64,000 nucleotides of DNA, taken from Thermosediminibacter oceani DSM 16646. Its GTDB lineage: Bacteria; Bacillota; Thermosediminibacteria; Thermosediminibacterales; Thermosediminibacteraceae. The stretch is from the NCBI RefSeq assembly GCF_000144645.1, contig NC_014377.1, positions 1,922,001-1,986,000 on the forward strand, written 5' to 3'. The position numbers and the translations under genes are program-made. Below, in pieces: positions 1 to 64,000 of the stretch (position 1 is the stretch's first letter; the number at the start of each line of letters is the position of its first letter). The notes under the pieces are model-generated. The model did not search any database and was not told the DNA's origin. It saw nothing but the letters and a program-made list of their open reading frames with translations.

Positions 1-61
1 GTTCGGAACCCACAACCGGGTTTAAATCCGCATAGAACACATCTCCGCGCCTTACCAGCAC
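1..61 (-). CDS. mazF: MazF/NdoA-type endoribonuclease toxin, N-terminal fragment (runs off the window)
   Basis: Only the first 20 codons lie in the window. Translated from GTG at 61 they read LVRRGDVFYADLNPVVGSE, the conserved start of MazF/NdoA/PemK mRNA interferases, which cleave single-stranded RNA and are neutralised by a ribbon-helix-helix antitoxin. Another in-frame GTG at 70 lies too close to the GGAGA motif, so 61 is preferred; it also matches the usual NdoA N-terminus. The gene directly follows the CopG-type antitoxin gene, whose stop is at 63-65, so the two are almost certainly co-translated. The order alr, antitoxin, toxin is the same as alr-ndoAI-ndoA in Bacillus. Confidence 0.85.
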   Translation of the reverse strand, partial: MLVRRGDVFYADLNPVVGSE

Positions 62-62
62 T

Positions 63-338
63 TTAGTCACTCTCCGAAAGCCTTATCTCGTAAAGCGCAA
101 GATCTCTGAAATCCTCGTTTATCCCGAATTCAGCGATCCTAAGGTTTATATCGGCCATTTCCTGGTAACCGTTTTTGAGCTGTTCTCTCATTCTTATCCT
201 TTCCCTTTCTCTAATATATAATCTCATCGCATCCTGAATAAATTCGCTGCGGTTCTTTTTTTCCTTAGATATTATGCCATCCACCTGCTTTAACAGGCTA
301 TCCGGTAAGCTGACGACTATCCTTTTTAACTCAGCCAC
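63..338 (-). CDS. CopG/Arc-type ribbon-helix-helix antitoxin (NdoAI/MazE-like)
   Basis: A 91-residue protein when started at GTG 338, which has a GGGGGG Shine-Dalgarno about eight bases upstream. A longer in-frame start at 377 has no such site. The N-terminal beta strand KRIVVSLPDSLL and the following helix-turn-helix with NRSEFIQDAMRLYI are the ribbon-helix-helix DNA-binding fold; the charged C-terminal half would bind the toxin. It lies between alr and mazF, the arrangement of the Bacillus ndoAI-ndoA pair. The expected role is to inhibit MazF and to autoregulate the operon. The family call is from sequence; pairing with MazF is from context. Confidence 0.88.
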   Translation of the reverse strand: MAELKRIVVSLPDSLLKQVDGIISKEKKNRSEFIQDAMRLYIRERERIRMREQLKNGYQEMADINLRIAEFGINEDFRDLALYEIRLSESD

Positions 339-398
339 AGCGGCACCCCCCAAAAAATAGTAACAAATCAGTATCATTATGTGAATCGCGTATGTAAA

Positions 399-1574
<1,176 letters not shown>

Positions 1575-3109
1575 CCAAGCTTTCCCCCTCTAATACGTAT
1601 TTAAAAGCCTCATGGATATGATCTAAAATATCTCCCGCGATCAGGGGGATTTCTCCTTTTTCCCGGGCTGCCAGATCTCCGGCCAGGCCGTGCAGGTAAA
1701 CCCCTGCCGCGGCCGCCTCATGGCATTTTAGACCTCTTGCCGCAAGGGCAGCTATCATGCCGGTGAGCACGTCTCCGCTGCCGCCGGTAGCCATCCCGGG
1801 ATTCCCGGTGGGATTGATGCAGGTTGGATAATCCGGCGAAGCCACCAGAGTGCGGGCACCCTTTAAGACCGCGGTACACCCGAACCGGTCGCAGGCCTCT
1901 CGCACTGCATCCCACCTGTTCTCCTGCACCTTTTCGGCGGTTACCGAAAGCAATCTTCCCATTTCCCCCGGGTGCGGAGTAATCACTGCAGGAGCAACCG
2001 ATTTTTTCAGCACATCCGGGTCTTCGGAAAGGGCATTCAGCCCGTCGGCATCGATCACCACCGGCACCGGACACTCCGCTACAAATTTCCTTACGAACTC
2101 TGCGGTCTCCTCATGGCGGGACAGTCCCGGCCCTATGGCCACGGCATCGCACCCTTTTGCGAAATCAAGCGCAGGCTCCAGCGCCTTTATAGACAGGCTC
2201 CCCTCGTGCGTCTGGGGAAGGGGCAGCGTCATAACCTCGGTGACCTTAACCTCCAGGATGTCGTTCAGCCCCTCGGGGATGCCTATAGTCACAAGGCCCG
2301 CGCCGCCCCTTACGGCCCCGAGGCCCGCCAGGGCCGCAGCTCCCGTCATACCCTTCGACCCGGCAATGATAAACACCCGGCCGAAATCGCCCTTGTGAGC
2401 GTCCGGAGCGTAGGGCTTGAAATAACCGGAGATCACCTGCCGGTCCAGGAGCAGGCCCTCAGCCTTAACATCATCCAGAATTTTCGCTGGAAGACCTATA
2501 TCCGCCACAATGATCTTGCCAGCATAGGATGCGCCCGGATAAAGCAAAAGGCCGATCTTGGGCAGCCCCATGGTCACCGTCACCTCGGCGCGCACCGCAG
2601 CTCCCAGGACTTTCCCGGTCATGCCGCATATCCCGGAAGGTATGTCCACAGCCACCACTGGGCAGCCGCCTTCATTTATGAATTCTATCACCCTCCGGGG
2701 AAACCCCTTTATCTCTCCCCTGAGGCCGGTGCCGAAAAGGGCGTCTACGGCGGCAAAGGATTCCGAGTAAAACCCGCGGGCCTTTTCCAGGTCGGTTTCA
2801 CCCCGCAATGTGATTACCGGAATCCCCATCCTCCTGACGATCTCAAAGTTTACCGCCGCATCACCTTTTATTTCCGACGGGTCAGACGCAAGAAACACCC
2901 GAACTTCAAAACCCATATTTACAAGATGCCGGGCGGCCCCGAAGCCGTCTCCACCGTTGTTTCCCCTTCCGCAGAACACGGCCACTTTCGGAGGGACGCG
3001 GCGGTTCTCCTTAACCCGCTCCCAAATCCTCCATACTGCTACTGCCACTTCCCGGCAGGCGTTTTCCATGAGCACGATGCCGGGCACGCCGAAATCTTTA
3101 ATGGCTCTC

Positions 3110-3526
3110 CTATCGATATCCCTCATAGTCGAAGGGCTGACAACCTTCACATCTATTCCCCTCCTCCGCTATCGAAAAAGCCACGGCGTAATCCTTAGAA
3201 TGCGATATGGTGACGAGAACCCGGGAATATCCCCGGGCTTTGAGTATCTCAAAGGCCCTGCCGTGAAGCCTCACTTCCGGCTTTCCTAAGGCATCTGTCA
3301 GGATTTCGATATCGTGCCACCCGAAAAACCTGATCCCGGTACATAACGCTTTGCTCACCGCCTCCTTGGCAGCAAACCGGCCGGCTATATGCCGGAAGTA
3401 GCCTTCCCCTTTTTTGTCTTTGAAAGCATTTATTTCCCTTTCGGTGAAAATTCGCGTCAAAAACTCACCGTTTTCAATGGCCTTTTTTATCCTGTCGACC
3501 TCTACTATGTCAACTCCTATTTCCAT
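3110..3526 (-). CDS. acpS: Holo-[acyl-carrier-protein] synthase
   Basis: Transfers 4'-phosphopantetheine from CoA to apo-ACP. The start at ATG 3526 gives MEIGVDIVEVDRI, the family's N-terminus with the Mg-binding aspartate; RFAAKEAVSKAL supplies the catalytic glutamate region and TISHSKDYAVAF the C-terminal signature. An AGAGGTG Shine-Dalgarno lies about 12 bases upstream. At 138 residues it is about 15-20 longer than typical AcpS; the extra tail (after SIAEEG) is encoded where the gene overlaps nnr. The stop is TAG, followed three codons later by an in-frame TAA. It is the first gene of the minus-strand operon. Confidence 0.93.
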   Translation of the reverse strand: MEIGVDIVEVDRIKKAIENGEFLTRIFTEREINAFKDKKGEGYFRHIAGRFAAKEAVSKALCTGIRFFGWHDIEILTDALGKPEVRLHGRAFEILKARGYSRVLVTISHSKDYAVAFSIAEEGNRCEGCQPFDYEGYR

Positions 3527-3672
3527 GAATAGAAGTTTCACCTCTGAAAAGATGTAATAACGCAAAGAAAAAAGTGAAACACTATACCGGGAGAAATATT
3601 TATATAATATATAAATTCTATATCCTACCCGTAATACCTTTCGAAATTAAAAAATTTTTACGCACAGGCATA

Positions 3673-3701
3673 TTGACCTTCTTTGACCTTTATTATATAA
3701 T
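3673..3701 (+). promoter_or_regulatory. Sigma-A-type promoter of hsp20
   Basis: TTGACC at 3673-3678 and a perfect TATAAT at 3696-3701, separated by 17 bases. Transcription would start near 3708, giving a leader of about 35 bases with AAAGGAGG ahead of the hsp20 ATG. No CIRCE-type inverted repeat was seen around it. Confidence 0.8.
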
Positions 3702-3742
3702 AATAATTGCCAATACTAATTTCTGTAAAAGGAGGAGTTAGT

Positions 3743-4177
3743 ATGCGCGGTCGGGAATTGTTTCCTTGGAGGAGAAAGAGCTTTTTCCCTGCCGTTTTCG
3801 AATTCGACGTGGAGAATTTCCTGGACAGCTTCTTCGACTTCTTCTCACCCCAGGCCATAAGGATTGACATGAGGGAAACCGAAAGCGAATATATCGTAGA
3901 AGCCGATATGCCCGGTTACGACAAAAACAGTATAGATATCCGCTACGAAAACAACCTGCTCACCATTTCAGCGCAGCATGACGAGTTTACCGAGGAAAAG
4001 CGCGACAATTACATCCACCGGGAACGGCGCAGGGGCAGCTTCAGAAGGACCATCCCGGTACCCGAAAACGTGGACGCCGAAAAGATAAGGGCAAGTTACA
4101 ACAACGGCGTGCTGCAGGTAATCCTCCCCAAGATCACTCCCAGCAAACCCACCGGCCGCAGGATAGAAATAGAATAA
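3743..4177 (+). CDS. Hsp20/alpha-crystallin small heat-shock protein
   Basis: A 144-residue small heat-shock chaperone that holds unfolding proteins as an ATP-independent oligomer. After a short N-terminal arm rich in aromatic residues (FPWRRKSFFP), the alpha-crystallin domain runs from about residue 40 to the end, with the conserved NNGVLQVILPK strand and a C-terminal RRIEIE tail for oligomer contacts. Start chosen at ATG 3743 because AAAGGAGG sits eight bases upstream. A single-gene transcription unit with its own promoter; its original terminator is the hairpin at 4186-4210, now split from its T-tract by an insertion sequence. Confidence 0.95.
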   Translation: MRGRELFPWRRKSFFPAVFEFDVENFLDSFFDFFSPQAIRIDMRETESEYIVEADMPGYDKNSIDIRYENNLLTISAQHDEFTEEKRDNYIHRERRRGSFRRTIPVPENVDAEKIRASYNNGVLQVILPKITPSKPTGRRIEIE

Positions 4178-4185
4178 TGAAATTA

Positions 4186-4210
4186 AAGGTTGGGCAAGTC
4201 GCCCAACCTT
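4186..4210 (+). repeat. Left copy of a 25-bp direct repeat that is itself a hairpin (hsp20 terminator stem)
   Basis: AAGGTTGGGC, loop AAGTC, GCCCAACCTT. The same 25 bases recur at 5806-5830, directly abutting both ends of the IS1182-family element. The right copy is followed by TTTTCATTTT, so the uninterrupted site was a rho-independent terminator shared by hsp20 and the convergent pil operon. The repeat is best read as a long target-site duplication. Confidence 0.85.
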
Positions 4211-4211
4211 C

Positions 4212-4248
4212 AGACTGTCGACAAAGTAACTGTCGACAGTCTTTTTTT
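4212..4248 (+). terminator. Terminator hairpin just inside the left end of the IS1182 element
   Basis: Perfect 11-bp arms AGACTGTCGAC (4212-4222) and GTCGACAGTCT (4232-4242) with a nine-base loop, followed by seven T. It overlaps the terminal inverted repeat and would block transcription entering the transposase gene from hsp20, a common IS self-limiting device. Confidence 0.85.
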
Positions 4249-4322
4249 GCAAAAGCTAGTACAAAAATCATCAGCTTTTTAGTAAAATTAAAGAAGATAC
4301 AAAAATATTGTGGGGCGATGAA

Positions 4323-5783
4323 ATGTTAACGAAGAAAAATCGAGAAATAATAGAGCAGGTAGAATTAGTAAGCATCGATAGCTTAGTACCTCAAGACCAT
4401 CTCCTTAGGGCAGTAGAAGAAAGCATCGACTTTAATTTCATTTATGATGAAGTAAAAGACCTATATAGCGAAAATACAGGAAGACCTAGTATTGACCCGG
4501 TAGTGTTAATTAAGCTACTCATGCTCCAAGCATTGTATGGAATCCGCTCCATGCGCCAAACCATCAGAGAAGTAGAAGTCAATGTAGCTTACCGTTGGTT
4601 TTTAGGCTATGGATTACAAGAAAAAATACCTCACTTTTCAACTTTTGGAAAAAACTATGAACGGCGGTTTAAGGAAAGTGATCTATTTGAAAAGATATTC
4701 GAGCGGGTGTTGATGGAAGCAATAGAATGCGGGTTTGTTAAAACAGATGCAGTATTTATCGATGCTACTCACATAAAAGCCAGTGCCAATAAGAATAAAT
4801 ATATCGAGAAAGTCGCTAAGCAACGGACTCAAAAATATAAGGAAGAACTTTTAAAAGAAATCAACGCCGAACGGGAAGCAAACGGTAAAAAGCCCTTTGA
4901 AGAAGAAGATGATGATGACGATAACAACAAAGGAGAAAATAGCTCTAAAAAAGTCAGGGTAAGCACCACAGATCCTGAAAGTGGGATGTTTCAAAAAGGG
5001 GAAAAAGAGCGCTGCTTTGCCTACACAGCTTCTGTAGCCTGTGACCGGAACAACTTTGTCCTTGGTGTCAAAATAGCACCTGGAAATGTTCATGACAGCC
5101 AGGTATTCTCCGATTTATTTCAAGAAGTAAACGATAAATTTTCTAAAATAGAGGCGGTAGTGGTTGATGCAGGCTACAAAACCCCCGGGATATGCAGAGA
5201 AATCATTGAGGCAGGAGCGCTTCCCGTTATGCCCTACAAGAGGCCGATGACCAAAGATGGTTACTTTAAAAAACGCGAATACGTCTATGACGAATATTAT
5301 GATTGTTACATATGCCCCAACAACCAAATATTAGAATACAGCACCACCAACCGGGCGGGATACCGGGAATATAGGAGCAACCCCCAAATATGCTGTAAAT
5401 GTCCCATGCGCCTACAGTGCACCAAAAGTAAAAATTACACAAAAATCATAACTCGGCATATATGGGAGCATTACATAGAAATAGCGGAAGATATAAGACA
5501 CACCCAATGGGGTAAAGAACTATACAAAATGCGCGGCCAGACCATCGAGCGGGTATTTGCCGATGCGAAGGAAAAGCATGGCATGCGCTATACAAATCTA
5601 CGAGGCTTGAGGAAAGTTGGACATTACCTCACGCTTCTTTTCGCATGCATGAATTTAAAAAAGCTGGCTTTATGGAAGAAAAGACGGGGAACGTTTCCGC
5701 CAACAGTCCCCGCTTTACATTCGTTTTTCTTAAAAATTTTCTTCGCCTTCAACAAAAAGCCGCTTTTAGGTTATGCATCCTAA
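4323..5783 (+). CDS. IS1182-family transposase
   Basis: A 486-residue DDE transposase. The N-terminal domain has the family motif VSIDSLVPQDHLLRAVEE; the RNase H fold has candidate catalytic acidic residues in VFIDATHIKASANK, VVVDAGYK and GQTIERVFADAKEKHG (last with the glutamate). A low-complexity acidic stretch (EEEDDDDDNN) lies near residue 195, and a cysteine cluster, CPNN..CCKCPMRLQC, precedes the C-terminal region. Start chosen at ATG 4323 with GGGG eight bases upstream; an in-frame TTG at 4308 is less likely. No frameshift or internal stop, so the enzyme may be active. Confidence 0.93.
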   Translation: MLTKKNREIIEQVELVSIDSLVPQDHLLRAVEESIDFNFIYDEVKDLYSENTGRPSIDPVVLIKLLMLQALYGIRSMRQTIREVEVNVAYRWFLGYGLQEKIPHFSTFGKNYERRFKESDLFEKIFERVLMEAIECGFVKTDAVFIDATHIKASANKNKYIEKVAKQRTQKYKEELLKEINAEREANGKKPFEEEDDDDDNNKGENSSKKVRVSTTDPESGMFQKGEKERCFAYTASVACDRNNFVLGVKIAPGNVHDSQVFSDLFQEVNDKFSKIEAVVVDAGYKTPGICREIIEAGALPVMPYKRPMTKDGYFKKREYVYDEYYDCYICPNNQILEYSTTNRAGYREYRSNPQICCKCPMRLQCTKSKNYTKIITRHIWEHYIEIAEDIRHTQWGKELYKMRGQTIERVFADAKEKHGMRYTNLRGLRKVGHYLTLLFACMNLKKLALWKKRRGTFPPTVPALHSFFLKIFFAFNKKPLLGYAS

Positions 5784-5793
5784 AAGCGGCTTT
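5756..5793 (+). terminator. Hairpin overlapping the transposase stop codon
   Basis: Perfect 15-bp arms AAAGCCGCTTTTAGG (5756-5770) and CCTAAAAGCGGCTTT (5779-5793), loop of eight. The transposase stop lies in the second arm. Symmetric enough to act in both directions and to shield the element from the convergent pil operon. Confidence 0.7.
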
Positions 5794-5805
5794 GTCTACA
5801 AGCTG

Positions 5806-5830
5806 AAGGTTGGGCAAGTCGCCCAACCTT
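5806..5830 (-). repeat. Right copy of the 25-bp hairpin direct repeat (terminator of pilO side)
   Basis: Identical to 4186-4210. On the plus strand it is followed by a T-rich tract. It lies 20 bases beyond the pilO stop and can still end the pil operon transcript as a hairpin. Confidence 0.8.
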
Positions 5831-5850
5831 TTCATTTTGCCACCGCATTT

Positions 5851-7110
5851 TTATTTTTTCGCTGGCTCTTCCGCTACAAATTTCATATTTGCCAGGGCTG
5901 CCGCAACACGGTCATAGTCTCCCGGTTCGATTTCCTTCCATTCAACCCGTACTGTCAGGCGTTTCACACCTTTCACGTTCAATTCCACGTAATACGGATA
6001 AGCGCCGGGCTTGAGAACGGGCGTCTTCAGGAGTTCGCGCTCATCGCCCAAAAAAGTCAGCACGAAACTGCCGCTGCTGTTTTGGGTATCATCCTCTACG
6101 CCGGCAAAACCACGCAAAACACTATATCGCGCCTGCAAATCCATAACAGCTTCTACCACCGGCCTATTTTTATCAACTTCCACAACTACACCGCGACCGA
6201 ATTCCCTTCCCGCTATGGCTATTTTCCTGGAGCCAACGGAATAAAAGGGCCCCACATTGCGCAACACCTTTGCCCCCTCAAGCCACGGAAGCGCTATCCG
6301 ATTGCTTTTGCCGTCAATTGATGGAAAGGTATAGCTGGAAATGGCGGGAATTGAAAGGGGCACGTCTTTTTGGGGAGTAGGAGTATCCGGGACTTTAGGC
6401 AAAGCCGGTGTTTCAGGTGAAGGAGGAGATAGTTGGGGTAATTGTTCATGCGGTTTTTCCGGCCGGTTGACCGCCACCGCCGGTTCAAAGATATTCTTCC
6501 GGCTCTGAGGCAAGATTTTTTGTTCATCATTGCGGTCATCACTTAATGGAATGCTTTCACCTTCCACCCCTATTTTAAAAAGATCTATAACAAAACCGGC
6601 CTCCACTTCCCCCAGCTTTTCACTCCCAGCCGAAATTTTGAGCTCCCGAATTTCAGTCATTGCCGGCAACGTATCAAGGTACAGCAAATAGGTCATAATG
6701 CTCGGGTAATCGCCTGACACGGTAACCTTGAACGGCTGCACGCTGAAAATTCCCCTTTTTTCCTCCTGCATCGGCTGGAAAAGCTTCACCCGGACTCCCG
6801 GTTCCTTGGGCTGGGCCGCCAGTAAAAAGGAATCCATATCATCGAAAGCAACGCCAAGCTTTTTCTTGGTTTCGGCGAGTTCCATCTCTGCAATTTCCAC
6901 ATTTTTTTTCAGAACCGGTAAGCTGCCGGCAGTCTCCCGGGTGGAAGCTAGCTCTGCCGTTTCCTCCCGCATCCGGGCTTTTAACTGGATATAGTAGGGC
7001 AAACGCTGGGCGAAGATAAACTTCTGTATAAAAAACAGGACAAGCGATACAACCAGGATGATTATCAATACTTTTTCCCGCCGGCTTAAGTTTATGGTCT
7101 GTAGCCTCAT
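5851..7110 (-). CDS. pilO: Type IV pilus inner-membrane protein PilO-like, with C-terminal extension
   Basis: A 419-residue protein, last gene of the pilus cluster. Residues about 12-32 (EKVLIIILVVSLVLFFIQKF) are the single transmembrane helix, followed by a coiled coil and a ferredoxin-like periplasmic-type domain typical of PilO, which pairs with PilN to form the alignment subcomplex. A proline-rich linker (about 225-250) leads to a second, C-terminal domain not found in short PilO proteins, making it roughly twice the usual length. Start ATG 7110 has GGAAGGA upstream. It lies 38 bases after pilN. Assignment relies on position after pilM-pilN and topology more than on motif. Confidence 0.8.
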   Translation of the reverse strand: MRLQTINLSRREKVLIIILVVSLVLFFIQKFIFAQRLPYYIQLKARMREETAELASTRETAGSLPVLKKNVEIAEMELAETKKKLGVAFDDMDSFLLAAQPKEPGVRVKLFQPMQEEKRGIFSVQPFKVTVSGDYPSIMTYLLYLDTLPAMTEIRELKISAGSEKLGEVEAGFVIDLFKIGVEGESIPLSDDRNDEQKILPQSRKNIFEPAVAVNRPEKPHEQLPQLSPPSPETPALPKVPDTPTPQKDVPLSIPAISSYTFPSIDGKSNRIALPWLEGAKVLRNVGPFYSVGSRKIAIAGREFGRGVVVEVDKNRPVVEAVMDLQARYSVLRGFAGVEDDTQNSSGSFVLTFLGDERELLKTPVLKPGAYPYYVELNVKGVKRLTVRVEWKEIEPGDYDRVAAALANMKFVAEEPAKK

Positions 7111-7148
7111 CCCGATCCTTCCTTCCTCTACCCCGGTGTCCGGAAGTC

Positions 7149-7718
7149 TTACTGCTTTGCTTTTCCGGCAAGCGCATTAGTTTGTCTTAAGTCCGCTGTT
7201 ATACTGAATTCCAGGACGGTTTCTTCGCCGGTTACATCCTGTACCGACTCCAACCTAACGTTTTCCAGAAACGGCTGGTCCTTCAGTGCGAAAAAAAACC
7301 TTCCCGCTGCCGCAAGATCCAAAGACCGCCCCGTAATTTTAACTTGCTGTTCCCCGTTTACCTCCAGCCCTGTCAGCCACACTTCCGGCGGAACAGCATC
7401 GGTCAAAGTAATCAGCAGCTCCGACCTTTTTTGACGGCCTTTCGCGAGTTTTTCCAGCTCCGCCTTCTGCTGGCGAAGGCTGTTTAGCTTATTTTCCGCC
7501 TCTTTCACCGCTTCTACCTGCTGCCGGTAAAAAGTAACCTGCTTTTCGATTTCCGTCAGGCGATTTTCCATCAACCACGTATGAACCAGCAGAAACGAAT
7601 ATGCAGAAAAGAGAAGCACTAATACCGAGATCAGGATTAAAACCGGCTTGGACCGGACCAAAAAAATCCGCCTGCTGGAAGGCCTTAACTCCTGCGGAAG
7701 CAAGTTTATAGACGCCAT
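7149..7718 (-). CDS. pilN: Type IV pilus assembly protein PilN
   Basis: A 189-residue bitopic membrane protein. The cytoplasmic N-terminus MASINLLPQELRP is the conserved INLLP peptide that binds the PilM groove; a transmembrane helix follows (about residues 28-50), then a coiled coil (EIEKQVTFYRQQVEAVKEAE) and a small globular domain. It starts five bases after the pilM stop, with AAGGGAGAG upstream, so translation is coupled. It links the cytoplasmic actin-like PilM ring to PilO. Confidence 0.92.
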   Translation of the reverse strand: MASINLLPQELRPSSRRIFLVRSKPVLILISVLVLLFSAYSFLLVHTWLMENRLTEIEKQVTFYRQQVEAVKEAENKLNSLRQQKAELEKLAKGRQKRSELLITLTDAVPPEVWLTGLEVNGEQQVKITGRSLDLAAAGRFFFALKDQPFLENVRLESVQDVTGEETVLEFSITADLRQTNALAGKAKQ

Positions 7719-7723
7719 AACCC

Positions 7724-8620
7724 TTATCTCTCCCTTAAAGCCAGCCCCACCGCCACCGCAAATTCCGGCCCCAGCAAAAACGGGCTGGCAATTTCCGCCG
7801 GTAAATCAAGTTCTAAACCGAAATAATCCTTTATCCCTTCAAGGTAGGCTCCTCCGCCTGTCAGGTATAACCCTGCCGGACTAAAACCGCTTCCACCCTG
7901 GGAACGATAAAAATCCACAGAACGCCGCACTTCCTGAATCAGATCTACGGCCCGATTTAAACCGGTATAAAGGGTGCCACCTCTCAGCTCCCGGCAACCC
8001 ATTCTGACTGTCCTGCTGAAAAGAAGCCGGCTCCCGCGCGCCAGCACAACATGGCTCCACTGCTCACCTATGTCCAGTATGATGGATTCCTTTTCTTCAC
8101 CGGTGGTTCCCAGGGCGCGGCACAGGGCTGCGGGTATCAGGTCCAATGCTTCCAGCTCAAGACCGGCTTCCTTAAAAAGGTGATGATACTGGATTACCTG
8201 TTCTCTGGGCGTTGCCGCCAGCAGGACCAGCATCTGGCCGGGATGGCCTTCCGGCTCCCTATCCAGTATGGCGAAATCCAGCACCATATCCTCCGTCCCC
8301 ACGGGAAGATAGCGCTCCGCCTCATACTGTAACCCGGCCCGCAAGTCCTTTTCCGGCATGCGCGGAAGGCGCAGGTATCGCACAACCACCCGCTCGCCGC
8401 TAACGGCGGCCACCGCTCTCCGGCCCCGCCAGCCCGTTTGCTGTACCGCTTCGGCCAGGGCGGCTATCATTTCCGTTATATTATCCCATCCTCCGGCAGG
8501 AGCAGGAACCGCCCCTTTAGCCAGGAGGCGGTCTCCCCTCACCACCGCCACTTTGATCCGGGCAGTCCCCAGATCCACTCCCAGCAATCCTTTTTGCCGC
8601 CTCAAGCTAAGCCAGTGCAC
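7724..8620 (-). CDS. pilM: Type IV pilus assembly protein PilM (actin-like ATPase)
   Basis: A 298-residue protein with the actin/FtsA fold. GLLGVDLGTARIKVAVV is the phosphate-1 motif; SIILDIGEQWSHVVL and YLTGGGAYLEGI are the phosphate-2 and adenosine motifs. Slightly shorter than typical PilM (about 340). GTG start at 8620 with GGGGGTC upstream. Forms a cytoplasmic ring binding the INLLP tail of PilN, connecting the membrane complex to the PilB/PilT motors. Followed by pilN after five bases. Confidence 0.93.
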   Translation of the reverse strand: MHWLSLRRQKGLLGVDLGTARIKVAVVRGDRLLAKGAVPAPAGGWDNITEMIAALAEAVQQTGWRGRRAVAAVSGERVVVRYLRLPRMPEKDLRAGLQYEAERYLPVGTEDMVLDFAILDREPEGHPGQMLVLLAATPREQVIQYHHLFKEAGLELEALDLIPAALCRALGTTGEEKESIILDIGEQWSHVVLARGSRLLFSRTVRMGCRELRGGTLYTGLNRAVDLIQEVRRSVDFYRSQGGSGFSPAGLYLTGGGAYLEGIKDYFGLELDLPAEIASPFLLGPEFAVAVGLALRER

Positions 8621-8694
8621 TTCTTGACCCCCAATTTAAAATATTATGATCACTCTTTCAACAATCGCGCGGTTGATCCAAAGCTTTAGAAGAC

Positions 8695-9918
8695 CTATTG
8701 CTCGCTCCAGCTTTCAATTTCAATGCTTGTAGGCCCGCCACCGCTGCCCCCGCCAAAAGCCAACCCGATTAATTCAGGATGGCTATCGATCAGTACAGGG
8801 TTGGAGTATATTGTCAGTTTATTTGTGTTTTCTATTAGTCGCACCAAAACTCCCCCATTTAGTACTACTTTATTATCACAAAATAATTTACCGTTGGCTA
8901 TTATTAAGGCGTCTATGATAGAGTCCGAACCTTTTTTATTTATATTTACCTGACCACCTAAGGAAATCAAAACCAACAGGTCTTCATCAGGGGTGTTAGC
9001 CTTCAGGTCGTCGGTAACATCGATATTACCGCTAGTTACGATAACCGCCTGTCCGCTATACCTACCTGAAATTTTAACATTTCCATTCACAAAATAGATA
9101 CCGCTATATTCGGTAGTATCTTCGCTCTTTCCACCCTTCTCTTTTCCCGGGTCATTTATAGGAAAAGTTGTATCTTGCCCAAAATATTTGCCAGTCATCT
9201 CAGCTTGTTGTCGGTACCAATCTTCTCTCAAATCTGGAAAATCCGGAATTGCTTGGTGATATTCGGTGATTTGACAGTTATTCAGTTCTGCATCTTTATT
9301 AATAGTGATTTTACCAGAAGCGTAAATATTAAAATTTTCAATTGTCGATTTGTCACCAATATTTAGGTTGCCGTTAACATAAATTACCGGTTTTGGTTCT
9401 TGTGAACCTATGATCGAAATATGTTTTAACAAATTAATATCAGAATTCTGATCTTCCGGTAAGAGGCTGACACCTTTAAGCAATTCCGCCGGGCTGCCGG
9501 AGGTATTGATGCGCACCTTTACGGTCAAAGTCTCGCGCGCCTTATTAAAAGTTCCCACGGAAGTTATCTTCACAACGGTACCGGATTCTTCCTCGATTTC
9601 TTCGACGGTCACTTTCTCAATGCTGCCGCCGGCAGAAGGTTCGGGATAAGGTTCATTCGAAATCAAAGTCAAAGAGCCCCCAGGAGGAATCTGATTCACA
9701 ACTCCCGGGTTTTGCCTAATCATAACCAGGGCCCTCTCCACACCGGCATCGGCTGCGTAGTATGCCTGCAGGCGGTTTCGCTGCCGGGCGGCTGCCTGCC
9801 TATGGCTGGCAGTCAAAGTTACAGTGGCACTGCCGAGTATGACCACCACCATCAGCACAAGCATGACCAGGACGAGGGCCTGTCCCCGTTCCGCGCCCTG
9901 GCTCTCCTTTATATTCAT
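8695..9918 (-). CDS. PilX-like minor-pilin/pilus-associated protein with beta-helix-like body
   Basis: A 407-residue protein. The N-terminus ERGQALVLVMLVLMVVVILG is a pilin-like hydrophobic helix without the usual G-F-T-L processing site, as in PilX_N-type proteins. The rest is rich in repeated short strands (GNLNIGDKST, GKITINKDAEL, GNVKISGRYSGQAV) suggesting a beta-solenoid adhesin-like body, ending in a glycine-rich tail. Start chosen at ATG 9918 with GGGG seven bases upstream; the in-frame TTG at 9924 is weaker. Stop TAG, followed two codons later by TAA. Lies with the other minor-pilin genes; probably part of the pilus tip or priming complex (inference). Confidence 0.75.
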   Translation of the reverse strand: MNIKESQGAERGQALVLVMLVLMVVVILGSATVTLTASHRQAAARQRNRLQAYYAADAGVERALVMIRQNPGVVNQIPPGGSLTLISNEPYPEPSAGGSIEKVTVEEIEEESGTVVKITSVGTFNKARETLTVKVRINTSGSPAELLKGVSLLPEDQNSDINLLKHISIIGSQEPKPVIYVNGNLNIGDKSTIENFNIYASGKITINKDAELNNCQITEYHQAIPDFPDLREDWYRQQAEMTGKYFGQDTTFPINDPGKEKGGKSEDTTEYSGIYFVNGNVKISGRYSGQAVIVTSGNIDVTDDLKANTPDEDLLVLISLGGQVNINKKGSDSIIDALIIANGKLFCDNKVVLNGGVLVRLIENTNKLTIYSNPVLIDSHPELIGLAFGGGSGGGPTSIEIESWSEQ

Positions 9919-9938
9919 GTGCAAACCCCGGCACCCCC

Positions 9939-10481
9939 TCAGTTAAGGGCCCTGATCTTGACGGAAGTAGTCATCTTGACCTCAGGCCCGTTACCCTTTT
10001 TCCCGGTGAGAGTGATCTTAACCCGGCGAATGTTTTTGTGGTCCTCATCGGACAATGGAAATTGCAATTCATCCTCGTCTTTTTCGTCGTAGTAAGCCAG
10101 CTGAAAATCTGTTACATACTCAGCCACCGGCTCTTTTTTCCCGTCTATTTCCCGAATCAATCGTTTTTCGCGGGAATCCAAGTAATAACTTACGTTCTTC
10201 GTACTATTATCCGAATCTCCCCCAGGTTCCATTACAGCCAAACGTATCCATGATTCCCCGGCTTCGACCAGCCCCCTGGCGGACCTTATTTCCCCGCTCA
10301 TCCTTTCCAAGGCGATGCGCAGATTTTCTTGAACATCGACTCTCGCCTCATCCTTATGCCAGGACAGAACGGCCTGCTGGTATAGGGCCAGCGCCGCCCC
10401 CACCACCAGGCTGAAGATGGAAACTGCCACGACGGCCTCGACCAGGGTAAAACCGCATTCCTTCGTGCGCCTGCCCGTCAT
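9939..10481 (-). CDS. Minor pilin, PilW/GspJ-like prepilin
   Basis: A 180-residue prepilin. The leader ends MTGRRTKECG and the class III signal continues FTLVEAVVAVSIFSLVVGA, so the PilD cleavage site is G10/F11 and the methylated residue F11. The body is short and strand-rich, with RMSGEIRSARGLV typical of GspJ/PilW minor pseudopilins. Its ATG overlaps the upstream pilV-like stop by four bases (ATGA), so the two are translationally coupled. Likely part of the tip complex that primes pilus assembly. Confidence 0.85.
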   Translation of the reverse strand: MTGRRTKECGFTLVEAVVAVSIFSLVVGAALALYQQAVLSWHKDEARVDVQENLRIALERMSGEIRSARGLVEAGESWIRLAVMEPGGDSDNSTKNVSYYLDSREKRLIREIDGKKEPVAEYVTDFQLAYYDEKDEDELQFPLSDEDHKNIRRVKITLTGKKGNGPEVKMTTSVKIRALN

Positions 10482-10906
10482 CTCCAGTCACCCCTGTCCA
10501 TGGTCAGGGAGAGGATTTCCCGGCTGGTCGCGGCATCGTAAATTTTTATCGTTATCGTTTTCAAGTTTTTTTTATCGTTTTCAAAGACGCTAATCCGGTA
10601 AGTATATTCCGGATAACCGGTAAAGGGACGCGGCGGTTGATCGGGGTCGGTGGGTTCCCCAGCCTCAAGGCTTGCATAAGGTTTGTTCTTCAGTTCCTCC
10701 AGCTTACCTTGGGCCAGATTTAAGGCCGTTATTAGGTCTCGCGACTCGGCCGTCCATCGCGCACCGTGTATAAAGGCGTTCATAAGGGGAACAATAGCAG
10801 CGACGAGAACCAGGGTGGCTATTAACACCTCCACCAGGGTAAAACCGCCGTTATTCGGGTTATCCTGCTGACTTGTTTTCCCCTTAACTTTTGGCGCCCA
10901 AATCAC
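10478..10906 (-). CDS. Minor pilin, PilV/GspI-like prepilin
   Basis: A 142-residue prepilin with a rather long basic leader and the processing site GG/FTLVEVLIATLVLVAAIVPL at about residues 21-22. LAQGKLEELKNKPY matches the GspI/PilV helix following the transmembrane stretch. GTG start at 10906 behind AAGGAGGG; the ATG between them is out of frame. Coupled by ATGA to the PilW-like gene. Substrate of PilD; predicted minor component of the pilus. Confidence 0.85.
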   Translation of the reverse strand: MIWAPKVKGKTSQQDNPNNGGFTLVEVLIATLVLVAAIVPLMNAFIHGARWTAESRDLITALNLAQGKLEELKNKPYASLEAGEPTDPDQPPRPFTGYPEYTYRISVFENDKKNLKTITIKIYDAATSREILSLTMDRGDWR

Positions 10907-11002
10907 TTTCCCATACCCTCCTTAAGCAATAAAGGCGTTTCTCCCCCAGCCTCCCTGGCCTCATGTGCCCTATTGATATACCAAAACACGTCACCGCTCT
11001 GA

Positions 11003-11767
11003 CTAGAACAGAAAAACCTGCTTGTACCAGTCAATAATATGTGAACCCCAGAGTGCCGCAGCAAGCGTGCCCGCTGCAATAAAGGGGCCAAAGGGAATGG
11101 CATCCTTCGGCCCTTTCAGCCTGAAAAGCAGGAGAACGGCAGCTACCAGGCCCCCGGTAATCACCGCGAGAAACAGAGCCAGAGCCGCCAGCGGCCAACC
11201 TATAAAAAGACCCGCTACCGCGGCCAGCTTTACGTCACCGCAACCCATTCCGCCTTTACTAAATACGACAATAGCAAATAAAAATCCTGCTCCCGCCGCG
11301 CTTCCCGCCAGGGACGACCAGACCCCCACATCCCTGGCCGCAAACCCCAGAACGATGGCGGCCGCAAAGCCGGCCAGTACAAGGCGGTCCGGAATAAGGT
11401 AGTGTTCCAGGTCGATGAAGGCAGCCGCTATTAAGACGGCGCCGAGAAAAAGATACTTGACCAGGGCCGGCACCGGTCCATAACGATAAAACAGCGCGGC
11501 AAACACCGCGCCTGTCAACAATTCCACTACAGGATACCGCGGGGAAATTCGCGCCCCGCAGTAGCGGCACCTCCCCCGCAGGGCGAGGTAACTTGCCACC
11601 GGCACGAGATCGCACCAGGCCAGCACGTGCTCGCAGGCCGGACAACGGGATCGCCCCCAAACCACCGTCTCTCCCCGCGGCAGGCGGTAGATGACGACAT
11701 TGAGGAAACTGCCGGTGAAAAGGCCGAGTAAGAAGAAAAACCCTACCATGAAAAACATAATTTTCAC
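11003..11767 (-). CDS. pilD: Prepilin leader peptidase / N-methyltransferase
   Basis: A 254-residue polytopic membrane aspartyl protease of the GxGD family that removes prepilin leaders and methylates the new N-terminus. The N-terminal methylase part has the zinc-binding pairs CPAC and CRYC (about residues 44-72). The catalytic aspartates are in AAAFIDLEHYLIPD and in GMGCGDVKL, here GCGD instead of the more common GxGD with another residue, which is allowed. Six to eight hydrophobic helices. It lies between pilA and the minor-pilin genes it would process. Stop TAG. Confidence 0.94.
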   Translation of the reverse strand: MKIMFFMVGFFFLLGLFTGSFLNVVIYRLPRGETVVWGRSRCPACEHVLAWCDLVPVASYLALRGRCRYCGARISPRYPVVELLTGAVFAALFYRYGPVPALVKYLFLGAVLIAAAFIDLEHYLIPDRLVLAGFAAAIVLGFAARDVGVWSSLAGSAAGAGFLFAIVVFSKGGMGCGDVKLAAVAGLFIGWPLAALALFLAVITGGLVAAVLLLFRLKGPKDAIPFGPFIAAGTLAAALWGSHIIDWYKQVFLF

Positions 11768-11944
11768 CTTTATAGACTTTCTTTCTATTTACTTAGTAAT
11801 ATTACAGGGTGCTATGTAGGTCCAATCGATTACCTCTTGTTTGCTGAAACATGATATACAGCAAGTTCCGGCAGTTGCTGCTTGGTGGGCACCATCAATG
11901 CCAGCATAACTTAATTTGAGATTAAAATATAATTGACTGCGAAG

Positions 11945-12460
11945 TTAATCTTTGGAAATTAAAATATATACTACATTGCTGGTTTGGCTGTCTTTCATAA
12001 CCATATTTCCGCCCAGGTCAGCCCTTAATCTGTCGTAAAGATTGTCCGGAACATAATCAACTTCTAGATACCTAGCAGAATCTCCACTTCCCTGGCCATC
12101 CCAGTTTACCGCGCTATCATTTTTGTAAGTATACGTCCCGCCCCACGGGTTCTTGTTTGGCCAGCGATCCAGGTATGGCCCGTTCCATCCAGGATAACTA
12201 TTATCATCAGGCTTATCAACAAGGTAAGAGTAATCATCACTTTGCGGCCATTTTCCAGTATCCGCATAAAAATTCAACACTGCCGTTTTAATCGACTTAT
12301 AATCTGCCTCAGCCGCTACAACTTTGCTCCTCTCGATAGCATTGAAGGCATTTGGAAGAACTACGGCAGCCAGGATAGCAATGATGGCTATGACTACCAA
12401 TAGCTCTACCAGGGTAAAGCCCCGCTGGTCTTTTACTTTTTTCCGAAAGCATTTCATCAT
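11945..12460 (-). CDS. pilA: Major type IV pilin (prepilin)
   Basis: A 171-residue prepilin. Leader MMKCFRKKVKDQRG, then FTLVELLVVIAIIAILAAVV: cleavage after the glycine, with glutamate five residues on, as in class IIIa pilins of Gram-positives. The globular part has GKWPQSDDY and KNPWGGTYTYKN, the motif common in G-type pseudopilins and Firmicute pilins. Start chosen at ATG 12460, ten bases after GGGGGG; the in-frame TTG at 12469 is unlikely. The stop TAA is followed by 51 further in-frame sense codons (see findings). First pilin gene after pilC and under the predicted c-di-GMP riboswitch. Confidence 0.92.
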   Translation of the reverse strand: MMKCFRKKVKDQRGFTLVELLVVIAIIAILAAVVLPNAFNAIERSKVVAAEADYKSIKTAVLNFYADTGKWPQSDDYSYLVDKPDDNSYPGWNGPYLDRWPNKNPWGGTYTYKNDSAVNWDGQGSGDSARYLEVDYVPDNLYDRLRADLGGNMVMKDSQTSNVVYILISKD

Positions 12461-12555
12461 AAGAAACAACGCCCCCCATCAATTTGTTTTATAAAATGGT
12501 TCAGATTACTTTACCGGTTTTCCGCCGATTTCAACCCCCCTTGCAAAATTATATA

Positions 12556-13770
12556 TTATCCTATATTTCCTATATTCCCAAGTATCTGGAAGTAGGGCAG
12601 CAATATGGAAATCACAATAAATCCCACCGCACCGCCCAGCATGGCGATCAATAAAGGCTCTATCAGAGCAGACAGGCGGCTGACGGCTTCTTTCACTTCA
12701 CGGTCGCACAATTCGCTGATTTTCGCCAGAAGGAAATCAAGGGCACCGGTTTCTTCGCCTACGGCGATCATTCCGATGATCATCGGAGGGAAAATACCGC
12801 TCTCCTTCAGCGGGTCCGCAATGCCCTTACCATCCCTGACACTTTCCTGTGCCCTAGCTATGGCTTCAGCTACTACCCGGTTTCCCACCGTTCGCCGTAC
12901 TACATCCATAGCCTGGAGAATCGGAACCCCGCTTCTAAGGAGCGTGCCCAGGCTACGGCTGAAGCGGGAAAGGACCGCCTTCTTGTGGAGCGGGCCAAAT
13001 ACCGGCAGTTTCAGCAAAATACCGTCCAGGCGGTATCTGGCGTTATCTGTTTTGAGGACCCCGTAAGCCACATAAGCCAGAATACCTGCCGCAAAGATCA
13101 GGATAGGCCATCCCCGCCGGAGAGCTCTGCTTACGCCCATCACAATCCGGGTCGGGAGGGGCAATGGCACCCCCAAGGCGTTCAGCATGTTTTGAAAAGC
13201 CGGGAGAACGAAGACCAGCAAAACGATCAAAACCGCCAAAGCCACCGATACGACTAAAGCCGGATACGTAAGGGCGGACTTGACCTTCTCCTGAAGCTCA
13301 TGCTCCCGTTCCAGGTGGGCAGCCAACTCCTCGAGGGCCTCATCGAGGGACCCTCCCAGCTCAGCCGCCTCTATTGCATGCACCATTATCGGAGGAAAAA
13401 CCTGCAACCGGGCCAGCGCTTCGTGAAAAGTCTCACCTCCTTCAAGGCTTCTCACAATCTCTTCAATGTTCCTGCGCAATATTTTATTTTCAGCCTGCAT
13501 GGCCAGGATTTGGAGAGCCGGGACGATCGGAAGTCCCGCTCCGAGCATGGTGGCCAGTTGCCGGCAGAAAACCGCAAGATCCTGTTTTCCAACGCGGCGT
13601 AAAAGTCGTCCTGAATTTATCGCAAACCGTTCCCGCCCGGGGCGAACTTCCACGATAAATAAACCCTTATCCCTTAAAAGCCGGACGACAGCCGCCTCAT
13701 TTTCCGCTTCTACAGTACCGACCACCGGTTGACCAAAAGCGTCGCGCGCACGATAACTGTAAATCGCCAT
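12556..13770 (-). CDS. pilC: Type IV pilus inner-membrane platform protein PilC
   Basis: A 404-residue GspF/PilC protein with two T2SF domains (about residues 70-190 and 270-395) and three membrane helices, including ALTYPALVVSVALAVLIVLL. The N-terminus MAIYSYRARDAFG and motifs FCRQLATMLGAGLPIVPAL and FSRSLGTLLRSGVPILQAM are characteristic. It is the rotating platform that PilB and PilT act on to insert or remove pilins. First gene after the riboswitch/terminator leader, so its expression and that of the genes downstream should respond to it. Confidence 0.95.
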   Translation of the reverse strand: MAIYSYRARDAFGQPVVGTVEAENEAAVVRLLRDKGLFIVEVRPGRERFAINSGRLLRRVGKQDLAVFCRQLATMLGAGLPIVPALQILAMQAENKILRRNIEEIVRSLEGGETFHEALARLQVFPPIMVHAIEAAELGGSLDEALEELAAHLEREHELQEKVKSALTYPALVVSVALAVLIVLLVFVLPAFQNMLNALGVPLPLPTRIVMGVSRALRRGWPILIFAAGILAYVAYGVLKTDNARYRLDGILLKLPVFGPLHKKAVLSRFSRSLGTLLRSGVPILQAMDVVRRTVGNRVVAEAIARAQESVRDGKGIADPLKESGIFPPMIIGMIAVGEETGALDFLLAKISELCDREVKEAVSRLSALIEPLLIAMLGGAVGFIVISILLPYFQILGNIGNIG

Positions 13771-13790
13771 ATCTCCACCTACACTGTCCC

Positions 13791-13849
13791 AAAAAGACGC
13801 ACCGGGCTGCTTTGGAAGAACGATTCATACCGTCCCCCGGCAGCCCGGC
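13791..13849 (-). terminator. Riboswitch-controlled rho-independent terminator upstream of pilC
   Basis: On the minus strand GCCGGGCTGC (13849-13840) can pair with GCAGCCCGGT (13810-13801), followed by GCGTC and five T (13795-13791). The first arm lies within the 3' part of the GEMM aptamer, so aptamer and terminator are mutually exclusive: ligand binding should favour read-through into pilC (an ON switch, by inference). Confidence 0.75.
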
Positions 13850-13923
13850 GGCCGATAGGCTTTATTACCCTTAGGCCCGTAGCTTTGCGCCCCCGGCTTT
13901 CACCGGGTTTGCCCTTTACAGGG
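13829..13923 (-). ncRNA. Cyclic-di-GMP-I (GEMM) riboswitch aptamer, pilC leader
   Basis: The minus-strand RNA shows the GEMM-I elements in order: GGGCAAACC; a hairpin CCCGG-UGAAAG-CCGGG with a GNRA-type GAAA loop; GCGCAAAGC; the tetraloop receptor GGGCCUAAGG; a second stem; and GCCGGGCUGCC closing the junction. These are the conserved joining sequences and the docking pair of the class I c-di-GMP sensor. It lies in the 179-base gap between pilT and pilC with an overlapping terminator downstream. It would couple expression of pilC, pilA and the downstream genes to c-di-GMP, while pilB and pilT are transcribed ahead of it. Confidence 0.88.
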
Positions 13924-13949
13924 ATTTTTATAAATTTAATTCGGCAAAA

Positions 13950-14978
13950 TTATCCAAAATCCTTCTTCAATTGATATAAATCCGGGTGAATTAATCCCTT
14001 TTCACGCAATTGCCTGAGCGACATTTCCATGGTCTGCATTCCGAATCGGCCGCCCGTCTGCATCAAAGAAACGATCTGGTGGGTTTTCCCTTCCCTTATA
14101 AGATTGCGCACAGCAGGGGTAGCAATCAAAACTTCCACAGCCACCACCCGTCCTTTGCCGTCAGCCCGGGGCAGCAGTTGCTGGGTAATGACTCCGGCCA
14201 GAGTATCCGAAAGCTGGATTCTGATCTGGTTCTGCTGGTGCGGAGGAAAAACGTCTATAATCCGGTCAATGCTCTGGACAGCACTGCCGGTATGAAGGGT
14301 AGCCAGCACCAGGTGCCCGGTTTCCGCCGCAGTAATTGCCGTGGCTACCGTCTCCAGGTCCCGCATCTCGCCCACCAGAATAACGTCGGGGTCCTGGCGC
14401 AGGGCAGCCCTTAAAGCGCTCGCAAAGGAAGGAGAGTCACTTCCGATTTCCCGCTGGTTCACGATACTCCTTTTATGCGTATGCAGGTACTCTATGGGGT
14501 CCTCCAGCGTAATTATGTGACAGCTGCGCCGCTCGTTAATCCGGTCGATCATGGCCGCCAGAGTCGTGGTCTTACCGCTGCCGGTAGGCCCGGTAACCAG
14601 GACCAGGCCGTGGGGCTGATCGGCCAGCTCGCCTACCACCGGGGGTAGCCCCAACTCGTCAAGGCTGTGAATAACATCGCCAACCAGGCGTAAGGCAGCC
14701 CCTATACTTCCGCGCTGGTGAAAAATATTTACCCGAAAACGCCCCAATCCCGCTGCCGAGTAGGCCAGGTCCAGTTCCTTTCGCTCAATAAATTCTTCCC
14801 ACCGTTCACCCAAAATCTCCCTTGCCAGTGCTTCAGTATCAGAAGCAGTCAAAGGAGGCCACTGCCCCTGAGGTTCGAGCCGTCCGTGATGCCGGAAGAC
14901 CGGCGGTAAACCCACCGTCAGATGTATATCCGATGCCCCTTTTTTTATGGCTTCTCCCAGTATTTCCCGCAAATGCAT
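13950..14978 (-). CDS. pilT: Type IV pilus retraction ATPase PilT
   Basis: A 342-residue hexameric motor that powers pilus retraction. Walker A VTGPTGSGKTTTLAAMID, Asp box ITLEDPIEYLH, Walker B ALRQDPDVILVGEMRD and the His box ATLHTGSA are all present, and the C-terminal AIRNLIREGK-type motif appears as AVRNLIREGKTHQIVSLMQT, diagnostic for PilT over PilB. Start chosen at ATG 14978, with AGGTG nine bases upstream; the GTG at 14990 is in frame too. Unusually, pilT lies in the same reading frame as pilB, separated only by the pilB TAG stop and four codons. Confidence 0.94.
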   Translation of the reverse strand: MHLREILGEAIKKGASDIHLTVGLPPVFRHHGRLEPQGQWPPLTASDTEALAREILGERWEEFIERKELDLAYSAAGLGRFRVNIFHQRGSIGAALRLVGDVIHSLDELGLPPVVGELADQPHGLVLVTGPTGSGKTTTLAAMIDRINERRSCHIITLEDPIEYLHTHKRSIVNQREIGSDSPSFASALRAALRQDPDVILVGEMRDLETVATAITAAETGHLVLATLHTGSAVQSIDRIIDVFPPHQQNQIRIQLSDTLAGVITQQLLPRADGKGRVVAVEVLIATPAVRNLIREGKTHQIVSLMQTGGRFGMQTMEMSLRQLREKGLIHPDLYQLKKDFG

Positions 14979-15002
14979 CAAAACTATCACCTGACCTCTG
15001 CG

Positions 15003-16700
15003 CTAAAATTCGCCCATGGACACGCGAATCACTTCTTCCACTGTGGTTAATCCCTGGCCGGCCTTTAAAAGTCCGTCTTCCCGCAAGGTAACCATTCCGC
15101 CGGCGACGGCAGCCTTTTTTATTTCCGTAACGGGTGCTTTGGCAGCCACGAGAGAGCGAATTTCATCGGTCATCACCAGGATTTCCTGGATAGCAGTCCT
15201 GCCCTGGTATCCTGTGTAATTGCACTGCCGGCAGCCGCGGCCCCGGTAAAACTTTTTGTCTATGTTTTCCCCGAGGAAGGCGTAGGCCGCATCGCCGGGC
15301 GCCGGTTCGTAGGGCTCGCGGCACTGCGGGCAGATGAGGCGGACAAGACGCTGGGCCACCACACCGATCAGGGAAGAATTTACGAGAAACGGCTCCACAC
15401 CCATGTCCAGCAGCCTTGTCACCGCCCCGGCCGCGTCGTTGGTGTGCAGCGTGCTGAAAACGAGGTGGCCCGTTGTAGCCGCCCGGACGGCTATATCAGC
15501 CGTCTCCCTGTCGCGAATCTCCCCTACCATTATAATATCCGGGTCCTGGCGCAAAATAGCCCTCAAGCCCGCTGCAAAATCCAGGCCTACTTTGGGGTTT
15601 ACCTGCACCTGATTGATGCCGGGCAAAAGGTATTCTACAGGATCTTCTATGGTGATTATATTTTTTTCCGGGGAACTCAGGGCGTTTAAAGTGGCGTAGA
15701 GGGTGGTGGTCTTGCCGCTGCCGGTGGGACCGGTGATCAAAATCATTCCGTAAGTGCTGCGTATCAAACTTTCATACTGCTCCTTGGTAGCGGGCGAAAA
15801 GCCCAGCTTATCGAGAGTAAGGAGCATAGTTTTTTTATCCAGGATACGCAGCACAACTTTTTCGCCATAAACGGTGGGCATGGTGGAAACGCGCAGGTCT
15901 ATACTGCGCCTCTCCAGCGTTATCTGGAAACGGCCGTCCTGAGGCAGCCGCTTTTCGGCGATATCCATACCCCCCATAATTTTTATTCGGGAAGTCAGGC
16001 TGCTAAGCACCCCCGGTGGCAGGCGAAGCACTTCCCGCAAAAGCCCGTCCACCCGGAAGCGCACCAGCACGCTCCCTTCCTGAGGTTCGATATGGATATC
16101 GCTGGCTCTGGCGCGCACGGCCTGGGCAATCAGCCGGTTCACCAGCTGAACTGCCGGCGCACCTTCTATACCGGTCTCGGCCGCTTCATCCAGGTCGAAG
16201 GAGTCCCATGCGGCCGCAGAGGTATCCGCCGCTGTCTCCTCAAAACCGGCCATGGCCTGATTTTCCAGGAAGGACTGCCAGAAACGGGACAAAGCCGTTT
16301 CAATCTCTCTTTCCGAGGCGATGGCCGGTATGATTTCAAATCCCGTAGCCAGGCGCAGGTCATCCAGTGCTGTAAGGTTTAAAGGGTCCGCCATGGCCAC
16401 CAGCAGTCTATTCCCGTCCCGGCGGACGGGTATAGCCATGTGGCGGCGAGCCAGGCGCTCCGGTATCAGCCGTACCACCTCAGGTTCCAGCTGGTAATCT
16501 TCCACTACCACTTTAGGTATACCCAGCTGAAATTCCAGGACCTCCAGGATATCCTTCTCGCTCACATACCCCAGGCGCGTAAGTACCTTGCCCAGGCGCT
16601 CTCCGCTCCGCTTTTGTTCATTTAAGGCCTTCTCCAGCTGTTCGGGGGTAAGCATGCCCGCCTCCACCAGCAGGTCCCCCAGCCGGCGTTTACCGTCCAC
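15003..16700 (-). CDS. pilB: Type IV pilus extension ATPase PilB
   Basis: A 565-residue motor for pilus assembly. The N-terminal MshEN/GspE-N domain RRLGDLLVEAGMLTPEQLE (about residues 5-150) is of the type that binds c-di-GMP in some PilB/MshE proteins. The motor core has Walker A ITGPTGSGKTTTLYATLNAL, ITIEDPVEYLLPG, Walker B ILRQDPDIIMVGEIRD and STLHTNDA. A tetracysteine zinc motif, CPQC..CRQC, near residues 465-510 is typical of PilB. GTG start at 16700 behind AAGGTGG. First gene of the cluster. Stop TAG, in frame with pilT. Confidence 0.95.
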   Translation of the reverse strand: MDGKRRLGDLLVEAGMLTPEQLEKALNEQKRSGERLGKVLTRLGYVSEKDILEVLEFQLGIPKVVVEDYQLEPEVVRLIPERLARRHMAIPVRRDGNRLLVAMADPLNLTALDDLRLATGFEIIPAIASEREIETALSRFWQSFLENQAMAGFEETAADTSAAAWDSFDLDEAAETGIEGAPAVQLVNRLIAQAVRARASDIHIEPQEGSVLVRFRVDGLLREVLRLPPGVLSSLTSRIKIMGGMDIAEKRLPQDGRFQITLERRSIDLRVSTMPTVYGEKVVLRILDKKTMLLTLDKLGFSPATKEQYESLIRSTYGMILITGPTGSGKTTTLYATLNALSSPEKNIITIEDPVEYLLPGINQVQVNPKVGLDFAAGLRAILRQDPDIIMVGEIRDRETADIAVRAATTGHLVFSTLHTNDAAGAVTRLLDMGVEPFLVNSSLIGVVAQRLVRLICPQCREPYEPAPGDAAYAFLGENIDKKFYRGRGCRQCNYTGYQGRTAIQEILVMTDEIRSLVAAKAPVTEIKKAAVAGGMVTLREDGLLKAGQGLTTVEEVIRVSMGEF

Positions 16701-16749
16701 TCATGCCACCTTCTCCCATTCCCAAAAAGTCTAAGTTTAATTAATATTA

Positions 16750-16758
16750 ATTATATCA
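16750..16758 (-). promoter_or_regulatory. Extended -10 promoter of the pil operon
   Basis: On the minus strand TGATATAAT: a perfect TATAAT with the TG extended -10 element, about 50 bases before the pilB start codon. No good -35 box at the expected distance (TAGTAA), consistent with an extended -10 promoter. Confidence 0.55.
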
Positions 16759-16789
16759 CGCATATAAGGCCATTACTATACAAACTTTG

Positions 16790-16815
16790 ACAGAAAAGGC
16801 GGGCATTGCCCGCCT
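16790..16815 (-). terminator. Terminator of the GNAT gene
   Basis: Eight-bp arms AGGCGGGC and GCCCGCCT (16797-16815) with a three-base loop; on the minus strand it is followed by TTTTCTG. It sits directly after the GNAT stop codon and ahead of the pilB promoter. Confidence 0.85.
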
Positions 16816-16819
16816 ACTT

Positions 16820-17284
16820 TTATCGGAGACTCTTTTTCATCAAAAAATTAATAAAAACCATTCCCTTATATTCCTTATTCTGCTTTTTCACGCATACGAA
16901 GTCGTGTTTTTCAAAGAAAGGCCTTGCGGTAATGCTCGCTTCCGTTGTAATCTCACTTACACCAAGGTTTCTAGCTTCACTTTCAAAAGCCTTTAAAAGG
17001 GCTGAACCTATCCCCTTTCTCTGAAAATCCTTATGCGTGTAAAGGGTATTCAGGTAACCCTTCTCCGTTAAATCCCCGAAGCCGACTATTTTATCATCGA
17101 TTTCCGCCACATAGCAGATATTATTTTCGAAAAAACCGGACCATTTCTCGACCTCCGGCTCTTTCGGCGCCCATACATCAACCTGCTCCGGGGAATAATC
17201 CTTTATGTTAATATTATGTACGGTATCGTAAAGCAACTGGAGCATTTGCTCTAAATCCTGCGGCGCATATCTTCTGATCCGCAT
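16820..17284 (-). CDS. GNAT-family N-acetyltransferase
   Basis: A 154-residue single-domain acetyltransferase. YLNTLYTHKDFQRKGIGSAL contains the acetyl-CoA pyrophosphate-binding motif A (Q/R-x-x-G-x-G/A), and ITARPFFEKHDF is the C-terminal motif B. Starts at ATG 17284. Closest in look to the PA-type enzymes acting on small metabolites or peptides; the substrate cannot be told from sequence. Single-gene unit with its own terminator, divergent from the XRE-cupin regulator. Confidence 0.88.
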   Translation of the reverse strand: MRIRRYAPQDLEQMLQLLYDTVHNINIKDYSPEQVDVWAPKEPEVEKWSGFFENNICYVAEIDDKIVGFGDLTEKGYLNTLYTHKDFQRKGIGSALLKAFESEARNLGVSEITTEASITARPFFEKHDFVCVKKQNKEYKGMVFINFLMKKSLR

Positions 17285-17434
17285 ACGGGAAGCTTCACCT
17301 CTTTCTTAAACTTTACACTTCAGAAGTATAACTTGACAGGCCCCTCTTCAGCAAGCCTTGTTTTTTGCTTTTGCTTCGTGTAATCTATAAATGGACTGTA
17401 TATAAAATTCCCGACACATAGGCTGGAGGTTAAA

Positions 17435-17980
17435 ATGATTAATGAAATTGCTGAAAAGATAAGTAAGTTGAGAAAGCAGAAAGGCCTTACTTTGAAAGAA
17501 TTAAGTGAAATGACAGGCCTTTCGGTCAGCTTTCTATCGCAGGTTGAAAACGGCTACTCGTCGCTGGCCATAACATCCCTTAAGAAAATAGCCGATGCAT
17601 TAAATGTTCCAATAACTGAGTTTTTCAGCTCTTACCATAACCACAGCTACCATATCAAATTAAGTGAACAGAAAGTATTCAAAATAGAGGGGAATTCTGC
17701 AGAATACGTGCTTTTAAGCGGGGAGTTCCCTAAAAGAACGTTAGAAGCAATGATCGTGTACATCCAACCGGGAGAAGGGCTGGGGAGCAAATTCAGCCAC
17801 CCGGGAGAAGAATTTGTGTATGTGCTTGAAGGCGCCGTAATCGTCGATATCGACGGTAAAGAATATCTGGTAAAGGCAGGAGAGTCGATACACTACCCGT
17901 CGACAATACCCCATTCATGGTTTAATCCTCTAGAGCGGAAGACAAAATTGCTGACCGTGCTAACCCCTATTATTTTTTGA
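17435..17980 (+). CDS. XRE-family regulator with C-terminal cupin domain
   Basis: A 181-residue regulator. The helix-turn-helix is at residues about 8-62 (LRKQKGLTLKELSEMTGLS, then SFLSQVENGYSSLAITSLKK). A cupin_2 barrel fills residues 105-180 (HPGEEFVYVLEGAVIVDIDGK). Such proteins usually sense a small metabolite (amino acid, polyamine, sulfur compound) and regulate neighbouring transport or catabolic genes. TGGAGG lies eight bases before ATG 17435. It converges on a M24 peptidase and an amino acid permease, its likeliest targets (inference). Confidence 0.93.
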   Translation: MINEIAEKISKLRKQKGLTLKELSEMTGLSVSFLSQVENGYSSLAITSLKKIADALNVPITEFFSSYHNHSYHIKLSEQKVFKIEGNSAEYVLLSGEFPKRTLEAMIVYIQPGEGLGSKFSHPGEEFVYVLEGAVIVDIDGKEYLVKAGESIHYPSTIPHSWFNPLERKTKLLTVLTPIIF

Positions 17981-17991
17981 TATAGAATCCA

Positions 17992-18027
17992 AAACCCACA
18001 TAAGCGCAAGATCGCTTATGTGGGTTT
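17992..18027. terminator. Bidirectional terminator
   Basis: Perfect 15-bp arms AAACCCACATAAGCG and CGCTTATGTGGGTTT with a six-base loop, between the convergent XRE-cupin and M24 peptidase genes. A/T ends on both sides allow it to work for both strands. Confidence 0.9.
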
Positions 18028-18034
18028 CAAGGAG

Positions 18035-19111
18035 TTATTCGATAACGGTTAGATTTTTATCGTACCCGGTTAATACTTCGCAACCGTCTTCGGTTACGAC
18101 CACCAGGTCTTCTATTCTTACACCCACGATGCCCGGAATATATATGCCCGGTTCTATGGAAAATATCATACCCGGTTCAACCCTGTCGGTATTTGCAGCC
18201 GAGACATCTCCGAGTTCATGAACCTCTATTCCTATAGAGTGTCCTGTTCTGTGAGTAAAATATTTGCCGTACCCGGCTTTTTCAATATAATTTCGCGCAG
18301 CAGCGTCAATATCGCAAAATCTTACGCCCGGCTTTACAGTATCAATTGCTCTCTTGTTGGCTTCCAGAACTATATTGTATATTTTAGCTGCCTCATCGGA
18401 AACCTTCTTATAAAATACAGTCCTGGTTATATCGGAGCAGTAGGAATCCTTTACACACCCGATATCTATGATAACGCAGTCCCCTTCCCTTACTGTAAAG
18501 TTTCCGGGTGTATGGTGGGGGTCTGCCGCGTTAGCGCCGTAGGCGATGATGGGATCGAAGGAACAGCCCTCAGCGCCTAACTCTTCGTAAATCTCTAAAA
18601 GAATTTGGCCCATCTTCTTTTCGGTATATTTTTGCGGTATAAGTTCGATTAATTTCCCCACGGCAAGATCGTTGATTCTCGAGGATTGGCGCATCAGCTC
18701 GATTTCCCTGGGGTCTTTTCGCATCCTCACTCTATCGATGATATTTGAACCGATAACGAATTTACAATTACTCTTTAATTCCATTAGCCTTAACAGAAAC
18801 CGGGCAGGCCAGTTTTTATCTACGCCCAAAGGTTTTCCCGCTTCAACATACCTCGACAAAATCTCTACAGCATCCTGGGTATCATTGAAAATGACCTTTT
18901 CAACGCCCAGGTCTTCATGCACGGGAAAAAGCTCGTTGATAAAAAGCCTCTTGTCGCCGTTGACATTTAGATACAGCGCCAGCATTCGCTCTCCGGGATG
19001 TATCCACTTCCCCGTGAGATAGAAAATTGAAGCAGGGTCAGAGACTACAATCTGCGGGATATTTTGTTTCTCCATCTCCCTCAAGACGACATTTAGCCTT
19101 TCCTGATTCAT
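18035..19111 (-). CDS. M24-family metallopeptidase (Xaa-Pro aminopeptidase-like)
   Basis: A 358-residue creatinase/prolidase-type protein: N-terminal domain (1-125) then the pita-bread catalytic domain. All five metal ligands are visible: two aspartates in IIDIGCVKDSYCSDITRT, histidine in HRTGHSIGIEVHELG, glutamates in FSIEPGIYIPG and GVRIEDLVVV. It probably removes N-terminal residues before proline, or acts as a related prolidase/creatinase. ATG 19111 follows GGGGGAAATGAC. Lies 63 bases after the permease gene, separated by a hairpin; the pair suggests import and breakdown of peptides or proline-containing substrates. Confidence 0.92.
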   Translation of the reverse strand: MNQERLNVVLREMEKQNIPQIVVSDPASIFYLTGKWIHPGERMLALYLNVNGDKRLFINELFPVHEDLGVEKVIFNDTQDAVEILSRYVEAGKPLGVDKNWPARFLLRLMELKSNCKFVIGSNIIDRVRMRKDPREIELMRQSSRINDLAVGKLIELIPQKYTEKKMGQILLEIYEELGAEGCSFDPIIAYGANAADPHHTPGNFTVREGDCVIIDIGCVKDSYCSDITRTVFYKKVSDEAAKIYNIVLEANKRAIDTVKPGVRFCDIDAAARNYIEKAGYGKYFTHRTGHSIGIEVHELGDVSAANTDRVEPGMIFSIEPGIYIPGIVGVRIEDLVVVTEDGCEVLTGYDKNLTVIE

Positions 19112-19146
19112 GTCATTTCCCCCTTTTAAAGCTTTTCAAACAGGGC

Positions 19147-19174
19147 AGGAGACTATCTTAGACGATAGTCTCCT
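19147..19174 (-). terminator. Intergenic hairpin between permease and peptidase genes
   Basis: Perfect 11-bp arms AGGAGACTATC and GATAGTCTCCT, loop TTAGAC. On the minus strand it lies immediately after the permease stop codon, but no T-run follows (TGCCCTG), so it may be a partial terminator or an mRNA-stability element setting a lower level of the downstream peptidase. On the plus strand it is followed by TTTATTTTTT. Confidence 0.5.
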
Positions 19175-20593
19175 TTATTTTTTAAGGGCCGCGCTTTTCC
19201 CGATCGGGGATCTTTTCTCATAATTATTCCATATCAGCAGTCCTGTAAGTATTACCAAAAGCCCTCCACCTATCATTTCGATTTCATATATAAGGTTTTC
19301 CCTGAAGGTCTCCATAACGGGCGCTGCCGAAAGCACTATGCCGATCATTGTAATAGCCAGCACCATATTGGCAATCGCTATAGCTTTTCCATTGTCCCTC
19401 GTCATTTCATAAGGCCTATTCTCATTGGGCCTTTCCCTTCTCAGTTTAATATAAGAACCAAATAGAAGGACATAGGGGAAGAGCTGTGTCAGGGCGGTCA
19501 TAGTCACAAGTACGTTGTATATGGCATCTACCGATGGCAGAAGGTTCGTTCCAAGGAGTATCGCCGTTACCAGGATTGCCTGGAATATTACGGCATTTGC
19601 AGGAATATTGTAAGCATTTACTTTGGTAAAGTACTCCGGAAAAATTCCCTTTTGGACGCTTCCGAACAACATCTTAATGGGAGAAGCTATATAAAGTATT
19701 ATTGCACCGAGTATTGAAAAGGATATAGAAACAGCAATAATTTGTATGAACCAAGGCCCGATACCGAGCTTTGATGCAACTGCTGCAAGGGCTTCCAGCA
19801 CACCCCTTGAAGCTGTTATCTGGCTCGTCGGCAAAATTGACGTAATGGCTATCGAACCGAGAACATATAAGCCCCCTACGATCATAGCCGCGAGCATAAT
19901 CGCCCTGGGGAATGTATTTTTTGCATCCTCAACTTCGGTTATAAAGTTGGCGGTAGTTTCGGCCCCGCTGAGAGCAAACATAATCGACGATATTGCTACA
20001 AGAGAGTCCATATTAAGCTTGGGCATAAGTGTTGATACCGTATAAGTGGAAGCCGGAGGATTTTTGAATATTACAACAGAAATAAATGCCATTAAAATAA
20101 GCAGCACGGAGGGTATTGTAGAACCCAGAGCCCCAATATTGGTAAATATCTTACCGAAGCTCATGCCCCTTACACTGATGAGAGATAATATCCAGAAGGT
20201 CACAAGCGAGAGTATTAATACGAACATCTTATCGCTTGCAAGTTCGGGTTTGCCCAGGGCGAAAGATACGTTGACTGTAAAGAAGGTTAAAAACGAAGAA
20301 TACCAGAATATTTTGGCAGTCCAGTTAAGCCATGATACCATAAATCCCCACTTTTCGCCGTAAGCTTCTTTAACCCACTCGTAAAGCCCACCGTCTCTCG
20401 GATACGTGGCCGCCAGTTCTGCGCAGATGAGGGCACTGGGCACGAAGAAGATGAAAGAAAATAAAACCCATACCGGTATGGCCCCAAGCCCCAAACCGAA
20501 GCTGTCCGCAGTAGACTTCGCTATCCATCTTATTCCGTACAAGGCGGAAACATTCATGAAGACCAAGTCCCATAAGCCGATCTTGTTTTTCAT
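19175..20593 (-). CDS. APC-superfamily amino acid permease
   Basis: A 472-residue polytopic transporter with 12 or so hydrophobic helices. The first helix begins IGLWDLVFMNVSALYGIRWI; the conserved loop ELAATYPRDGGLYEWVKEAYG after helix 2 and FALSGAETTANFITEVEDAK in helix 6 are APC/AGT-family landmarks. Substrate is not evident; glutamate/GABA-antiporter-like and YjeM-like proteins look similar. ATG 20593 is preceded by AAAGGATGATTGG. It has its own promoter and a 115-base leader. Co-directional with the M24 peptidase. Confidence 0.93.
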   Translation of the reverse strand: MKNKIGLWDLVFMNVSALYGIRWIAKSTADSFGLGLGAIPVWVLFSFIFFVPSALICAELAATYPRDGGLYEWVKEAYGEKWGFMVSWLNWTAKIFWYSSFLTFFTVNVSFALGKPELASDKMFVLILSLVTFWILSLISVRGMSFGKIFTNIGALGSTIPSVLLILMAFISVVIFKNPPASTYTVSTLMPKLNMDSLVAISSIMFALSGAETTANFITEVEDAKNTFPRAIMLAAMIVGGLYVLGSIAITSILPTSQITASRGVLEALAAVASKLGIGPWFIQIIAVSISFSILGAIILYIASPIKMLFGSVQKGIFPEYFTKVNAYNIPANAVIFQAILVTAILLGTNLLPSVDAIYNVLVTMTALTQLFPYVLLFGSYIKLRRERPNENRPYEMTRDNGKAIAIANMVLAITMIGIVLSAAPVMETFRENLIYEIEMIGGGLLVILTGLLIWNNYEKRSPIGKSAALKK

Positions 20594-20714
20594 CCAATCA
20601 TCCTTTCTGTTTTATGGTTCCTGGGATAATTAAATATGCCAGTTTGTTTAAAAAAAAAAATCAGCCATAAATCTGTGAACGACCACCACCTCGGGTCCGA
20701 ATTTATTGTTTGTT

Positions 20715-20743
20715 ATTATATCATAGAAAAAATTTTAGTTCAA
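20715..20743 (-). promoter_or_regulatory. Promoter of the permease gene
   Basis: On the minus strand TTGAAC (20743-20738), 17 bases, TATAAT (20720-20715), with an extended -10 TG. The predicted leader is about 115 bases and contains a run of 11 T (about 20660-20650) after a weak stem; no known riboswitch was recognised. Confidence 0.75.
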
Positions 20744-20794
20744 TAAAAATATTTTTGTTATACTGCAATTTTTATAGGTTAATAAAAATAATTA

Positions 20795-20840
20795 AAAAGG
20801 GATAAGCGCTAAAGCTCCTTTAGAGCTTTGCGCTTATCCC
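20795..20840 (-). terminator. Terminator of the PNPOx-like gene; member of a recurrent hairpin family
   Basis: GGGATAAGCGC pairs with GCGCTTATCCC, and an inner stem AAAGCTC/GAGCTTT closes on a five-base loop, giving a stem of 18 bp with one bulge. On the minus strand it is followed by TTTTTAATTATTTTT. The outer stem sequence recurs at 44944-44995 and 57975-58027. Confidence 0.88.
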
Positions 20841-20881
20841 CTACTTATTAATTATCCCTTCTCCCTGATCATCACTTTCTC

Positions 20882-21289
20882 TCAAAAGCTGATCTTAATT
20901 GGGGGGTTGCCGGACAGGTCAGATATAATCACTTCACTGGGTTCAATATAAAAGACCTCAAAGATAGGATTATCTGCAGATTTATATATGGCTTTTATTC
21001 CTTCGTTTTTTTCAATAATTTTTCTTTTAACATCCAAATCCTTTGTAAAAATAACCCTACCGGACAGTCTGACCGTCACCATATCCTTTGATGTACTGGT
21101 AAATTCTGCAAAAGGATTCTTTTGCAATTGTCTAAAAACGTCTTTGGTGTTGGATGTACAGAAATAAAATTTCCCGTTTTCTTCAAATTGGAACTGCCAG
21201 GGCCTTACGCGTGGTTTCCCGTCGTCCACAGTGGCAAAGGCACCATTGGGATTTTCGTTTAAAAATTTAATTACTTCTTCCGTCTTCAT
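20882..21289 (-). CDS. Pyridoxamine 5'-phosphate oxidase-like (split-barrel flavin-binding) protein
   Basis: A 135-residue protein. MKTEEVIKFLNENPNGAFATVDDGKPRVRPW is split by the family's start and first strands (shown: FATVDDGKPRVRPW), and FYFCTSNTKDVFRQLQKNP matches PNPOx-like FMN-binding barrels. Members bind FMN, F420 or haem and many are of unknown function; true PdxH activity is unlikely because of its short length. Start chosen at ATG 21289 with GGAGGG upstream; the reading frame extends further but lacks another good site. Single gene with its own terminator. Confidence 0.85.
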   Translation of the reverse strand: MKTEEVIKFLNENPNGAFATVDDGKPRVRPWQFQFEENGKFYFCTSNTKDVFRQLQKNPFAEFTSTSKDMVTVRLSGRVIFTKDLDVKRKIIEKNEGIKAIYKSADNPIFEVFYIEPSEVIISDLSGNPPIKISF

Positions 21290-21475
21290 CTTGAACCCTC
21301 CACCATTTAATATTTGATATATTTCATGCAATTCAATTTAATGATATTCTAAAAAATCGTTTTGAACAAGTACGTTATAATGTAAAGCGGCAAATGGAAC
21401 TGCAGAACGGAGCCAAGCAGTACAATGAAATTTAAAAAGCAGTTGAGAGAACTTGAACGAAACGGTTTTGAGGGA

Positions 21476-22849
21476 TTAAAAATCGCTCCCGGGCTTGAGC
21501 GCGCCAACCACTAGTTTAACCTTACCCGATATCTTATCCACATCGAGCGAATCTGTTAAATCGACGGAAAATTTGACGTTGCTCAGATTTTTTCTGGTGA
21601 GGAAGGCATTGACCTGTTCTCGCGCTTTTTCAGTAAGACTCTCTCCGTTGGTCCCCGGTTCGGGAACTATCCTGAGGCGGAACGATATCTCATTGACCTG
21701 AACAAACTGGAACTCCTTGATACCCGGAACGTTAAGGTCATCAATAAAGAGGGGATGGAGGAAATCCCATTTCCCCGCGGGATTTCTGAACCACATCATG
21801 TCTTCGCTCCTGCCGAGAACCTTGTCGATACGCGTATACGGTAAGGGACCCACCGGACCTCTGGTAAAACCCAGCACAACGTCGTTGAGGCGGTAACGTA
21901 TCAGGGGAAAAACCTCGTTATAAAGTACAGTTACTATGAGCCTACCAAATTCATCTACCTCGCAGTAGTTCATGTCATCGAAAAGGTAGATGCCGTCGTA
22001 CCAGCTGGCACCTGCCCCGAGAGCTAGTGACTCGGTACATGCGTAATAGTCTATAATATCGCAGCCGAAGACCTCTTGAAAATAGCGCGCTCTTTCCACG
22101 GTGATAGGTTCTCCTCCGGTGATCACCTTCTTCGGACGTATATGTATGCTTCCCTTGGCCTGCATGTCTGCCACGATTTGTATACACGAAGGATAACCTG
22201 CAAGGTAATTTGGATCAAACTCTTGAATCTTTTCGGGCCAGGATTCTAGGGGATCCTGGACGTTCAGAATCAGGCTCTTCGCGTTGTATTTCTTTATCCC
22301 ATTTAATGCCAGAGTTGTGCTGGCATATCCCCTCCCCACGGAAGCCACGAACAGCACACGGACAGGAAAATCCCATAGTCTTATCTTTGCCTTACCTCCC
22401 AGGCTCAACCTGACCATGTTTGCTACAACCTGCGTGATGGCTGAATCGTTGTAGAGGAAATTGCAAGGCTTTCCCGTGCTCCCCGAAGTGTGCACAAGAG
22501 TGTAACGGCCTAGTCTTACTATGAGCCTGCTGTCATGGGCATCTTGCTCTCCGCGCTGCTTTTCAACCTGGGACCTCAAGCCGGCAGGCAGGTGCTTCAC
22601 TGTACAGATATCTTCGAAGTTGGCGCGCACGACATCTTTGTTGATTATAGGGAGGTCTGACGGCTCCAGATAAGCGAGATCCTTTTCTGTAATACCTACA
22701 CTCCGGTAAAGCTCGCGGTAAAACCTGCTATTATAAAATGCGTGTTCAACGACTCTACGGAACCTTGCCTTAGCGTAGCTTTCGATTTTCTCCCTGGGCC
22801 ACTTGTTGTGCCACAAGAGCTTAAGTCCCACATAGGCAAGGTTTAACAT
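21476..22849 (-). CDS. PaaK/CapK-like adenylate-forming ligase (phenylacetate-CoA ligase family)
   Basis: A 457-residue member of the ANL superfamily. The ATP-binding loop TSGSTGKPCNF (A3 motif) and the DYYACTESLALG (A5-like Y-x-x-T-E) motif are present; VLGRSEDMM marks the hinge before the C-terminal subdomain. Length and motif order match CapK/PaaK-type enzymes, which activate aryl or other carboxylates as adenylates. Start placed at ATG 22849 because AGAGGAGGAC sits seven bases upstream; the frame stays open to 22951 but that would add a region without support. Substrate and pathway cannot be inferred; no CoA-pathway genes nearby. Confidence 0.85.
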   Translation of the reverse strand: MLNLAYVGLKLLWHNKWPREKIESYAKARFRRVVEHAFYNSRFYRELYRSVGITEKDLAYLEPSDLPIINKDVVRANFEDICTVKHLPAGLRSQVEKQRGEQDAHDSRLIVRLGRYTLVHTSGSTGKPCNFLYNDSAITQVVANMVRLSLGGKAKIRLWDFPVRVLFVASVGRGYASTTLALNGIKKYNAKSLILNVQDPLESWPEKIQEFDPNYLAGYPSCIQIVADMQAKGSIHIRPKKVITGGEPITVERARYFQEVFGCDIIDYYACTESLALGAGASWYDGIYLFDDMNYCEVDEFGRLIVTVLYNEVFPLIRYRLNDVVLGFTRGPVGPLPYTRIDKVLGRSEDMMWFRNPAGKWDFLHPLFIDDLNVPGIKEFQFVQVNEISFRLRIVPEPGTNGESLTEKAREQVNAFLTRKNLSNVKFSVDLTDSLDVDKISGKVKLVVGALKPGSDF

Positions 22850-22947
22850 GTTATTTGTCCTCCTCTGATATATATGAATATGGCTCGCTACCACAATCTT
22901 AGCGTATCTACCGTATATCTTCAAGATTTGCAGAAGTATACGCTTTA

Positions 22948-23699
22948 TCACTCAGTATCAAAACGTGCCAGCTGGTCCCGGGTGAATTCTAACTTCGGAG
23001 TCCGGAGCCTTTCCCCGAAGTTGATGGAATACCAGGGGTTTCCTTTGCCGTTCGCCGGGTTTTTGAGAATGTGAATATCCTGGGCCGGCATGTAACTTTG
23101 GGTTATCTGCAGATCCTCCACCGGCACTTTTTTCAATTCCTTTGACAGCGAAAGCGTGCCTGCGTAAGCAAAGACAGTATCCAGGTATTTTCTAAAGCTT
23201 TCGTAATCGTTGGAGTAATCCGCCTGTTTTACCCAGTACACATTATCCCCTTCAACTTTAATCCTGTACCCCTTCATCCATGTGGTATAATCGGCCATGA
23301 AGCCGTTGGTAAAGTTGAAGTGGATCTTATCATACTCTCCTTTCCGGTAAAGGTGCTCCGACCTGAGCCTTATCACGGCGTCGGCACACTGCTGCAGGTT
23401 CCTGTCTCCTTGTCAATATCAAGAACTGCCACATGGACATTCCGGAGCTTCGGAAGGCCGTTATAATACTTTACCTTCGAGCCGTGAGGCTTTAAGGGCA
23501 GGTTCCTCAAATATTCACCGAAAGAACCTTCGGGCACTTCAACCCTTTCAAAGCCCTCAGGAACCCTTATCCTCTACTGAACGGTCCTTCCGCTTTCATT
23601 TATCAAATAAACCGTCTCATTTTTCGCCGGGTTGAAAGACGTATTACCGGAACAGGCCGTTAAAAGAATCGCCATCAGGAGGATGATTATCTTTTTCAT
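22948..23699 (-). pseudogene. DUF4846 lipoprotein gene, decayed
   Basis: Starts at ATG 23699 behind AAAAGGTGGGG with a lipobox signal (MKKIIILLMAILLTACSG), then ESGRTVQ, an in-frame TAG (23574-23576, codon 42), RIRVPEGFERVEVPEGSFGE, and LKPHGSKVKYY. A frameshift near 23391-23412 moves the family motif QQCADAVIRLRSEHLY to another frame. Near 23106 an internal deletion joins VEDLQI to QSYMPAQDIHILKNP, removing the segment that contains the conserved DVFIxGGSPGHAVIVVD region in other family members. The three lesions make this a clear pseudogene of a DUF4846 (cysteine-peptidase-like fold) lipoprotein. Family recognition is from memory of the conserved motifs. Confidence 0.85.
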
Positions 23700-23788
23700 A
23701 AAACCCCACCTTTTACCAGCGTTATTTAGGTGGGTTACTATACACCATCAATATTTTTTGAGAAGTTTGTTTAACTTTAGGATTATTC

Positions 23789-23797
23789 TGGTATAAT
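23789..23797 (+). promoter_or_regulatory. Extended -10 promoter of mntA-hepT
   Basis: TGGTATAAT: perfect TATAAT at 23792-23797 with the TG extended element, about 30 bases ahead of the mntA start. The -35 position carries only TTTAAC. Confidence 0.6.
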
Positions 23798-23827
23798 TAA
23801 AATGAAATTCGATTATAGGTGATTCAA

Positions 23828-24253
23828 TTGAAAAGGAATCTTGACGGTATAATAACGCAAATTGAAGAATTAAAAAAATATCTCGGGCAAAATAAAAATA
23901 TTTTGGCATTATATATATTTGGATCTTACGGTACCGGTCATGAACGCACTACCAGCGATATTGACCTGGCAATATTATTCAGAAACAGCCCTTCACTTTT
24001 TGAAGAGCTGGAAATTGAATCCGGCATCAGCCAGATTTTCAAGCGCGACGACATTGATTTGGTCAACTTAAACAAAGCCCCGATAGATATCTGTCATCAG
24101 GTATTACATACAGGAGAGCTTTTATACTGTACTGATGAAATAGCCCTTGCAGACTTTAAGGAGAGAGTTTTTAATATCTACGGGGATTATGGAATTACAT
24201 TAAAAAAATTTTATGATGATTTTATGAAAGGATTGAGAGATAAATATGTATGA
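23828..24253 (+). CDS. mntA: MntA-type nucleotidyltransferase antitoxin
   Basis: About 141 residues. The minimal nucleotidyltransferase motif FGSYGTGHERTTSDIDLAILF (here split as FGSYGTG and SDIDLAI) gives the GSx10-DxD active site that AMPylates the partner HepT toxin. The start is chosen at TTG 23828 because AGGTGA lies five bases upstream; GTG 23819 is in frame but has no site. It overlaps hepT by eight bases, as usual for mntA-hepT toxin-antitoxin pairs. Confidence 0.9.
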   Translation: MKRNLDGIITQIEELKKYLGQNKNILALYIFGSYGTGHERTTSDIDLAILFRNSPSLFEELEIESGISQIFKRDDIDLVNLNKAPIDICHQVLHTGELLYCTDEIALADFKERVFNIYGDYGITLKKFYDDFMKGLRDKYV

Positions 24254-24665
24254 AATTGATAAAAAAAGGGTTCTAGATAAAATTAGGGTAATTGAAAACA
24301 GCCTGTCAAAATTAAAAACACTCTCCCGGCTTCCTTTAGATGAATTTATATCTGATTTCAGATACTTTGATTCCGCAAAATATAATCTTCAAACTGCTAT
24401 CGAGGCTATGATAGACATAGGTAACCATGTTATATCTCGAAGGGGACTTGGAATTCCAAAAACTTACGCCGATACTTTTGAAATTCTATACAAAAGTGGA
24501 ATAATAGCAAAAAATGACGCTGATATATATAAGCTAATGGCCAAATTCCGAAATCGTATCGTTCACTTCTATGATGAAGTTGACGATAAAGAGGTTTACG
24601 GCATATTGCAAAACAATCTTGGAGATTTTGATTCATTTATCCAGCAAATAAGTAAATTGCTTTAA
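24246..24665 (+). CDS. hepT: HepT-type HEPN RNase toxin
   Basis: A 139-residue all-alpha HEPN protein (DUF86). The catalytic RX4-6H motif is seen in KFRNRIVHFYDEV, with the downstream tyrosine that MntA AMPylates (HFY). NLQTAIEAMIDIGNHVISRRGLG matches the core helix of DUF86. ATG 24246 overlaps the end of mntA. The pair is expected to be an RNA-targeting toxin with an AMPylating antitoxin, often linked to phage defence. Ends with TAA. Confidence 0.92.
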   Translation: MYEIDKKRVLDKIRVIENSLSKLKTLSRLPLDEFISDFRYFDSAKYNLQTAIEAMIDIGNHVISRRGLGIPKTYADTFEILYKSGIIAKNDADIYKLMAKFRNRIVHFYDEVDDKEVYGILQNNLGDFDSFIQQISKLL

Positions 24666-24693
24666 CTTTAACCCGCCGCACCAAAAACCGCCT

Positions 24694-26274
24694 CTACATA
24701 GTTCCGTCATATCCGCTAAGTTTTATAGTCTTTCCCCTCTCCGGCCACACTACTTTACAAAATCCCTCAAACCGCGCGAAAAATTCCCCGTCCTGTGTAT
24801 GCACCGGGATGAGCACTTCCGGCTTTATTGTCTCCACCATCTCCTCTATTCCCGGGCCGTGGATGTGCCCGCTGGCGTGAAAGCCCGATTTTTCCCGGTC
24901 CCTACCTAACGTTCCGTAAAGTTCAAAACCAAAATAATCAATCCAGTTTTTTATCCGCTGGTGGTCTATCAGCATTTCTTCGTCGTACGCCTCACTGGAG
25001 GAGTATATGTAGGTCCCGCCTTCCGGCTGGATGTCAAGAAATGCGTGGAAGTCGTAATAGGAAAAGCAGAGTATGTAGCTTCCGGCGTCTTTTTTTATGT
25101 CTTCCGCTGTTACCATCTTTGTAGGGTCGAACCGGTCGAGGAGGGCATCCTCCCACTTTTTTCTCTGGGCCTTTGGCCGCAGGTAAAGCACTATGCGTTC
25201 GTCTTCGTTCGGGTCGGGAACACCGTCCTCTCCCGCCGCATCCAGAGCTTCCAGCAGGTATATGTCCTTGGCGGTCAATACCAGGCGGCGGCCGGTGTTT
25301 CCGGCTATGTCGAGGAATGAAAGCAGGCGCTCTACGTTGCGCGGACCGAAGTCAGCAACAACGAGGCCCCCTGCTTTAGCCACCACGTCGAAACAGTTAG
25401 CAGCCACTTCCCCTTCCGTCACGGGCTTTTGCGTCCCCGGATGGGTACCTTCACAGATGAGGGCAAGAGGCTTTAGTTTTGCGGCTTCTTGGAAAAACCA
25501 CCGGGTAAGGCCGGCGTTTTTACCGTGAAGCCTGAGGTCGCCGGTGTAGATAATCCAGCCGGCGGAAGTCTTTATACCGAAGGCTCCAGCTCCGGGGATG
25601 GAGTGGTCCACCGGCCAGAAGCGCACGGTAAGGCCGCCGATTTCAGACTCCCCGCCGCAGGCTTCAAGGGCGCAGCATTGCAGCGCTCGGGAGTTATCGA
25701 CTCTCTCCCAGAAACCGCAGGCTCTTTCCGGAATAGCCTCTATTCCCATTATGCGGTAGCGGCGCTGCCTGAAGGGGGTTGTCTTGTAGTGCCCGGTCTG
25801 CAGAAGGCCGTCCTTTAATTCCCGGGGCGTTGTATAGCATATTTCCTGCAAGCGGTTGCCCCCTCCCGTATCTTGAAGGGCTTTGCATATAAGGGCGCTG
25901 GTCAGCCCGGTTATTACGGGCACCTCTTCCCGGATGTATGAAAAGTGGCCGCAGTGGTCGAAGTGGGCGTGTGAGAGGAATACGCCCGTAACTTCGTTTT
26001 TCCGGTACAGTGGGTGCGATGAGAATCTATCCCATACGCCCGGGTATTCCAGGTCTGTCCGGTACAGGCTCCTTAGCGGCGGCAGGATGCCGAGGCATAG
26101 GAGGTCATAAAAGCCGAACGTACTTCTCGGCCCGAGGAATTCGTCGAAGAACATGCCCTCGGCTTTGAAGTTGGTGCCGAAATCCAAAAAAAGCGACGCT
26201 TTGCCGTCTTCCAGCAGTATCTTGTTGCCGCCGATGCAGTCGGCGCCGTCGTAAAAGGTGAGGGAAACGGCCAT
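24694..26274 (-). CDS. Metallo-beta-lactamase-fold protein, RNase J-like
   Basis: A 526-residue protein. The metal site HAHFDHCGHF (HxHxDH) is at about residue 100; a further ligand set is in YTGDLRLHG, and the C-terminal HIHGPG and VLIPVHTQ resemble motif C and the final histidine of RNase J/beta-CASP nucleases. The middle part would hold the beta-CASP domain, with inserts that make it unlike canonical RNase J (about 555 residues but different N-terminus GADCIGGNKILLEDG). A nuclease or hydrolase role is likely; the substrate is not known. ATG 26274 follows AAAGGCGG. Stop TAG. It converges on hepT with 28 bases between. Confidence 0.82.
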   Translation of the reverse strand: MAVSLTFYDGADCIGGNKILLEDGKASLFLDFGTNFKAEGMFFDEFLGPRSTFGFYDLLCLGILPPLRSLYRTDLEYPGVWDRFSSHPLYRKNEVTGVFLSHAHFDHCGHFSYIREEVPVITGLTSALICKALQDTGGGNRLQEICYTTPRELKDGLLQTGHYKTTPFRQRRYRIMGIEAIPERACGFWERVDNSRALQCCALEACGGESEIGGLTVRFWPVDHSIPGAGAFGIKTSAGWIIYTGDLRLHGKNAGLTRWFFQEAAKLKPLALICEGTHPGTQKPVTEGEVAANCFDVVAKAGGLVVADFGPRNVERLLSFLDIAGNTGRRLVLTAKDIYLLEALDAAGEDGVPDPNEDERIVLYLRPKAQRKKWEDALLDRFDPTKMVTAEDIKKDAGSYILCFSYYDFHAFLDIQPEGGTYIYSSSEAYDEEMLIDHQRIKNWIDYFGFELYGTLGRDREKSGFHASGHIHGPGIEEMVETIKPEVLIPVHTQDGEFFARFEGFCKVVWPERGKTIKLSGYDGTM

Positions 26275-26467
26275 GGGTATCACCGCCTTTCATTTACCTA
26301 TACCTATTAATAACTTGCCCTTTCTTCCGGGCCGCAGCTCAATCTAAGCTTTATACTCTTCCCAGCCATTTAAATCCGAAATGTTAATTTCACCCCGCCG
26401 CACACTATACCCTATGTAGAAGAAATTATTGCAATAAGTTTCAATATCACCTGAGGGATTAAACCAT

Positions 26468-27043
26468 TTATATATAAGCCCAACGTTTATCAATTACGAC
26501 AAAGAAAAAAAGTATAGGTTTAATTAGAAGGATTTGTTTATTATCTGACAACCTAGAATTTACTTCTTTGGAAGCTAGCTGAAACTTATCAAAAAGGCTT
26601 CGCAAAGTACAGCTATCAATATTTTCCAACAAATGAAACCAATTTCCGGTTGTATTTTCTTTGACCAGTTTTTCAATGTCTTTCGTAATATGTTCTTGCG
26701 GAGGATTTTTAGCTTTAAATTCAACCCTTACTTGTTCGACAAACTTATTTTCAAAAGTATATAAAGTCAAATCGGTTTGAGCGCTTATATCCTTTTGCCC
26801 GGTGAAATTGTAGAGTTCCTTTGTTGGGGTTTCTACAGAATAAAAGTATTTAGTAGATCTCTCTATGACAGAAGCAAAAGCAAACCGGGCTTCCTATTCA
26901 CTTATTCTGATTACACCATTACTTAAAGGTGGAAAAATAAGTCTAGAAAAAGTGAGCGGTAGACTTTCAGACGAAAAATTTGGTATTGTCCATAGCAGCC
27001 TGCACGTTTCCTTGTTAATTTCGACAAGGTCTTTAATTAACAT
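26468..27043 (-). pseudogene. Conserved hypothetical gene interrupted by one in-frame TAG
   Basis: Read from ATG 27043 (AAAGGTGA eight bases upstream) the frame is open for 191 codons except for a TAG at 26894-26896 (codon 50): ...GVIRISE, stop, EARFAFASVIERSTKYFYS..., LYTFENKFVEQVRVEFKAK. Both sides are protein-like and in the same frame, so a single change, probably CAG to TAG, explains the interruption. I do not recognise the family. It lies 143 bases downstream of the GIY-YIG gene on the same strand, and the SETPT/EFKAKNP features suggest an intracellular protein. Either a pseudogene or read through by a suppressor. Confidence 0.7.
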
Positions 27044-27186
27044 TAATCAGGTCACCTTTGAATTGAATAAATTATTATAGTTAAATCGGACTTAACAGAC
27101 TTTTTTCTTAGGATGCTAACTTTATGTCATTCCGAAATTTCATTTTTAGAACATTGAAAGATTTAAACTCAATTTTTACTCCTGAT

Positions 27187-27993
27187 TTACTTTCTTGAAA
27201 ATACAACCCAGTCTCCAAGGGCGATTTTCTCTACCCTCCAGCCAACCTTCAACCAATAATTCGCGTGTGAATGCCCTCCATTTGCCCACCATGCCGCGTG
27301 TTTATAAGCCGATGGAGGAAGAGTCCTATTTATAATCCTCTCAATTTCTTTAAAAGTCAATCTTATCGAATCTCCAGTAATTCTCTTCAGATAAGCTGAC
27401 AACTCTTCATAACCACCGCTGCGAACAGATGCGCTTTTGATATTATTGCATTTATCTTTTGTAATTTTAACCCCCATACCTATTTCATTTAAAACCCTAT
27501 TATTACTTCTTATATTTTTACCTGATTGGGAATTCCATTGGGGATGAAACTTTTCTATAAGTTCTTTTTCAATCTCAAAACGCTCTTTTGTCTCCAGAAA
27601 ATAAAGTTTTACTGACTTTCCCTGCTTAATCTCATTTAGTATAAAATTGTTGACTTTACAGTTCGTTGGCTGTCCACCTTTAAAGCAGTTGCGTGGAGAG
27701 ATATTGCCGTAACCCATATTAAATCGTTTGCTTAGATCTACACATTCACCTACATAAACCAGTTGCTCATCTGAAAAAATACAATAAACCCCTTCTTTCT
27801 TAGCCCAGAAAGTAGGAATTTTGAACCTGCAAAACGGCCCCTTACCGTATTCATTTAATTGGACAAATTCCTTCTTCTTATATAAATCCTGCGGATAGTA
27901 CTCAATAATGTTCCCATTATCATCGGTTTCAGGAATTATGTCACAAACATACTCAAATTTATATTGATGTATATAAAATATATTAACATCCAT
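27187..27993 (-). CDS. GIY-YIG nuclease-domain protein
   Basis: A 268-residue protein. The GIY-YIG core is at about residues 62-150: EGVYCIFSDEQLVYVGECVD supplies the two tyrosine motifs (GVY..YVG), with downstream basic residue and a glutamate in EKELIEKFHPQWNSQSG. The C-terminal 80 residues, with the motif LPPSAYKHAAWWANGGHSHA, form a second domain seen in many restriction-linked and phage-linked proteins. ATG 27993 follows GGGGATGACC. Function is probably site-specific or modification-dependent DNA cleavage; the gene opens a run of defence-like genes. No methyltransferase lies directly beside it. Confidence 0.82.
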   Translation of the reverse strand: MDVNIFYIHQYKFEYVCDIIPETDDNGNIIEYYPQDLYKKKEFVQLNEYGKGPFCRFKIPTFWAKKEGVYCIFSDEQLVYVGECVDLSKRFNMGYGNISPRNCFKGGQPTNCKVNNFILNEIKQGKSVKLYFLETKERFEIEKELIEKFHPQWNSQSGKNIRSNNRVLNEIGMGVKITKDKCNNIKSASVRSGGYEELSAYLKRITGDSIRLTFKEIERIINRTLPPSAYKHAAWWANGGHSHANYWLKVGWRVEKIALGDWVVFSRK

Positions 27994-28043
27994 GATAAGG
28001 TCATCCCCTAATATTTACTTCTCAATTTAACTCATATAATTTA

Positions 28044-29960
28044 TCAAAATCCTAAAAGTTTTTCTTTGTCTGGTATTTGTATCCCCCATCTTTCTTCCAT
28101 AAACTTAAGAAGTTTAATCCCCCTATCCTTTATCTCTTTCTCGGTCCATTCATTGTATCGTGCAACTTCTATTTCCGAGTGAGAACCGTTGCAATAACCT
28201 ATGTAATTATTGTTTCTATCTTCATGTTCTTTTTTGAAATCAAAACCTTTGTTTTGAAGTTGGGAATTCTTTAATTGCGAAATCAATAATAAATTCCCAA
28301 GAGAATTTACAAAGACCTTCCTTTGTTCTGGTGAAAATTTACCGAACCTTACTTGCCAGTATTTATCGCTGTCATCCTGAGGATAAATATGTTCTATTGT
28401 ATCTCTTTTATCTTTTTCTTTTATTATTTCCCAAATAACTTTACACGGCCCATTAGCTTTTTCTTGCAAATATAACTCGTATTCATACAAAAAATAACGC
28501 AAAGCATTCCAACTGTAAAAACCTTCTGCTTTTTTAAATTGTTCATCTATATAATCATAAAATCTTTTTATATCATACCACCCTCCGCTGTCAACATCGT
28601 TCGTTAATGAATTTATGTCATTAATTACTGTTTTAATATCCCAGGAATCTGTATAAAAGTCATGAGCTACGCGGTAAAAGTGGCTATTTTGTGTATTCGA
28701 TGGCCTTCTGGAAATCGAAAATACCAGGAATATAAACCTTTCACAGGTTTTTAGTAATTCTAATAACAACTCAGATTGAACTTTTTTTACGATAGCTGCC
28801 ATAATAAGCGGTTTAAAAGCTCCAAAACCCAGTCTTTGAAGTTTTTGAAGCCATTCAATAATATCTTTGTTAAAAATTGAATTTGAATGTGCGGGGTTAA
28901 ACATATAAAACCAAGCTTTGACGCTCTCAGCAAGACTATCGATATAATCTTTTATTTCTTTAAAACCTACATTAGTTTGTGCATTTGGGTTTAATACATT
29001 TTTGGCAATAAAATATTTATCCAAAAGAAACTTTGCATAAGCTTCAGATTCTCCTCTTTCATATTTAAAATACATTATCCAGTGGTTTTCAAGAAACTCA
29101 TCATCATCTAGCGGATTATCTTTATTCTTGCCTAAATATTCATAAATTGTTTTCCAAACCTCATTTATTTCCCTGCGAAGTTTATTTTGAATATCCTCAT
29201 TTTCTGGAATAAGGGTAGACAAATATATAAGTCTATTTTTAAGCAGTTCAAGTTTTGATAAAGGCTTACCTCTATTGTTCATAGTCTCAAAAGTTATAAA
29301 TACATCTAAATCATCATCTATTTCATATAAGTTAAATTTTAACCCATTCACTACTTTTTTGAATAATATTTCAATATTTTTTTCATCCATATTTCTTATT
29401 TTCTCTATAAAAAAATCCTTTGCTCTTTTTAAATTTGCAGTATAAAGCGTTTCCTTAGCAACGCTATGTGCAGTAATAGACTTTTGATCAAGTATTTCGG
29501 TCTTAAAAAATTCATCCGAAGGATTATCTTTCTCATAACCAAAAATATATGATTTATATTTATCTCCAGCTTCTTGATACAAATATTTAGCTTTATGATT
29601 TTTGACAAGCTCATAGTTAAGCAAATCTTCATCTTTAAATTTAGATAAAATAACATGCAATAAAATAATTATAGTTGTCAACCTCTGCTGCCCGTCAATT
29701 ACATAATATGCCTAAAAACCTTTATCAAAAAGCCAAAGATCGTCCTTCCATCTTTCATTGTTTTCAACTTCTTTCCTATTAACTTCCTCTATAGTCAATA
29801 AGCCCGTGTAATGAGATCTCCCTTCTTTAAGATTTTCTAAATCTTCCCAGAAATCTTCTAACTGTTTTTCTTGCCATGCATAACCTCTCTGATAGTCAGG
29901 TATTCTGAAAAAGCGATTATTAAATATTTCTGAAAGCGTTAGCAATTCTCTGTTAGCCAT
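28044..29960 (-). pseudogene. GmrSD-like DUF262/DUF1524 protein gene interrupted by one in-frame TAG
   Basis: A full-length reading of about 638 codons from ATG 29960 (GAGGGGGT upstream). The N-terminal DUF262 has FRIPDYQRGYAW, then ...LWLFDKGF, TAG at 29712-29714, then AYYVIDGQQRLTTIIILLH in the same frame; the C-terminal DUF1524 has DTIEHIYPQ and NSLGNLLLISQLKNSQLQNK, the HNH-like nuclease motif. Single-chain GmrSD enzymes are type IV restriction nucleases that cut glucosylated-hydroxymethylcytosine phage DNA. The interruption falls just before the DGQQR nucleotide-binding motif, so a terminated product would be inactive. A GTP/UTP-dependent defence gene, now broken or dependent on amber suppression. 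Confidence 0.85.
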
Positions 29961-30063
29961 CATAATACCCCCTCGTATAATATGTTTTAGAAATTATCGC
30001 AGAACCGTTTTAGGTTCTTGATAATCAGGTGTGCCTTTGCGAAAATTAATTTGGGTTGGTCTG

Positions 30064-30300
30064 GGGTCACTCTTATCACCTCCTGTAGCCCGGTAAAACC
30101 GGTGACTACTTGAAAAAGAGTGAGACCCTTGCGGTGCGGCACAGATTTCTTACGCGTGAGCTGAGCCAGCAGGTCTTCCGGCTCATGAGGTCAGCAGACC
30201 AGGGGTGCACCCCCGGATGCCCTGTCAAGCTCTTATCGCCCGCGAGGTTGTTAGGTGCTGCACCCGCAGGGCACGCCCCTAATCCTGGCCAACTCAAGGA
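30064..30300 (+). ncRNA. Candidate IS110 bridge RNA region
   Basis: The left-end non-coding stretch upstream of the transposase. Arms GGGTCACTCTT (30064-30074) and AAGAGTGAGACCC (30116-30128) form a long stem with a two-base bulge, enclosing CACC/GGTG and CCGGT-AAA-ACCGG stems. More paired segments follow (GGGGTGCACCCCC; GGTGCTGCACC; CAGGGCACGCCCC). In the IS110 group this position encodes the bridge RNA that specifies target and donor DNA. Assignment is by position and structure only. Confidence 0.5.
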
Positions 30301-30310
30301 GGGATATTCG

Positions 30311-31534
30311 TTGGCTCAGGTTATCTTCGCAGGCATCGATGTCAGCGCTCCTAAGCTGGACCTCGTCTGCATCGATGATCAGGGAAATCAGCTTTCTTCC
30401 TCTAGATCTTTCCCTAATAATCTCGAGGGTGCCGCTAATTTAGTTAAAACCCTTGAGTCGTTCGCTAATAAGTTTAACGTTAGCAAATTTAATATAGGCC
30501 TGGAAGCTACTTCAGTTTATGGTATCCACCTTCGCACTTTCCTCTCGGACGCCCCTCAGTTAAAGCCTTATTCGGTCCAGGTCTATGAGATAAACCCTTC
30601 TCTCGTAGCCGGCTTTAAAAAGGCATTCGGCTCTAAACTTCCTAAAACTGACGCCGTTGACGCTTATATAATCGCAGAAGGGCTGCGTTTCGGACATCTT
30701 ATGCCTTACAGCCATGAGGCTTCTGTTACGGAACCATTGCGCCAGCTCACTAGGCTTAGAGTGCACCTTGTCGATCTCTTGGTGGAGGAGAAAAATCGAG
30801 CTTTGAATCTCCTTTTCTTGAGGTTTTCTAACTATAAACAGGACAACCCTTTCAGCAAGGCTTCAATGGAAGTCTTGAAAGATTTCACGCCTGATGAGAT
30901 AGCGCAAATGTCCGTAGAAGAGCCGGCAGAGTTTATCCAGGCCCACGGAAAAAACAGATTCACCAATGCCGAAGAAGTTGCTAATGCTTTAAAGAAAGCA
31001 GCAAGGCGTGCTTACCGCTTAAGCTCCAAAATGCAGGAGGCTTGTGAGATAGCTCTTTCCCTTACTCTTCAAAACATTGAGCACCTCAAAAGGCAGCTTA
31101 AAAACCTTGATAAGGTCATTTCTCGATAGCTTAAAGCTATACCTCAAACCCTCACTAAGGTTAAGGATTTAGGCGATGTGTCGGCTGCAGGCATAATCGC
31201 TGAAATAGGCGATATCAAGCGTTTTAAGAATGAAGCTTCCCTTGTTCAGTATGCCGGCCTTACCTGGACCCGTTATCAGTCGGGCGATTTTGATGCTGAA
31301 GAGCGTCGTTTGACTAAGAGCGGGAATAAATACCTCCGCTATTACTTGGTCATGGCCGCTAACTCGTTGCGGGTGCACAACGAGGAGTATAGAGCCTATT
31401 ACCAGACCAAGTATCAGGAGGTACAAAAGCACCAGCATAAAAGAGCGCTGGTATTGACTGCCCGCAAACTGGTTAAGCTGGTCTTTGCGCTGCTGAGCAA
31501 AGGTCAAATCTATAAAGGGATGGTGATGCGTTAA
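30311..31534 (+). pseudogene. IS110-family transposase gene interrupted by one in-frame TAG
   Basis: Start taken at TTG 30311, six bases after AAGGAGGG. The N-terminal RuvC-like domain has the DEDD residues: FAGIDVSAPKLDLV, NIGLEATSVYG and KTDAVDAYIIAEGL. After 272 codons a TAG (31127-31129) interrupts LDKVISR / LKAIPQTLTKVKDLGDV; the frame then continues 134 codons through the Transposase_20 domain with the catalytic serine region SAAGIIAEIGDIKRF and LTKSGNKYLRYYLV. Total 407 codons, the normal length. The nonsense codon separates the two catalytic domains, so the recombinase is inactive unless TAG is read (probably as Gln). Confidence 0.88.
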
Positions 31535-32059
31535 TTTAGTTTCACAACTTATTAAGCTTCTTGTAACCAACTTTTTCCATCTAAGTTGGGTATGGATATT
31601 ATTGCCTTTTTTCGCCTGTGTAATTTTATTTTCCATTTTTAGGGTATTGACATATTACCGTGAGTCTTTTTCAATAAGCTTTTTCTACAAAGCCGGCTTT
31701 GTTACAAAATACTCTTCATGGCTTAGCGTAATTTGGATTATAAATAAAATATCTCAATGTTGATTTGCCAGGTTGGTCACAAAGTTGTAGGTTAACCGGT
31801 CGTCACCGGTAACAAAAATGTGGGGTTTCGCACTTGAGGTATCCCTTTGAATCCGCGAAAACAGCCGTGTTACGAAAATGTATTCCTCACCGAATTAAAA
31901 AAGGTTCTAAAAATGAGTTTCTACACCAAAATAAAAATTCCTTTTTTACTCAATATGTTCGGACTTAACTGTGCAGGAAAACAGTTTATTTTAGAGAACT
32001 ATTACTATTAGTCAGCTCAAATGTAAAATTTAAAAGAAGAGTTGCTGGAGGAAAGGCAG
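31535..32059. other. 525-base non-coding stretch between IS110 and the defence operon
   Basis: Contains the right end of the IS110 element, an imperfect inverted repeat GTTAACCGGT-CGTC-ACCGGTAAC at 31791-31813 and AT-rich sequence that should hold the promoter of the helicase operon. I could not pick a convincing -35/-10 pair. No ORF of note. Confidence 0.5.
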
Positions 32060-35000
32060 ATGGGTGAGGTATTAAATTCTAATGAGATTTTGATAAACCG
32101 CATTAATACGATGCTGAAAAATAAAAAACGCAGTACCGTTAATATAATTAATGATAAGCTTACCCTCTCCGTATTTGCCGAACTGCAGACAAACATGGAA
32201 AAGGTAAAAGAGATAAATTTAGTTTTAAGAGACTCATCGTATATTCCTACTGGAAGGGAAATTTCCAGGGAGTTTGAGATTGGCAGGATTGTTGATGACA
32301 TATTTTTTAACTCTTATGAAATAGTTGAAAAAAATAAGCTGGGGCATCTAAGTAAAGCCCGCAGTATGTATAACTTTATTGAAAAACACGTAAATGTAAA
32401 AAAGATTAAAAGAAAAGATTTAGTAAAAAGCAACTTAATATTAATAGATGAAGATTATGCGGTATTTGGAGATTCTTCTTTAGAAATTGTTCGCAAAACG
32501 AGAAAAAATAGCCTTTTGCCTCTGAACTTTAATGTCGAAATCACTGACCCTGAGCAGTTAAAAAATTTTAAAAAAAGCTTTGAGCTCCTTTGGAATAATA
32601 AAGATTATACCGAAGATTTTAAAGAACAGCTTCTGGAAAACCTTAATTTCATCTATAAGGAATATGATCCAGAATTCCTCTACTTTTTTACCCTCTATGA
32701 ACTTTTTGGAAATCAGTTGGATTCTGATATAGAACGATTTGAAAACGACCGTATTGGATTTAAGGATACGGAGATTTGGAAAAGTCTCTTTCGCTTTCAA
32801 AAAGACGCAGTGGTTTCTGCCATCCGTAAAATTGAAAAATATAACGGATGCATTATTGCTGATAGCGTAGGACTTGGAAAGACTTTTGAAGCACTGGCTA
32901 TAATTAAATATTACGAGTTACGTCAGCATAAAGTTTTAGTCTTAACACCGGCAAAGCTGTTTGATAACTGGGATTCATTTAGAAATTCTTATGTTGATAA
33001 CCGTTTTGCTAAAGACCGCTTTGCTTATGATATTATTTGCCACACCGATTTGACTCGCCGTTTTGGGCGCTCCCGCAGCGGCCTTGATTTATCCAGAATA
33101 AACTGGGGGAACTACGATTTAGTTGTTATCGATGAATCCCATAACTTCAGAAACCGCAACGATAGCCCCGAAAGACTTTCCCGATACGGAAGGTTAATAA
33201 ATGAAATTATCAAAAAAGGGGTTAAAACTAAAGTTTTAATGCTAACAGCCACACCGGTAAATAATTCCCTGAATGACTTAAAAAATCAGCTAAGCACAAT
33301 TACCATTGATAATGATGAAGCCTTTAAAGAAGAGGGTATTCCCAGCATTGAAGGAGTATTAAGAAAAGCACAAAAGGTAATAAACGAATGGAGTAGGGAA
33401 CCGAATAGAAATAAAAATGACCTATTAGACAGACTCCCCTCAGAGTTTTTTAAACTTCTTGAATTAGTTACAATTTCAAGAAGTCGTAAGCATATTACTA
33501 TGTATTACGGCAACGATGAAATAGGCAAATTTCCAGAAAAGCTTCCACCCAAAACCTATAAACCGGGAATTGATAGCCAAGGAGAATTGCTAGAATTTTA
33601 CGATACCAATGAAAAACTCGATATGCTGACCCTTGCGGTTTACCAACCCATGAAATACATAAGGCCGGAATACAAACAACATTATGTAGAAAAATTTCAA
33701 ACGGTTCAAGGGGACAAAGTATTATTTAACCATGAGGAAAGAGAATATTTCGTGTCTGTATTGCACCGGTTTAATTTATTTAAAAGATTAGAAAGCTCCG
33801 TATATGCTTTTGGAGAAACTTTACGACGCCTTCTTCAGAGGATTAATAGATATATAGAGATGCTTGAAAAAAGCGGTGAGACATTAGAAGTGGAACCGGA
33901 TGAGTCCGGCGAAGACGAAGAATTGTTATTGGATTACAAGTATGAAATAAATGTAAATCATCTGATAAAGGGTCTATATCTCGAAGACCTTTATTACGAT
34001 AAGGAAAAAATAGAAGAATTATTAAAAAGCGTCGATACTGTTTTAAAAGAACGGCGTGATGAAAAGTTAAAAACCTTATTGGACTTTTTAAATGAAAAAG
34101 TAACCAAAACACCCTATAATCCCGGCAATAAAAAAGTGTTAATTTTTACAGCTTTTGCCGACACAGCATATTACCTTTATGATGCCATTGCACCAGAAAT
34201 AAAAAAGTACGGAATAAATACCGCCCTCGTAACGGGAACGGGAGAGCCTAAAACGACCCTGGATATACGCAAAGAATTTAATACCATACTATCTCATTTT
34301 TCACCTCGTTCAAAATTAGGAAGGGACCTGACGGAAGATGAACAAATAGATATTCTTATTGCTACAGACTGCATTTCCGAAGGTCAAAACCTTCAGGATG
34401 CCGACTGCGTGGTAAACTACGACATTCAATGGAACCCCGTAATTTTAATCCAGCGCTTTGGCCGTATTGACCGTCTGGGAAGCAAAAATGAGCGGATAGC
34501 CATGATAAACTTTTTCCCGAACTTAGAACTAAATGAATATCTACGTTTAGAATACCGAGTCAAACAAAAGATGCTGGCAGTAAATTTAACTGCAACCGGA
34601 GAAGACGATATATTGAATCCGGATTTAAACGATTTTGATTTTCGCAAAAAACAATTAGAAAGGCTGCAGCAGGAAGTAGTTGATATCGATGAGTTATCTG
34701 ACAATATCTCCCTAACAGACTTAAATATGAACGATTATTTACACGAATTATCCATGTATGTCCGAAATCATCCTGAAATAAAAAAGATACCAAGAGGAAT
34801 TTATTCCCTGGTTAGGGGTGAAAAGCCGGGATGCATCTTTTGTTTCAGACATCTTGAAGATAATACCAAACCTAAAAGTACCAGTTCTCTTTACCCATAT
34901 TACTTAATTTATGTTGCAAATTACGGCGAAATATATTTTGGGAACAGTAGTTCACGAGAGACTTTAATGCAATTTCGGAAGCTTTCCTACGGAAAAAATA

Positions 35001-35221
35001 AGCCAAATACCGAACTAATTGAATTGTTTAACCAGCAAACAAAAAATGCAACCGATATGAGTTTTTATTCAAATCTTTTGAATAAAGCAATCAACAGCAT
35101 TAAAGGTGAAGAAGAAAGAAAAGCCGAAAGCAGTATCTTCGACTTTGGCGGCTACAAAAATGAATTTGCCCACACAAATGCTGATGACTTTGAGTTAGTA
35201 TCTTTTCTTGTGGTGATGTAA
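32060..35221 (+). CDS. SNF2-type helicase with N-terminal PLD-like region (type III R-M accessory)
   Basis: A 1053-residue protein. Residues about 1-150 resemble a degenerate phospholipase-D-like domain (LILIDEDYAVFGDSSLEIV). The helicase motor follows: Walker A IIADSVGLGKTFEALA (about 272), DESH box VVIDESHNF (357), motif III MLTATPVNNS (395), then motifs V and VI TDCISEGQNLQDADCVVNYD and QRFGRIDRLGS (770-800). A C-terminal region of about 220 residues has no recognised motif. Start ATG 32060 with GGAGGAAAGG upstream rather than TTG 32042. It directly abuts the DUF4391 gene (TAAATG) and heads a four-gene operon with type III Mod and Res. Probable DNA translocase in defence. Confidence 0.87.
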   Translation: MGEVLNSNEILINRINTMLKNKKRSTVNIINDKLTLSVFAELQTNMEKVKEINLVLRDSSYIPTGREISREFEIGRIVDDIFFNSYEIVEKNKLGHLSKARSMYNFIEKHVNVKKIKRKDLVKSNLILIDEDYAVFGDSSLEIVRKTRKNSLLPLNFNVEITDPEQLKNFKKSFELLWNNKDYTEDFKEQLLENLNFIYKEYDPEFLYFFTLYELFGNQLDSDIERFENDRIGFKDTEIWKSLFRFQKDAVVSAIRKIEKYNGCIIADSVGLGKTFEALAIIKYYELRQHKVLVLTPAKLFDNWDSFRNSYVDNRFAKDRFAYDIICHTDLTRRFGRSRSGLDLSRINWGNYDLVVIDESHNFRNRNDSPERLSRYGRLINEIIKKGVKTKVLMLTATPVNNSLNDLKNQLSTITIDNDEAFKEEGIPSIEGVLRKAQKVINEWSREPNRNKNDLLDRLPSEFFKLLELVTISRSRKHITMYYGNDEIGKFPEKLPPKTYKPGIDSQGELLEFYDTNEKLDMLTLAVYQPMKYIRPEYKQHYVEKFQTVQGDKVLFNHEEREYFVSVLHRFNLFKRLESSVYAFGETLRRLLQRINRYIEMLEKSGETLEVEPDESGEDEELLLDYKYEINVNHLIKGLYLEDLYYDKEKIEELLKSVDTVLKERRDEKLKTLLDFLNEKVTKTPYNPGNKKVLIFTAFADTAYYLYDAIAPEIKKYGINTALVTGTGEPKTTLDIRKEFNTILSHFSPRSKLGRDLTEDEQIDILIATDCISEGQNLQDADCVVNYDIQWNPVILIQRFGRIDRLGSKNERIAMINFFPNLELNEYLRLEYRVKQKMLAVNLTATGEDDILNPDLNDFDFRKKQLERLQQEVVDIDELSDNISLTDLNMNDYLHELSMYVRNHPEIKKIPRGIYSLVRGEKPGCIFCFRHLEDNTKPKSTSSLYPYYLIYVANYGEIYFGNSSSRETLMQFRKLSYGKNKPNTELIELFNQQTKNATDMSFYSNLLNKAINSIKGEEERKAESSIFDFGGYKNEFAHTNADDFELVSFLVVM

Positions 35222-35947
35222 ATGCTTGGGGTCCCCGAAAGATATAAGATTGGTAAAAATTTTGATAAAAAAACCTTTTTATCCGGGGAACTAACAAAGC
35301 AAGAAAAACGAAAATTTAAAGAAGAAGTTAAAGAAATAACCTTAACCCACCAGATAATAGGCGAAGAAATTCCATCTTTAATAAACAGTGACTATAACTA
35401 TCAAGCTATTCTTTTTTTTGATATAAAAGTTGACGATTTAAAATACTCATCCTTTATCGGCGAGATTTTACAAAAGATCGTTAAACCTCCTGCAGTATTA
35501 CGGTTTCTTGATAATAAAGGTAACTACCTCTACTGTTTTGCTTCCAAAAGATTAAATAAAATCGACTCGCAGCAAGTTGTTGTGGATGATATAATTTTTA
35601 CCCAGAAGAGTTCTTCATTTTTTCCTGATGAAAATGTAAAATTGCTTAAACAACATTTAGCTTTTTCCAAAATATTAAACACTACCAACAAACTTACTTT
35701 TTACACTGAAATTATAACTAAAGCTTATCTTATCACATATAAACACTTGTGGGCAGGAGCTTTAAAGGCATTAGAAACCAGAATCTTTTACGACATTGAA
35801 AAAATGAATGAAATTAGGATGCTTCTTAAGAAAATCATAAATCTCCAAAACCAGCTTAATAAAGCGGTTATATTAGCAGAGAAGGCTAGTCTTAATTCAG
35901 AAATAAAAAATATTCTTTTAAGGCTAAATGAAATAGCCGCTATTTAG
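35222..35947 (+). CDS. DUF4391 protein
   Basis: A 241-residue protein of the DUF4391 family: GVPERYKIGKNFDKKTFLSG near the N-terminus, QEKRKFKEEVKEITLTHQI, then FFDIKVDDLKYSSFIGEILQ and VVDDIIFTQKSS. No catalytic motif is visible. Members occur next to helicases and type III methyltransferase/restriction genes; the molecular role is not established. ATG 35222 overlaps the helicase stop context (TAAATG, no intergenic base). The stop TAG is itself part of TAGGAGGGG, the ribosome-binding site of mod; an in-frame TAA follows two codons later. Confidence 0.8.
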   Translation: MLGVPERYKIGKNFDKKTFLSGELTKQEKRKFKEEVKEITLTHQIIGEEIPSLINSDYNYQAILFFDIKVDDLKYSSFIGEILQKIVKPPAVLRFLDNKGNYLYCFASKRLNKIDSQQVVVDDIIFTQKSSSFFPDENVKLLKQHLAFSKILNTTNKLTFYTEIITKAYLITYKHLWAGALKALETRIFYDIEKMNEIRMLLKKIINLQNQLNKAVILAEKASLNSEIKNILLRLNEIAAI

Positions 35948-35960
35948 GAGGGGTAACTAC

Positions 35961-38057
35961 ATGGAAAATAAAGTATCAAAGGAAATATTTAATCCCGTTG
36001 AAGAAAATATTAAAAAGCTTACCGAATTATTTCCTTCTGTTGTAAAAGATGGTCAGGTGGATTTTGAAGCTTTAAAACAAGAGCTTGGCCAATTCGAAGA
36101 ATTAGGAAAAGAAAAATACGAGCTAACATGGCCGGGAAAGACACTGGCAAAACAGCTCGCTTTGACCGACATAGTTGGAAAAACATTAAAATATGTGCCC
36201 GAAGAGAGTAAAAACCCGGATACCACCGAAAACCTCTATATAGAAGGAGATAATCTGGAGGTTTTAAAACTACTCAGAAATTCGTACTACGGCAGGATAG
36301 ATGTAATATATATAGACCCCCCTTATAATACTGGTAATGACCCACTTTATAGAGATAATTACTCTATTGATAAAAAAGAGTATGATATGAGCGAAGGTAA
36401 TATTGATGAATATGGAAATAGGTTTATAATTAATGATAAAAATAACGGACACTTTCATTCAAATTGGCTAAATATAATGTATCCTATATTAAAAATTGCA
36501 AGAGAATTATTAAGTGAGAATGGCGCTATTTTTATATCTATAGATGATAATGAATACCATAATCTAAAACTAATTTGCAATGAAATTTTCGGCGAACAAA
36601 ACTTTATAAATTCGATTGCTGTCAAAACAAAAATTGCTGGTGTCAGTGGTAGTCATTTAGGAAAAAGCTTACAAAATAATATAGAGTATATACTTGCTTA
36701 CGCAAAAAATATTGAAAATTTCTATATAGCTAAGCAACCTCAAAAAAAGCAAGAATTAATTGAATACATAAATACAATGAAATTACTCAATAAAAGTTGG
36801 AAATATACTAGTGTCCTTAAATATATAGATGATGGAGAATTTGTTAAAAAAATTAAGGATGGCAACGGCGATGAAATATACGTATTTTCACATAAAGAAT
36901 ACGTTATTTCATCAATAAAAAGAATCGCAGAAGAAGAGTTTAATGGAGATATAAAAGAAGCGTATTATAATTATATTGATAAAATTTTTAGGACAACCAA
37001 TGCACAGTCATCAATTAGAACACGCGTTATTGAAGAATGTTCCGATATTGAAAGTGACTTGATCAGCATCGAATACATACCTAAAAAAGGAAAAAATTGT
37101 GGAGAAAAAATTAGGTTATATTTCAAAGACAAATCCAGAAACTTAATCGCATGGTTGAAAGATGTTATCGAAATCGACAATGGAATAATTTATAAACTAG
37201 ACAATAAGGGTAACTTATGGGATGATATAAACTTCAATAATTTAACTAAAGAAGGAGATATTAAATTTCCTAACGGTAAAAAGCCTGTTCAATTAATAAA
37301 AGATATAATTTCGATGGTTGCCAATAAAAATAGTATTGTTTTAGATTTCTTTTCGGGTTCAGCTTCAACTGCTCATGCTGTTATGGCACTAAATGCAGAA
37401 GATGGTGGTTCAAGAAAATTTATTATGGTTCAAATTCCTGAATTGATAAAACCAGATGATAAGGAAAAAACTGATTATGTAAAATATTTGGAAGAAGAAA
37501 AGATAAAACCTTTAATCACTGAAATAGGCAAAGAGCGAATTCGCCGCGCTGGAGAAAAAATTAAAGAAGAATTTAAGGACAAAGAATGGATTGACAAACT
37601 CGACATTGGCTTTAAGGTTTTCCGGGTGGCCAAAACCAATATCCGGTGGAATGACGATGTTATCAAGAGTGGCCCGATTACTCTGGAAGAAAGTACCCTT
37701 TCTTCCAAGGATGCGTTGGACTTTAATCCCGGTTTTACCGATATTGATGTAGTATATGAGATTATGTTGCGTCACCGGGATTTCCCGCTTACATCTAAAA
37801 TTGAGAAGCTTACCCACATAGGTAATCGGACTTATATGTTCGCCGATAGTGTAGTAGTATGTCTCGAAGAAACAATTACCAGGGAGATCGTAGATAAAAT
37901 AGCTTCTTTAGAACCAAAACCGATAAAAATTATTTTCCGGGATAGTGCTTTTGACGATGATATTTCCTTAAAATTAAACATTCTGCACCGGCTTGATACC
38001 CAGATAAAACTTTTTAACCAGGGGAAAGATCAAACCTACAGGGTAGAATTTATTTAA
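35961..38057 (+). CDS. mod: Type III site-specific DNA-methyltransferase (Mod, adenine-specific)
   Basis: A 698-residue beta-class N6-adenine methyltransferase. Catalytic motif IV DVIYIDPPYNTGND is at about residue 118 and precedes the AdoMet motif VLDFFSGSASTAHAV at about 462, the order of type III Mod enzymes; between them lies a large target-recognition region (about 190-430). The C-terminal part resembles the Res-interacting region. ATG 35961 after GGAGGGG. Ends 14 bases before res. It would protect host DNA and provide specificity for Res; the recognition site cannot be read from sequence. No simple-sequence repeat suggesting phase variation was seen. Confidence 0.93.
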   Translation: MENKVSKEIFNPVEENIKKLTELFPSVVKDGQVDFEALKQELGQFEELGKEKYELTWPGKTLAKQLALTDIVGKTLKYVPEESKNPDTTENLYIEGDNLEVLKLLRNSYYGRIDVIYIDPPYNTGNDPLYRDNYSIDKKEYDMSEGNIDEYGNRFIINDKNNGHFHSNWLNIMYPILKIARELLSENGAIFISIDDNEYHNLKLICNEIFGEQNFINSIAVKTKIAGVSGSHLGKSLQNNIEYILAYAKNIENFYIAKQPQKKQELIEYINTMKLLNKSWKYTSVLKYIDDGEFVKKIKDGNGDEIYVFSHKEYVISSIKRIAEEEFNGDIKEAYYNYIDKIFRTTNAQSSIRTRVIEECSDIESDLISIEYIPKKGKNCGEKIRLYFKDKSRNLIAWLKDVIEIDNGIIYKLDNKGNLWDDINFNNLTKEGDIKFPNGKKPVQLIKDIISMVANKNSIVLDFFSGSASTAHAVMALNAEDGGSRKFIMVQIPELIKPDDKEKTDYVKYLEEEKIKPLITEIGKERIRRAGEKIKEEFKDKEWIDKLDIGFKVFRVAKTNIRWNDDVIKSGPITLEESTLSSKDALDFNPGFTDIDVVYEIMLRHRDFPLTSKIEKLTHIGNRTYMFADSVVVCLEETITREIVDKIASLEPKPIKIIFRDSAFDDDISLKLNILHRLDTQIKLFNQGKDQTYRVEFI

Positions 38058-38071
38058 GGAGTGGGCTAAGA

Positions 38072-41000
38072 ATGGCAAGTAAAATCATATTTAACTTTGA
38101 CGGTGATCTACCATATCAAAAAGATGCCATTAACTCTGTAGTAGGCCTTTTTCGGGGACAAGACCGGGAGCTTGGGGATGTGATTTACCGTGCAAAAAGC
38201 AGGCAAATAGATTTGTTTGAAAATATTGTAAGAAATAAGCTAAATATCGGGAACAATGATATTTTGAAAAATTTACGGGAAATCCAGGCGCAAAATATGC
38301 TGTTTCCGTCATCCGAACTACAACCTGTCTATAACTTTACCATCGAAATGGAAACGGGCACCGGTAAAACTTACGTATATTTGCGGACCATCTTTGAACT
38401 TTATAGAGACTATAACTTCTTAAAGTTTATGATTGTCGTGCCCTCGGTAGCCATTCGCAAAGGGGTTGAAAAAAACATCGAAATCCTAAAAGACCACTTC
38501 AAAGCACTTTATAACGGCCTAGACATATCCAAATATGCTTTCGTCTACGAATCGAATAATTTAAATAAGCTTTTAGACTTTGTTGAGGCCCGGGACTTAA
38601 GGATTGTCATTATGAATATCCAGGCTTTCAACAAGGATAGCAATAAAATCCGAAAGGAAGATGAAACCGGACGGGTTTTGTGGGAATTAATAAAATACAC
38701 CAGGCCAATTGTCATAATTGATGAGCCCCAGAGGCTCGAAGGAAACGGTAAAAAGAAGAGTGCATCTTTAAAAGCTATTGAAGAATTAGACCCTTTATTT
38801 ATTTTAAGGTATTCAGCCACCCATAAAAAACTATATCACCAGGTATACAAACTTGATTCGTACCAGGCTTATAAACAGGATTTAGTAAAGAAAATCGAAG
38901 TTAAAACAGTTTACGGCAGCGTCAGTAAAGACTACCCTTATGTCCGCTATATCGAATTTACCCGGGACTTAAAAGCCAAAATTGAAATTTTCTATCGGGA
39001 AGCCGGCGGTCAGGTTAAACTTCGAACCTTTAACGTACAAAAAGGTGTTAGCTTTTACGAATTGTCTGGAGAATTACCCCAGTACAGGGATATGATTGTC
39101 CTGGAAGATCCCCATAAATTAAATGGGCTGAAGATAGGTCATGGAGACAGCATCTTAGTATTAAAAGAGGGAGAAAACAATTACAATCTGGACGAACTCG
39201 ATATAATCAGAATATTAATTCGATTGACCATCCAGACACATTTCGCAAAGCAGCTCAAAATCCTCGAAAAAGGTTATAAAATTAAAGTGTTATCCCTTTT
39301 CTTCATCGACCGCGTAAAAAACTTCCGGGACAACGAGGCTCCTGACGGTCGAGGAATATATGCGCGGATTTTCGACGAAGAGTACGAAAAAGTAATTAAG
39401 GACCCCCGATACAACGTACTTTTTAAAAAATATCCGGATCTGTTCCCCGAATACCAGAACGTTCCAAAAGTGAGAGAAGGTTATTTTGCTCGGGATAAAA
39501 AAAATAATGAGACAGAGATAGAAGACTGGGACTGGGAAAAAGACGAAACGGAGGTAAAAGCTAAGTCCCAGGAAGATATTGAACGGGGAATACAGCTTAT
39601 CTTGGAAAAGAAAGACGAATTAATTTCTTTCGAGGAACCATTGGCTTTCATCTTTTCCCACTCAGCCTTAAGGGAAGGCTGGGACAACCCCAATGTCTTC
39701 CAGCTATGCACCCTGAAAAAAGGAAGTTCGGATATTGCAAAAAAACAGGAGATTGGACGGGGCCTGCGGCTGGCGGTGGATATCTACGGCAACCGATGCT
39801 TTGATAAGGAAGTAAATGTCTTGACCGTTATTGCCAATGACTATTACGACCACTTTGCCGAAGCCCTTCAGAAAGATTTTAGCCAGGAAGCCGGGCTTGA
39901 CCGGGAAGAAGTTACCTTTGATGTTATTTATCAAACTCTTGCAGACGCCGGAATACCGAAAGAACTGCTTGGGGTAAACACGGTGGAAGCTTTTAGAACG
40001 GAACTTGTTAATGCCGGGATTATTAATCCCAAAACCAACAAGCTAACCAAAGATGCAGCAGAAATTATTTATCATGAATTTTCCAATCAAACTTTTAAGC
40101 CTTTTCAGGAAGCTATTAAAGAAAAATTCGTAGAAAATATGAAGGCAAAAGGTAGTAAACGCATAGAAATCAAAAATGGCGATGAAGAGCCGGTGGAAAA
40201 TGGTTATCACAGCTTCGTCACCGAGAAAGAATTCCAAAAACTTCTAAAGGAATTAAGGGAGAGAATAAACAAGAAAACAATCTATAAAGTAAAAATTGAT
40301 AAGGAAGAATTTATCAAACAAAGTGTCGAAGAAATCAACAAACATCTTGTCTCAAAGTTTATCTACCGGCAATATGAAGTGGAAACCGGCGGTATAGATT
40401 TTAAAAAGCCCAGTGAATTTGAAATAAAAGATCCTTCTAGATATACGATTAATCTCGGAACAGAAGAAATTAAAATTATTAAAAGCGATTTTGAGATAAT
40501 AAATTACCTAATGCAGCAAACTTTTTTACCCAGAAAAGCTTTAATCAGAATTTATTCGGCTTTAGAAAATAAAATCTTACTCCAAAAACAGGAAATTTTA
40601 GATGAAGTGATTAAAATTATTCAAAATAAATTAAAGGAATTTCAGGTTGAGAACATAGAATATGAAGTTTTGGACGGGTTTGTATTTGAAGAGAAAAATA
40701 TATTTGCCGTAGATGAAATAGAGCAATGGATGTTAAATGAAAGCGCCAAAAAAGCATATAAAACAAAAGAAGAATACCGAAAAGCCCTCCAGAAATACAT
40801 CCGGGTAGAAAGTGATGGCGAGTACGAATTTGCAAGAAGTCTTGATGATGACCCCGACGTCCTGCTCTTTACGAAATTAAAAAAGGGAGGACTTGTTATC
40901 GATACCCCTTACGGAAATTATACTCCCGACTGGGCAATAATTCATAAAGTTAACGACTATACGGCAAAGCTATATTTTATTGTGGAATCAAAATTTGATA

Positions 41001-41170
41001 AAGAAAGGGTTAATTTAACTGATGTGGAAAAAGCTAAAATTGAATGCGCCCGTAAACATTTTGCCAGCGTAGCCAGTGATGTGGTCTTTGATTGGGTTAA
41101 TAGTTACAAAAAATTTAAAGAGGTGGTGAATAGAAGTATTCAAAAAAATAGTGTCCAGGGAGGAAGCTAA
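38072..41170 (+). CDS. res: Type III restriction endonuclease subunit (Res)
   Basis: A 1032-residue SF2 helicase-nuclease. Walker A IEMETGTGKTYVYLRTI at about residue 93, motif II IVIIDEPQRLEG at 217, motif III RYSATH, and motif VI KKQEIGRGLRLAVD at about 560. The C-terminal PD-(D/E)XK nuclease is visible as YTPDWAIIHKVN (about 950) and YFIVESKF (about 973). Domain order and length are normal for Res. ATG 38072 behind GGAGTG. With Mod it would cut DNA after ATP-driven diffusion between inversely oriented sites. Last gene of the operon; a terminator hairpin follows. Confidence 0.93.
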   Translation: MASKIIFNFDGDLPYQKDAINSVVGLFRGQDRELGDVIYRAKSRQIDLFENIVRNKLNIGNNDILKNLREIQAQNMLFPSSELQPVYNFTIEMETGTGKTYVYLRTIFELYRDYNFLKFMIVVPSVAIRKGVEKNIEILKDHFKALYNGLDISKYAFVYESNNLNKLLDFVEARDLRIVIMNIQAFNKDSNKIRKEDETGRVLWELIKYTRPIVIIDEPQRLEGNGKKKSASLKAIEELDPLFILRYSATHKKLYHQVYKLDSYQAYKQDLVKKIEVKTVYGSVSKDYPYVRYIEFTRDLKAKIEIFYREAGGQVKLRTFNVQKGVSFYELSGELPQYRDMIVLEDPHKLNGLKIGHGDSILVLKEGENNYNLDELDIIRILIRLTIQTHFAKQLKILEKGYKIKVLSLFFIDRVKNFRDNEAPDGRGIYARIFDEEYEKVIKDPRYNVLFKKYPDLFPEYQNVPKVREGYFARDKKNNETEIEDWDWEKDETEVKAKSQEDIERGIQLILEKKDELISFEEPLAFIFSHSALREGWDNPNVFQLCTLKKGSSDIAKKQEIGRGLRLAVDIYGNRCFDKEVNVLTVIANDYYDHFAEALQKDFSQEAGLDREEVTFDVIYQTLADAGIPKELLGVNTVEAFRTELVNAGIINPKTNKLTKDAAEIIYHEFSNQTFKPFQEAIKEKFVENMKAKGSKRIEIKNGDEEPVENGYHSFVTEKEFQKLLKELRERINKKTIYKVKIDKEEFIKQSVEEINKHLVSKFIYRQYEVETGGIDFKKPSEFEIKDPSRYTINLGTEEIKIIKSDFEIINYLMQQTFLPRKALIRIYSALENKILLQKQEILDEVIKIIQNKLKEFQVENIEYEVLDGFVFEEKNIFAVDEIEQWMLNESAKKAYKTKEEYRKALQKYIRVESDGEYEFARSLDDDPDVLLFTKLKKGGLVIDTPYGNYTPDWAIIHKVNDYTAKLYFIVESKFDKERVNLTDVEKAKIECARKHFASVASDVVFDWVNSYKKFKEVVNRSIQKNSVQGGS

Positions 41171-41195
41171 AAAAGGGAGCCGCAAGGCTCCTTTT
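41171..41195 (+). terminator. Terminator of the type III R-M operon
   Basis: GGAGCC (41176-41181), GCAA tetraloop, GGCTCC (41186-41191) followed by TTTT. A-run before the stem. It begins immediately after the res stop codon. Confidence 0.85.
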
Positions 41196-41224
41196 AGATT
41201 TGTAGCTCAGATGGTTTAACAAAG

Positions 41225-43276
41225 TCATTCTTCACCAAACTTCACTATTTCTTTTGGCTGGTAACCCCACGGACAATGATATCTCGGTCTATTCCAAGTC
41301 CCTTCACTTTCAACTTGACCGGGGCAATTACCATATTTTTCACAGCGTATACACAAACTCATCATACGTGAAGACATAATTCTCGACTTCGTTTTGTATT
41401 TATTAGACGACTTTACTCTCGGCTTCAAGTCGTATTTGTCGTATTTGTTAAAAGTATCGTTTTCTTTTATTTTTACATCTAAAATAGCTCTCGTTACCGC
41501 AACATACTGCAGATTAATCTCGTTAATAAGGTCCGCATAATTCGGATCATCTTTTTTTATCTTTTCCATTATTTCCCCAATATCTTTTCCGTCTATCTTT
41601 GCGTATTCCTCTATAAAATTTTGGAGGCACGGAAAGTCATCTTCAACAACAATTTTGTCAAATTCCAAACCTTTGGTCGTATGGGCTGTGGCAAAAACGA
41701 TATCCGCATTCTTACTGCACAGGGCTTCGGCTTTTCTTTTTATTTCGTCAATGTCGTATCGTTCAGCAATTTGTAAAGCCATGGAAATATCTTTATCAAA
41801 AGTGCTGCAGTACTTTATGAAATCATTAATTTTTTCGAAATTTTGTATCAAAGCGAGAAAGTACTCCGGAAGTTTTACATACCCTAAAAACTTGCCGTAC
41901 TTATAGTAATTGATAATCTCACGGGCATAGACGGCGGGTAGAAAAATATCATCAAGTTGTCTTAAAAACTTGATTTCCTCATTAGAAGGAAATTCTTCTA
42001 CAAGCTTGATAATCCTTGAATTGGTTCTGGTAATGAAAGCTGTCTTCCCGTTGCTTTTTCTTGCCACAGCCTTTTTGGGTTTAATGAAGTTCGTCTCTCC
42101 TTTATAATCTCGTAGTATCCTGTTAGCTTTAGCTGCTATTTCCTCTCCAAATCTAAAGGTCTCGGTAAGGTAAAAAATCTCAAAATCTTTATGTGTCAAA
42201 TAGTTTCTCGTTCCTCGCCAAGAATAGATATTTTGATGCTTGTCCCCTACAATAACTTTCTTTTTAGCGGGAATGTGCATGAATATATCAAAAGTTACCG
42301 GGTTTGTATCCTGAGCTTCATCCAACAAAACGCCATAATATCCCTTAAAACGCCGCAGAAATCTATCAATGTTAATTTGAAAATATTTCAAATATAACTC
42401 GTGAACAAACATATCGTTTATCAAAGCGGCATTATAAATCTCTTGCAATTTTTCTGCAAGATCGCTCACTTTGACATTATTTAGGGCAAATCTATGATAA
42501 ATCCATAACTCCTTGTCACCATTAATTAAACTATTTACAACCCTCTCATTTATCTCTCGTGCTGAAGATCTGCAATACGCTATTAAAAGTTTTCTTAAGA
42601 ATGCAGCTAAGGGGTAATCGATATTATCGTAGTACTCCTTTATAAATTGTGTAAGCTCTCGCTCATCCTTTAGATGCCCTATATTTAGTTCCTCCTTAAC
42701 GTAATTGTACGCTAGGGCATGAGTTGTGTAAATGTCAACATTCCCAAATCCTTTTAATCTTTCCCTCAACTCCTCGGCTATAGCTTTGTTAAAAGCCATC
42801 AGCAAAAGCTTTTTGTCCCTGTATCGGTCAACAATAAGTTCCAAAGTTGTCGTTTTCCCCGTTCCGGCAAATGCATTAATGCTTATCCTGTCCAATCCCC
42901 CCAAAGCCTCTAAGACCCTTTTTTGCTCCTCGGTCGGTTTTACCGAAGAATGCTGTTTATTAAAAAATTTAGCCTTCATATCTGGTATTATTTTTTCTTC
43001 TGGAATTATTCCGGCAGTCTTTTCCATAAATAGGTGCTTACCGATTGCGTCCGGAAATGCGAACGTCTTTATTTCTTTTTCCCCTTTAAATTTTACGTTT
43101 ATATATTTTTCCTCACTCCCACGAAAATATTTTCTCTCAAGGGAAACAAAAATCCCTTCGCCGTAAACTTTATGATATAGCTTTGTTTGTGAAGGTATAA
43201 GCTTCCTAAGAAGCTCATCCTCTTTCTTTGTTCTAAGCTTTTCTTTAAATCTTTCATACGAATTAAAAAGAGACAT
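41225..43276 (-). CDS. UvrD/Rep-like SF1 DNA helicase with cysteine-rich C-terminus
   Basis: A 683-residue SF1A helicase. Walker A INAFAGTGKTTTLELIVD (about 135), motif Ia MAFNKAIAEEL, motif II VLLDEAQDTNP (about 320), motif III VGDKHQNIYSWRG, and motif VI QYVAVTRA (about 610). An N-terminal HKVYGEGIFVS segment resembles a small Tudor-like fold. The C-terminus ends CIRCEKYGNCPG with a following HCPWG, a four-cysteine arrangement that could bind zinc or an Fe-S cluster. Similar short UvrD-like or FBH1-like helicases occur in defence islands. GGAGGC precedes ATG 43276. It converges on res. Confidence 0.85.
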   Translation of the reverse strand: MSLFNSYERFKEKLRTKKEDELLRKLIPSQTKLYHKVYGEGIFVSLERKYFRGSEEKYINVKFKGEKEIKTFAFPDAIGKHLFMEKTAGIIPEEKIIPDMKAKFFNKQHSSVKPTEEQKRVLEALGGLDRISINAFAGTGKTTTLELIVDRYRDKKLLLMAFNKAIAEELRERLKGFGNVDIYTTHALAYNYVKEELNIGHLKDERELTQFIKEYYDNIDYPLAAFLRKLLIAYCRSSAREINERVVNSLINGDKELWIYHRFALNNVKVSDLAEKLQEIYNAALINDMFVHELYLKYFQINIDRFLRRFKGYYGVLLDEAQDTNPVTFDIFMHIPAKKKVIVGDKHQNIYSWRGTRNYLTHKDFEIFYLTETFRFGEEIAAKANRILRDYKGETNFIKPKKAVARKSNGKTAFITRTNSRIIKLVEEFPSNEEIKFLRQLDDIFLPAVYAREIINYYKYGKFLGYVKLPEYFLALIQNFEKINDFIKYCSTFDKDISMALQIAERYDIDEIKRKAEALCSKNADIVFATAHTTKGLEFDKIVVEDDFPCLQNFIEEYAKIDGKDIGEIMEKIKKDDPNYADLINEINLQYVAVTRAILDVKIKENDTFNKYDKYDLKPRVKSSNKYKTKSRIMSSRMMSLCIRCEKYGNCPGQVESEGTWNRPRYHCPWGYQPKEIVKFGEE

Positions 43277-43400
43277 AGAATAGCCTCCGCTGAATATGAA
43301 TTAACTTTTTAGATAAAATTCGTTAATTTCAATTTTCTGATACTGGAAATAATAAATGATGGCCTGACTGCATTCTAAGTATTTTCGAAAGATAATTTTA

Positions 43401-44678
43401 TTAACTACCATTTTTCACAACATCGTCTGGCGACGAAGAAAGGGCAAGAAGCCCCGCCGTTTCTTCAGGAGATATTTCTTCCACGTCCCGGAGTTTTCTG
43501 TCGATGGTCCGGGTCTTTCTGGATGCGTCTTCTATAACATTCTGGGCTTCCTGTAGCTTTTTGTTTACTTTCTCAAGCAGATCGCCAAATTTCCCTATTT
43601 CTGTCTTGACCGCTCCTAACAGCCTCCACACTTCTTCCGCTTTCTTTTCTATGGCGAAGATTTTAAACCCCTGCCGCAGGCTGCTTAATACAGCGGACAA
43701 CGTAGTGGGCCCGGTTATCAGCACTTTGTACTCCCTCTGAAGGGTCTCGATAAAGCCTGGCTTCCTCAGCGCCTCTGCAAAGAGGCTCTCTGCAGGCAGA
43801 AACATTATAGCGAAGTCCGTAGTGTGAGGCGGGCATATGTATTTATCCTTTATATCCTTCGCCGATTGCTTCAGGCGGTGCTCCAGTTCCTTCCTTAACC
43901 TCTCACATTCAGCAGTGTCGCACCTTTCTTCTGCGTCTATTAGCCTTTCAAAGTCTTCCATCGGAAATTTGGTGTCAATGGGAAGCCACATGTAGTTTCC
44001 GGCGCCGCCGTTTTCCACCGGAATTTTTACGGCGAATTCTACCGTTTCACCACAGCCAGGTTTAACTCTCACGTTTTTCTCATACTGCCCGGGCGTAAGT
44101 ATGTCTTCCATTATAGCCTCCAACTGCACTTCTCCCAGGATACCCCGCGTCTTTATGTTGGAGAGTACTTTTTTCAGGTCTCCGACGTCGTTGACCAGCG
44201 TCTGAACTTCACCCAAACCGTTGTGGACCTGCTCAAGCCTTTCGCTCACGAGCTTGAAGGATTCGGATATCCTGGCGTTTAATGTGGACTGGAGTTTTTC
44301 GTCGACGGTCTGCCTCATCTGTTCGAGCTTGCTGCTGTTCTCGTTCTGGATTTCCTTCAGTTTCGTCTCTATGGTATCCCTCATCCTGTTTAACCTTTCT
44401 TCGGTCTTGTCGGCAAGCGACGATACGGTGTCGGAAAAGTTCTTTATGAGATTCTGCTGGGACATGTTCATCTGGTTGATATTCGTAATGATCTTGCCTT
44501 CCAGCATACCTACCAAGTTTACCATTTCTTCTTTGCTTGATTTCATATCCTCTTTTATCAGTCCTTCAAGATGCTTCTGGTCGCTTTGAAGGGATGAAAG
44601 AAGCCGTATAAGTTCAGGGTCTTCTTTTTTCTTTGAAGCGGAATAATCGATAATACTTCCAGTATAACCAGGATTCAA
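43401..44678 (-). CDS. rmuC: RmuC-family DNA recombination protein, N-terminus apparently frameshifted
   Basis: A 425-residue reading frame: a long coiled coil (about residues 25-175) then the RmuC PD-(D/E)XK-like domain with TRGILGEVQLEAIMEDIL, YMWLPIDTKFPMEDFERL and FAIMFLPAESLFAEAL. RmuC limits sequence inversions at short repeats. The in-frame start is only TTG 44678 without a ribosome-binding site. Just upstream, AAAGGAGGCTGG-ATG-ATG (44704-44699) begins MMDVVILLL in another frame, the usual RmuC membrane anchor, followed by TGA and ILVILEV. So the anchor is out of frame with the body. Either a disrupted gene or a soluble form with a weak start. Confidence 0.8.
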   Translation of the reverse strand: MNPGYTGSIIDYSASKKKEDPELIRLLSSLQSDQKHLEGLIKEDMKSSKEEMVNLVGMLEGKIITNINQMNMSQQNLIKNFSDTVSSLADKTEERLNRMRDTIETKLKEIQNENSSKLEQMRQTVDEKLQSTLNARISESFKLVSERLEQVHNGLGEVQTLVNDVGDLKKVLSNIKTRGILGEVQLEAIMEDILTPGQYEKNVRVKPGCGETVEFAVKIPVENGGAGNYMWLPIDTKFPMEDFERLIDAEERCDTAECERLRKELEHRLKQSAKDIKDKYICPPHTTDFAIMFLPAESLFAEALRKPGFIETLQREYKVLITGPTTLSAVLSSLRQGFKIFAIEKKAEEVWRLLGAVKTEIGKFGDLLEKVNKKLQEAQNVIEDASRKTRTIDRKLRDVEEISPEETAGLLALSSSPDDVVKNGS

Positions 44679-44943
44679 AGGAGCAGGATCACTACATCCA
44701 TCATCCAGCCTCCTTTTTAATTTTTTTAATCTTTATCGTTCGACGATCAAAATAAAAATAGCATCAGGATACTGCTATTTGACAGAAACTCTAATAGTTT
44801 GAAAATGAAGGAAATTACTGCTTTTTAATATTCGACATTTTATTCCAGATTCCTTTAAAGGAAATTAGAAATTACGGATATCTTAAATGAGGATGTTGAA
44901 AAAAAGGTTGTTCTAAAAAGGCAATATCAAGAACAAGAGAAAA

Positions 44944-44995
44944 AAGGGTAAGTTGCATAAACCTTGATTTTCAAGGCTTAGCACTTATCCCTTTC
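44944..44995 (-). terminator. Terminator-like hairpin, GGGATAAG family
   Basis: AAAGGGTAAGTTGC and GCACTTATCCCTTT form an imperfect outer stem, with an inner CCTTGA/TCAAGG stem. On the minus strand it is followed by a six-T run. Lies in the 420-base gap between rmuC and the DUF47 remnant. Confidence 0.65.
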
Positions 44996-45033
44996 CAATC
45001 CGCCGTGGCTCAGCCAAGCATCACGGATTCTAG

Positions 45034-45063
45034 AAAAAAAGCGGAGTGAGATTTTCCCCGCTT
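45034..45063 (-). terminator. Terminator downstream of the DUF47 remnant
   Basis: AAGCGG (45039-45044) pairs with CCGCTT (45058-45063); on the minus strand followed by seven T. Lies 64 bases beyond the remnant's stop codon, evidently the original gene's terminator. Confidence 0.75.
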
Positions 45064-45126
45064 ACTCGTTTCTCTTTATGATGATTATATGCTCGTTGAT
45101 ATTAATATATAAACCCTACGTTAAGA

Positions 45127-45390
45127 TTATGTATTCTTCATAATAACATTCTCTATAATATCCGCAACAGCTTCGCAAGCGTCGCAGCACTTTTCAAGAT
45201 AATGATATGTCGTATCCCATGCTAATAATTCTTTATAATCCGTACAATTAACAAAAAGATCTCTAGTGGCTTCGGTATAGATTGCGTCCCCTTCCTCTTC
45301 CAATCTGTTGATTTCGACAATCAGTTCATGCAGTTTATTTGATTTGCGGAAGTTAGGAAATTCATTAAGGGCATCTTTTAATAAATATGG
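45127..45390 (-). pseudogene. DUF47 (PhoU-like, Pit accessory) protein, C-terminal remnant
   Basis: An 87-codon open stretch with no start codon, bounded upstream by TAA (45391-45393). It encodes the C-terminal half of a DUF47/PhoU-related protein: ALNEFPNFRKSNKLHELI, VEINRLEEEGDAIYTEATRD, TTYHYLEKCCDACEAVADII and ENVIMKNT at the natural end. DUF47 proteins accompany Pit-type phosphate transporters, which are absent here. The 5' half has been lost, perhaps with the rearrangements that brought in the neighbouring insertion sequences. Confidence 0.8.
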
Positions 45391-45452
45391 TTACTCACAT
45401 TTTTCGTTATATTATATCACATTTTCTGTGATAAAATATAAGGGTCACCCCA

Positions 45453-45845
45453 TTAATTGTTGAGGGCGACTCTATTACTCTGAGATATTTTCTTTTTTAA
45501 TTTTTTTATTTCGACTTCTCCTCTTACACCTCTCTTTTTGATATTTTTCTCCTCCAAAACTTCAAACCCCAATTTTTCATAAAATCGAATAGCAGGTGTA
45601 TTAGTTTTGGTTACTTCCAATATTATTGGCAGCCCTTTTTCTTTTAATTGATTAAAAATTGATGTCCCTATACCCCTTCGTTTATACGAAGGTAGGATTT
45701 CAATATGTCTTACATAAATGAATTCCTGATTAAAATCAATAGATAAATAACCAATTGACTCTCCATTATATGTAATGATGTAGTCTTTTCCAGGGCGAAA
45801 AGATTGTTTTAAATCCTCACGCTCAATTTCATCATTCCAACCACG
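45453..45845 (-). pseudogene. GNAT acetyltransferase, C-terminal part (gene split by IS21 element)
   Basis: Codons 35-164 of a GNAT gene whose first 34 codons lie at 48022-48123. This part holds IRGWNDEIEREDLKQSF (joined across the insertion), YVRHIEILPSYKRRGIGTSI with the acetyl-CoA-binding loop, and NTPAIRFYEKLGFEVLEE. The IS21 element duplicated CCACG at both junctions; removing it and one CCACG restores an uninterrupted 164-codon gene. The fragment still has an in-frame GTG inside the element, but no ribosome-binding site. Confidence 0.9.
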
Positions 45846-45973
45846 TGTCACCGCCGGTGTATAATTGACCCAGGAGCAACGAAAAGGAATTGACCCACCC
45901 CCTGGCGAAATATCCCTCTGATACCAGCCAAAAGATCGGAGGGAAATAAGTGCTAGGGAGTGGATCTATTATC

Positions 45974-47179
45974 ATGTTACACGAATTAAGAGCAATGGGC
46001 AAGAGCATCCGTGCAATTGCACGAGAAACAGGCCGTTCAAGGAATACGGTAAGAAAATACTTAAGGGCAGAGGGCATTCCCGAAAGGAAGCCGCATCCCA
46101 AAAGAGGATCAAAGCTCGATCCATACAAAGATACCATTCAAGAGCTCATAAATCTTGGTATATTCAATTGCGAAGTTATCTACGAAAGAATCAAAGAAGA
46201 AGGCTATACCGGCGGCCGCACTATCTTAAGGGACTATGTAAGACAATTTAGACCCCCAAAACAGGTTCCTGCCGTATGCCGCTACGAAACCAAGCCCGGC
46301 CAGCAGGCCCAGGTCGACTGGGGCGAATACACCTACATTGACGAGGAAACCGGCGAAATACGTAAGCTTTACGTCTTCGTCATGGTACTGGGTTACTCCA
46401 GAGCCATATACGTAGAATTCACAAACCGCTGCGACATACATACCTTCATCCGCTGCCTGATCCGCGGGTTTGAATACTTCGGCGGAGTGACCGACATAGT
46501 CCTTACCGACAGAATGAAGACCGTAATACTTGGCACCGGAGAAAACAGAAAGCCCATATGGAACTCCATCTTTGAAGACCTGGCTGTAACCCTTGGATTT
46601 ACCCCTAAAGTGTGCAGAGCACGACGTCCACAGACCAAAGGCAAAGTAGAAAGCGGAATAGACTTTGTCAAAAGCAACTTCCTGCCGGGTAGGAAGTTCA
46701 TAAACTACGGTGACTTAAACCACCAGGCAATAGTGTGGTGCGAAAAGAAAAACAGGAGGATTCACGGCACCACCGGGGAAAAGCCTATTGACCGCCTGAA
46801 GGAAGAAAACCTCAAACCACTCCCTGCCTCTGACAGATACCAAAAATTCCTTGAAGAAGTAAGGAAAGTCCACAAAGACGGCCTCTTGAGCTTTAACGGC
46901 GTAAGATACGGCGTTCCCTGGCAATATAGCGGAAAAGAGGTGGTTGTAAGGGACAAAAACGGCAAAATCGAAATCCTCTATGATGGGAAGGTGATAGCAA
47001 CCCACGAAAAACATTATCGCTCAAGGACCATCGTTTTCCTCAAAGGTCAGTATAAGGGTCTAAAAGAAGCCGAAGGCATGTTCTATCCTAGACCGAGGGC
47101 TATCAAGTTATCTTCCCTGGAAGTTGAGAAGCGTTCTCTGGGGGTTTACGAAAGCCTCCTGGAGGTGGGCACAGTATGA
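45974..47179 (+). CDS. istA: IS21-family transposase IstA (element 1)
   Basis: About 401 residues from ATG 45974 (AGGGAGTGG upstream; the GTG at 45950 is in frame). N-terminal helix-turn-helix SIRAIARETGRSRNTVRKYL, then the rve/DDE domain: AQVDWGEYTYID with the first aspartate, DIVLTDRMKTV with the second, and the glutamate in KGKVESGIDFVKSNFLPGR. The C-terminal Mu-transposase-like beta barrel follows (SFNGVRYGVPWQYSGKEV). No interruption; probably functional with IstB. Stop TGA overlaps the istB start. Confidence 0.95.
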   Translation: MLHELRAMGKSIRAIARETGRSRNTVRKYLRAEGIPERKPHPKRGSKLDPYKDTIQELINLGIFNCEVIYERIKEEGYTGGRTILRDYVRQFRPPKQVPAVCRYETKPGQQAQVDWGEYTYIDEETGEIRKLYVFVMVLGYSRAIYVEFTNRCDIHTFIRCLIRGFEYFGGVTDIVLTDRMKTVILGTGENRKPIWNSIFEDLAVTLGFTPKVCRARRPQTKGKVESGIDFVKSNFLPGRKFINYGDLNHQAIVWCEKKNRRIHGTTGEKPIDRLKEENLKPLPASDRYQKFLEEVRKVHKDGLLSFNGVRYGVPWQYSGKEVVVRDKNGKIEILYDGKVIATHEKHYRSRTIVFLKGQYKGLKEAEGMFYPRPRAIKLSSLEVEKRSLGVYESLLEVGTV

Positions 47180-47946
47180 TAGACCTTGAAAAAGCTCGGT
47201 CCCACCTTGAAGAACTGGGGCTTTTAAACGCAGCATCTTTCCTTGACGCCCTCCTTGAAAGAGCTCAACGCCAAAATAGCACGTATCTTGATTTCTTAAA
47301 TAACCTGCTCGAGGCTGAACTTGCTGAAAGGCAAAGGCGGAATATCGAGGTAAGGTCAAAACTTGCCCGGCTTCCATACCGCAAGACTCTAACCGAATTT
47401 GACTTTGCCTTCCAGCCCAGCATCGATGAAAAACTGATAAAAGAGCTTGCCACAATGGCCTTTGTCCACCGGGTAGAAAACGTAATATTTCTTGGCCCGC
47501 CTGGAGTAGGGAAGACGCACCTTGCCGTGGCTCTTGCTATAGAAGCCCTATCTTGTGGTATATCAGTCTACTTCACGAGTCTTTCTAGGCTCATTGAGGA
47601 CCTCAAAAAGGCATATAAAGAAAGCCGGTTAGAAAGGCGAATGAGGATCTACACTAGGCCCAAGCTCCTTGTAATCGATGAAGTAGGCTATCTTCCATTA
47701 GATGGCCTTGGCTCGAACCTCTTTTTCCAGCTAATAAGTGCCCGATATGAAAAGGGGAGCATAATACTTACCAGCAACAAAGGCTTTGGAGAATGGGGGG
47801 AGCTCATGGGAGACCCTGTACTTGCTACTGCAGTGTTGGATAGACTATTACACCATGCCCACATAATCAACATAAGGGGCAACAGCTACCGCCTAAAGGA
47901 CAGGCTAAAGACCGGGTTGTATGGTAACCAACATAATAATGCTTAA
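47176..47946 (+). CDS. istB: IS21-family helper ATPase IstB (element 1)
   Basis: A 256-residue AAA+ ATPase. Walker A VIFLGPPGVGKTHLAVAL near residue 110, Walker B LLVIDEVGYLPLD, sensor ILTSNKGFGEWGEL, and LLHHAHIINIRGNSYRLKD at the C-terminus, as in DnaC-like IstB proteins that select target DNA for IstA. Its ATG overlaps the istA stop by four bases. Complete. Confidence 0.95.
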   Translation: MIDLEKARSHLEELGLLNAASFLDALLERAQRQNSTYLDFLNNLLEAELAERQRRNIEVRSKLARLPYRKTLTEFDFAFQPSIDEKLIKELATMAFVHRVENVIFLGPPGVGKTHLAVALAIEALSCGISVYFTSLSRLIEDLKKAYKESRLERRMRIYTRPKLLVIDEVGYLPLDGLGSNLFFQLISARYEKGSIILTSNKGFGEWGELMGDPVLATAVLDRLLHHAHIINIRGNSYRLKDRLKTGLYGNQHNNA

Positions 47947-48021
47947 ATTTAAAAAAAGCCAGGGTGGGTCAATTTAAAATCGCTGAAAATGGGTCAATTT
48001 AAATCCGCTATTGACACCACG

Positions 48022-48123
48022 GATTTCATCAACAAAATCTTTAAAGTTTGCTTTATTCAGTTGGAAGACAAAATCAAAATCTTCTTCATTTGCAATACGT
48101 AAGGATAGATTTACAGCCAACAC
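48022..48123 (-). pseudogene. GNAT acetyltransferase, N-terminal part (gene split by IS21 element)
   Basis: Start GTG 48123 behind GAGGAGGATTTT. Encodes 34 residues (LAVNLSLRIANEEDFDFVF, QLNKANFKDFVDEI) that continue exactly in frame into the fragment at 45453-45845 when the IS21 element and one CCACG are removed. The ribosome-binding site lies right beside the 72-base remnant of an IS21 end at 48141-48212. Confidence 0.88.
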
Positions 48124-48140
48124 AAAATCCTCCTCGATTA

Positions 48141-48212
48141 AACATAAAAATTCCCCACCGGTTTCTGGGGAAAAATCTTTGCAAAAATATAGAATTTTCT
48201 CTTGGAAAAACA
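48141..48212 (-). repeat. Remnant of an IS21-type-2 terminus, inverted relative to the intact copy
   Basis: The minus strand reads TGTTTTTCCAAGAGAAAATT..., TTTTTGCAAAGATTTTTCCC... and CCGGTGGGGAATTTTTATGT. It matches, with scattered differences, the left terminus of IS21 element 2 (48286-48340 continued at 50063-50085 after removal of the IS3 element). It ends beside the GNAT ribosome-binding site. Confidence 0.75.
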
Positions 48213-48408
48213 TATAGTGTCTGTGACATCCATCTGTCTCGTCTATTCCTCTCCTTTATTAGCTTCTTCAAGGTTAAGTCTTAATTGTTTTTTGCAAGAG
48301 GAAATTCCCCATTTTTGCAAAGGTTTTTCCCCAGGCACCGTGATATGCTCCCCTTGTAGTAGACAGTTGAAATAATAAAAACTGTTACTTCAAGGGGGGC
48401 ATATTTTT

Positions 48409-49092
48409 ATGAGTCGAAAACCAAAAGTTTCTTTTGAGCAAAAATTATCTGCTGTAAAAGATTATCTAGAAGGAAGGAAAACCCAAAGGCAGCTAGCAAA
48501 AGAATATAATGTTGACCATTCTTCAGTACGGCAATGGATTTCTAACTATCAAGCAATGGGAGAATCAGGATTAATTACTTCCTCAAAAAATACAAGCTAT
48601 TCCCAAGAACTGAAATATACAGCAGTTAAGGAATATCTTTCAGGTAATGCTTCAAAACTAGATATATGCAAGAAATATAAAATTCGCTCAACAAAGCAAC
48701 TATCCGATTGGGTTTTGAAGTATAATGGTCATGAGAGGCTAAAATCTTCGGGATCAGGAGGAAAACCAATCATGACCAAAGGACGTAATACCACATTGGA
48801 AGAACGTATAGAAATCGTAAAATACTGTTTAGAGCATAACAGAAACTACATTGAAACCGCCGAGAAATATCAGGTTTCCTATCAACAGGTTCGCAGTTGG
48901 GTAATAAAATACGATAAATCCGGTGTAGATGCCCTAATTGATAGAAGGGGCAAACGCAAATCTGAAGATGAATTTACAGAGATGGATAGGTTAAAAGCCC
49001 AGAACAAGCTTCTGGAAGCAAGGAATAGGTGGCTTGAAATGGAGAACGAAGTCCTAAAAAAACTCCAAGAAATAGAAGGGGGGCGGTATTAA
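48409..49092 (+). CDS. IS3-family OrfA (DNA-binding, leucine-zipper protein)
   Basis: A 227-residue protein with three helix-turn-helix-like repeats (FEQKLSAVKDYLEGRKTQRQ; ELKYTAVKEYLSGNASKLDI; LEERIEIVKYCLEHNRNYIE), each followed by a SVRQW- or VRSW-type recognition helix, and a C-terminal leucine zipper (LKAQNKLLEARNRWLEMEN). A seven-A run at 49056-49062 (frame A AAA AAA C) near the end allows -1 slippage into the orfB frame, giving the OrfAB transposase. ATG 48409 after AAGGGGGG. Complete. Confidence 0.93.
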   Translation: MSRKPKVSFEQKLSAVKDYLEGRKTQRQLAKEYNVDHSSVRQWISNYQAMGESGLITSSKNTSYSQELKYTAVKEYLSGNASKLDICKKYKIRSTKQLSDWVLKYNGHERLKSSGSGGKPIMTKGRNTTLEERIEIVKYCLEHNRNYIETAEKYQVSYQQVRSWVIKYDKSGVDALIDRRGKRKSEDEFTEMDRLKAQNKLLEARNRWLEMENEVLKKLQEIEGGRY

Positions 49093-49130
49093 GCCTGGTT
49101 AAGCATGAAGAAATATACCTGGTTATCCAG

Positions 49131-50003
49131 ATGCTTTTAGAACAAAAACACTACCCTGTTTCAGCTCTATGTAAAATCACAGGAATCAGCAGATCTGCCT
49201 ACTACAAGTGGAAACATAGGGAAAAAAGCCAAAATGAACTTCAAAATGAGAAGCTGCTTGTTCTTATCAGGGAAGCATACGAGGAAAGAGATGGTATACT
49301 AGGTTACAGGCAAATGACAATCAAGCTTCGCCGTGAACATCAACTTAAGGTTAATCATAAACGAATTTATCGACTGATGAAAGTAATGGGTTTAAAATCA
49401 GTATGCAGGAAAAAGAAATATAACTACATAAAGTCAACTCCAGAAGTTATCGCAGAGAATGTACTAAATCGGGATTTCAAGGCAGAACATACATGTGAGA
49501 AATGGCTTACGGATGTAACGGAATTCAAATATGGTAATGGCCAGAAAGCATATCTTAGCGCAATTCTTGACCTTGCAGATAGAAGCATAGTATCTTACGT
49601 TATTGGCCATTCAAACAACAATGCACTTGTGTTTGAGACTTTTGATTTGGCAGTTGCTAGCCATCCTGATGCAAAACCCATCTTCCATAGTGACCGTGGC
49701 TTCCAATATACCAATAAAACCTTTAAGTCAAAACTGGATAAGGCAGGAATGACCCAGAGTATGTCTAGGGTAGGCCGCTGCATAGATAATGGCCCTATGG
49801 AGGGATTCTGGGGAATTCTGAAATCGGAGATGTATTACTTACATAAGTTTGATGACTATGATAGCTTGAAAAAAGCGATTGAGGAATACATAGATTACTA
49901 CAATACAAGGAGATATCAGAAACGTTTAAAATGCATGACGCCAATTGAGTATCGCAACTATCTTGCCGGTATGCAGCATAAAGAAAGCACCAACCATTTT
50001 TGA
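49131..50003 (+). CDS. IS3-family OrfB (rve/DDE integrase domain)
   Basis: At least 290 residues; the frame is open upstream of ATG 49131 through the orfA end, consistent with translation as an OrfAB fusion. HTH_21 region RSAYYKWKHREKS, then the DDE core: TCEKWLTDVTEFKYGNG (D), PIFHSDRGFQYTN (D) and GPMEGFWGILKSEM (E), ending CMTPIEYRNYL. No defects seen, so the element may still transpose. Confidence 0.94.
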   Translation: MLLEQKHYPVSALCKITGISRSAYYKWKHREKSQNELQNEKLLVLIREAYEERDGILGYRQMTIKLRREHQLKVNHKRIYRLMKVMGLKSVCRKKKYNYIKSTPEVIAENVLNRDFKAEHTCEKWLTDVTEFKYGNGQKAYLSAILDLADRSIVSYVIGHSNNNALVFETFDLAVASHPDAKPIFHSDRGFQYTNKTFKSKLDKAGMTQSMSRVGRCIDNGPMEGFWGILKSEMYYLHKFDDYDSLKKAIEEYIDYYNTRRYQKRLKCMTPIEYRNYLAGMQHKESTNHF

Positions 50004-50081
50004 TTGGTGCTTTAAATAGATTTTATATTATTTCCACTGTCTACTTGACAGGGGGCAGTTCACCGGTGGGGAATTTTTATG

Positions 50082-50813
50082 TTAACTTAATTGCCTCATG
50101 AGTGATTGCCTCATCCGGTAGCTTTGACCATCAAAGATCAATAGGTAACTGTGGTGTATTAGCCGGTCAATCATTGCTGCTGTCATCTGCTCATCGTAGA
50201 AAATGCTCGCCCAGCGGCTGAATTCCAGGTTAGTGGTAATTACTACACTGCGACGTTCATAGCAGTCCGAAATCACCTGAAAAAGTAGCTGCGCTCCTTC
50301 GCGGTCCAAAGGAACATAGCCCCATTCGTCGCAGATCAGAAGATCTGGTTTGGAAAGCTGTTTCAGTAACCCGGAAAGTTCACCTCCCTTCCGGGCTTCC
50401 ACCAGCCGGTTTACCAGCGCTGCAGTGCGGAAAAACTTTACGTTGTAGCCTTTTTTACAGGCCTCCACACCGATGGCGGTGGCAAGATGGGTTTTGCCGG
50501 TTCCCACGTTGCCGTAAAGGATCAGGTTTTTCTTTTCTTCGAGAAATTTGCAATCTTTTAGGTCCTGCGGTGTAAGCCCCTGCGGGAGTTTGATTTCATC
50601 GAATATGTAGCCGGCAAAGGTCTTTATCGTGTAAAAGCCCGCATTTTTCAAAAGCCTGTCCTTTCGGCTTGCGTCTCTGTGCTCCAGTTCTAATCTTAGC
50701 AGCTTCAGCAGGTATTCTTCATGGCTTTGAGCCTCGATCTTGTCGCAGTTTTCCACTAGATTGCGGCTGAGTTTTAATGCTTTACAGCAGGCGGCGATTT
50801 CGTCCTTCAGCAT
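50082..50813 (-). CDS. istB: IS21-family helper ATPase IstB (element 2)
   Basis: A 243-residue AAA+ protein: Walker A LILYGNVGTGKTHLATAIG near residue 97, Walker B LLICDEWGYVPLD, sensor VVITTNLEFSRWASIF, and LIHHSYLLIFDGQSYRMRQS. Start ATG 50813 overlaps the end of istA by seven bases. Distinct in sequence from the IstB of element 1, so the two elements are different species rather than duplicates. Stop TAA lies close to the IS3 insertion. Confidence 0.94.
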   Translation of the reverse strand: MLKDEIAACCKALKLSRNLVENCDKIEAQSHEEYLLKLLRLELEHRDASRKDRLLKNAGFYTIKTFAGYIFDEIKLPQGLTPQDLKDCKFLEEKKNLILYGNVGTGKTHLATAIGVEACKKGYNVKFFRTAALVNRLVEARKGGELSGLLKQLSKPDLLICDEWGYVPLDREGAQLLFQVISDCYERRSVVITTNLEFSRWASIFYDEQMTAAMIDRLIHHSYLLIFDGQSYRMRQSLMRQLS

Positions 50814-52330
50814 AAATTGGCACCGCCTTTCAGAAAGGCTTTGTCATAGTCTTCTGCATTGAAGCGGAATGCAGTGAGTTCAGGAACCCCTTCCGGAATC
50901 TTTACCGGCTCCAACTGCGGGGTTATACCCGTTATCCTGTTATGGATGGCTACGAGGCTGTCTAAATCCTGCACTCCGTAAAGGAGAGCCTCGGCTACAG
51001 CGTTCACAGCCTGTTCAAAACTGCTTTTGGTACAAAGCACAGCCAAAGCCTTGAGCGCTTTGCCGCGCTCACTTTTGCTTAAGCCGTCGAGGTATTCCCG
51101 GAGTGGGTCCGGCAGCATGCTGTATATTCCCGAATACTTAAGGGCTCCCGGACAGCGGGAAAGCTGGGTAAGATATGGCAGCCAGTCCATGCTTTCTTGC
51201 TTGTTGTCCCCGTAAAGCCGCCGGTGGCGCACGATTTCCCGGTGGCTCTCATCCAGCGGTATGACCTCATGGGCTGTTATCTTTACAAGCACCCGGCTGT
51301 TGGCGTATTTGGGGGCGGTAGAGTATAGGTGCTTTCCACCGTTCAAGCTGAATTTGGCGTAGGCGTTGGTTTTGACTGTTATGTAACCGGCTACCTCGTA
51401 AGGAACGGTAGGCAGCTCAAGCAGAGCCTTACGGTCTTCATTAAAAAGTTCGGCTATGGATGCTTCCTTCCGGTAGTGTTCGCGGTGCATGTCCTGGTCG
51501 CATAATCGTAAAAGTTCGCGGTTAAAATCCTCTAGTCTTTCAAACCTGGGGACCGGAACTAGAAGGTTACGTCGGTGGTATCCCACCTTGTTTTCCACAT
51601 TACCCTTTTCATGGCCGGAAGCAGGGTTACAGAATACCGCTTCAAAACCATAGTGCTGCTTGAACCTCAGGAAGGCGTCGGTCAGTTTGCGCTCTCCATT
51701 TTTCGAGAGTTTCACGATAGTGCTGGCGTTATCAAACCATAGCTTACGGGGTACTCCCCCCAAGTGTTCAAATATGTCCTTAAGTCCCTGAAACAGGCAT
51801 TCCTGGTTTTCTCCCTTGAAAAGCTGGGTATATCCTACGTTACTGTAGGGAAACGACAGGTTCAGATAAAATCCGTGATGCAGCGTCCCGTTTTCGTAAA
51901 AGTCTGCCTCACCGAAATCCACCTGCGCTTCACCCGGGATATGTTCCAGCGGCAGACGACATGAGTTGTCCTGGTACAATTCTTTTTTTCTCATGGCTAC
52001 GTAGCCTGCTACGGTGCGGTAAGAACAGTTAAACTTATCTTGGTATTTTTCACAGAGCCTGTCATAAATCCTTTTGGCGGTATGCCTCTGCTTTTTGCGA
52101 GCTTTTTTATCTTCTTCAAGCCACTGATCTATATCCGCCTTGAAAGGGTCGAGTTTTGGGAAGGTATGTTTAACTTCTTCAACTTTAACCCTGGTGTTCC
52201 AGTCTTCTTGATAAATATACTTGCGTATAGTTTTTCGGTCTTTTTGGAACTCCCGGGCTATCTCGCTGATATTTTGCCCTTTCATAAAGAACGCTTTTCT
52301 GATATTATCAATATGGGTCATTGTGAGCAT
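50807..52330 (-). CDS. istA: IS21-family transposase IstA (element 2)
   Basis: A 507-residue transposase. Start chosen at ATG 52330 with GGGAGGATTGGAGG directly upstream; the frame is open to 52456 but that reaches into the terminal repeats. HTH: NISEIAREFQKDRKTIRKYI. rve core: EAQVDFGEADFYENG (D), PRKLWFDNASTIV (D) and GHEKGNVENKVGYHRRNLL (E). The C-terminal barrel region has KFSLNGGKHLYSTAP. Intact. Confidence 0.94.
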   Translation of the reverse strand: MLTMTHIDNIRKAFFMKGQNISEIAREFQKDRKTIRKYIYQEDWNTRVKVEEVKHTFPKLDPFKADIDQWLEEDKKARKKQRHTAKRIYDRLCEKYQDKFNCSYRTVAGYVAMRKKELYQDNSCRLPLEHIPGEAQVDFGEADFYENGTLHHGFYLNLSFPYSNVGYTQLFKGENQECLFQGLKDIFEHLGGVPRKLWFDNASTIVKLSKNGERKLTDAFLRFKQHYGFEAVFCNPASGHEKGNVENKVGYHRRNLLVPVPRFERLEDFNRELLRLCDQDMHREHYRKEASIAELFNEDRKALLELPTVPYEVAGYITVKTNAYAKFSLNGGKHLYSTAPKYANSRVLVKITAHEVIPLDESHREIVRHRRLYGDNKQESMDWLPYLTQLSRCPGALKYSGIYSMLPDPLREYLDGLSKSERGKALKALAVLCTKSSFEQAVNAVAEALLYGVQDLDSLVAIHNRITGITPQLEPVKIPEGVPELTAFRFNAEDYDKAFLKGGANLC

Positions 52331-52471
52331 CCTCCAATCCTCCCTTGCAGTTAAGATTTCCCTAACTACAAGGGTAAAGGTTTTTAGGGGTGCCTGCAAT
52401 GACCTTTGCAAATTTGGGGATTTTTGAGTTGCAAAAGTGGGGATTTTATTTTGCAACTCTGTCCATTTTAA

Positions 52472-53020
52472 TTATGCAATAAACAGTCTTAATACTATAA
52501 TAAACCCATCGAGTATCTGGTGACTCATTTTGAAACCTTTATTAAGATAGAATTTTAACGCATTATCGTTTCCATTTGATACAAAGATAAAGATATCGCT
52601 TATCGACTTAAATGATCTCAACCAATCCATAGACTTTTCAAACAAAACGCTGCCGATGCCCTTATTGCGATAACCTTCTTTTATATAAATCTGCGAAAGA
52701 CAACCTACGTCATGACTCTTTACAGAATCAAGGTCAAAGAAGGAATCACAGTCTAACGTAGCAAAACCCTTAGAATATATCTCCTTTGGTGAAATATTGC
52801 TGTACGCGTATCCGATAATTTCATCACCATCTTTAGCTACTATTATATAGTTAGCTTTAGCACTCTTGATGGATGGAATCATTCTAGTTTCAAAACGCAT
52901 GTTATCAAAAAACTCAGGGTGGATATGTGCGATTGATTTTTGATAAGCCATTAACTCATTGCACAAATCCTTAATGCAAAAAACATTATCTTCGGAAATA
53001 ACTTCATAACGGATACTCAT
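52472..53020 (-). CDS. GNAT-family N-acetyltransferase
   Basis: A 182-residue acetyltransferase. CLSQIYIKEGYRNKGIGSVLFEK holds the acetyl-CoA-binding R-x-x-G-x-G loop (shown without flanks: YRNKGIGSVLFEK), and DNALKFYLNKGFKMS the C-terminal motif. ATG 53020 after AAAAGGGGG. Substrate unknown. Divergent from hxlR, whose product may regulate it. Its stop codon lies seven bases from the end of IS21 element 2, so the insertion just spared the coding region. Confidence 0.88.
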   Translation of the reverse strand: MSIRYEVISEDNVFCIKDLCNELMAYQKSIAHIHPEFFDNMRFETRMIPSIKSAKANYIIVAKDGDEIIGYAYSNISPKEIYSKGFATLDCDSFFDLDSVKSHDVGCLSQIYIKEGYRNKGIGSVLFEKSMDWLRSFKSISDIFIFVSNGNDNALKFYLNKGFKMSHQILDGFIIVLRLFIA

Positions 53021-53057
53021 GTTGATCCCCCTTTTAAAAATGAATTGAAGACATATT

Positions 53058-53086
53058 TTGATTAATCTATCAGTTTTCGGTATAAT
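53058..53086 (+). promoter_or_regulatory. Promoter of hxlR
   Basis: TTGATT at 53058-53063, 17 bases, TATAAT at 53081-53086. Lies in the 146-base divergent region between the GNAT gene and hxlR, where an HxlR operator would be expected. Confidence 0.7.
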
Positions 53087-53166
53087 TATATCAATTACAA
53101 CGATTATAACAAGTATGCAGTATTTTCTGCCTAAGTAAGATAAAACTGAGTATTGGAGTGATCTTT

Positions 53167-53520
53167 ATGTATAAAAATAGCTTCGACAACTGCCCATTAA
53201 CATTTGCTTTAAACCTCATCGGGGGAAAGTGGAGATTACCTATAATTTGGGCATTAAGTAAAAATGGCACTATGCGATATAACGAATTAAGAAGGAGTAT
53301 TCATGGAATCACCAACATGATGCTAACCCAATCGTTGAGGGAATTAGAGCTGTACGGCATTATTAGCCGAAAGCAATATATGGAAATACCGCCTCGCGTT
53401 GAATATTTCTTGACTGATAATGGAAAAAATCTTATTCCGGCTCTTAAAGCACTAGCTCATTGGGGCAAGGAAATGAAAACGTTTTTTTTGCATAACCAAC
53501 CGCCTTTACAGCATAAATAG
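53167..53520 (+). CDS. HxlR-family winged-helix regulator
   Basis: A 117-residue DUF24/HxlR protein. CPLTFALNLIGGKWRLPIIW carries the conserved N-terminal cysteine used for redox or electrophile sensing in this family; the winged helix is RYNELRRSIHGITNMMLTQS and the wing IPPRVEYFLTDNGKNLIPAL. Start ATG 53167 with GGAGTG eight bases upstream; the GTG at 53158 overlaps that site. Divergent from a GNAT gene. Stop TAG. Confidence 0.92.
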   Translation: MYKNSFDNCPLTFALNLIGGKWRLPIIWALSKNGTMRYNELRRSIHGITNMMLTQSLRELELYGIISRKQYMEIPPRVEYFLTDNGKNLIPALKALAHWGKEMKTFFLHNQPPLQHK

Positions 53521-53667
53521 CCGCATGAATAGATGAGTTGCTACATGAGCGGTTGCTGCTGCATGTCCGCAAGCGCGAGCAGCAGCAACTGCTGACTCAT
53601 CAAAAGCGTTTCTTGCGGCAGCATGATATGCTAATGCGGCTTTACGAGCACACTTGGGATTTTGCAT
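53506..53667 (-). pseudogene. Imm5-like putative immunity protein, C-terminal remnant
   Basis: A 53-codon frame starting at ATG 53667 without a ribosome-binding site: NPKCARKAALAYHAAARNAF, ESAVAAARACGHAAATAHVA, THLFM. This alanine-rich repeat with ATAHVxTH is characteristic of the C-terminus of Imm5-type proteins annotated as putative immunity proteins. The N-terminal two thirds are missing, and the frame overlaps the 3' end of hxlR by 15 bases on the other strand. Most likely a gene scar left between rph and hxlR. Confidence 0.6.
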
Positions 53668-53684
53668 TTTCAACTACAGAACGT

Positions 53685-56301
53685 TTACTCATTTTCGTCA
53701 CTCAAAATCTCTACAAATCCCTGGTTTCCATCCACACGAATCCTTTGTCCGTCTTTAATTTTCTTTGTGGCATCATCCACGCCCACCACGGCGGGAATTC
53801 CGTATTCCCGGGCAACCACCGAACCGTGAGTCATCAGGCCGCCGGCCTCTGTAACAAATGCTTTAGCTGATTGAAACAAAGGAGTCCATCCGGGATCGGT
53901 ATGAGGAGCAACGAGAATTTCGCCTTCATTGAGATGGGCTTCTTCCGGTTTCAAAACGATCCGGGCCCTCCCTTCAACCACTCCAGCAGAAGCCGGTGTT
54001 CCGACAAGCGCCCCTTTGGGAAACACTCCTTTTCTGGTGGAACCCGTTACAATCTCTCCTTCACTTGTCATCACTTTAGGTGGCTTCAAGGTTTGATACC
54101 ATTCATATTTTTCTTTGCGGTCAGCAACAAGTGTTGAGACATTTTGATTGAGCTCTCCTTTTGAGAGCTGAATTAATTCGTCAAGAGTCAAGAAAAACAC
54201 ATCCTCTGCATGCTGTAGAACTCCTTTTTTTACCATTTCTTCCGCTTCAGCCATAATCACTTTTTTGAATTCATCCAAAATCAATGTAACCAGATATTTG
54301 GGGTGCTCCCGAAGTGCACCCATATAGCGGTATACCTCGATAAGACGTGTAATCAATTTGGACTTAAAAGGATTACGTCTCACACGATCCATAATACGCT
54401 GGGCCACTTCTTGGGCTTCTTTTTCTCCTTGAATAAATTTTTGCCTATGTTCTCCCGGTTTTACACTGCGAATGTGTCCAAGAATGGCAGGAACCAGTTG
54501 AGTCGGCGCTTCACGCCAGCGTGGCCTTGTCAGGTCAATTTCACCCGGGCATCTGTGTCCGTATTTAGCGATGAAATTTTCAAAGGCTTGTTTAAACCTC
54601 TCTCCCCCACGTACGCTTAAGAGCCCTTCATAAAAGGTTTGGTCATTTGCATGTTTCAGATACTCCTCAACTTCGGGCAGTTCCCGAACCAGATCGGCCA
54701 AATCGCCAATCTTTAGTCCCATTTCACTGGTGACATTTCCTGGAAGTGATTTATTTAATTGATATAGTTCTTTAACATCCCCTAGCGCTTTCTTTAACAA
54801 AATGAATGAAATTAGGAAACAGGCAATATATGGAAGAAGGTTTGTCAACAAATCCTTAGCAAATGTACTTAATTGAGATTGAACCTCTTCCAGGCGCCTT
54901 GATCCACTTAACCCCTGCAAAGCTTCACGGACCTCTGTAAATTTTTTCTGGATATAACTTTCAACCTTGTTTTTCGCTAATTTTGGGTCACGCTTCCAAA
55001 GATTTTTCCACACCTCTTTTATGATGAGGAGAGCAAAGCGACATGCTGATTTAACAAACCCCGGTTTAGGAGGAACTCGGAGAAACTCAGGTCGCTGAAT
55101 GACTTCACTAATGGCGCTGCTGACCGCTTCATCGATATTATTTAAGGCTTTAGGTAGAATTCTTTCTTCCCAGCTTGGTGCGAAGCAGATCCGTAGGATC
55201 AATAAAAAGACGTCCCCCTGCTTCTAAAAAAACATTTTTAGGAAAAATGGTTCGTAACACTGAAAGTCCCAACGGTTTCATTGCATCAGTCATCATTTGT
55301 GCATGGCCGAATGAGATCATGACACGGAGCGGTTCTTGCGGAATGTCAGGCAGAGGATATAGCGACGTAATCGGCCGGCTTTGCACAACAAAAATCTTTC
55401 CGTTTTCAATACAGAACTCAATATCTTGCGGAAAGCCAAAATGCTTTTCGATTCTCTTTCCCAGTTCAGCCAGACGTAAAATTTGGTCGTCTGTCAGGGC
55501 TTGTTTAGTTTGCTCAACTAGAGGCAGGTCTTTTTTCACCGTACCTCCTTCCGGCAAGGGGTAAATCGCGATTTTCTTTTCCGATATGTTCTTTTGAATG
55601 ATTTTACCGTCTTTCACTTTATACAAATCCGGGGAAACCATTCCGGATACAATGGCTTCTCCCAATCCGAAACTGGCATCGATTGAGACCACCTTTCGAT
55701 TGCCATTCACAGGATCGGCAGTAAAGAGAATACCTGACACTTGCGGATTCACCATCCGTTGTACTACGACAGATAGATAGACCTGACGATGATCGAACCC
55801 ATTTTTCGCCCGATAGGAAATCGCGCGATCGGTAAATAAAGACGCCCAACATTTTCGAATACGGTGAAGCAGTTCATCCTGCCCCTTAATGTTCAGATAG
55901 GTGTCCTGCTGACCTGCAAATGAAGCTGTGGACAAGTCCTCAGCCGTTGCACTGGAACGGACGGCAAAAGCATGCTCTTTCCCCACCGATTCCCATGCTT
56001 GAACAATTTCCCTTTTTATCTGGGCAGGGATCTCTAATTGCAGTAAATGTGTGCGGATCTGCTCTCCTAACTTCCGCAATTGATTTAAATTATTCGGGTC
56101 CATTTGGTTTAGTTCATCTAACAGCGAATCCATTTCGGGGCTAGTGGCAATAAAGTCTTTATACGCGTCTGTTGTCACACAGAATCCACCTGGTATTGGA
56201 AAGCCTGCCTTACTCAGTTCACCCAGATTTGCTCCCTTTCCCCCGACATAAGGGAGACTGAAACGATCTACTTGTTCAAAAAATAATACATAAGATTTCA
56301 T
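53685..56301 (-). pseudogene. rph: Rifampin phosphotransferase (RPH), single frameshift
   Basis: Starts at ATG 56301 (AAGGTGA upstream). N-terminal ATP-grasp domain: VGGKGANLGELSKAGFPIPG, FAVRSSATAEDLSTASFAGQ and QDIEFCIENGKIFVVQSRPI. The frame breaks near 55153-55170, in GAAAGAATTCTACC: one extra base separates DPTDLLRTKLGRK from ILPKALNNIDEAVSSAI. The rifampin-binding domain follows (GERFKQAFENFIAKYGHRCP) and then the swivelling phosphohistidine domain GGLMTHGSVVAREYGIPAVV with the catalytic histidine. Corrected for one base the protein has about 871 residues, the normal RPH length (about 870). RPH inactivates rifamycins by phosphorylation. Everything except the frameshift is intact, so a sequencing error is possible. 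Confidence 0.88.
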
Positions 56302-56390
56302 TGATCGGTCACCTTCTCTGTTCTTTTTTCGTCTTAAGTGACTGATGGATAAAAAAAAAGAATAAGTGGCGTAAGCCCTATTAGCTGCAT

Positions 56391-56495
56391 TTACAAGTGC
56401 AACATTACTGGAACTTCAATTATTGGTCCAACAACAGCAGCCATCGCCTGGCCGGAACCTAAGCCAAAAACTGCAACGGCAAAGAGGAGCTTATT
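56391..56495 (-). pseudogene. ACR3-type arsenite permease, C-terminal remnant
   Basis: A 34-codon open stretch ending in TAA that reads LLFAVAVFGLGSGQAMAAVV, GPIIEVPVM. This matches the penultimate helix of ACR3/bile-acid-symporter-type arsenite exporters (FGxxSGxAxAxVxGPLxEVPVM). No upstream part of the gene is present. It lies just upstream of rph. Confidence 0.6.
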
Positions 56496-56668
56496 TTAGT
56501 TTGGATACTTTCTTTGCATTTTCAACCTCTTATATGATAACCCAATACCTATAAGTAAAGATGGAATGAAAAATGTAAATAATTCGAATAATGATGGAGG
56601 AATAAAAGGATGGTAGAGGCTCCTACAATAATTAATTGTGCTATTAATGCTTTAAGATTATTCTTCAT
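56496..56668 (-). pseudogene. Small membrane protein gene with a frameshift
   Basis: From ATG 56668 (GAAGGGATATTCA upstream) the frame reads MKNNLKALIAQLIIVGASTI, then shifts in a TTTT run into IPPSLFELFTFFIPSLLIGI and LSYKRLKMQRKYPN, ending at 56496. Corrected it is about 57 residues with two hydrophobic helices. I do not recognise a function. Same strand and frame phase as the ACR3 remnant next to it. Confidence 0.5.
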
Positions 56669-56762
56669 TGAATATCCCTTCAATCTTAATTATAAAAACT
56701 CCTCTCAGATTCTTAACCGTATTTTTTTCCTTCATTCATTCCCCACATTTTACAATCCGTTC

Positions 56763-57064
56763 TCATGGTCCCGTGCCAACCGAAGTGACTATCCATAAAC
56801 CGAGAGGGCTTTTGTTTAAACAAAAGAAATATAGTTCTTGGCCCGTTTGACGATCACTAAAACCTTCAACGACGAATTGCCACCCGTAAGCTGTAGTCGC
56901 CCAGTGAGGCTCGTAGTGCCCCCCTGGTGTGATTTTAACCTTCGCGGCTGCAATAGGGCTACCGTGTAAGCCACATAAAATCGGATTGCCCCCGTAGGGG
57001 TAAGATGAAAAACAATTACCGTTAAAAAGATTAAGATTGCTACAAAGAATAATTTTTTACGCAT
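56763..57064 (-). pseudogene. Small exported hypothetical protein gene, frameshifted
   Basis: Starts at ATG 57064 behind GAGGTGGATAAA with a signal peptide or anchor (KKLFFVAILIFLTVIVFHL). About 30 codons on, a frameshift (56940-56985) leads into KVKITPGGHYEPHW, TTAYGWQFVVEGFSDRQTGQ, ELYFFCLNKSPLGLWIVTSV, stop TGA at 56763. Both halves look like real protein in their respective frames. Family not recognised. Confidence 0.5.
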
Positions 57065-57580
57065 TTTATCCACCTCACATATACGATAAACCCTACCATT
57101 GCACCAAATGAATTTAAAATCAAGTCATCTATATCAAAATTCCCTATGCCGGATATCAACTGTATCAATTCAAAGATTAAACTTTTGACAAAAGCAACGC
57201 TGGTTATTATCATGCACAGCGATAAAACGATTTTACTCAAATAGGAAAATCCGAAAAATTCCGGCAGGTCCCACCCTCTCAAGCCCCGGTCCGACGTTAC
57301 ACAAGTTGGCAACAACGGACGTGAAGGTGGTTACAATATCTTTCCCGTCCAAAGCAACGATCACCACAGCAGAGAAAAATATGATCATATACATCACAAA
57401 ATAAATCAGAACTTCCATTTTCGTTTCCTTCTTAACTCCCATGCCACCGTCCCTGACGCTATATACCGCACGAGGGTGGACTATATTCAAAACGGCATTT
57501 CTTATTATTTTAAATATCAGCAAAATCCTTATGTTTTTAATGCCACCGGCCGTAGAACCCCACACGCTACCATTATACAT
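57040..57580 (-). pseudogene. Chimeric remnant: TrkH C-terminal part fused to a VanZ-like C-terminus
   Basis: From 57580 the sequence reads WGSTAGGIKNIRILLIFKII (the TrkH selectivity-filter region GSTAGGIK), HPRAVYSVRDGG, and VVANLCNVGPGLERVGPAG, then a one-base frameshift near an A/T run and FGFSYLSKIVLSLCMI, still TrkH-like. It then passes without interruption into VAFVKSLIFELIQLISGIGN and DIDDLILNSFGAMVGF, a VanZ-family C-terminus. The TrkH N-terminus is missing. A deletion therefore joined two unrelated membrane-protein genes and the product is further broken by the frameshift. Confidence 0.7.
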
Positions 57581-57974
57581 GATTTACTGGTCAATCAAGT
57601 ATAGTATTTTGTTTATTCAAAGCATAACCCGCCAAGCAGCCTGCAAGGGAAATAATGAGAATAAAGTATAATATTTGGGCTGGCATTCCAAGCCACCTCA
57701 AAGTGCTTCTGCATCCTGCTTAATGTTTTGGCAAGGTCTCTAAGTTTGAAATAGTTATATCCTTTTATGAAAGAAGATGCGGTATCATAAATCAGCGGCA
57801 TTACTTCTTTACCAACCTTCAGCCATGATTCTCCTCGCCAAGATTTTTATTCTGGAATAAACTCAAATACAATTCTCCATGTCTTGGTTAAAATTCCTTC
57901 CTTATCACCGCTTTTCCATTACTGGTTTGCCGTCCGTCCCTTGAACACTCCACTAGTGCCAAGGATTAAAGGAA
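57581..57974 (-). other. Intergenic debris between the TrkH remnant and glmS terminator
   Basis: About 390 bases. A stretch at 57613-57801 is open on the minus strand (VMPLIYDTASSFIKGYNYFK, LRDLAKTLSRMQKHF) and, in another frame, contains a lipoprotein-like signal (ILIISLAGCLAGYALN). Neither is a complete gene and no family was recognised. Probably more decayed coding sequence. Confidence 0.4.
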
Positions 57975-58027
57975 AAAGGGATAAGTGGCGTAATCTAATT
58001 TTTCGAGGTCTTACCACTTATCCCTTT
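57975..58027 (-). terminator. Terminator of glmS, GGGATAAG family
   Basis: Perfect 14-bp arms AAAGGGATAAGTGG and CCACTTATCCCTTT with a 25-base loop; on the minus strand followed by TTTTTCCTTT. Lies 28 bases beyond the glmS stop. Shares its stem with the hairpins at 20795-20840 and 44944-44995; a half copy (AATAAGTGGCGTAAG) lies at about 56361. Confidence 0.85.
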
Positions 58028-58054
58028 GTTATTCGGTAAAAACTTAATTCTACC

Positions 58055-59884
58055 TTATTCCACCGTTACGCTTTTTGCCAGGTTCCTTGGTTTATCCACG
58101 TCGCAGCCTCTTGCCACCGCAGCGTAGTAGGCAAAAAGCTGCAAAGGCACAACTGACAGCACCGGTGTCAGCATTTGGTGTGTCCTGGGGATGTATATGA
58201 CGTGGTCCACCGATTTTGTGATCTCTTCGTCGCCCTCGTTGGCTAAGGCTATTACTGCCGCGCCCCTGGCTTTGACCTCTATTATATTGCTCAGGGTCTT
58301 TTCATAGAGGTGATCCTGGGTCACCAGGGATATCACCGGCACTCCTTCGGTTATGAGGGCCAGGGTGCCGTGCTTCAGCTCGCCTGCGGCATAGGCCTCG
58401 GCGTGGATGTAGGAGATTTCCTTGAGCTTCAGGGCACCTTCCATGGCTACCGCGTAGTCAAGGCCCCGTCCGATGTAAAAGATGTGTTCCCTGTCCGCAT
58501 ACCTTTCTGCCATCTTCTTGATCTCGCCTTCTGCGTCTAGGATGGCCTTCGCCTGGTCGGGCAGCTTTTTCATGGCCAGCGCGATTTCCCTAAACTCCTC
58601 GTCGGAAATGGTTCCGAGGAGTTTCGCAAAGTGGAGAGCTATCAGGTTCAAGGCCACGAGCTGGGTGCTGTACGCCTTGGTGGAAGCCACGGCGATTTCG
58701 GGGCCGGCCCATGTGTAGAGCACGTCGTCGGCCTCCCGGGAAACGGAGCTGCCTACAACGTTGGTTATTGCCAGCACTCTGGCGCCCAGTTTTTTGGATT
58801 CGCGCAGGGCCGCCAGTGTGTCGGCGGTTTCCCCGGACTGGCTGATTACTATCACCAGCGTGTCCTTGCCGACCATGGGTTCCCTGTAGCGGAATTCCGA
58901 TGCCAGGTCGACTTCTACCGGTATACGGGCGAGTTTTTCGATCACGTACTTGCCTACGACGCCGGCGTGGTAGGCGGTGCCGCAGGCCACTATGAATACC
59001 TTTTTAAGGCTTTCCAGTCCCTCTTTCGTCATCTTTATGTCGTCGAGGCGCACCTCGCCCTTATCGGGGTAAAGCCTGCCGGTCATGGTATCCTGTAGTG
59101 CTTTCGGCTGTTCGTGGATCTCCTTCAGCATGAAGTGGGGGTAACCGCCTTTTTCAGCGGCGACGGCATCCCACTTGACCTGGAATACTTCCTTGGATAC
59201 CGGGTTTCCTTCAAAGTCCGTAATCTCGACGCTGTCCTTGGTAATCCTGGCCATCTCGCCGTCCTCGAGGATGTAAACGCTACGGGTATACTGGAGTATG
59301 GCCGGTATATCCGATGCCACGAAATTTTCTCCGTTGCCGAGGCCCACGATGAGGGGGCTGGACTTCCTCGCAGCCACCAGGGTCCCCGGCTCCTTGCGGG
59401 AAATCACCCCGAGGGCGAAGGAGCCTTCCAGTTTGTTTACCGCCATCCTCACTGCCCGGAACAGGTCTCCATCGTAAAAGTGCTCTATTAGGTGGGGCAC
59501 GACTTCCGTATCGGTCTCTGATTGGAATTTATGACCCTGGGATTCGAGCCATTCCTTGAGCTCTTGGAAGTTCTCGATGATGCCGTTGTGCACCACGATG
59601 AAATCCCCGGAACAGTCACCGTGAGGATGGGCGTTGATGTCGGACGGCCTGCCATGGGTGGCCCAACGGGTGTGCCCTATGCCCATGCGGCCTTCCGGGT
59701 AAGCCCCTCCTATCTTGTCTTCCAGGACCTTTATCTTGCCTTCGCTCTTCACCACTTTCGTGCTGTGAGAGTTATATACGGCGATACCCGCTGAATCGTA
59801 CCCCCTGTACTCCAACCTTTTCAGCCCATCTATCAGAATGGGAGCGGCTTCCCTGTCTCCCACATAGCCGACAATTCCGCACAT
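58055..59884 (-). CDS. glmS: Glutamine-fructose-6-phosphate aminotransferase (isomerizing)
   Basis: A 609-residue enzyme making glucosamine-6-phosphate, first step of UDP-GlcNAc and peptidoglycan synthesis. Started at ATG 59884 to give MCGIVGYVG with the N-terminal nucleophile Cys2 of the glutaminase; AGGAGAAAGG precedes it. Two SIS domains follow (VISQSGETADTLAALRESKK near 350; REHIFYIGRGLDYAVAMEGA near 465), and the C-terminal tail DKPRNLAKSVTVE holds the conserved lysine. Its 5' leader contains a glmS ribozyme, so the mRNA self-cleaves when GlcN6P accumulates. Downstream of glmM on the same strand. Confidence 0.97.
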   Translation of the reverse strand: MCGIVGYVGDREAAPILIDGLKRLEYRGYDSAGIAVYNSHSTKVVKSEGKIKVLEDKIGGAYPEGRMGIGHTRWATHGRPSDINAHPHGDCSGDFIVVHNGIIENFQELKEWLESQGHKFQSETDTEVVPHLIEHFYDGDLFRAVRMAVNKLEGSFALGVISRKEPGTLVAARKSSPLIVGLGNGENFVASDIPAILQYTRSVYILEDGEMARITKDSVEITDFEGNPVSKEVFQVKWDAVAAEKGGYPHFMLKEIHEQPKALQDTMTGRLYPDKGEVRLDDIKMTKEGLESLKKVFIVACGTAYHAGVVGKYVIEKLARIPVEVDLASEFRYREPMVGKDTLVIVISQSGETADTLAALRESKKLGARVLAITNVVGSSVSREADDVLYTWAGPEIAVASTKAYSTQLVALNLIALHFAKLLGTISDEEFREIALAMKKLPDQAKAILDAEGEIKKMAERYADREHIFYIGRGLDYAVAMEGALKLKEISYIHAEAYAAGELKHGTLALITEGVPVISLVTQDHLYEKTLSNIIEVKARGAAVIALANEGDEEITKSVDHVIYIPRTHQMLTPVLSVVPLQLFAYYAAVARGCDVDKPRNLAKSVTVE

Positions 59885-59974
59885 AAGTCTATTCCTACCT
59901 TTCTCCTCTTGTATTTTCAAGGTTCGATCAACAACGGCTTTTGAGCCGGTATTTTCAAACCATACTCAATTCTG

Positions 59975-60118
59975 CTGAGGACCCCTTTGTCCCGGCGATC
60001 GCTCACCGGTTTTGTAGGCCTCTTACGGTGGCAGTCCACCGTGGGGCATCCGCCGAAAACTCGATAAACCCCATCCTCGTCAGCTCCCGAAGAAGTTCTC
60101 CGAGAGCTCAGGCGCTTT
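59975..60118 (-). ncRNA. glmS self-cleaving ribozyme/riboswitch
   Basis: On the minus strand the leader reads AAAA-GCGCC (cleavage between 60116 and 60115), a P2 stem-loop GAGCTC...GGGAGCT, then GACGAGGATGGGGTTTATCG, AGTTTTCGGCGGATG and CCCACGGTGG...CCACCGTAAG, and the P4 region GGGACAAAGGGGTCC. These are the catalytic-core strings of the glmS ribozyme (GACGAGG, GGGGTTTATCGAG, TTTCGGCGGATG). Bound GlcN6P acts as cofactor and triggers cleavage and mRNA decay. 3' limit approximate. Confidence 0.95.
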
Positions 60119-60232
60119 TCCGTTGCTTAAAACCCACGTGATTCCTTCGCGGCCTCGCACCCCCTCCTGCTGTTTTTCACCGTGTCGAGCGGCTCCTTTC
60201 GACCCCATCACCTCCTTTAAATGGTGATAGCC

Positions 60233-61573
60233 TTAAGAAAGTTCCTTTCTTATCACTTCGGCCAGCCGGTGGGCCAGATCTTTAATGACCTTCTCGTCCT
60301 CTCCTTCCACCATGACCCGGATAAGGGGTTCGGTGCCGGAAGGACGCACCACAATGCGGCCGTTTTCGCCCAACAGTGCTTCAGTTTCTTCGACTGCTTC
60401 CTTGATACTCGTGCTTTTGGCGTACCCTGCTTTATCCTTCACCTCTACGTTCACCAAAATCTGGGGATAGACCTTCATTATGTTCCTCAGCTCGGAGAGG
60501 GGCTTTGCTTCCTCCACCATCACCGAAAGCAGCTTTACGGCGGTAAGGAGACCGTCCCCGGTGGTATTGTGGTCGAGGAATATTATGTGGCCTGACTGCT
60601 CGCCGCCTAAGTTGTAGCCTCCCTTTAACATTTCTTCCAGCACGTAGCGGTCGCCCACTTTGGTCCTCACCGTCTTTATGCCGGCCTTTTTGAGGGCGAC
60701 CTCAAAGCCCATGTTGCTCATTACGGTGGCGACAACAGTGCCGTTTTTGAGCAGCCCTTTGCGGTTCATGTATTCGGCACATACGGCCATGATGTGGTCT
60801 CCGTCGACCACCTGGCCCTTTTCGTCCACGGCGATAAGCCGGTCGGCGTCTCCGTCAAAGGATAGGCCCACATCGGCCCCTACTTCCCTCACAAACCCGG
60901 CGATAACCTCGGGGCTGGTCGAGCCACAGTTGACGTTGATGTTGCAGCCGTCGGGGCGGTCGTTTATCACGAAAACTTCAGCCCCAAGCTCGCGGAACAC
61001 CAGCGGAGCCACTCGGTACGCAGCGCCGTTGGCACAGTCGATGGCTACCTTCAGACCCCTGAAATCCGTCCCCGCCGCGGATTTTATAAAATCGGCGTAG
61101 GGGTGCAGGCCGTCCTCGGTCACCACCCTGCCCACGGCCGGCCCCGTGGGGCTTTGTATGCGGCCGTCGGGACCCTTAACCAGGGCCTCGATCTCATCCT
61201 CCATAGCGTCGGGCAGCTTGAAGCCTTCGCCGTTGAAAAACTTTATGCCGTTGTATTCTACGGGGTTGTGGGACGCAGAAATGACCACTCCGGCGTCGGC
61301 GCCGAAATGGCGGGTTAAAAAAGCCACGGCGGGAGTGGGCATCACCCCCACCCTGAGTACGTTGGCTCCCACAGAACATATACCGGCAATGAGAGCCGAC
61401 TCCAGCATATCTCCGGATATGCGGGTGTCCCTGCCCACCACTACCGTGGGTTTATCATGGGTTTCAGAGAGCACGTAAGCCCCCGCTCTTCCTAGGTGAT
61501 AAGCAAGTAACGGTGTCAGCTCCTTATTGGCTATACCCCTTACTCCGTCGGTGCCGAAAAGTCTTTCCGTCAT
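60233..61573 (-). CDS. glmM: Phosphoglucosamine mutase
   Basis: A 446-residue alpha-D-phosphohexomutase converting GlcN-6-P to GlcN-1-P. Phosphoserine loop VVISASHNPVEYNGIKFF near residue 100, Mg site SFDGDADRLIAVD near 240, sugar loop LGGEQSGHIIFLD near 325 and phosphate loop VRPSGTEPLIRVMVEGE near 410. ATG 61573 after GGAGAGGAG. Part of the conserved cdaA-cdaR-glmM order; in such operons CdaA, CdaR and GlmM form a complex. TAA stop; a 350-base leader with the ribozyme then separates it from glmS. Confidence 0.97.
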   Translation of the reverse strand: MTERLFGTDGVRGIANKELTPLLAYHLGRAGAYVLSETHDKPTVVVGRDTRISGDMLESALIAGICSVGANVLRVGVMPTPAVAFLTRHFGADAGVVISASHNPVEYNGIKFFNGEGFKLPDAMEDEIEALVKGPDGRIQSPTGPAVGRVVTEDGLHPYADFIKSAAGTDFRGLKVAIDCANGAAYRVAPLVFRELGAEVFVINDRPDGCNINVNCGSTSPEVIAGFVREVGADVGLSFDGDADRLIAVDEKGQVVDGDHIMAVCAEYMNRKGLLKNGTVVATVMSNMGFEVALKKAGIKTVRTKVGDRYVLEEMLKGGYNLGGEQSGHIIFLDHNTTGDGLLTAVKLLSVMVEEAKPLSELRNIMKVYPQILVNVEVKDKAGYAKSTSIKEAVEETEALLGENGRIVVRPSGTEPLIRVMVEGEDEKVIKDLAHRLAEVIRKELS

Positions 61574-61616
61574 TCGCTATCTCCTCTCCACTGATAGGCT
61601 TCGTCATAGTCCGGTC

Positions 61617-62822
61617 CTACAGTCTTTGTATCGTTACCCTTACGTTTTCGGGCTCTATCCTTACTATCCGGTAGGGTTCGGGTGCTTCAGCTTTAATCCT
61701 GAGGTAATACTCACCCTCCCCGAGTCCCGATGCGTCGGCGTATATCTTCACTATGTTTTTATCTACTTTCTCTATAATACTCTCAGGTCCCCGGACTGTC
61801 AACATGAATTCTCCCTCTTCAGGTACGGCTTTCAACCCCTCGCCCAGGTTTCGAAAGTTTATATCGCTGCTCGTAAAGCTCAGGACGCCAGATGTCACCT
61901 TCTCTATGTCAACTACCACCCTCACCTTGTTCATGTTTTCATCGAAGGGCATGACACCCCCGGGCATCTGCAATTCGGTGTCAACAGCGACGCTTTTGTC
62001 AAGGCCGCTGATGTTCACGGGTTTTGTGGGAATTTCCCTGATGTCCCTGAGGGTGCCGCTGCTGCCGGTTATTATGACCACCGAGGGCTCAACCCTTACA
62101 TCTCTTACTGCGAAGCCTTCCAGTGGCTGACCCCTAACGTCGGGCTTTACAGTTACCGTGGATACGGGCACTATGGGCACGGTGACCTCCACCGTGTCTG
62201 GTCTGAAGGTGACGCCCCTTAGTTCGTTGTCCTTGGCATCCACGACCCTAACGGGCAGGGTGGCGGTAACCACGCCGTTTTTCCCCGTGACGTCAACTTC
62301 CACCACGGCTTTTTTGAGAGAATTTACCAGAGTCCTAGGTCCCCTCACCAGCACGGCCTGGGGTGACGCTCCAGGTGTCTTGGCGGCAAAACCTTCGGCG
62401 GGCACTCCCTTTACATCCACGTATACCGGCAACTGCTCCTCGATTACTGCTTCGAGGGTCACCATGATTTCCTTCGGGGAAAAATCCAGCAGTTCCACGT
62501 TTGCAGGGACGTACACGCTGATCGGCAGCATGTTTTCGCCCTCCATTCGCCCCCGGAGGTTTGCCTCAGCCACGATATTCTCGGGCTTTAGATCCGCTAT
62601 TATGCTGCGCCTTGCCCTTACCTTGACGTTTACGAAATACTGCTGGGTAGGGTCCTTCAGGGCCAGCTTTGAATCGTCCAGGTTTTTCAACTGCACGGGC
62701 ACGTCCCTGACCACATAGGTTACTTGGGGATTCTGCTCGTTCATCACGTACATCCACATGACCAAGGCCACCAGCACGGATATAACCTTCAAGACCATGT
62801 CGCTGGAGAAAAACCTACCCAT
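61617..62822 (-). CDS. cdaR: YbbR-domain protein CdaR, regulator of the diadenylate cyclase
   Basis: A 401-residue membrane-anchored protein: a short N-terminus, one transmembrane helix (VLKVISVLVALVMWMYVM) and four extracellular YbbR repeats recognisable by VQLKNLDDSKLALKDP-, VDVKGVPAEGF-, VRGQPLEGFAVRDV- and INFRNLGEGLKAV-type strands. CdaR binds CdaA and modulates c-di-AMP synthesis. ATG 62822 overlaps the cdaA end by eight bases with GGAGGAGATTAA upstream. Stop TAG. Confidence 0.94.
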   Translation of the reverse strand: MGRFFSSDMVLKVISVLVALVMWMYVMNEQNPQVTYVVRDVPVQLKNLDDSKLALKDPTQQYFVNVKVRARRSIIADLKPENIVAEANLRGRMEGENMLPISVYVPANVELLDFSPKEIMVTLEAVIEEQLPVYVDVKGVPAEGFAAKTPGASPQAVLVRGPRTLVNSLKKAVVEVDVTGKNGVVTATLPVRVVDAKDNELRGVTFRPDTVEVTVPIVPVSTVTVKPDVRGQPLEGFAVRDVRVEPSVVIITGSSGTLRDIREIPTKPVNISGLDKSVAVDTELQMPGGVMPFDENMNKVRVVVDIEKVTSGVLSFTSSDINFRNLGEGLKAVPEEGEFMLTVRGPESIIEKVDKNIVKIYADASGLGEGEYYLRIKAEAPEPYRIVRIEPENVRVTIQRL

Positions 62823-63636
62823 TTAATCTCCTCCAATACAAGAGGTTTGGCTTTTTCTCGTTCAGCTGGTAAACTTCTTTAAGCATGTTCTTCAGGGTCT
62901 TAACGTCCAGGTAGCGGCTCAGCTTACCTTCTTTAGCCACGGATATTACGCCGGTTTCCTCCGAAACTATTATGGCCACGGCGTCGGACTGCTCCGTAAC
63001 GCCCAAAGCCGCCCTGTGCCTGGTGCCCAGCTCCTTGCTGAGGTTGGGGTTTTCCGTCAGGGGAAAGTAGCAGCCCGCAGCCATTATCTTGTCATTGCGT
63101 ATTATAACTGCTCCGTCGTGAAGGGGGGTATTGGGTATGAATATATTGATCAGGAGTTCTGCCGTCACATAACCCCCTATATTGACGCCGGTCTCGATAT
63201 ACTCGTTGAGGCCGGTCTGCCTTTCCAATACTATGAGTGCACCTATTTTGTTTTTTGAAAGCTCCTCGGCGGCCTCCGCCAGGTTATCGATGAGCCGGTG
63301 CAGATCCTCTTCCCCCAGGCCGAAGAGCGGGCTTGCGAAAAACCTGCTCCTGCCCAGCTGTTCCAGGGCTCGCCTCAACTCCGGCTGGAATACGACGAGA
63401 AGCGCTATGACACCGACGGTCGTGGCGTTCTTCAACAGCCAGTTTATGGTGTAAAGGCCGAGCCATTCGCTCACCTTTGTAAATACCACGAATACAATGA
63501 GGCCTCTTAAGAGCTGCACCGCCCGCGTGCCGCGGATGAGCTGTATCGCCTTGTAAGAAACGTAAGCCACAATGGCTATATCGAGAAGGTCCATCAACCG
63601 GAAGCCCTTGAAAAGCTCAAAAAGCTGTAAAGACAT
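62815..63636 (-). CDS. cdaA: Diadenylate cyclase CdaA
   Basis: A 273-residue membrane enzyme making c-di-AMP from two ATP. Three N-terminal transmembrane helices (about residues 15-90: LLDIAIVAYVSYKAIQLI, LLRGLIVFVVFTKVSEWLG, TVGVIALLVVFQPELRRAL) precede the DAC domain with the catalytic DGAVIIRNDKI and GTRHRAALG (RHR) motifs. ATG 63636 behind AGGTGGAAAG. First gene of cdaA-cdaR-glmM. Stop TAG. c-di-AMP controls potassium uptake and osmolyte and wall homeostasis in Firmicutes. Confidence 0.96.
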   Translation of the reverse strand: MSLQLFELFKGFRLMDLLDIAIVAYVSYKAIQLIRGTRAVQLLRGLIVFVVFTKVSEWLGLYTINWLLKNATTVGVIALLVVFQPELRRALEQLGRSRFFASPLFGLGEEDLHRLIDNLAEAAEELSKNKIGALIVLERQTGLNEYIETGVNIGGYVTAELLINIFIPNTPLHDGAVIIRNDKIMAAGCYFPLTENPNLSKELGTRHRAALGVTEQSDAVAIIVSEETGVISVAKEGKLSRYLDVKTLKNMLKEVYQLNEKKPNLLYWRRLNG

Positions 63637-63668
63637 CTTTCCACCTCATGGCCCGTAATCTACTTAAT

Positions 63669-63677
63669 ATTATAACA
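63669..63677 (-). promoter_or_regulatory. Extended -10 promoter of the cdaA operon
   Basis: On the minus strand TGTTATAAT, a perfect TATAAT preceded by the TG element, about 33 bases before the cdaA start. No good -35 box. Confidence 0.55.
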
Positions 63678-63713
63678 TGTTATAAGGAATAAATATATTT
63701 TGCCACAAAATTT

Positions 63714-64000
63714 CTAAGCTTGCTTCGTGCCGAATCTGGTCTCAAGAGTGATACCCAGGGAAAGTATGAAGACCACCAGGGAAACAATGCCTCCGACGTA
63801 AGGCACAAGCTGTACCAGCCAGAGCGCCAACGCCCCCAGGAGGTATTCCGTGAAAAGATTAGTATTTATGCGAAGGTGTACGTTTAGCTTTCTCCCCAGG
63901 AATACGCTTATCGCAAGATATCCGAAAAACCCGGCGGCAACCACCAAAATTATGACAGCAGGTATCAAAGGGATCCCAATGAGGGTGAACACGAGAAGCA
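63714..64000 (-). CDS. Membrane protein, C-terminal part (gene runs off the window)
   Basis: The frame is open to the window edge, so only the last 95 residues or so are visible. Two or three hydrophobic helices (IPLIPAVIILVVAAGFFGYL, LLGALALWLVQLVPYVGGIV, LVVFILSLGI) surround a short hydrophilic LGRKLNVHLRINTN loop. The LVPYVGGIVSLVVFILSLGI end resembles the membrane-spanning C-terminus found in some bactofilin-like or polymer-forming cytoskeletal proteins of Firmicutes; without the N-terminus this stays tentative. Stop TAG. Confidence 0.6.
   Translation of the reverse strand, partial: LLVFTLIGIPLIPAVIILVVAAGFFGYLAISVFLGRKLNVHLRINTNLFTEYLLGALALWLVQLVPYVGGIVSLVVFILSLGITLETRFGTKQA

Follow-up and report, generated by a model that had tools for sequence, protein, structure and literature searches.

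A predicted c-di-GMP ON riboswitch at the pilT-pilC junction of Thermosediminibacter oceani and related Firmicutes commonly adjoins a sigma-H-type promoter motif

The type IV pilus genes of Thermosediminibacter oceani DSM 16646 lie in a minus-strand cluster in which a leader separates the retraction ATPase gene pilT from pilC, raising the question of how the genes beyond this leader are controlled in relation to the motor genes in front of it. A first-pass annotation, made from the sequence alone, had proposed that the leader is a c-di-GMP riboswitch that allows transcription of pilC and the genes downstream. Here, we address this question in a 64,000-nucleotide stretch of DNA (the window; NC_014377.1, positions 1,922,001 to 1,986,000), to which coordinates refer unless a locus is named, and in related genomes.

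RESULTS

The pilC leader contains a c-di-GMP-I aptamer that overlaps a predicted terminator

Pfam matches back the gene order that had been proposed, i.e., pilB, pilT, pilC, a pilin gene, pilD, minor-pilin genes, pilM, and pilN; pilT was assigned based on synteny and the absence of an MshEN domain. The cluster comprises the following genes:

15003-16700, minus strand: pilB, assembly ATPase with MshEN domain (Pfam T2SSE, 480 bits; MshEN, 79 bits)
13950-14990, minus strand: pilT, retraction ATPase, upstream of the switch (Pfam T2SSE, 175 bits)
12556-13770, minus strand: pilC, first gene past the switch, ATG at 13770 (Pfam T2SSF, 216 bits)
11945-12469, minus strand: pilin gene with N-methylation motif, pilA-like (Pfam N_methyl, T2SSG)
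11003-11767, minus strand: pilD, prepilin peptidase (Pfam A24_N_bact, Peptidase_A24)
8695-10906, minus strand: three minor-pilin genes at 10478-10906, 9939-10481, and 8695-9924 (Pfam N_methyl, PilX_N)
5851-8620, minus strand: pilM, pilN, and probable pilO (Pfam PilM_2, PilN; pilO by position only)

The first-pass annotation had placed the leader in the GEMM-I class and had suggested a covariance-model search as a check. In this search, the region at 13835-13922 (minus strand), directly after pilT and 65 nt ahead of the pilC start, gave significant matches to RF03167 (c-di-GMP-I-GGC; 71.6 bits, E = 5.5e-15; Rfam cmscan, window) and to RF01051 (c-di-GMP-I; 76.0 bits, E = 3.3e-15; whole genome, 2,280,035 bases), for which the gathering threshold is 35 bits. 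As had also been stated, both motor genes (13950-16700, minus strand) lie upstream of this aptamer. The leader is more stably folded than shuffled versions (z = -3.1), and the aptamer has the following elements:

13919-13924, minus strand: P1 5' strand UCCCUG, with partner CGGGGG at 13834-13839 (fold)
13892-13907, minus strand: P2 with GAAA-type loop (Rfam alignment and fold)
13913, minus strand: G20, ligand-pocket base (fold)
13886, minus strand: A47, ligand-pocket base (fold)
13840, minus strand: C92, partner of the ligand guanine or, alternatively, of terminator G13810 (fold)

The role of C92 was assigned by analogy to C75 of the pilM switch and C87 of the Cd1 switch (PMC9262584). The segments singled out by the first-pass annotation map to 13840-13849 (GCCGGGCTGC), 13801-13810 (GCAGCCCGGT), and 13791-13797 (U-tract, TCTTTTT), and they form part of the following arrangement:

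13840-13849, minus strand: terminator 5' arm GCCGGGCUGC, made up of the P3 3' strand and C92 (fold, duplex test)
13814-13838, minus strand: apical part of the terminator, with the inner hairpin GGGGGACGG..UCGUUCUUCC in T. oceani (fold)
13799-13810, minus strand: terminator 3' arm GCAGCCCGGUGC (duplex test)
13791-13797, minus strand: U-tract UCUUUUU (sequence)
13773-13780, minus strand: pilC ribosome-binding site, outside the terminator stem (sequence)

In the terminator fold, the 5' arm pairs with GCAGCCCGGU (13801-13810) ahead of the U-tract, and C92 is captured by G13810. As in the pilM switch, the aptamer 3' strand doubles as the terminator 5' arm and takes the ligand-pairing C with it. The duplex between the aptamer 3' strand and the terminator 3' arm was equalled in 0 of 500 shuffles. 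The terminator loop contains an ATG, in GGTATGAATCG, but a leader peptide starting there was rejected: on reading the sequences of the two Thermosediminibacter species, the frame is not shared.

The junction aptamer is conserved in five families, while the terminators are lineage specific

Among 26 genomes of the same class, seven contain a close pilC orthologue (G000, G018-G022, and G024), and in all seven the aptamer is located downstream of pilT and just upstream of pilC; it is absent from this junction at the more distant PilC homologues in these 26 genomes. Among 299 genomes sampled across the phylum, inspection of the best PilC loci identified 13 further junction aptamers, i.e., at 8/8 loci in family f18, at 3/3 in f38, and at one each in f39 and f114, giving 20 loci from 20 genomes in five families. 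These loci were picked by PilC similarity and are phylogenetically non-independent, and their number is not a frequency estimate. The closest named relative by PilC is T. litoriperuensis (85% identical); the only other match in the search for named pilC relatives is an unrelated metagenome-assembled genome.

At 19 of the 20 loci, the pocket bases are GAC, and in 19/20, C92 is in a terminator stem before a U-rich tract in the best local fold. The stems themselves differ by lineage (CCGGGCUGC/GCAGCCCGG in Thermosediminibacter, UGCCGGGAA/UUCCCGGCA in the sister genus g2, and others in f18 and f38). For sixteen of the 20 terminator duplexes, no more than 16 of 500 shuffles reached the same strength; this test gave weaker or negative results for L014, L015, L056, and L070, and the L070 terminator does not overlap the aptamer. 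We consider the combination of constant logic with changing terminator sequence the strongest argument that the element would be functional.

Two relatives depart from this pattern. The pilC switch at the same junction in L059 (1324-1407; G099, f38) has A20, the base of the cGAMP type, and no Ser-type GGDEF protein was found among the readable cyclases of its genome. In another family, L067 (2991-3076; G060) carries a c-di-GMP-II riboswitch between pilC and a pilin gene, i.e., another aptamer class near the equivalent position.

A predicted sigma-H-type promoter adjoins the switch

The first-pass annotation had overlooked a predicted sigma-H-type promoter beside the switch, which overlaps the pilT stop codon and immediately precedes the aptamer:

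13957-13965, minus strand: sigma-H-like -35 element GAAGGATTT, within the pilT end (match to RNAGGAWWW)
13937-13945, minus strand: sigma-H-like -10 element GCCGAATTA, after an 11-nt spacer (match to RNNGAATWW)

Compared with the sigma-H consensus (RNAGGAWWW / RNNGAATWW; PMC8510167), the region 13937-13965 matches RNAGGAWWW-N11/12-RNNGAATWW at 15/15 positions and is the sole full match in the window (0.11 expected). Matches of at least 13/15 were found at 14 of the 20 loci (Thermosediminibacter, 2/2; f18, 8/8; f38, 3/3; f39, 1/1), with a constant spacing of 11-12 nt across these four families; none was found at the five g2 loci or the single f114 locus. A looser form of the motif, itself partly derived from these loci, has 10 copies in the genome versus 0 in a reversed control, and one copy lies ~60 nt ahead of spo0A. 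In Bacillus subtilis, spo0A is a classical sigma-H target. The genome encodes SigH (376 bits, above the cut-off).

Based on this match, pilC and the downstream genes probably have a predicted sigma-H promoter of their own, followed by the c-di-GMP gate. With this promoter next to it, the switch probably heads a pilC transcript of its own and would be more than an attenuator within one long operon. The alternative that the same ON switch acts wholly inside an operon transcribed from pilB, with the sigma-H match being incidental, is unlikely in view of the recurrence of this match at constant spacing at 14 of 20 loci. Nevertheless, it fits with the good extended -10 element (TGATATAAT) before pilB, behind the terminator of the upstream gene, with the close spacing of pilB and pilT, and with g2, in which no sigma-H promoter was seen at the junction and the P1 strand of the aptamer contains the pilT stop codon. 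Therefore, the g2 switch may act as an attenuator within the operon or be transcribed from a different promoter, and we infer that promoter use varies by lineage.

Two other readings of the region in front of P1 were rejected. For a sigma-A promoter right before P1, the -10-like boxes present at several loci (TATAAT in L014) are too close, and transcripts would lose the P1 5' strand; a promoter scan gave 14 matches, none of them at the T. oceani switch. Reading TGNCGAA as a Spo0A box was dropped because sigma-H accounts for the whole two-part motif without such a box.

The sigma-H-like motif was also observed in leaders of CRISPR arrays. In four separate arrays of T. oceani (L097, L098, L099, and L104; G000), it lies exactly 90 nt ahead of the first repeat, and it likewise occurs in array leaders of two related genomes (L144-L146 in G019 and L148 in G024). 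Transcription of these arrays may be under a sporulation/transition sigma factor.

Downstream of the switch, reading of the gap sequences between pilC and the cluster end revealed no terminators, and a hairpin at 5805-5831 closes the pilM-pilN-pilO stretch. With no terminator in the gaps, pilC, the pilin gene, pilD, the three minor-pilin genes, pilM, pilN, and probable pilO may share one gate, an operon length at which internal promoters are possible.

c-di-GMP is the likely ligand

The aptamer pocket is G20/A47/C92 (GAC). G, A, and C at these positions are the canonical c-di-GMP set, as in the Vc2 structure, and the ligand type that had been proposed is upheld by these bases. Two GGDEF proteins are encoded in the genome, a GGEEF diguanylate cyclase and a GGDEF-HD-GYP protein. 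Each has the canonical Asp instead of the Ser of cGAMP-making Hypr enzymes; no EAL protein was found in the genome. Because of the pocket bases and the Asp-type GGDEF proteins, c-di-GMP is the likely ligand.

The "GGC" label of RF03167 might suggest that the aptamer senses a different dinucleotide, be it 3',3'-cGAMP or an unknown one, but this is improbable. RF03167 is the best Rfam clan match by E-value in the window, but RF01051 scores higher in bits (76.0). On our own reading of the consensus, in which the variant name denotes bases 20/47/92, the label does not fit, since RF03167 has a consensus G in the column in which the pilC leader has A47 (Rfam alignment). GEMM-I switches of the cGAMP type have A at position 20, as the orthologue L059 does, but the T. 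oceani aptamer has G20 and neither GGDEF protein has the Hypr-marking Ser; based on pocket bases and cyclases, cGAMP was rejected as the ligand. The key C and G of the pocket and the position equivalent to 20 are also treated in PMC9262584.

Genome-wide, there are seven c-di-GMP-I matches, six above the cut-off, versus only two GGDEF proteins, which may make RNA a main output of c-di-GMP signalling in this organism. Of the other elements, L005 (1501-1586, minus strand; 51.7 bits), upstream of a flavin-reductase-like gene, has an altered pocket with U20 and C47 but keeps C92 and may sense another ligand. L007 (1501-1586, plus strand) is a weak match before flgB (33 bits, below the cut-off) with a terminator that, by eye, does not overlap the aptamer, and it may work in the opposite sense to the pilC switch, as an OFF switch; a transposase gene beside it is nearly identical to one found where the pilus cluster ends (4308-5783 in the window, plus strand). 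L002 (1501-1594, minus strand) precedes cheW and a chemoreceptor gene, ~2.4 kb from the GGDEF-HD-GYP gene, and L006 (1501-1589, minus strand), between two transposase genes, is nearly a copy of the L001 switch but degenerate, apparently a duplicate in decay. The window also contains a glmS ribozyme at 59968-60127 (minus strand; 118.9 bits, Rfam cmscan).

At the protein level, the MshEN-like N-terminal domain that had been noted in PilB is confirmed by the Pfam match (79 bits) and by two 24-residue RLG...Q c-di-GMP motifs (residues 6-29 and 35-58, separated by a 5-residue linker), detected with a relaxed pattern; M16, T41, Y45, and I51 deviate from the strict motif (as defined in PMC5013675). 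Control by c-di-GMP at both the RNA and the protein level is plausible.

The overlap of aptamer and terminator predicts an ON switch

At 65°C and before the terminator is made, the fold constrained to the aptamer is at most 0.9 kcal/mol from the best, and P1-P3 are able to form. Once the terminator is made, the difference increases from 0.9 to 13.9 kcal/mol (both values are model extrapolations), a pattern as expected for a kinetic switch. Both structures need one and the same strand, the 3' strand of the aptamer; bound aptamer and terminator are thus mutually exclusive, and the ligand is predicted to permit read-through. By design, the element would almost certainly act as a transcriptional ON switch, and the topology proposed earlier gains from the predicted C92-capturing terminator being kept at 19/20 loci. 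Given how stable the terminator is in the model, ligand rescue may be limited to a fraction of transcripts.

Some GEMM-I switches are OFF switches, e.g., Cd1 before flgB in Clostridioides difficile (PMC6366702). For the pilC leader, a ligand that reduces pilC expression or acts at the ribosome-binding site is very improbable: with a terminator built from the aptamer 3' strand, the bound aptamer excludes the terminator, and the ribosome-binding site at 13773-13780 lies beyond it. A decayed aptamer with a terminator that now merely insulates pilC would agree with the strong equilibrium preference for the terminator-containing fold but is hardly credible, as pocket and helices are kept across families while terminator sequences vary.

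DISCUSSION

We estimate the probability at roughly 80% that the pilC leader is a transcriptional c-di-GMP ON riboswitch heading a separate structural-pilus transcript. In this model, RNA polymerase, probably with sigma-H, would initiate at a presumed start a few bases ahead of P1. With c-di-GMP bound, P1, P2, and P3 would retain the aptamer 3' strand and C92 would pair with the ligand, so that no terminator forms and pilC, the pilin gene, pilD, the minor-pilin genes, and pilMN(O) are transcribed. In the ligand-free state, the 3' strand including C92 would pair with the terminator 3' arm before the U-tract, and transcription would end ahead of pilC. Control is probably kinetic, with the bound aptamer forming before the terminator 3' arm is made. 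Transcripts reading through from the pilB promoter would face the same gate; pilB and pilT, lying upstream, would escape it, and PilB may be tuned separately via MshEN and c-di-GMP. Based on these predictions, the cell should make the structural parts of the pilus only in the presence of c-di-GMP. Evenly balanced, in our view, is the broader proposal of a two-input gate in several Firmicutes families, in which the structural half of the pilus would be transcribed only with sigma-H active and c-di-GMP high, the motors pilB and pilT would be controlled separately, and the switch would have stayed fixed between pilT and pilC while the terminator was rebuilt in each lineage around the capture of C92.

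The riboswitch class and type IV pili as a target are already known. In the ON switch of Geobacter metallireducens pilM, terminator G102 captures C75, and this logic is proven (PMC9262584). The T. oceani switch shares with it the GEMM-I fold, the ON topology, the captured ligand-pairing C, and a type IV pilus operon as target; however, the pilM switch responds to cGAMP, has A at position 20, and heads pilM, whereas the T. oceani switch has G20 and sits at the pilT-pilC junction, preceded by a predicted sigma-H-type promoter. In the Firmicute C. difficile, Cdi-2-4 before pilA1 likewise links c-di-GMP to antitermination of type IV pilus genes, but it belongs to the unrelated aptamer class II and is placed before a pilin gene (PMC6366702). 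Cd1 shares aptamer class and ligand but is an OFF switch with a separate terminator and a flagellar target (PMC9262584, PMC6366702). In a literature search restricted to an open-access library, we found no prior description of a c-di-GMP riboswitch at the pilT-pilC junction; its location, its pairing with a sigma-H-type promoter, and the range of families that conserve it appear to be new.

The 20 natural terminators around one conserved aptamer provide a ready set for studying how expression platforms evolve under constant logic. For the organism, the analysis predicts that c-di-GMP would govern pilus building twice, at the RNA level from pilC onwards and at the protein level through PilB, and that the structural parts of the pilus would be tied to a sporulation/transition sigma factor.
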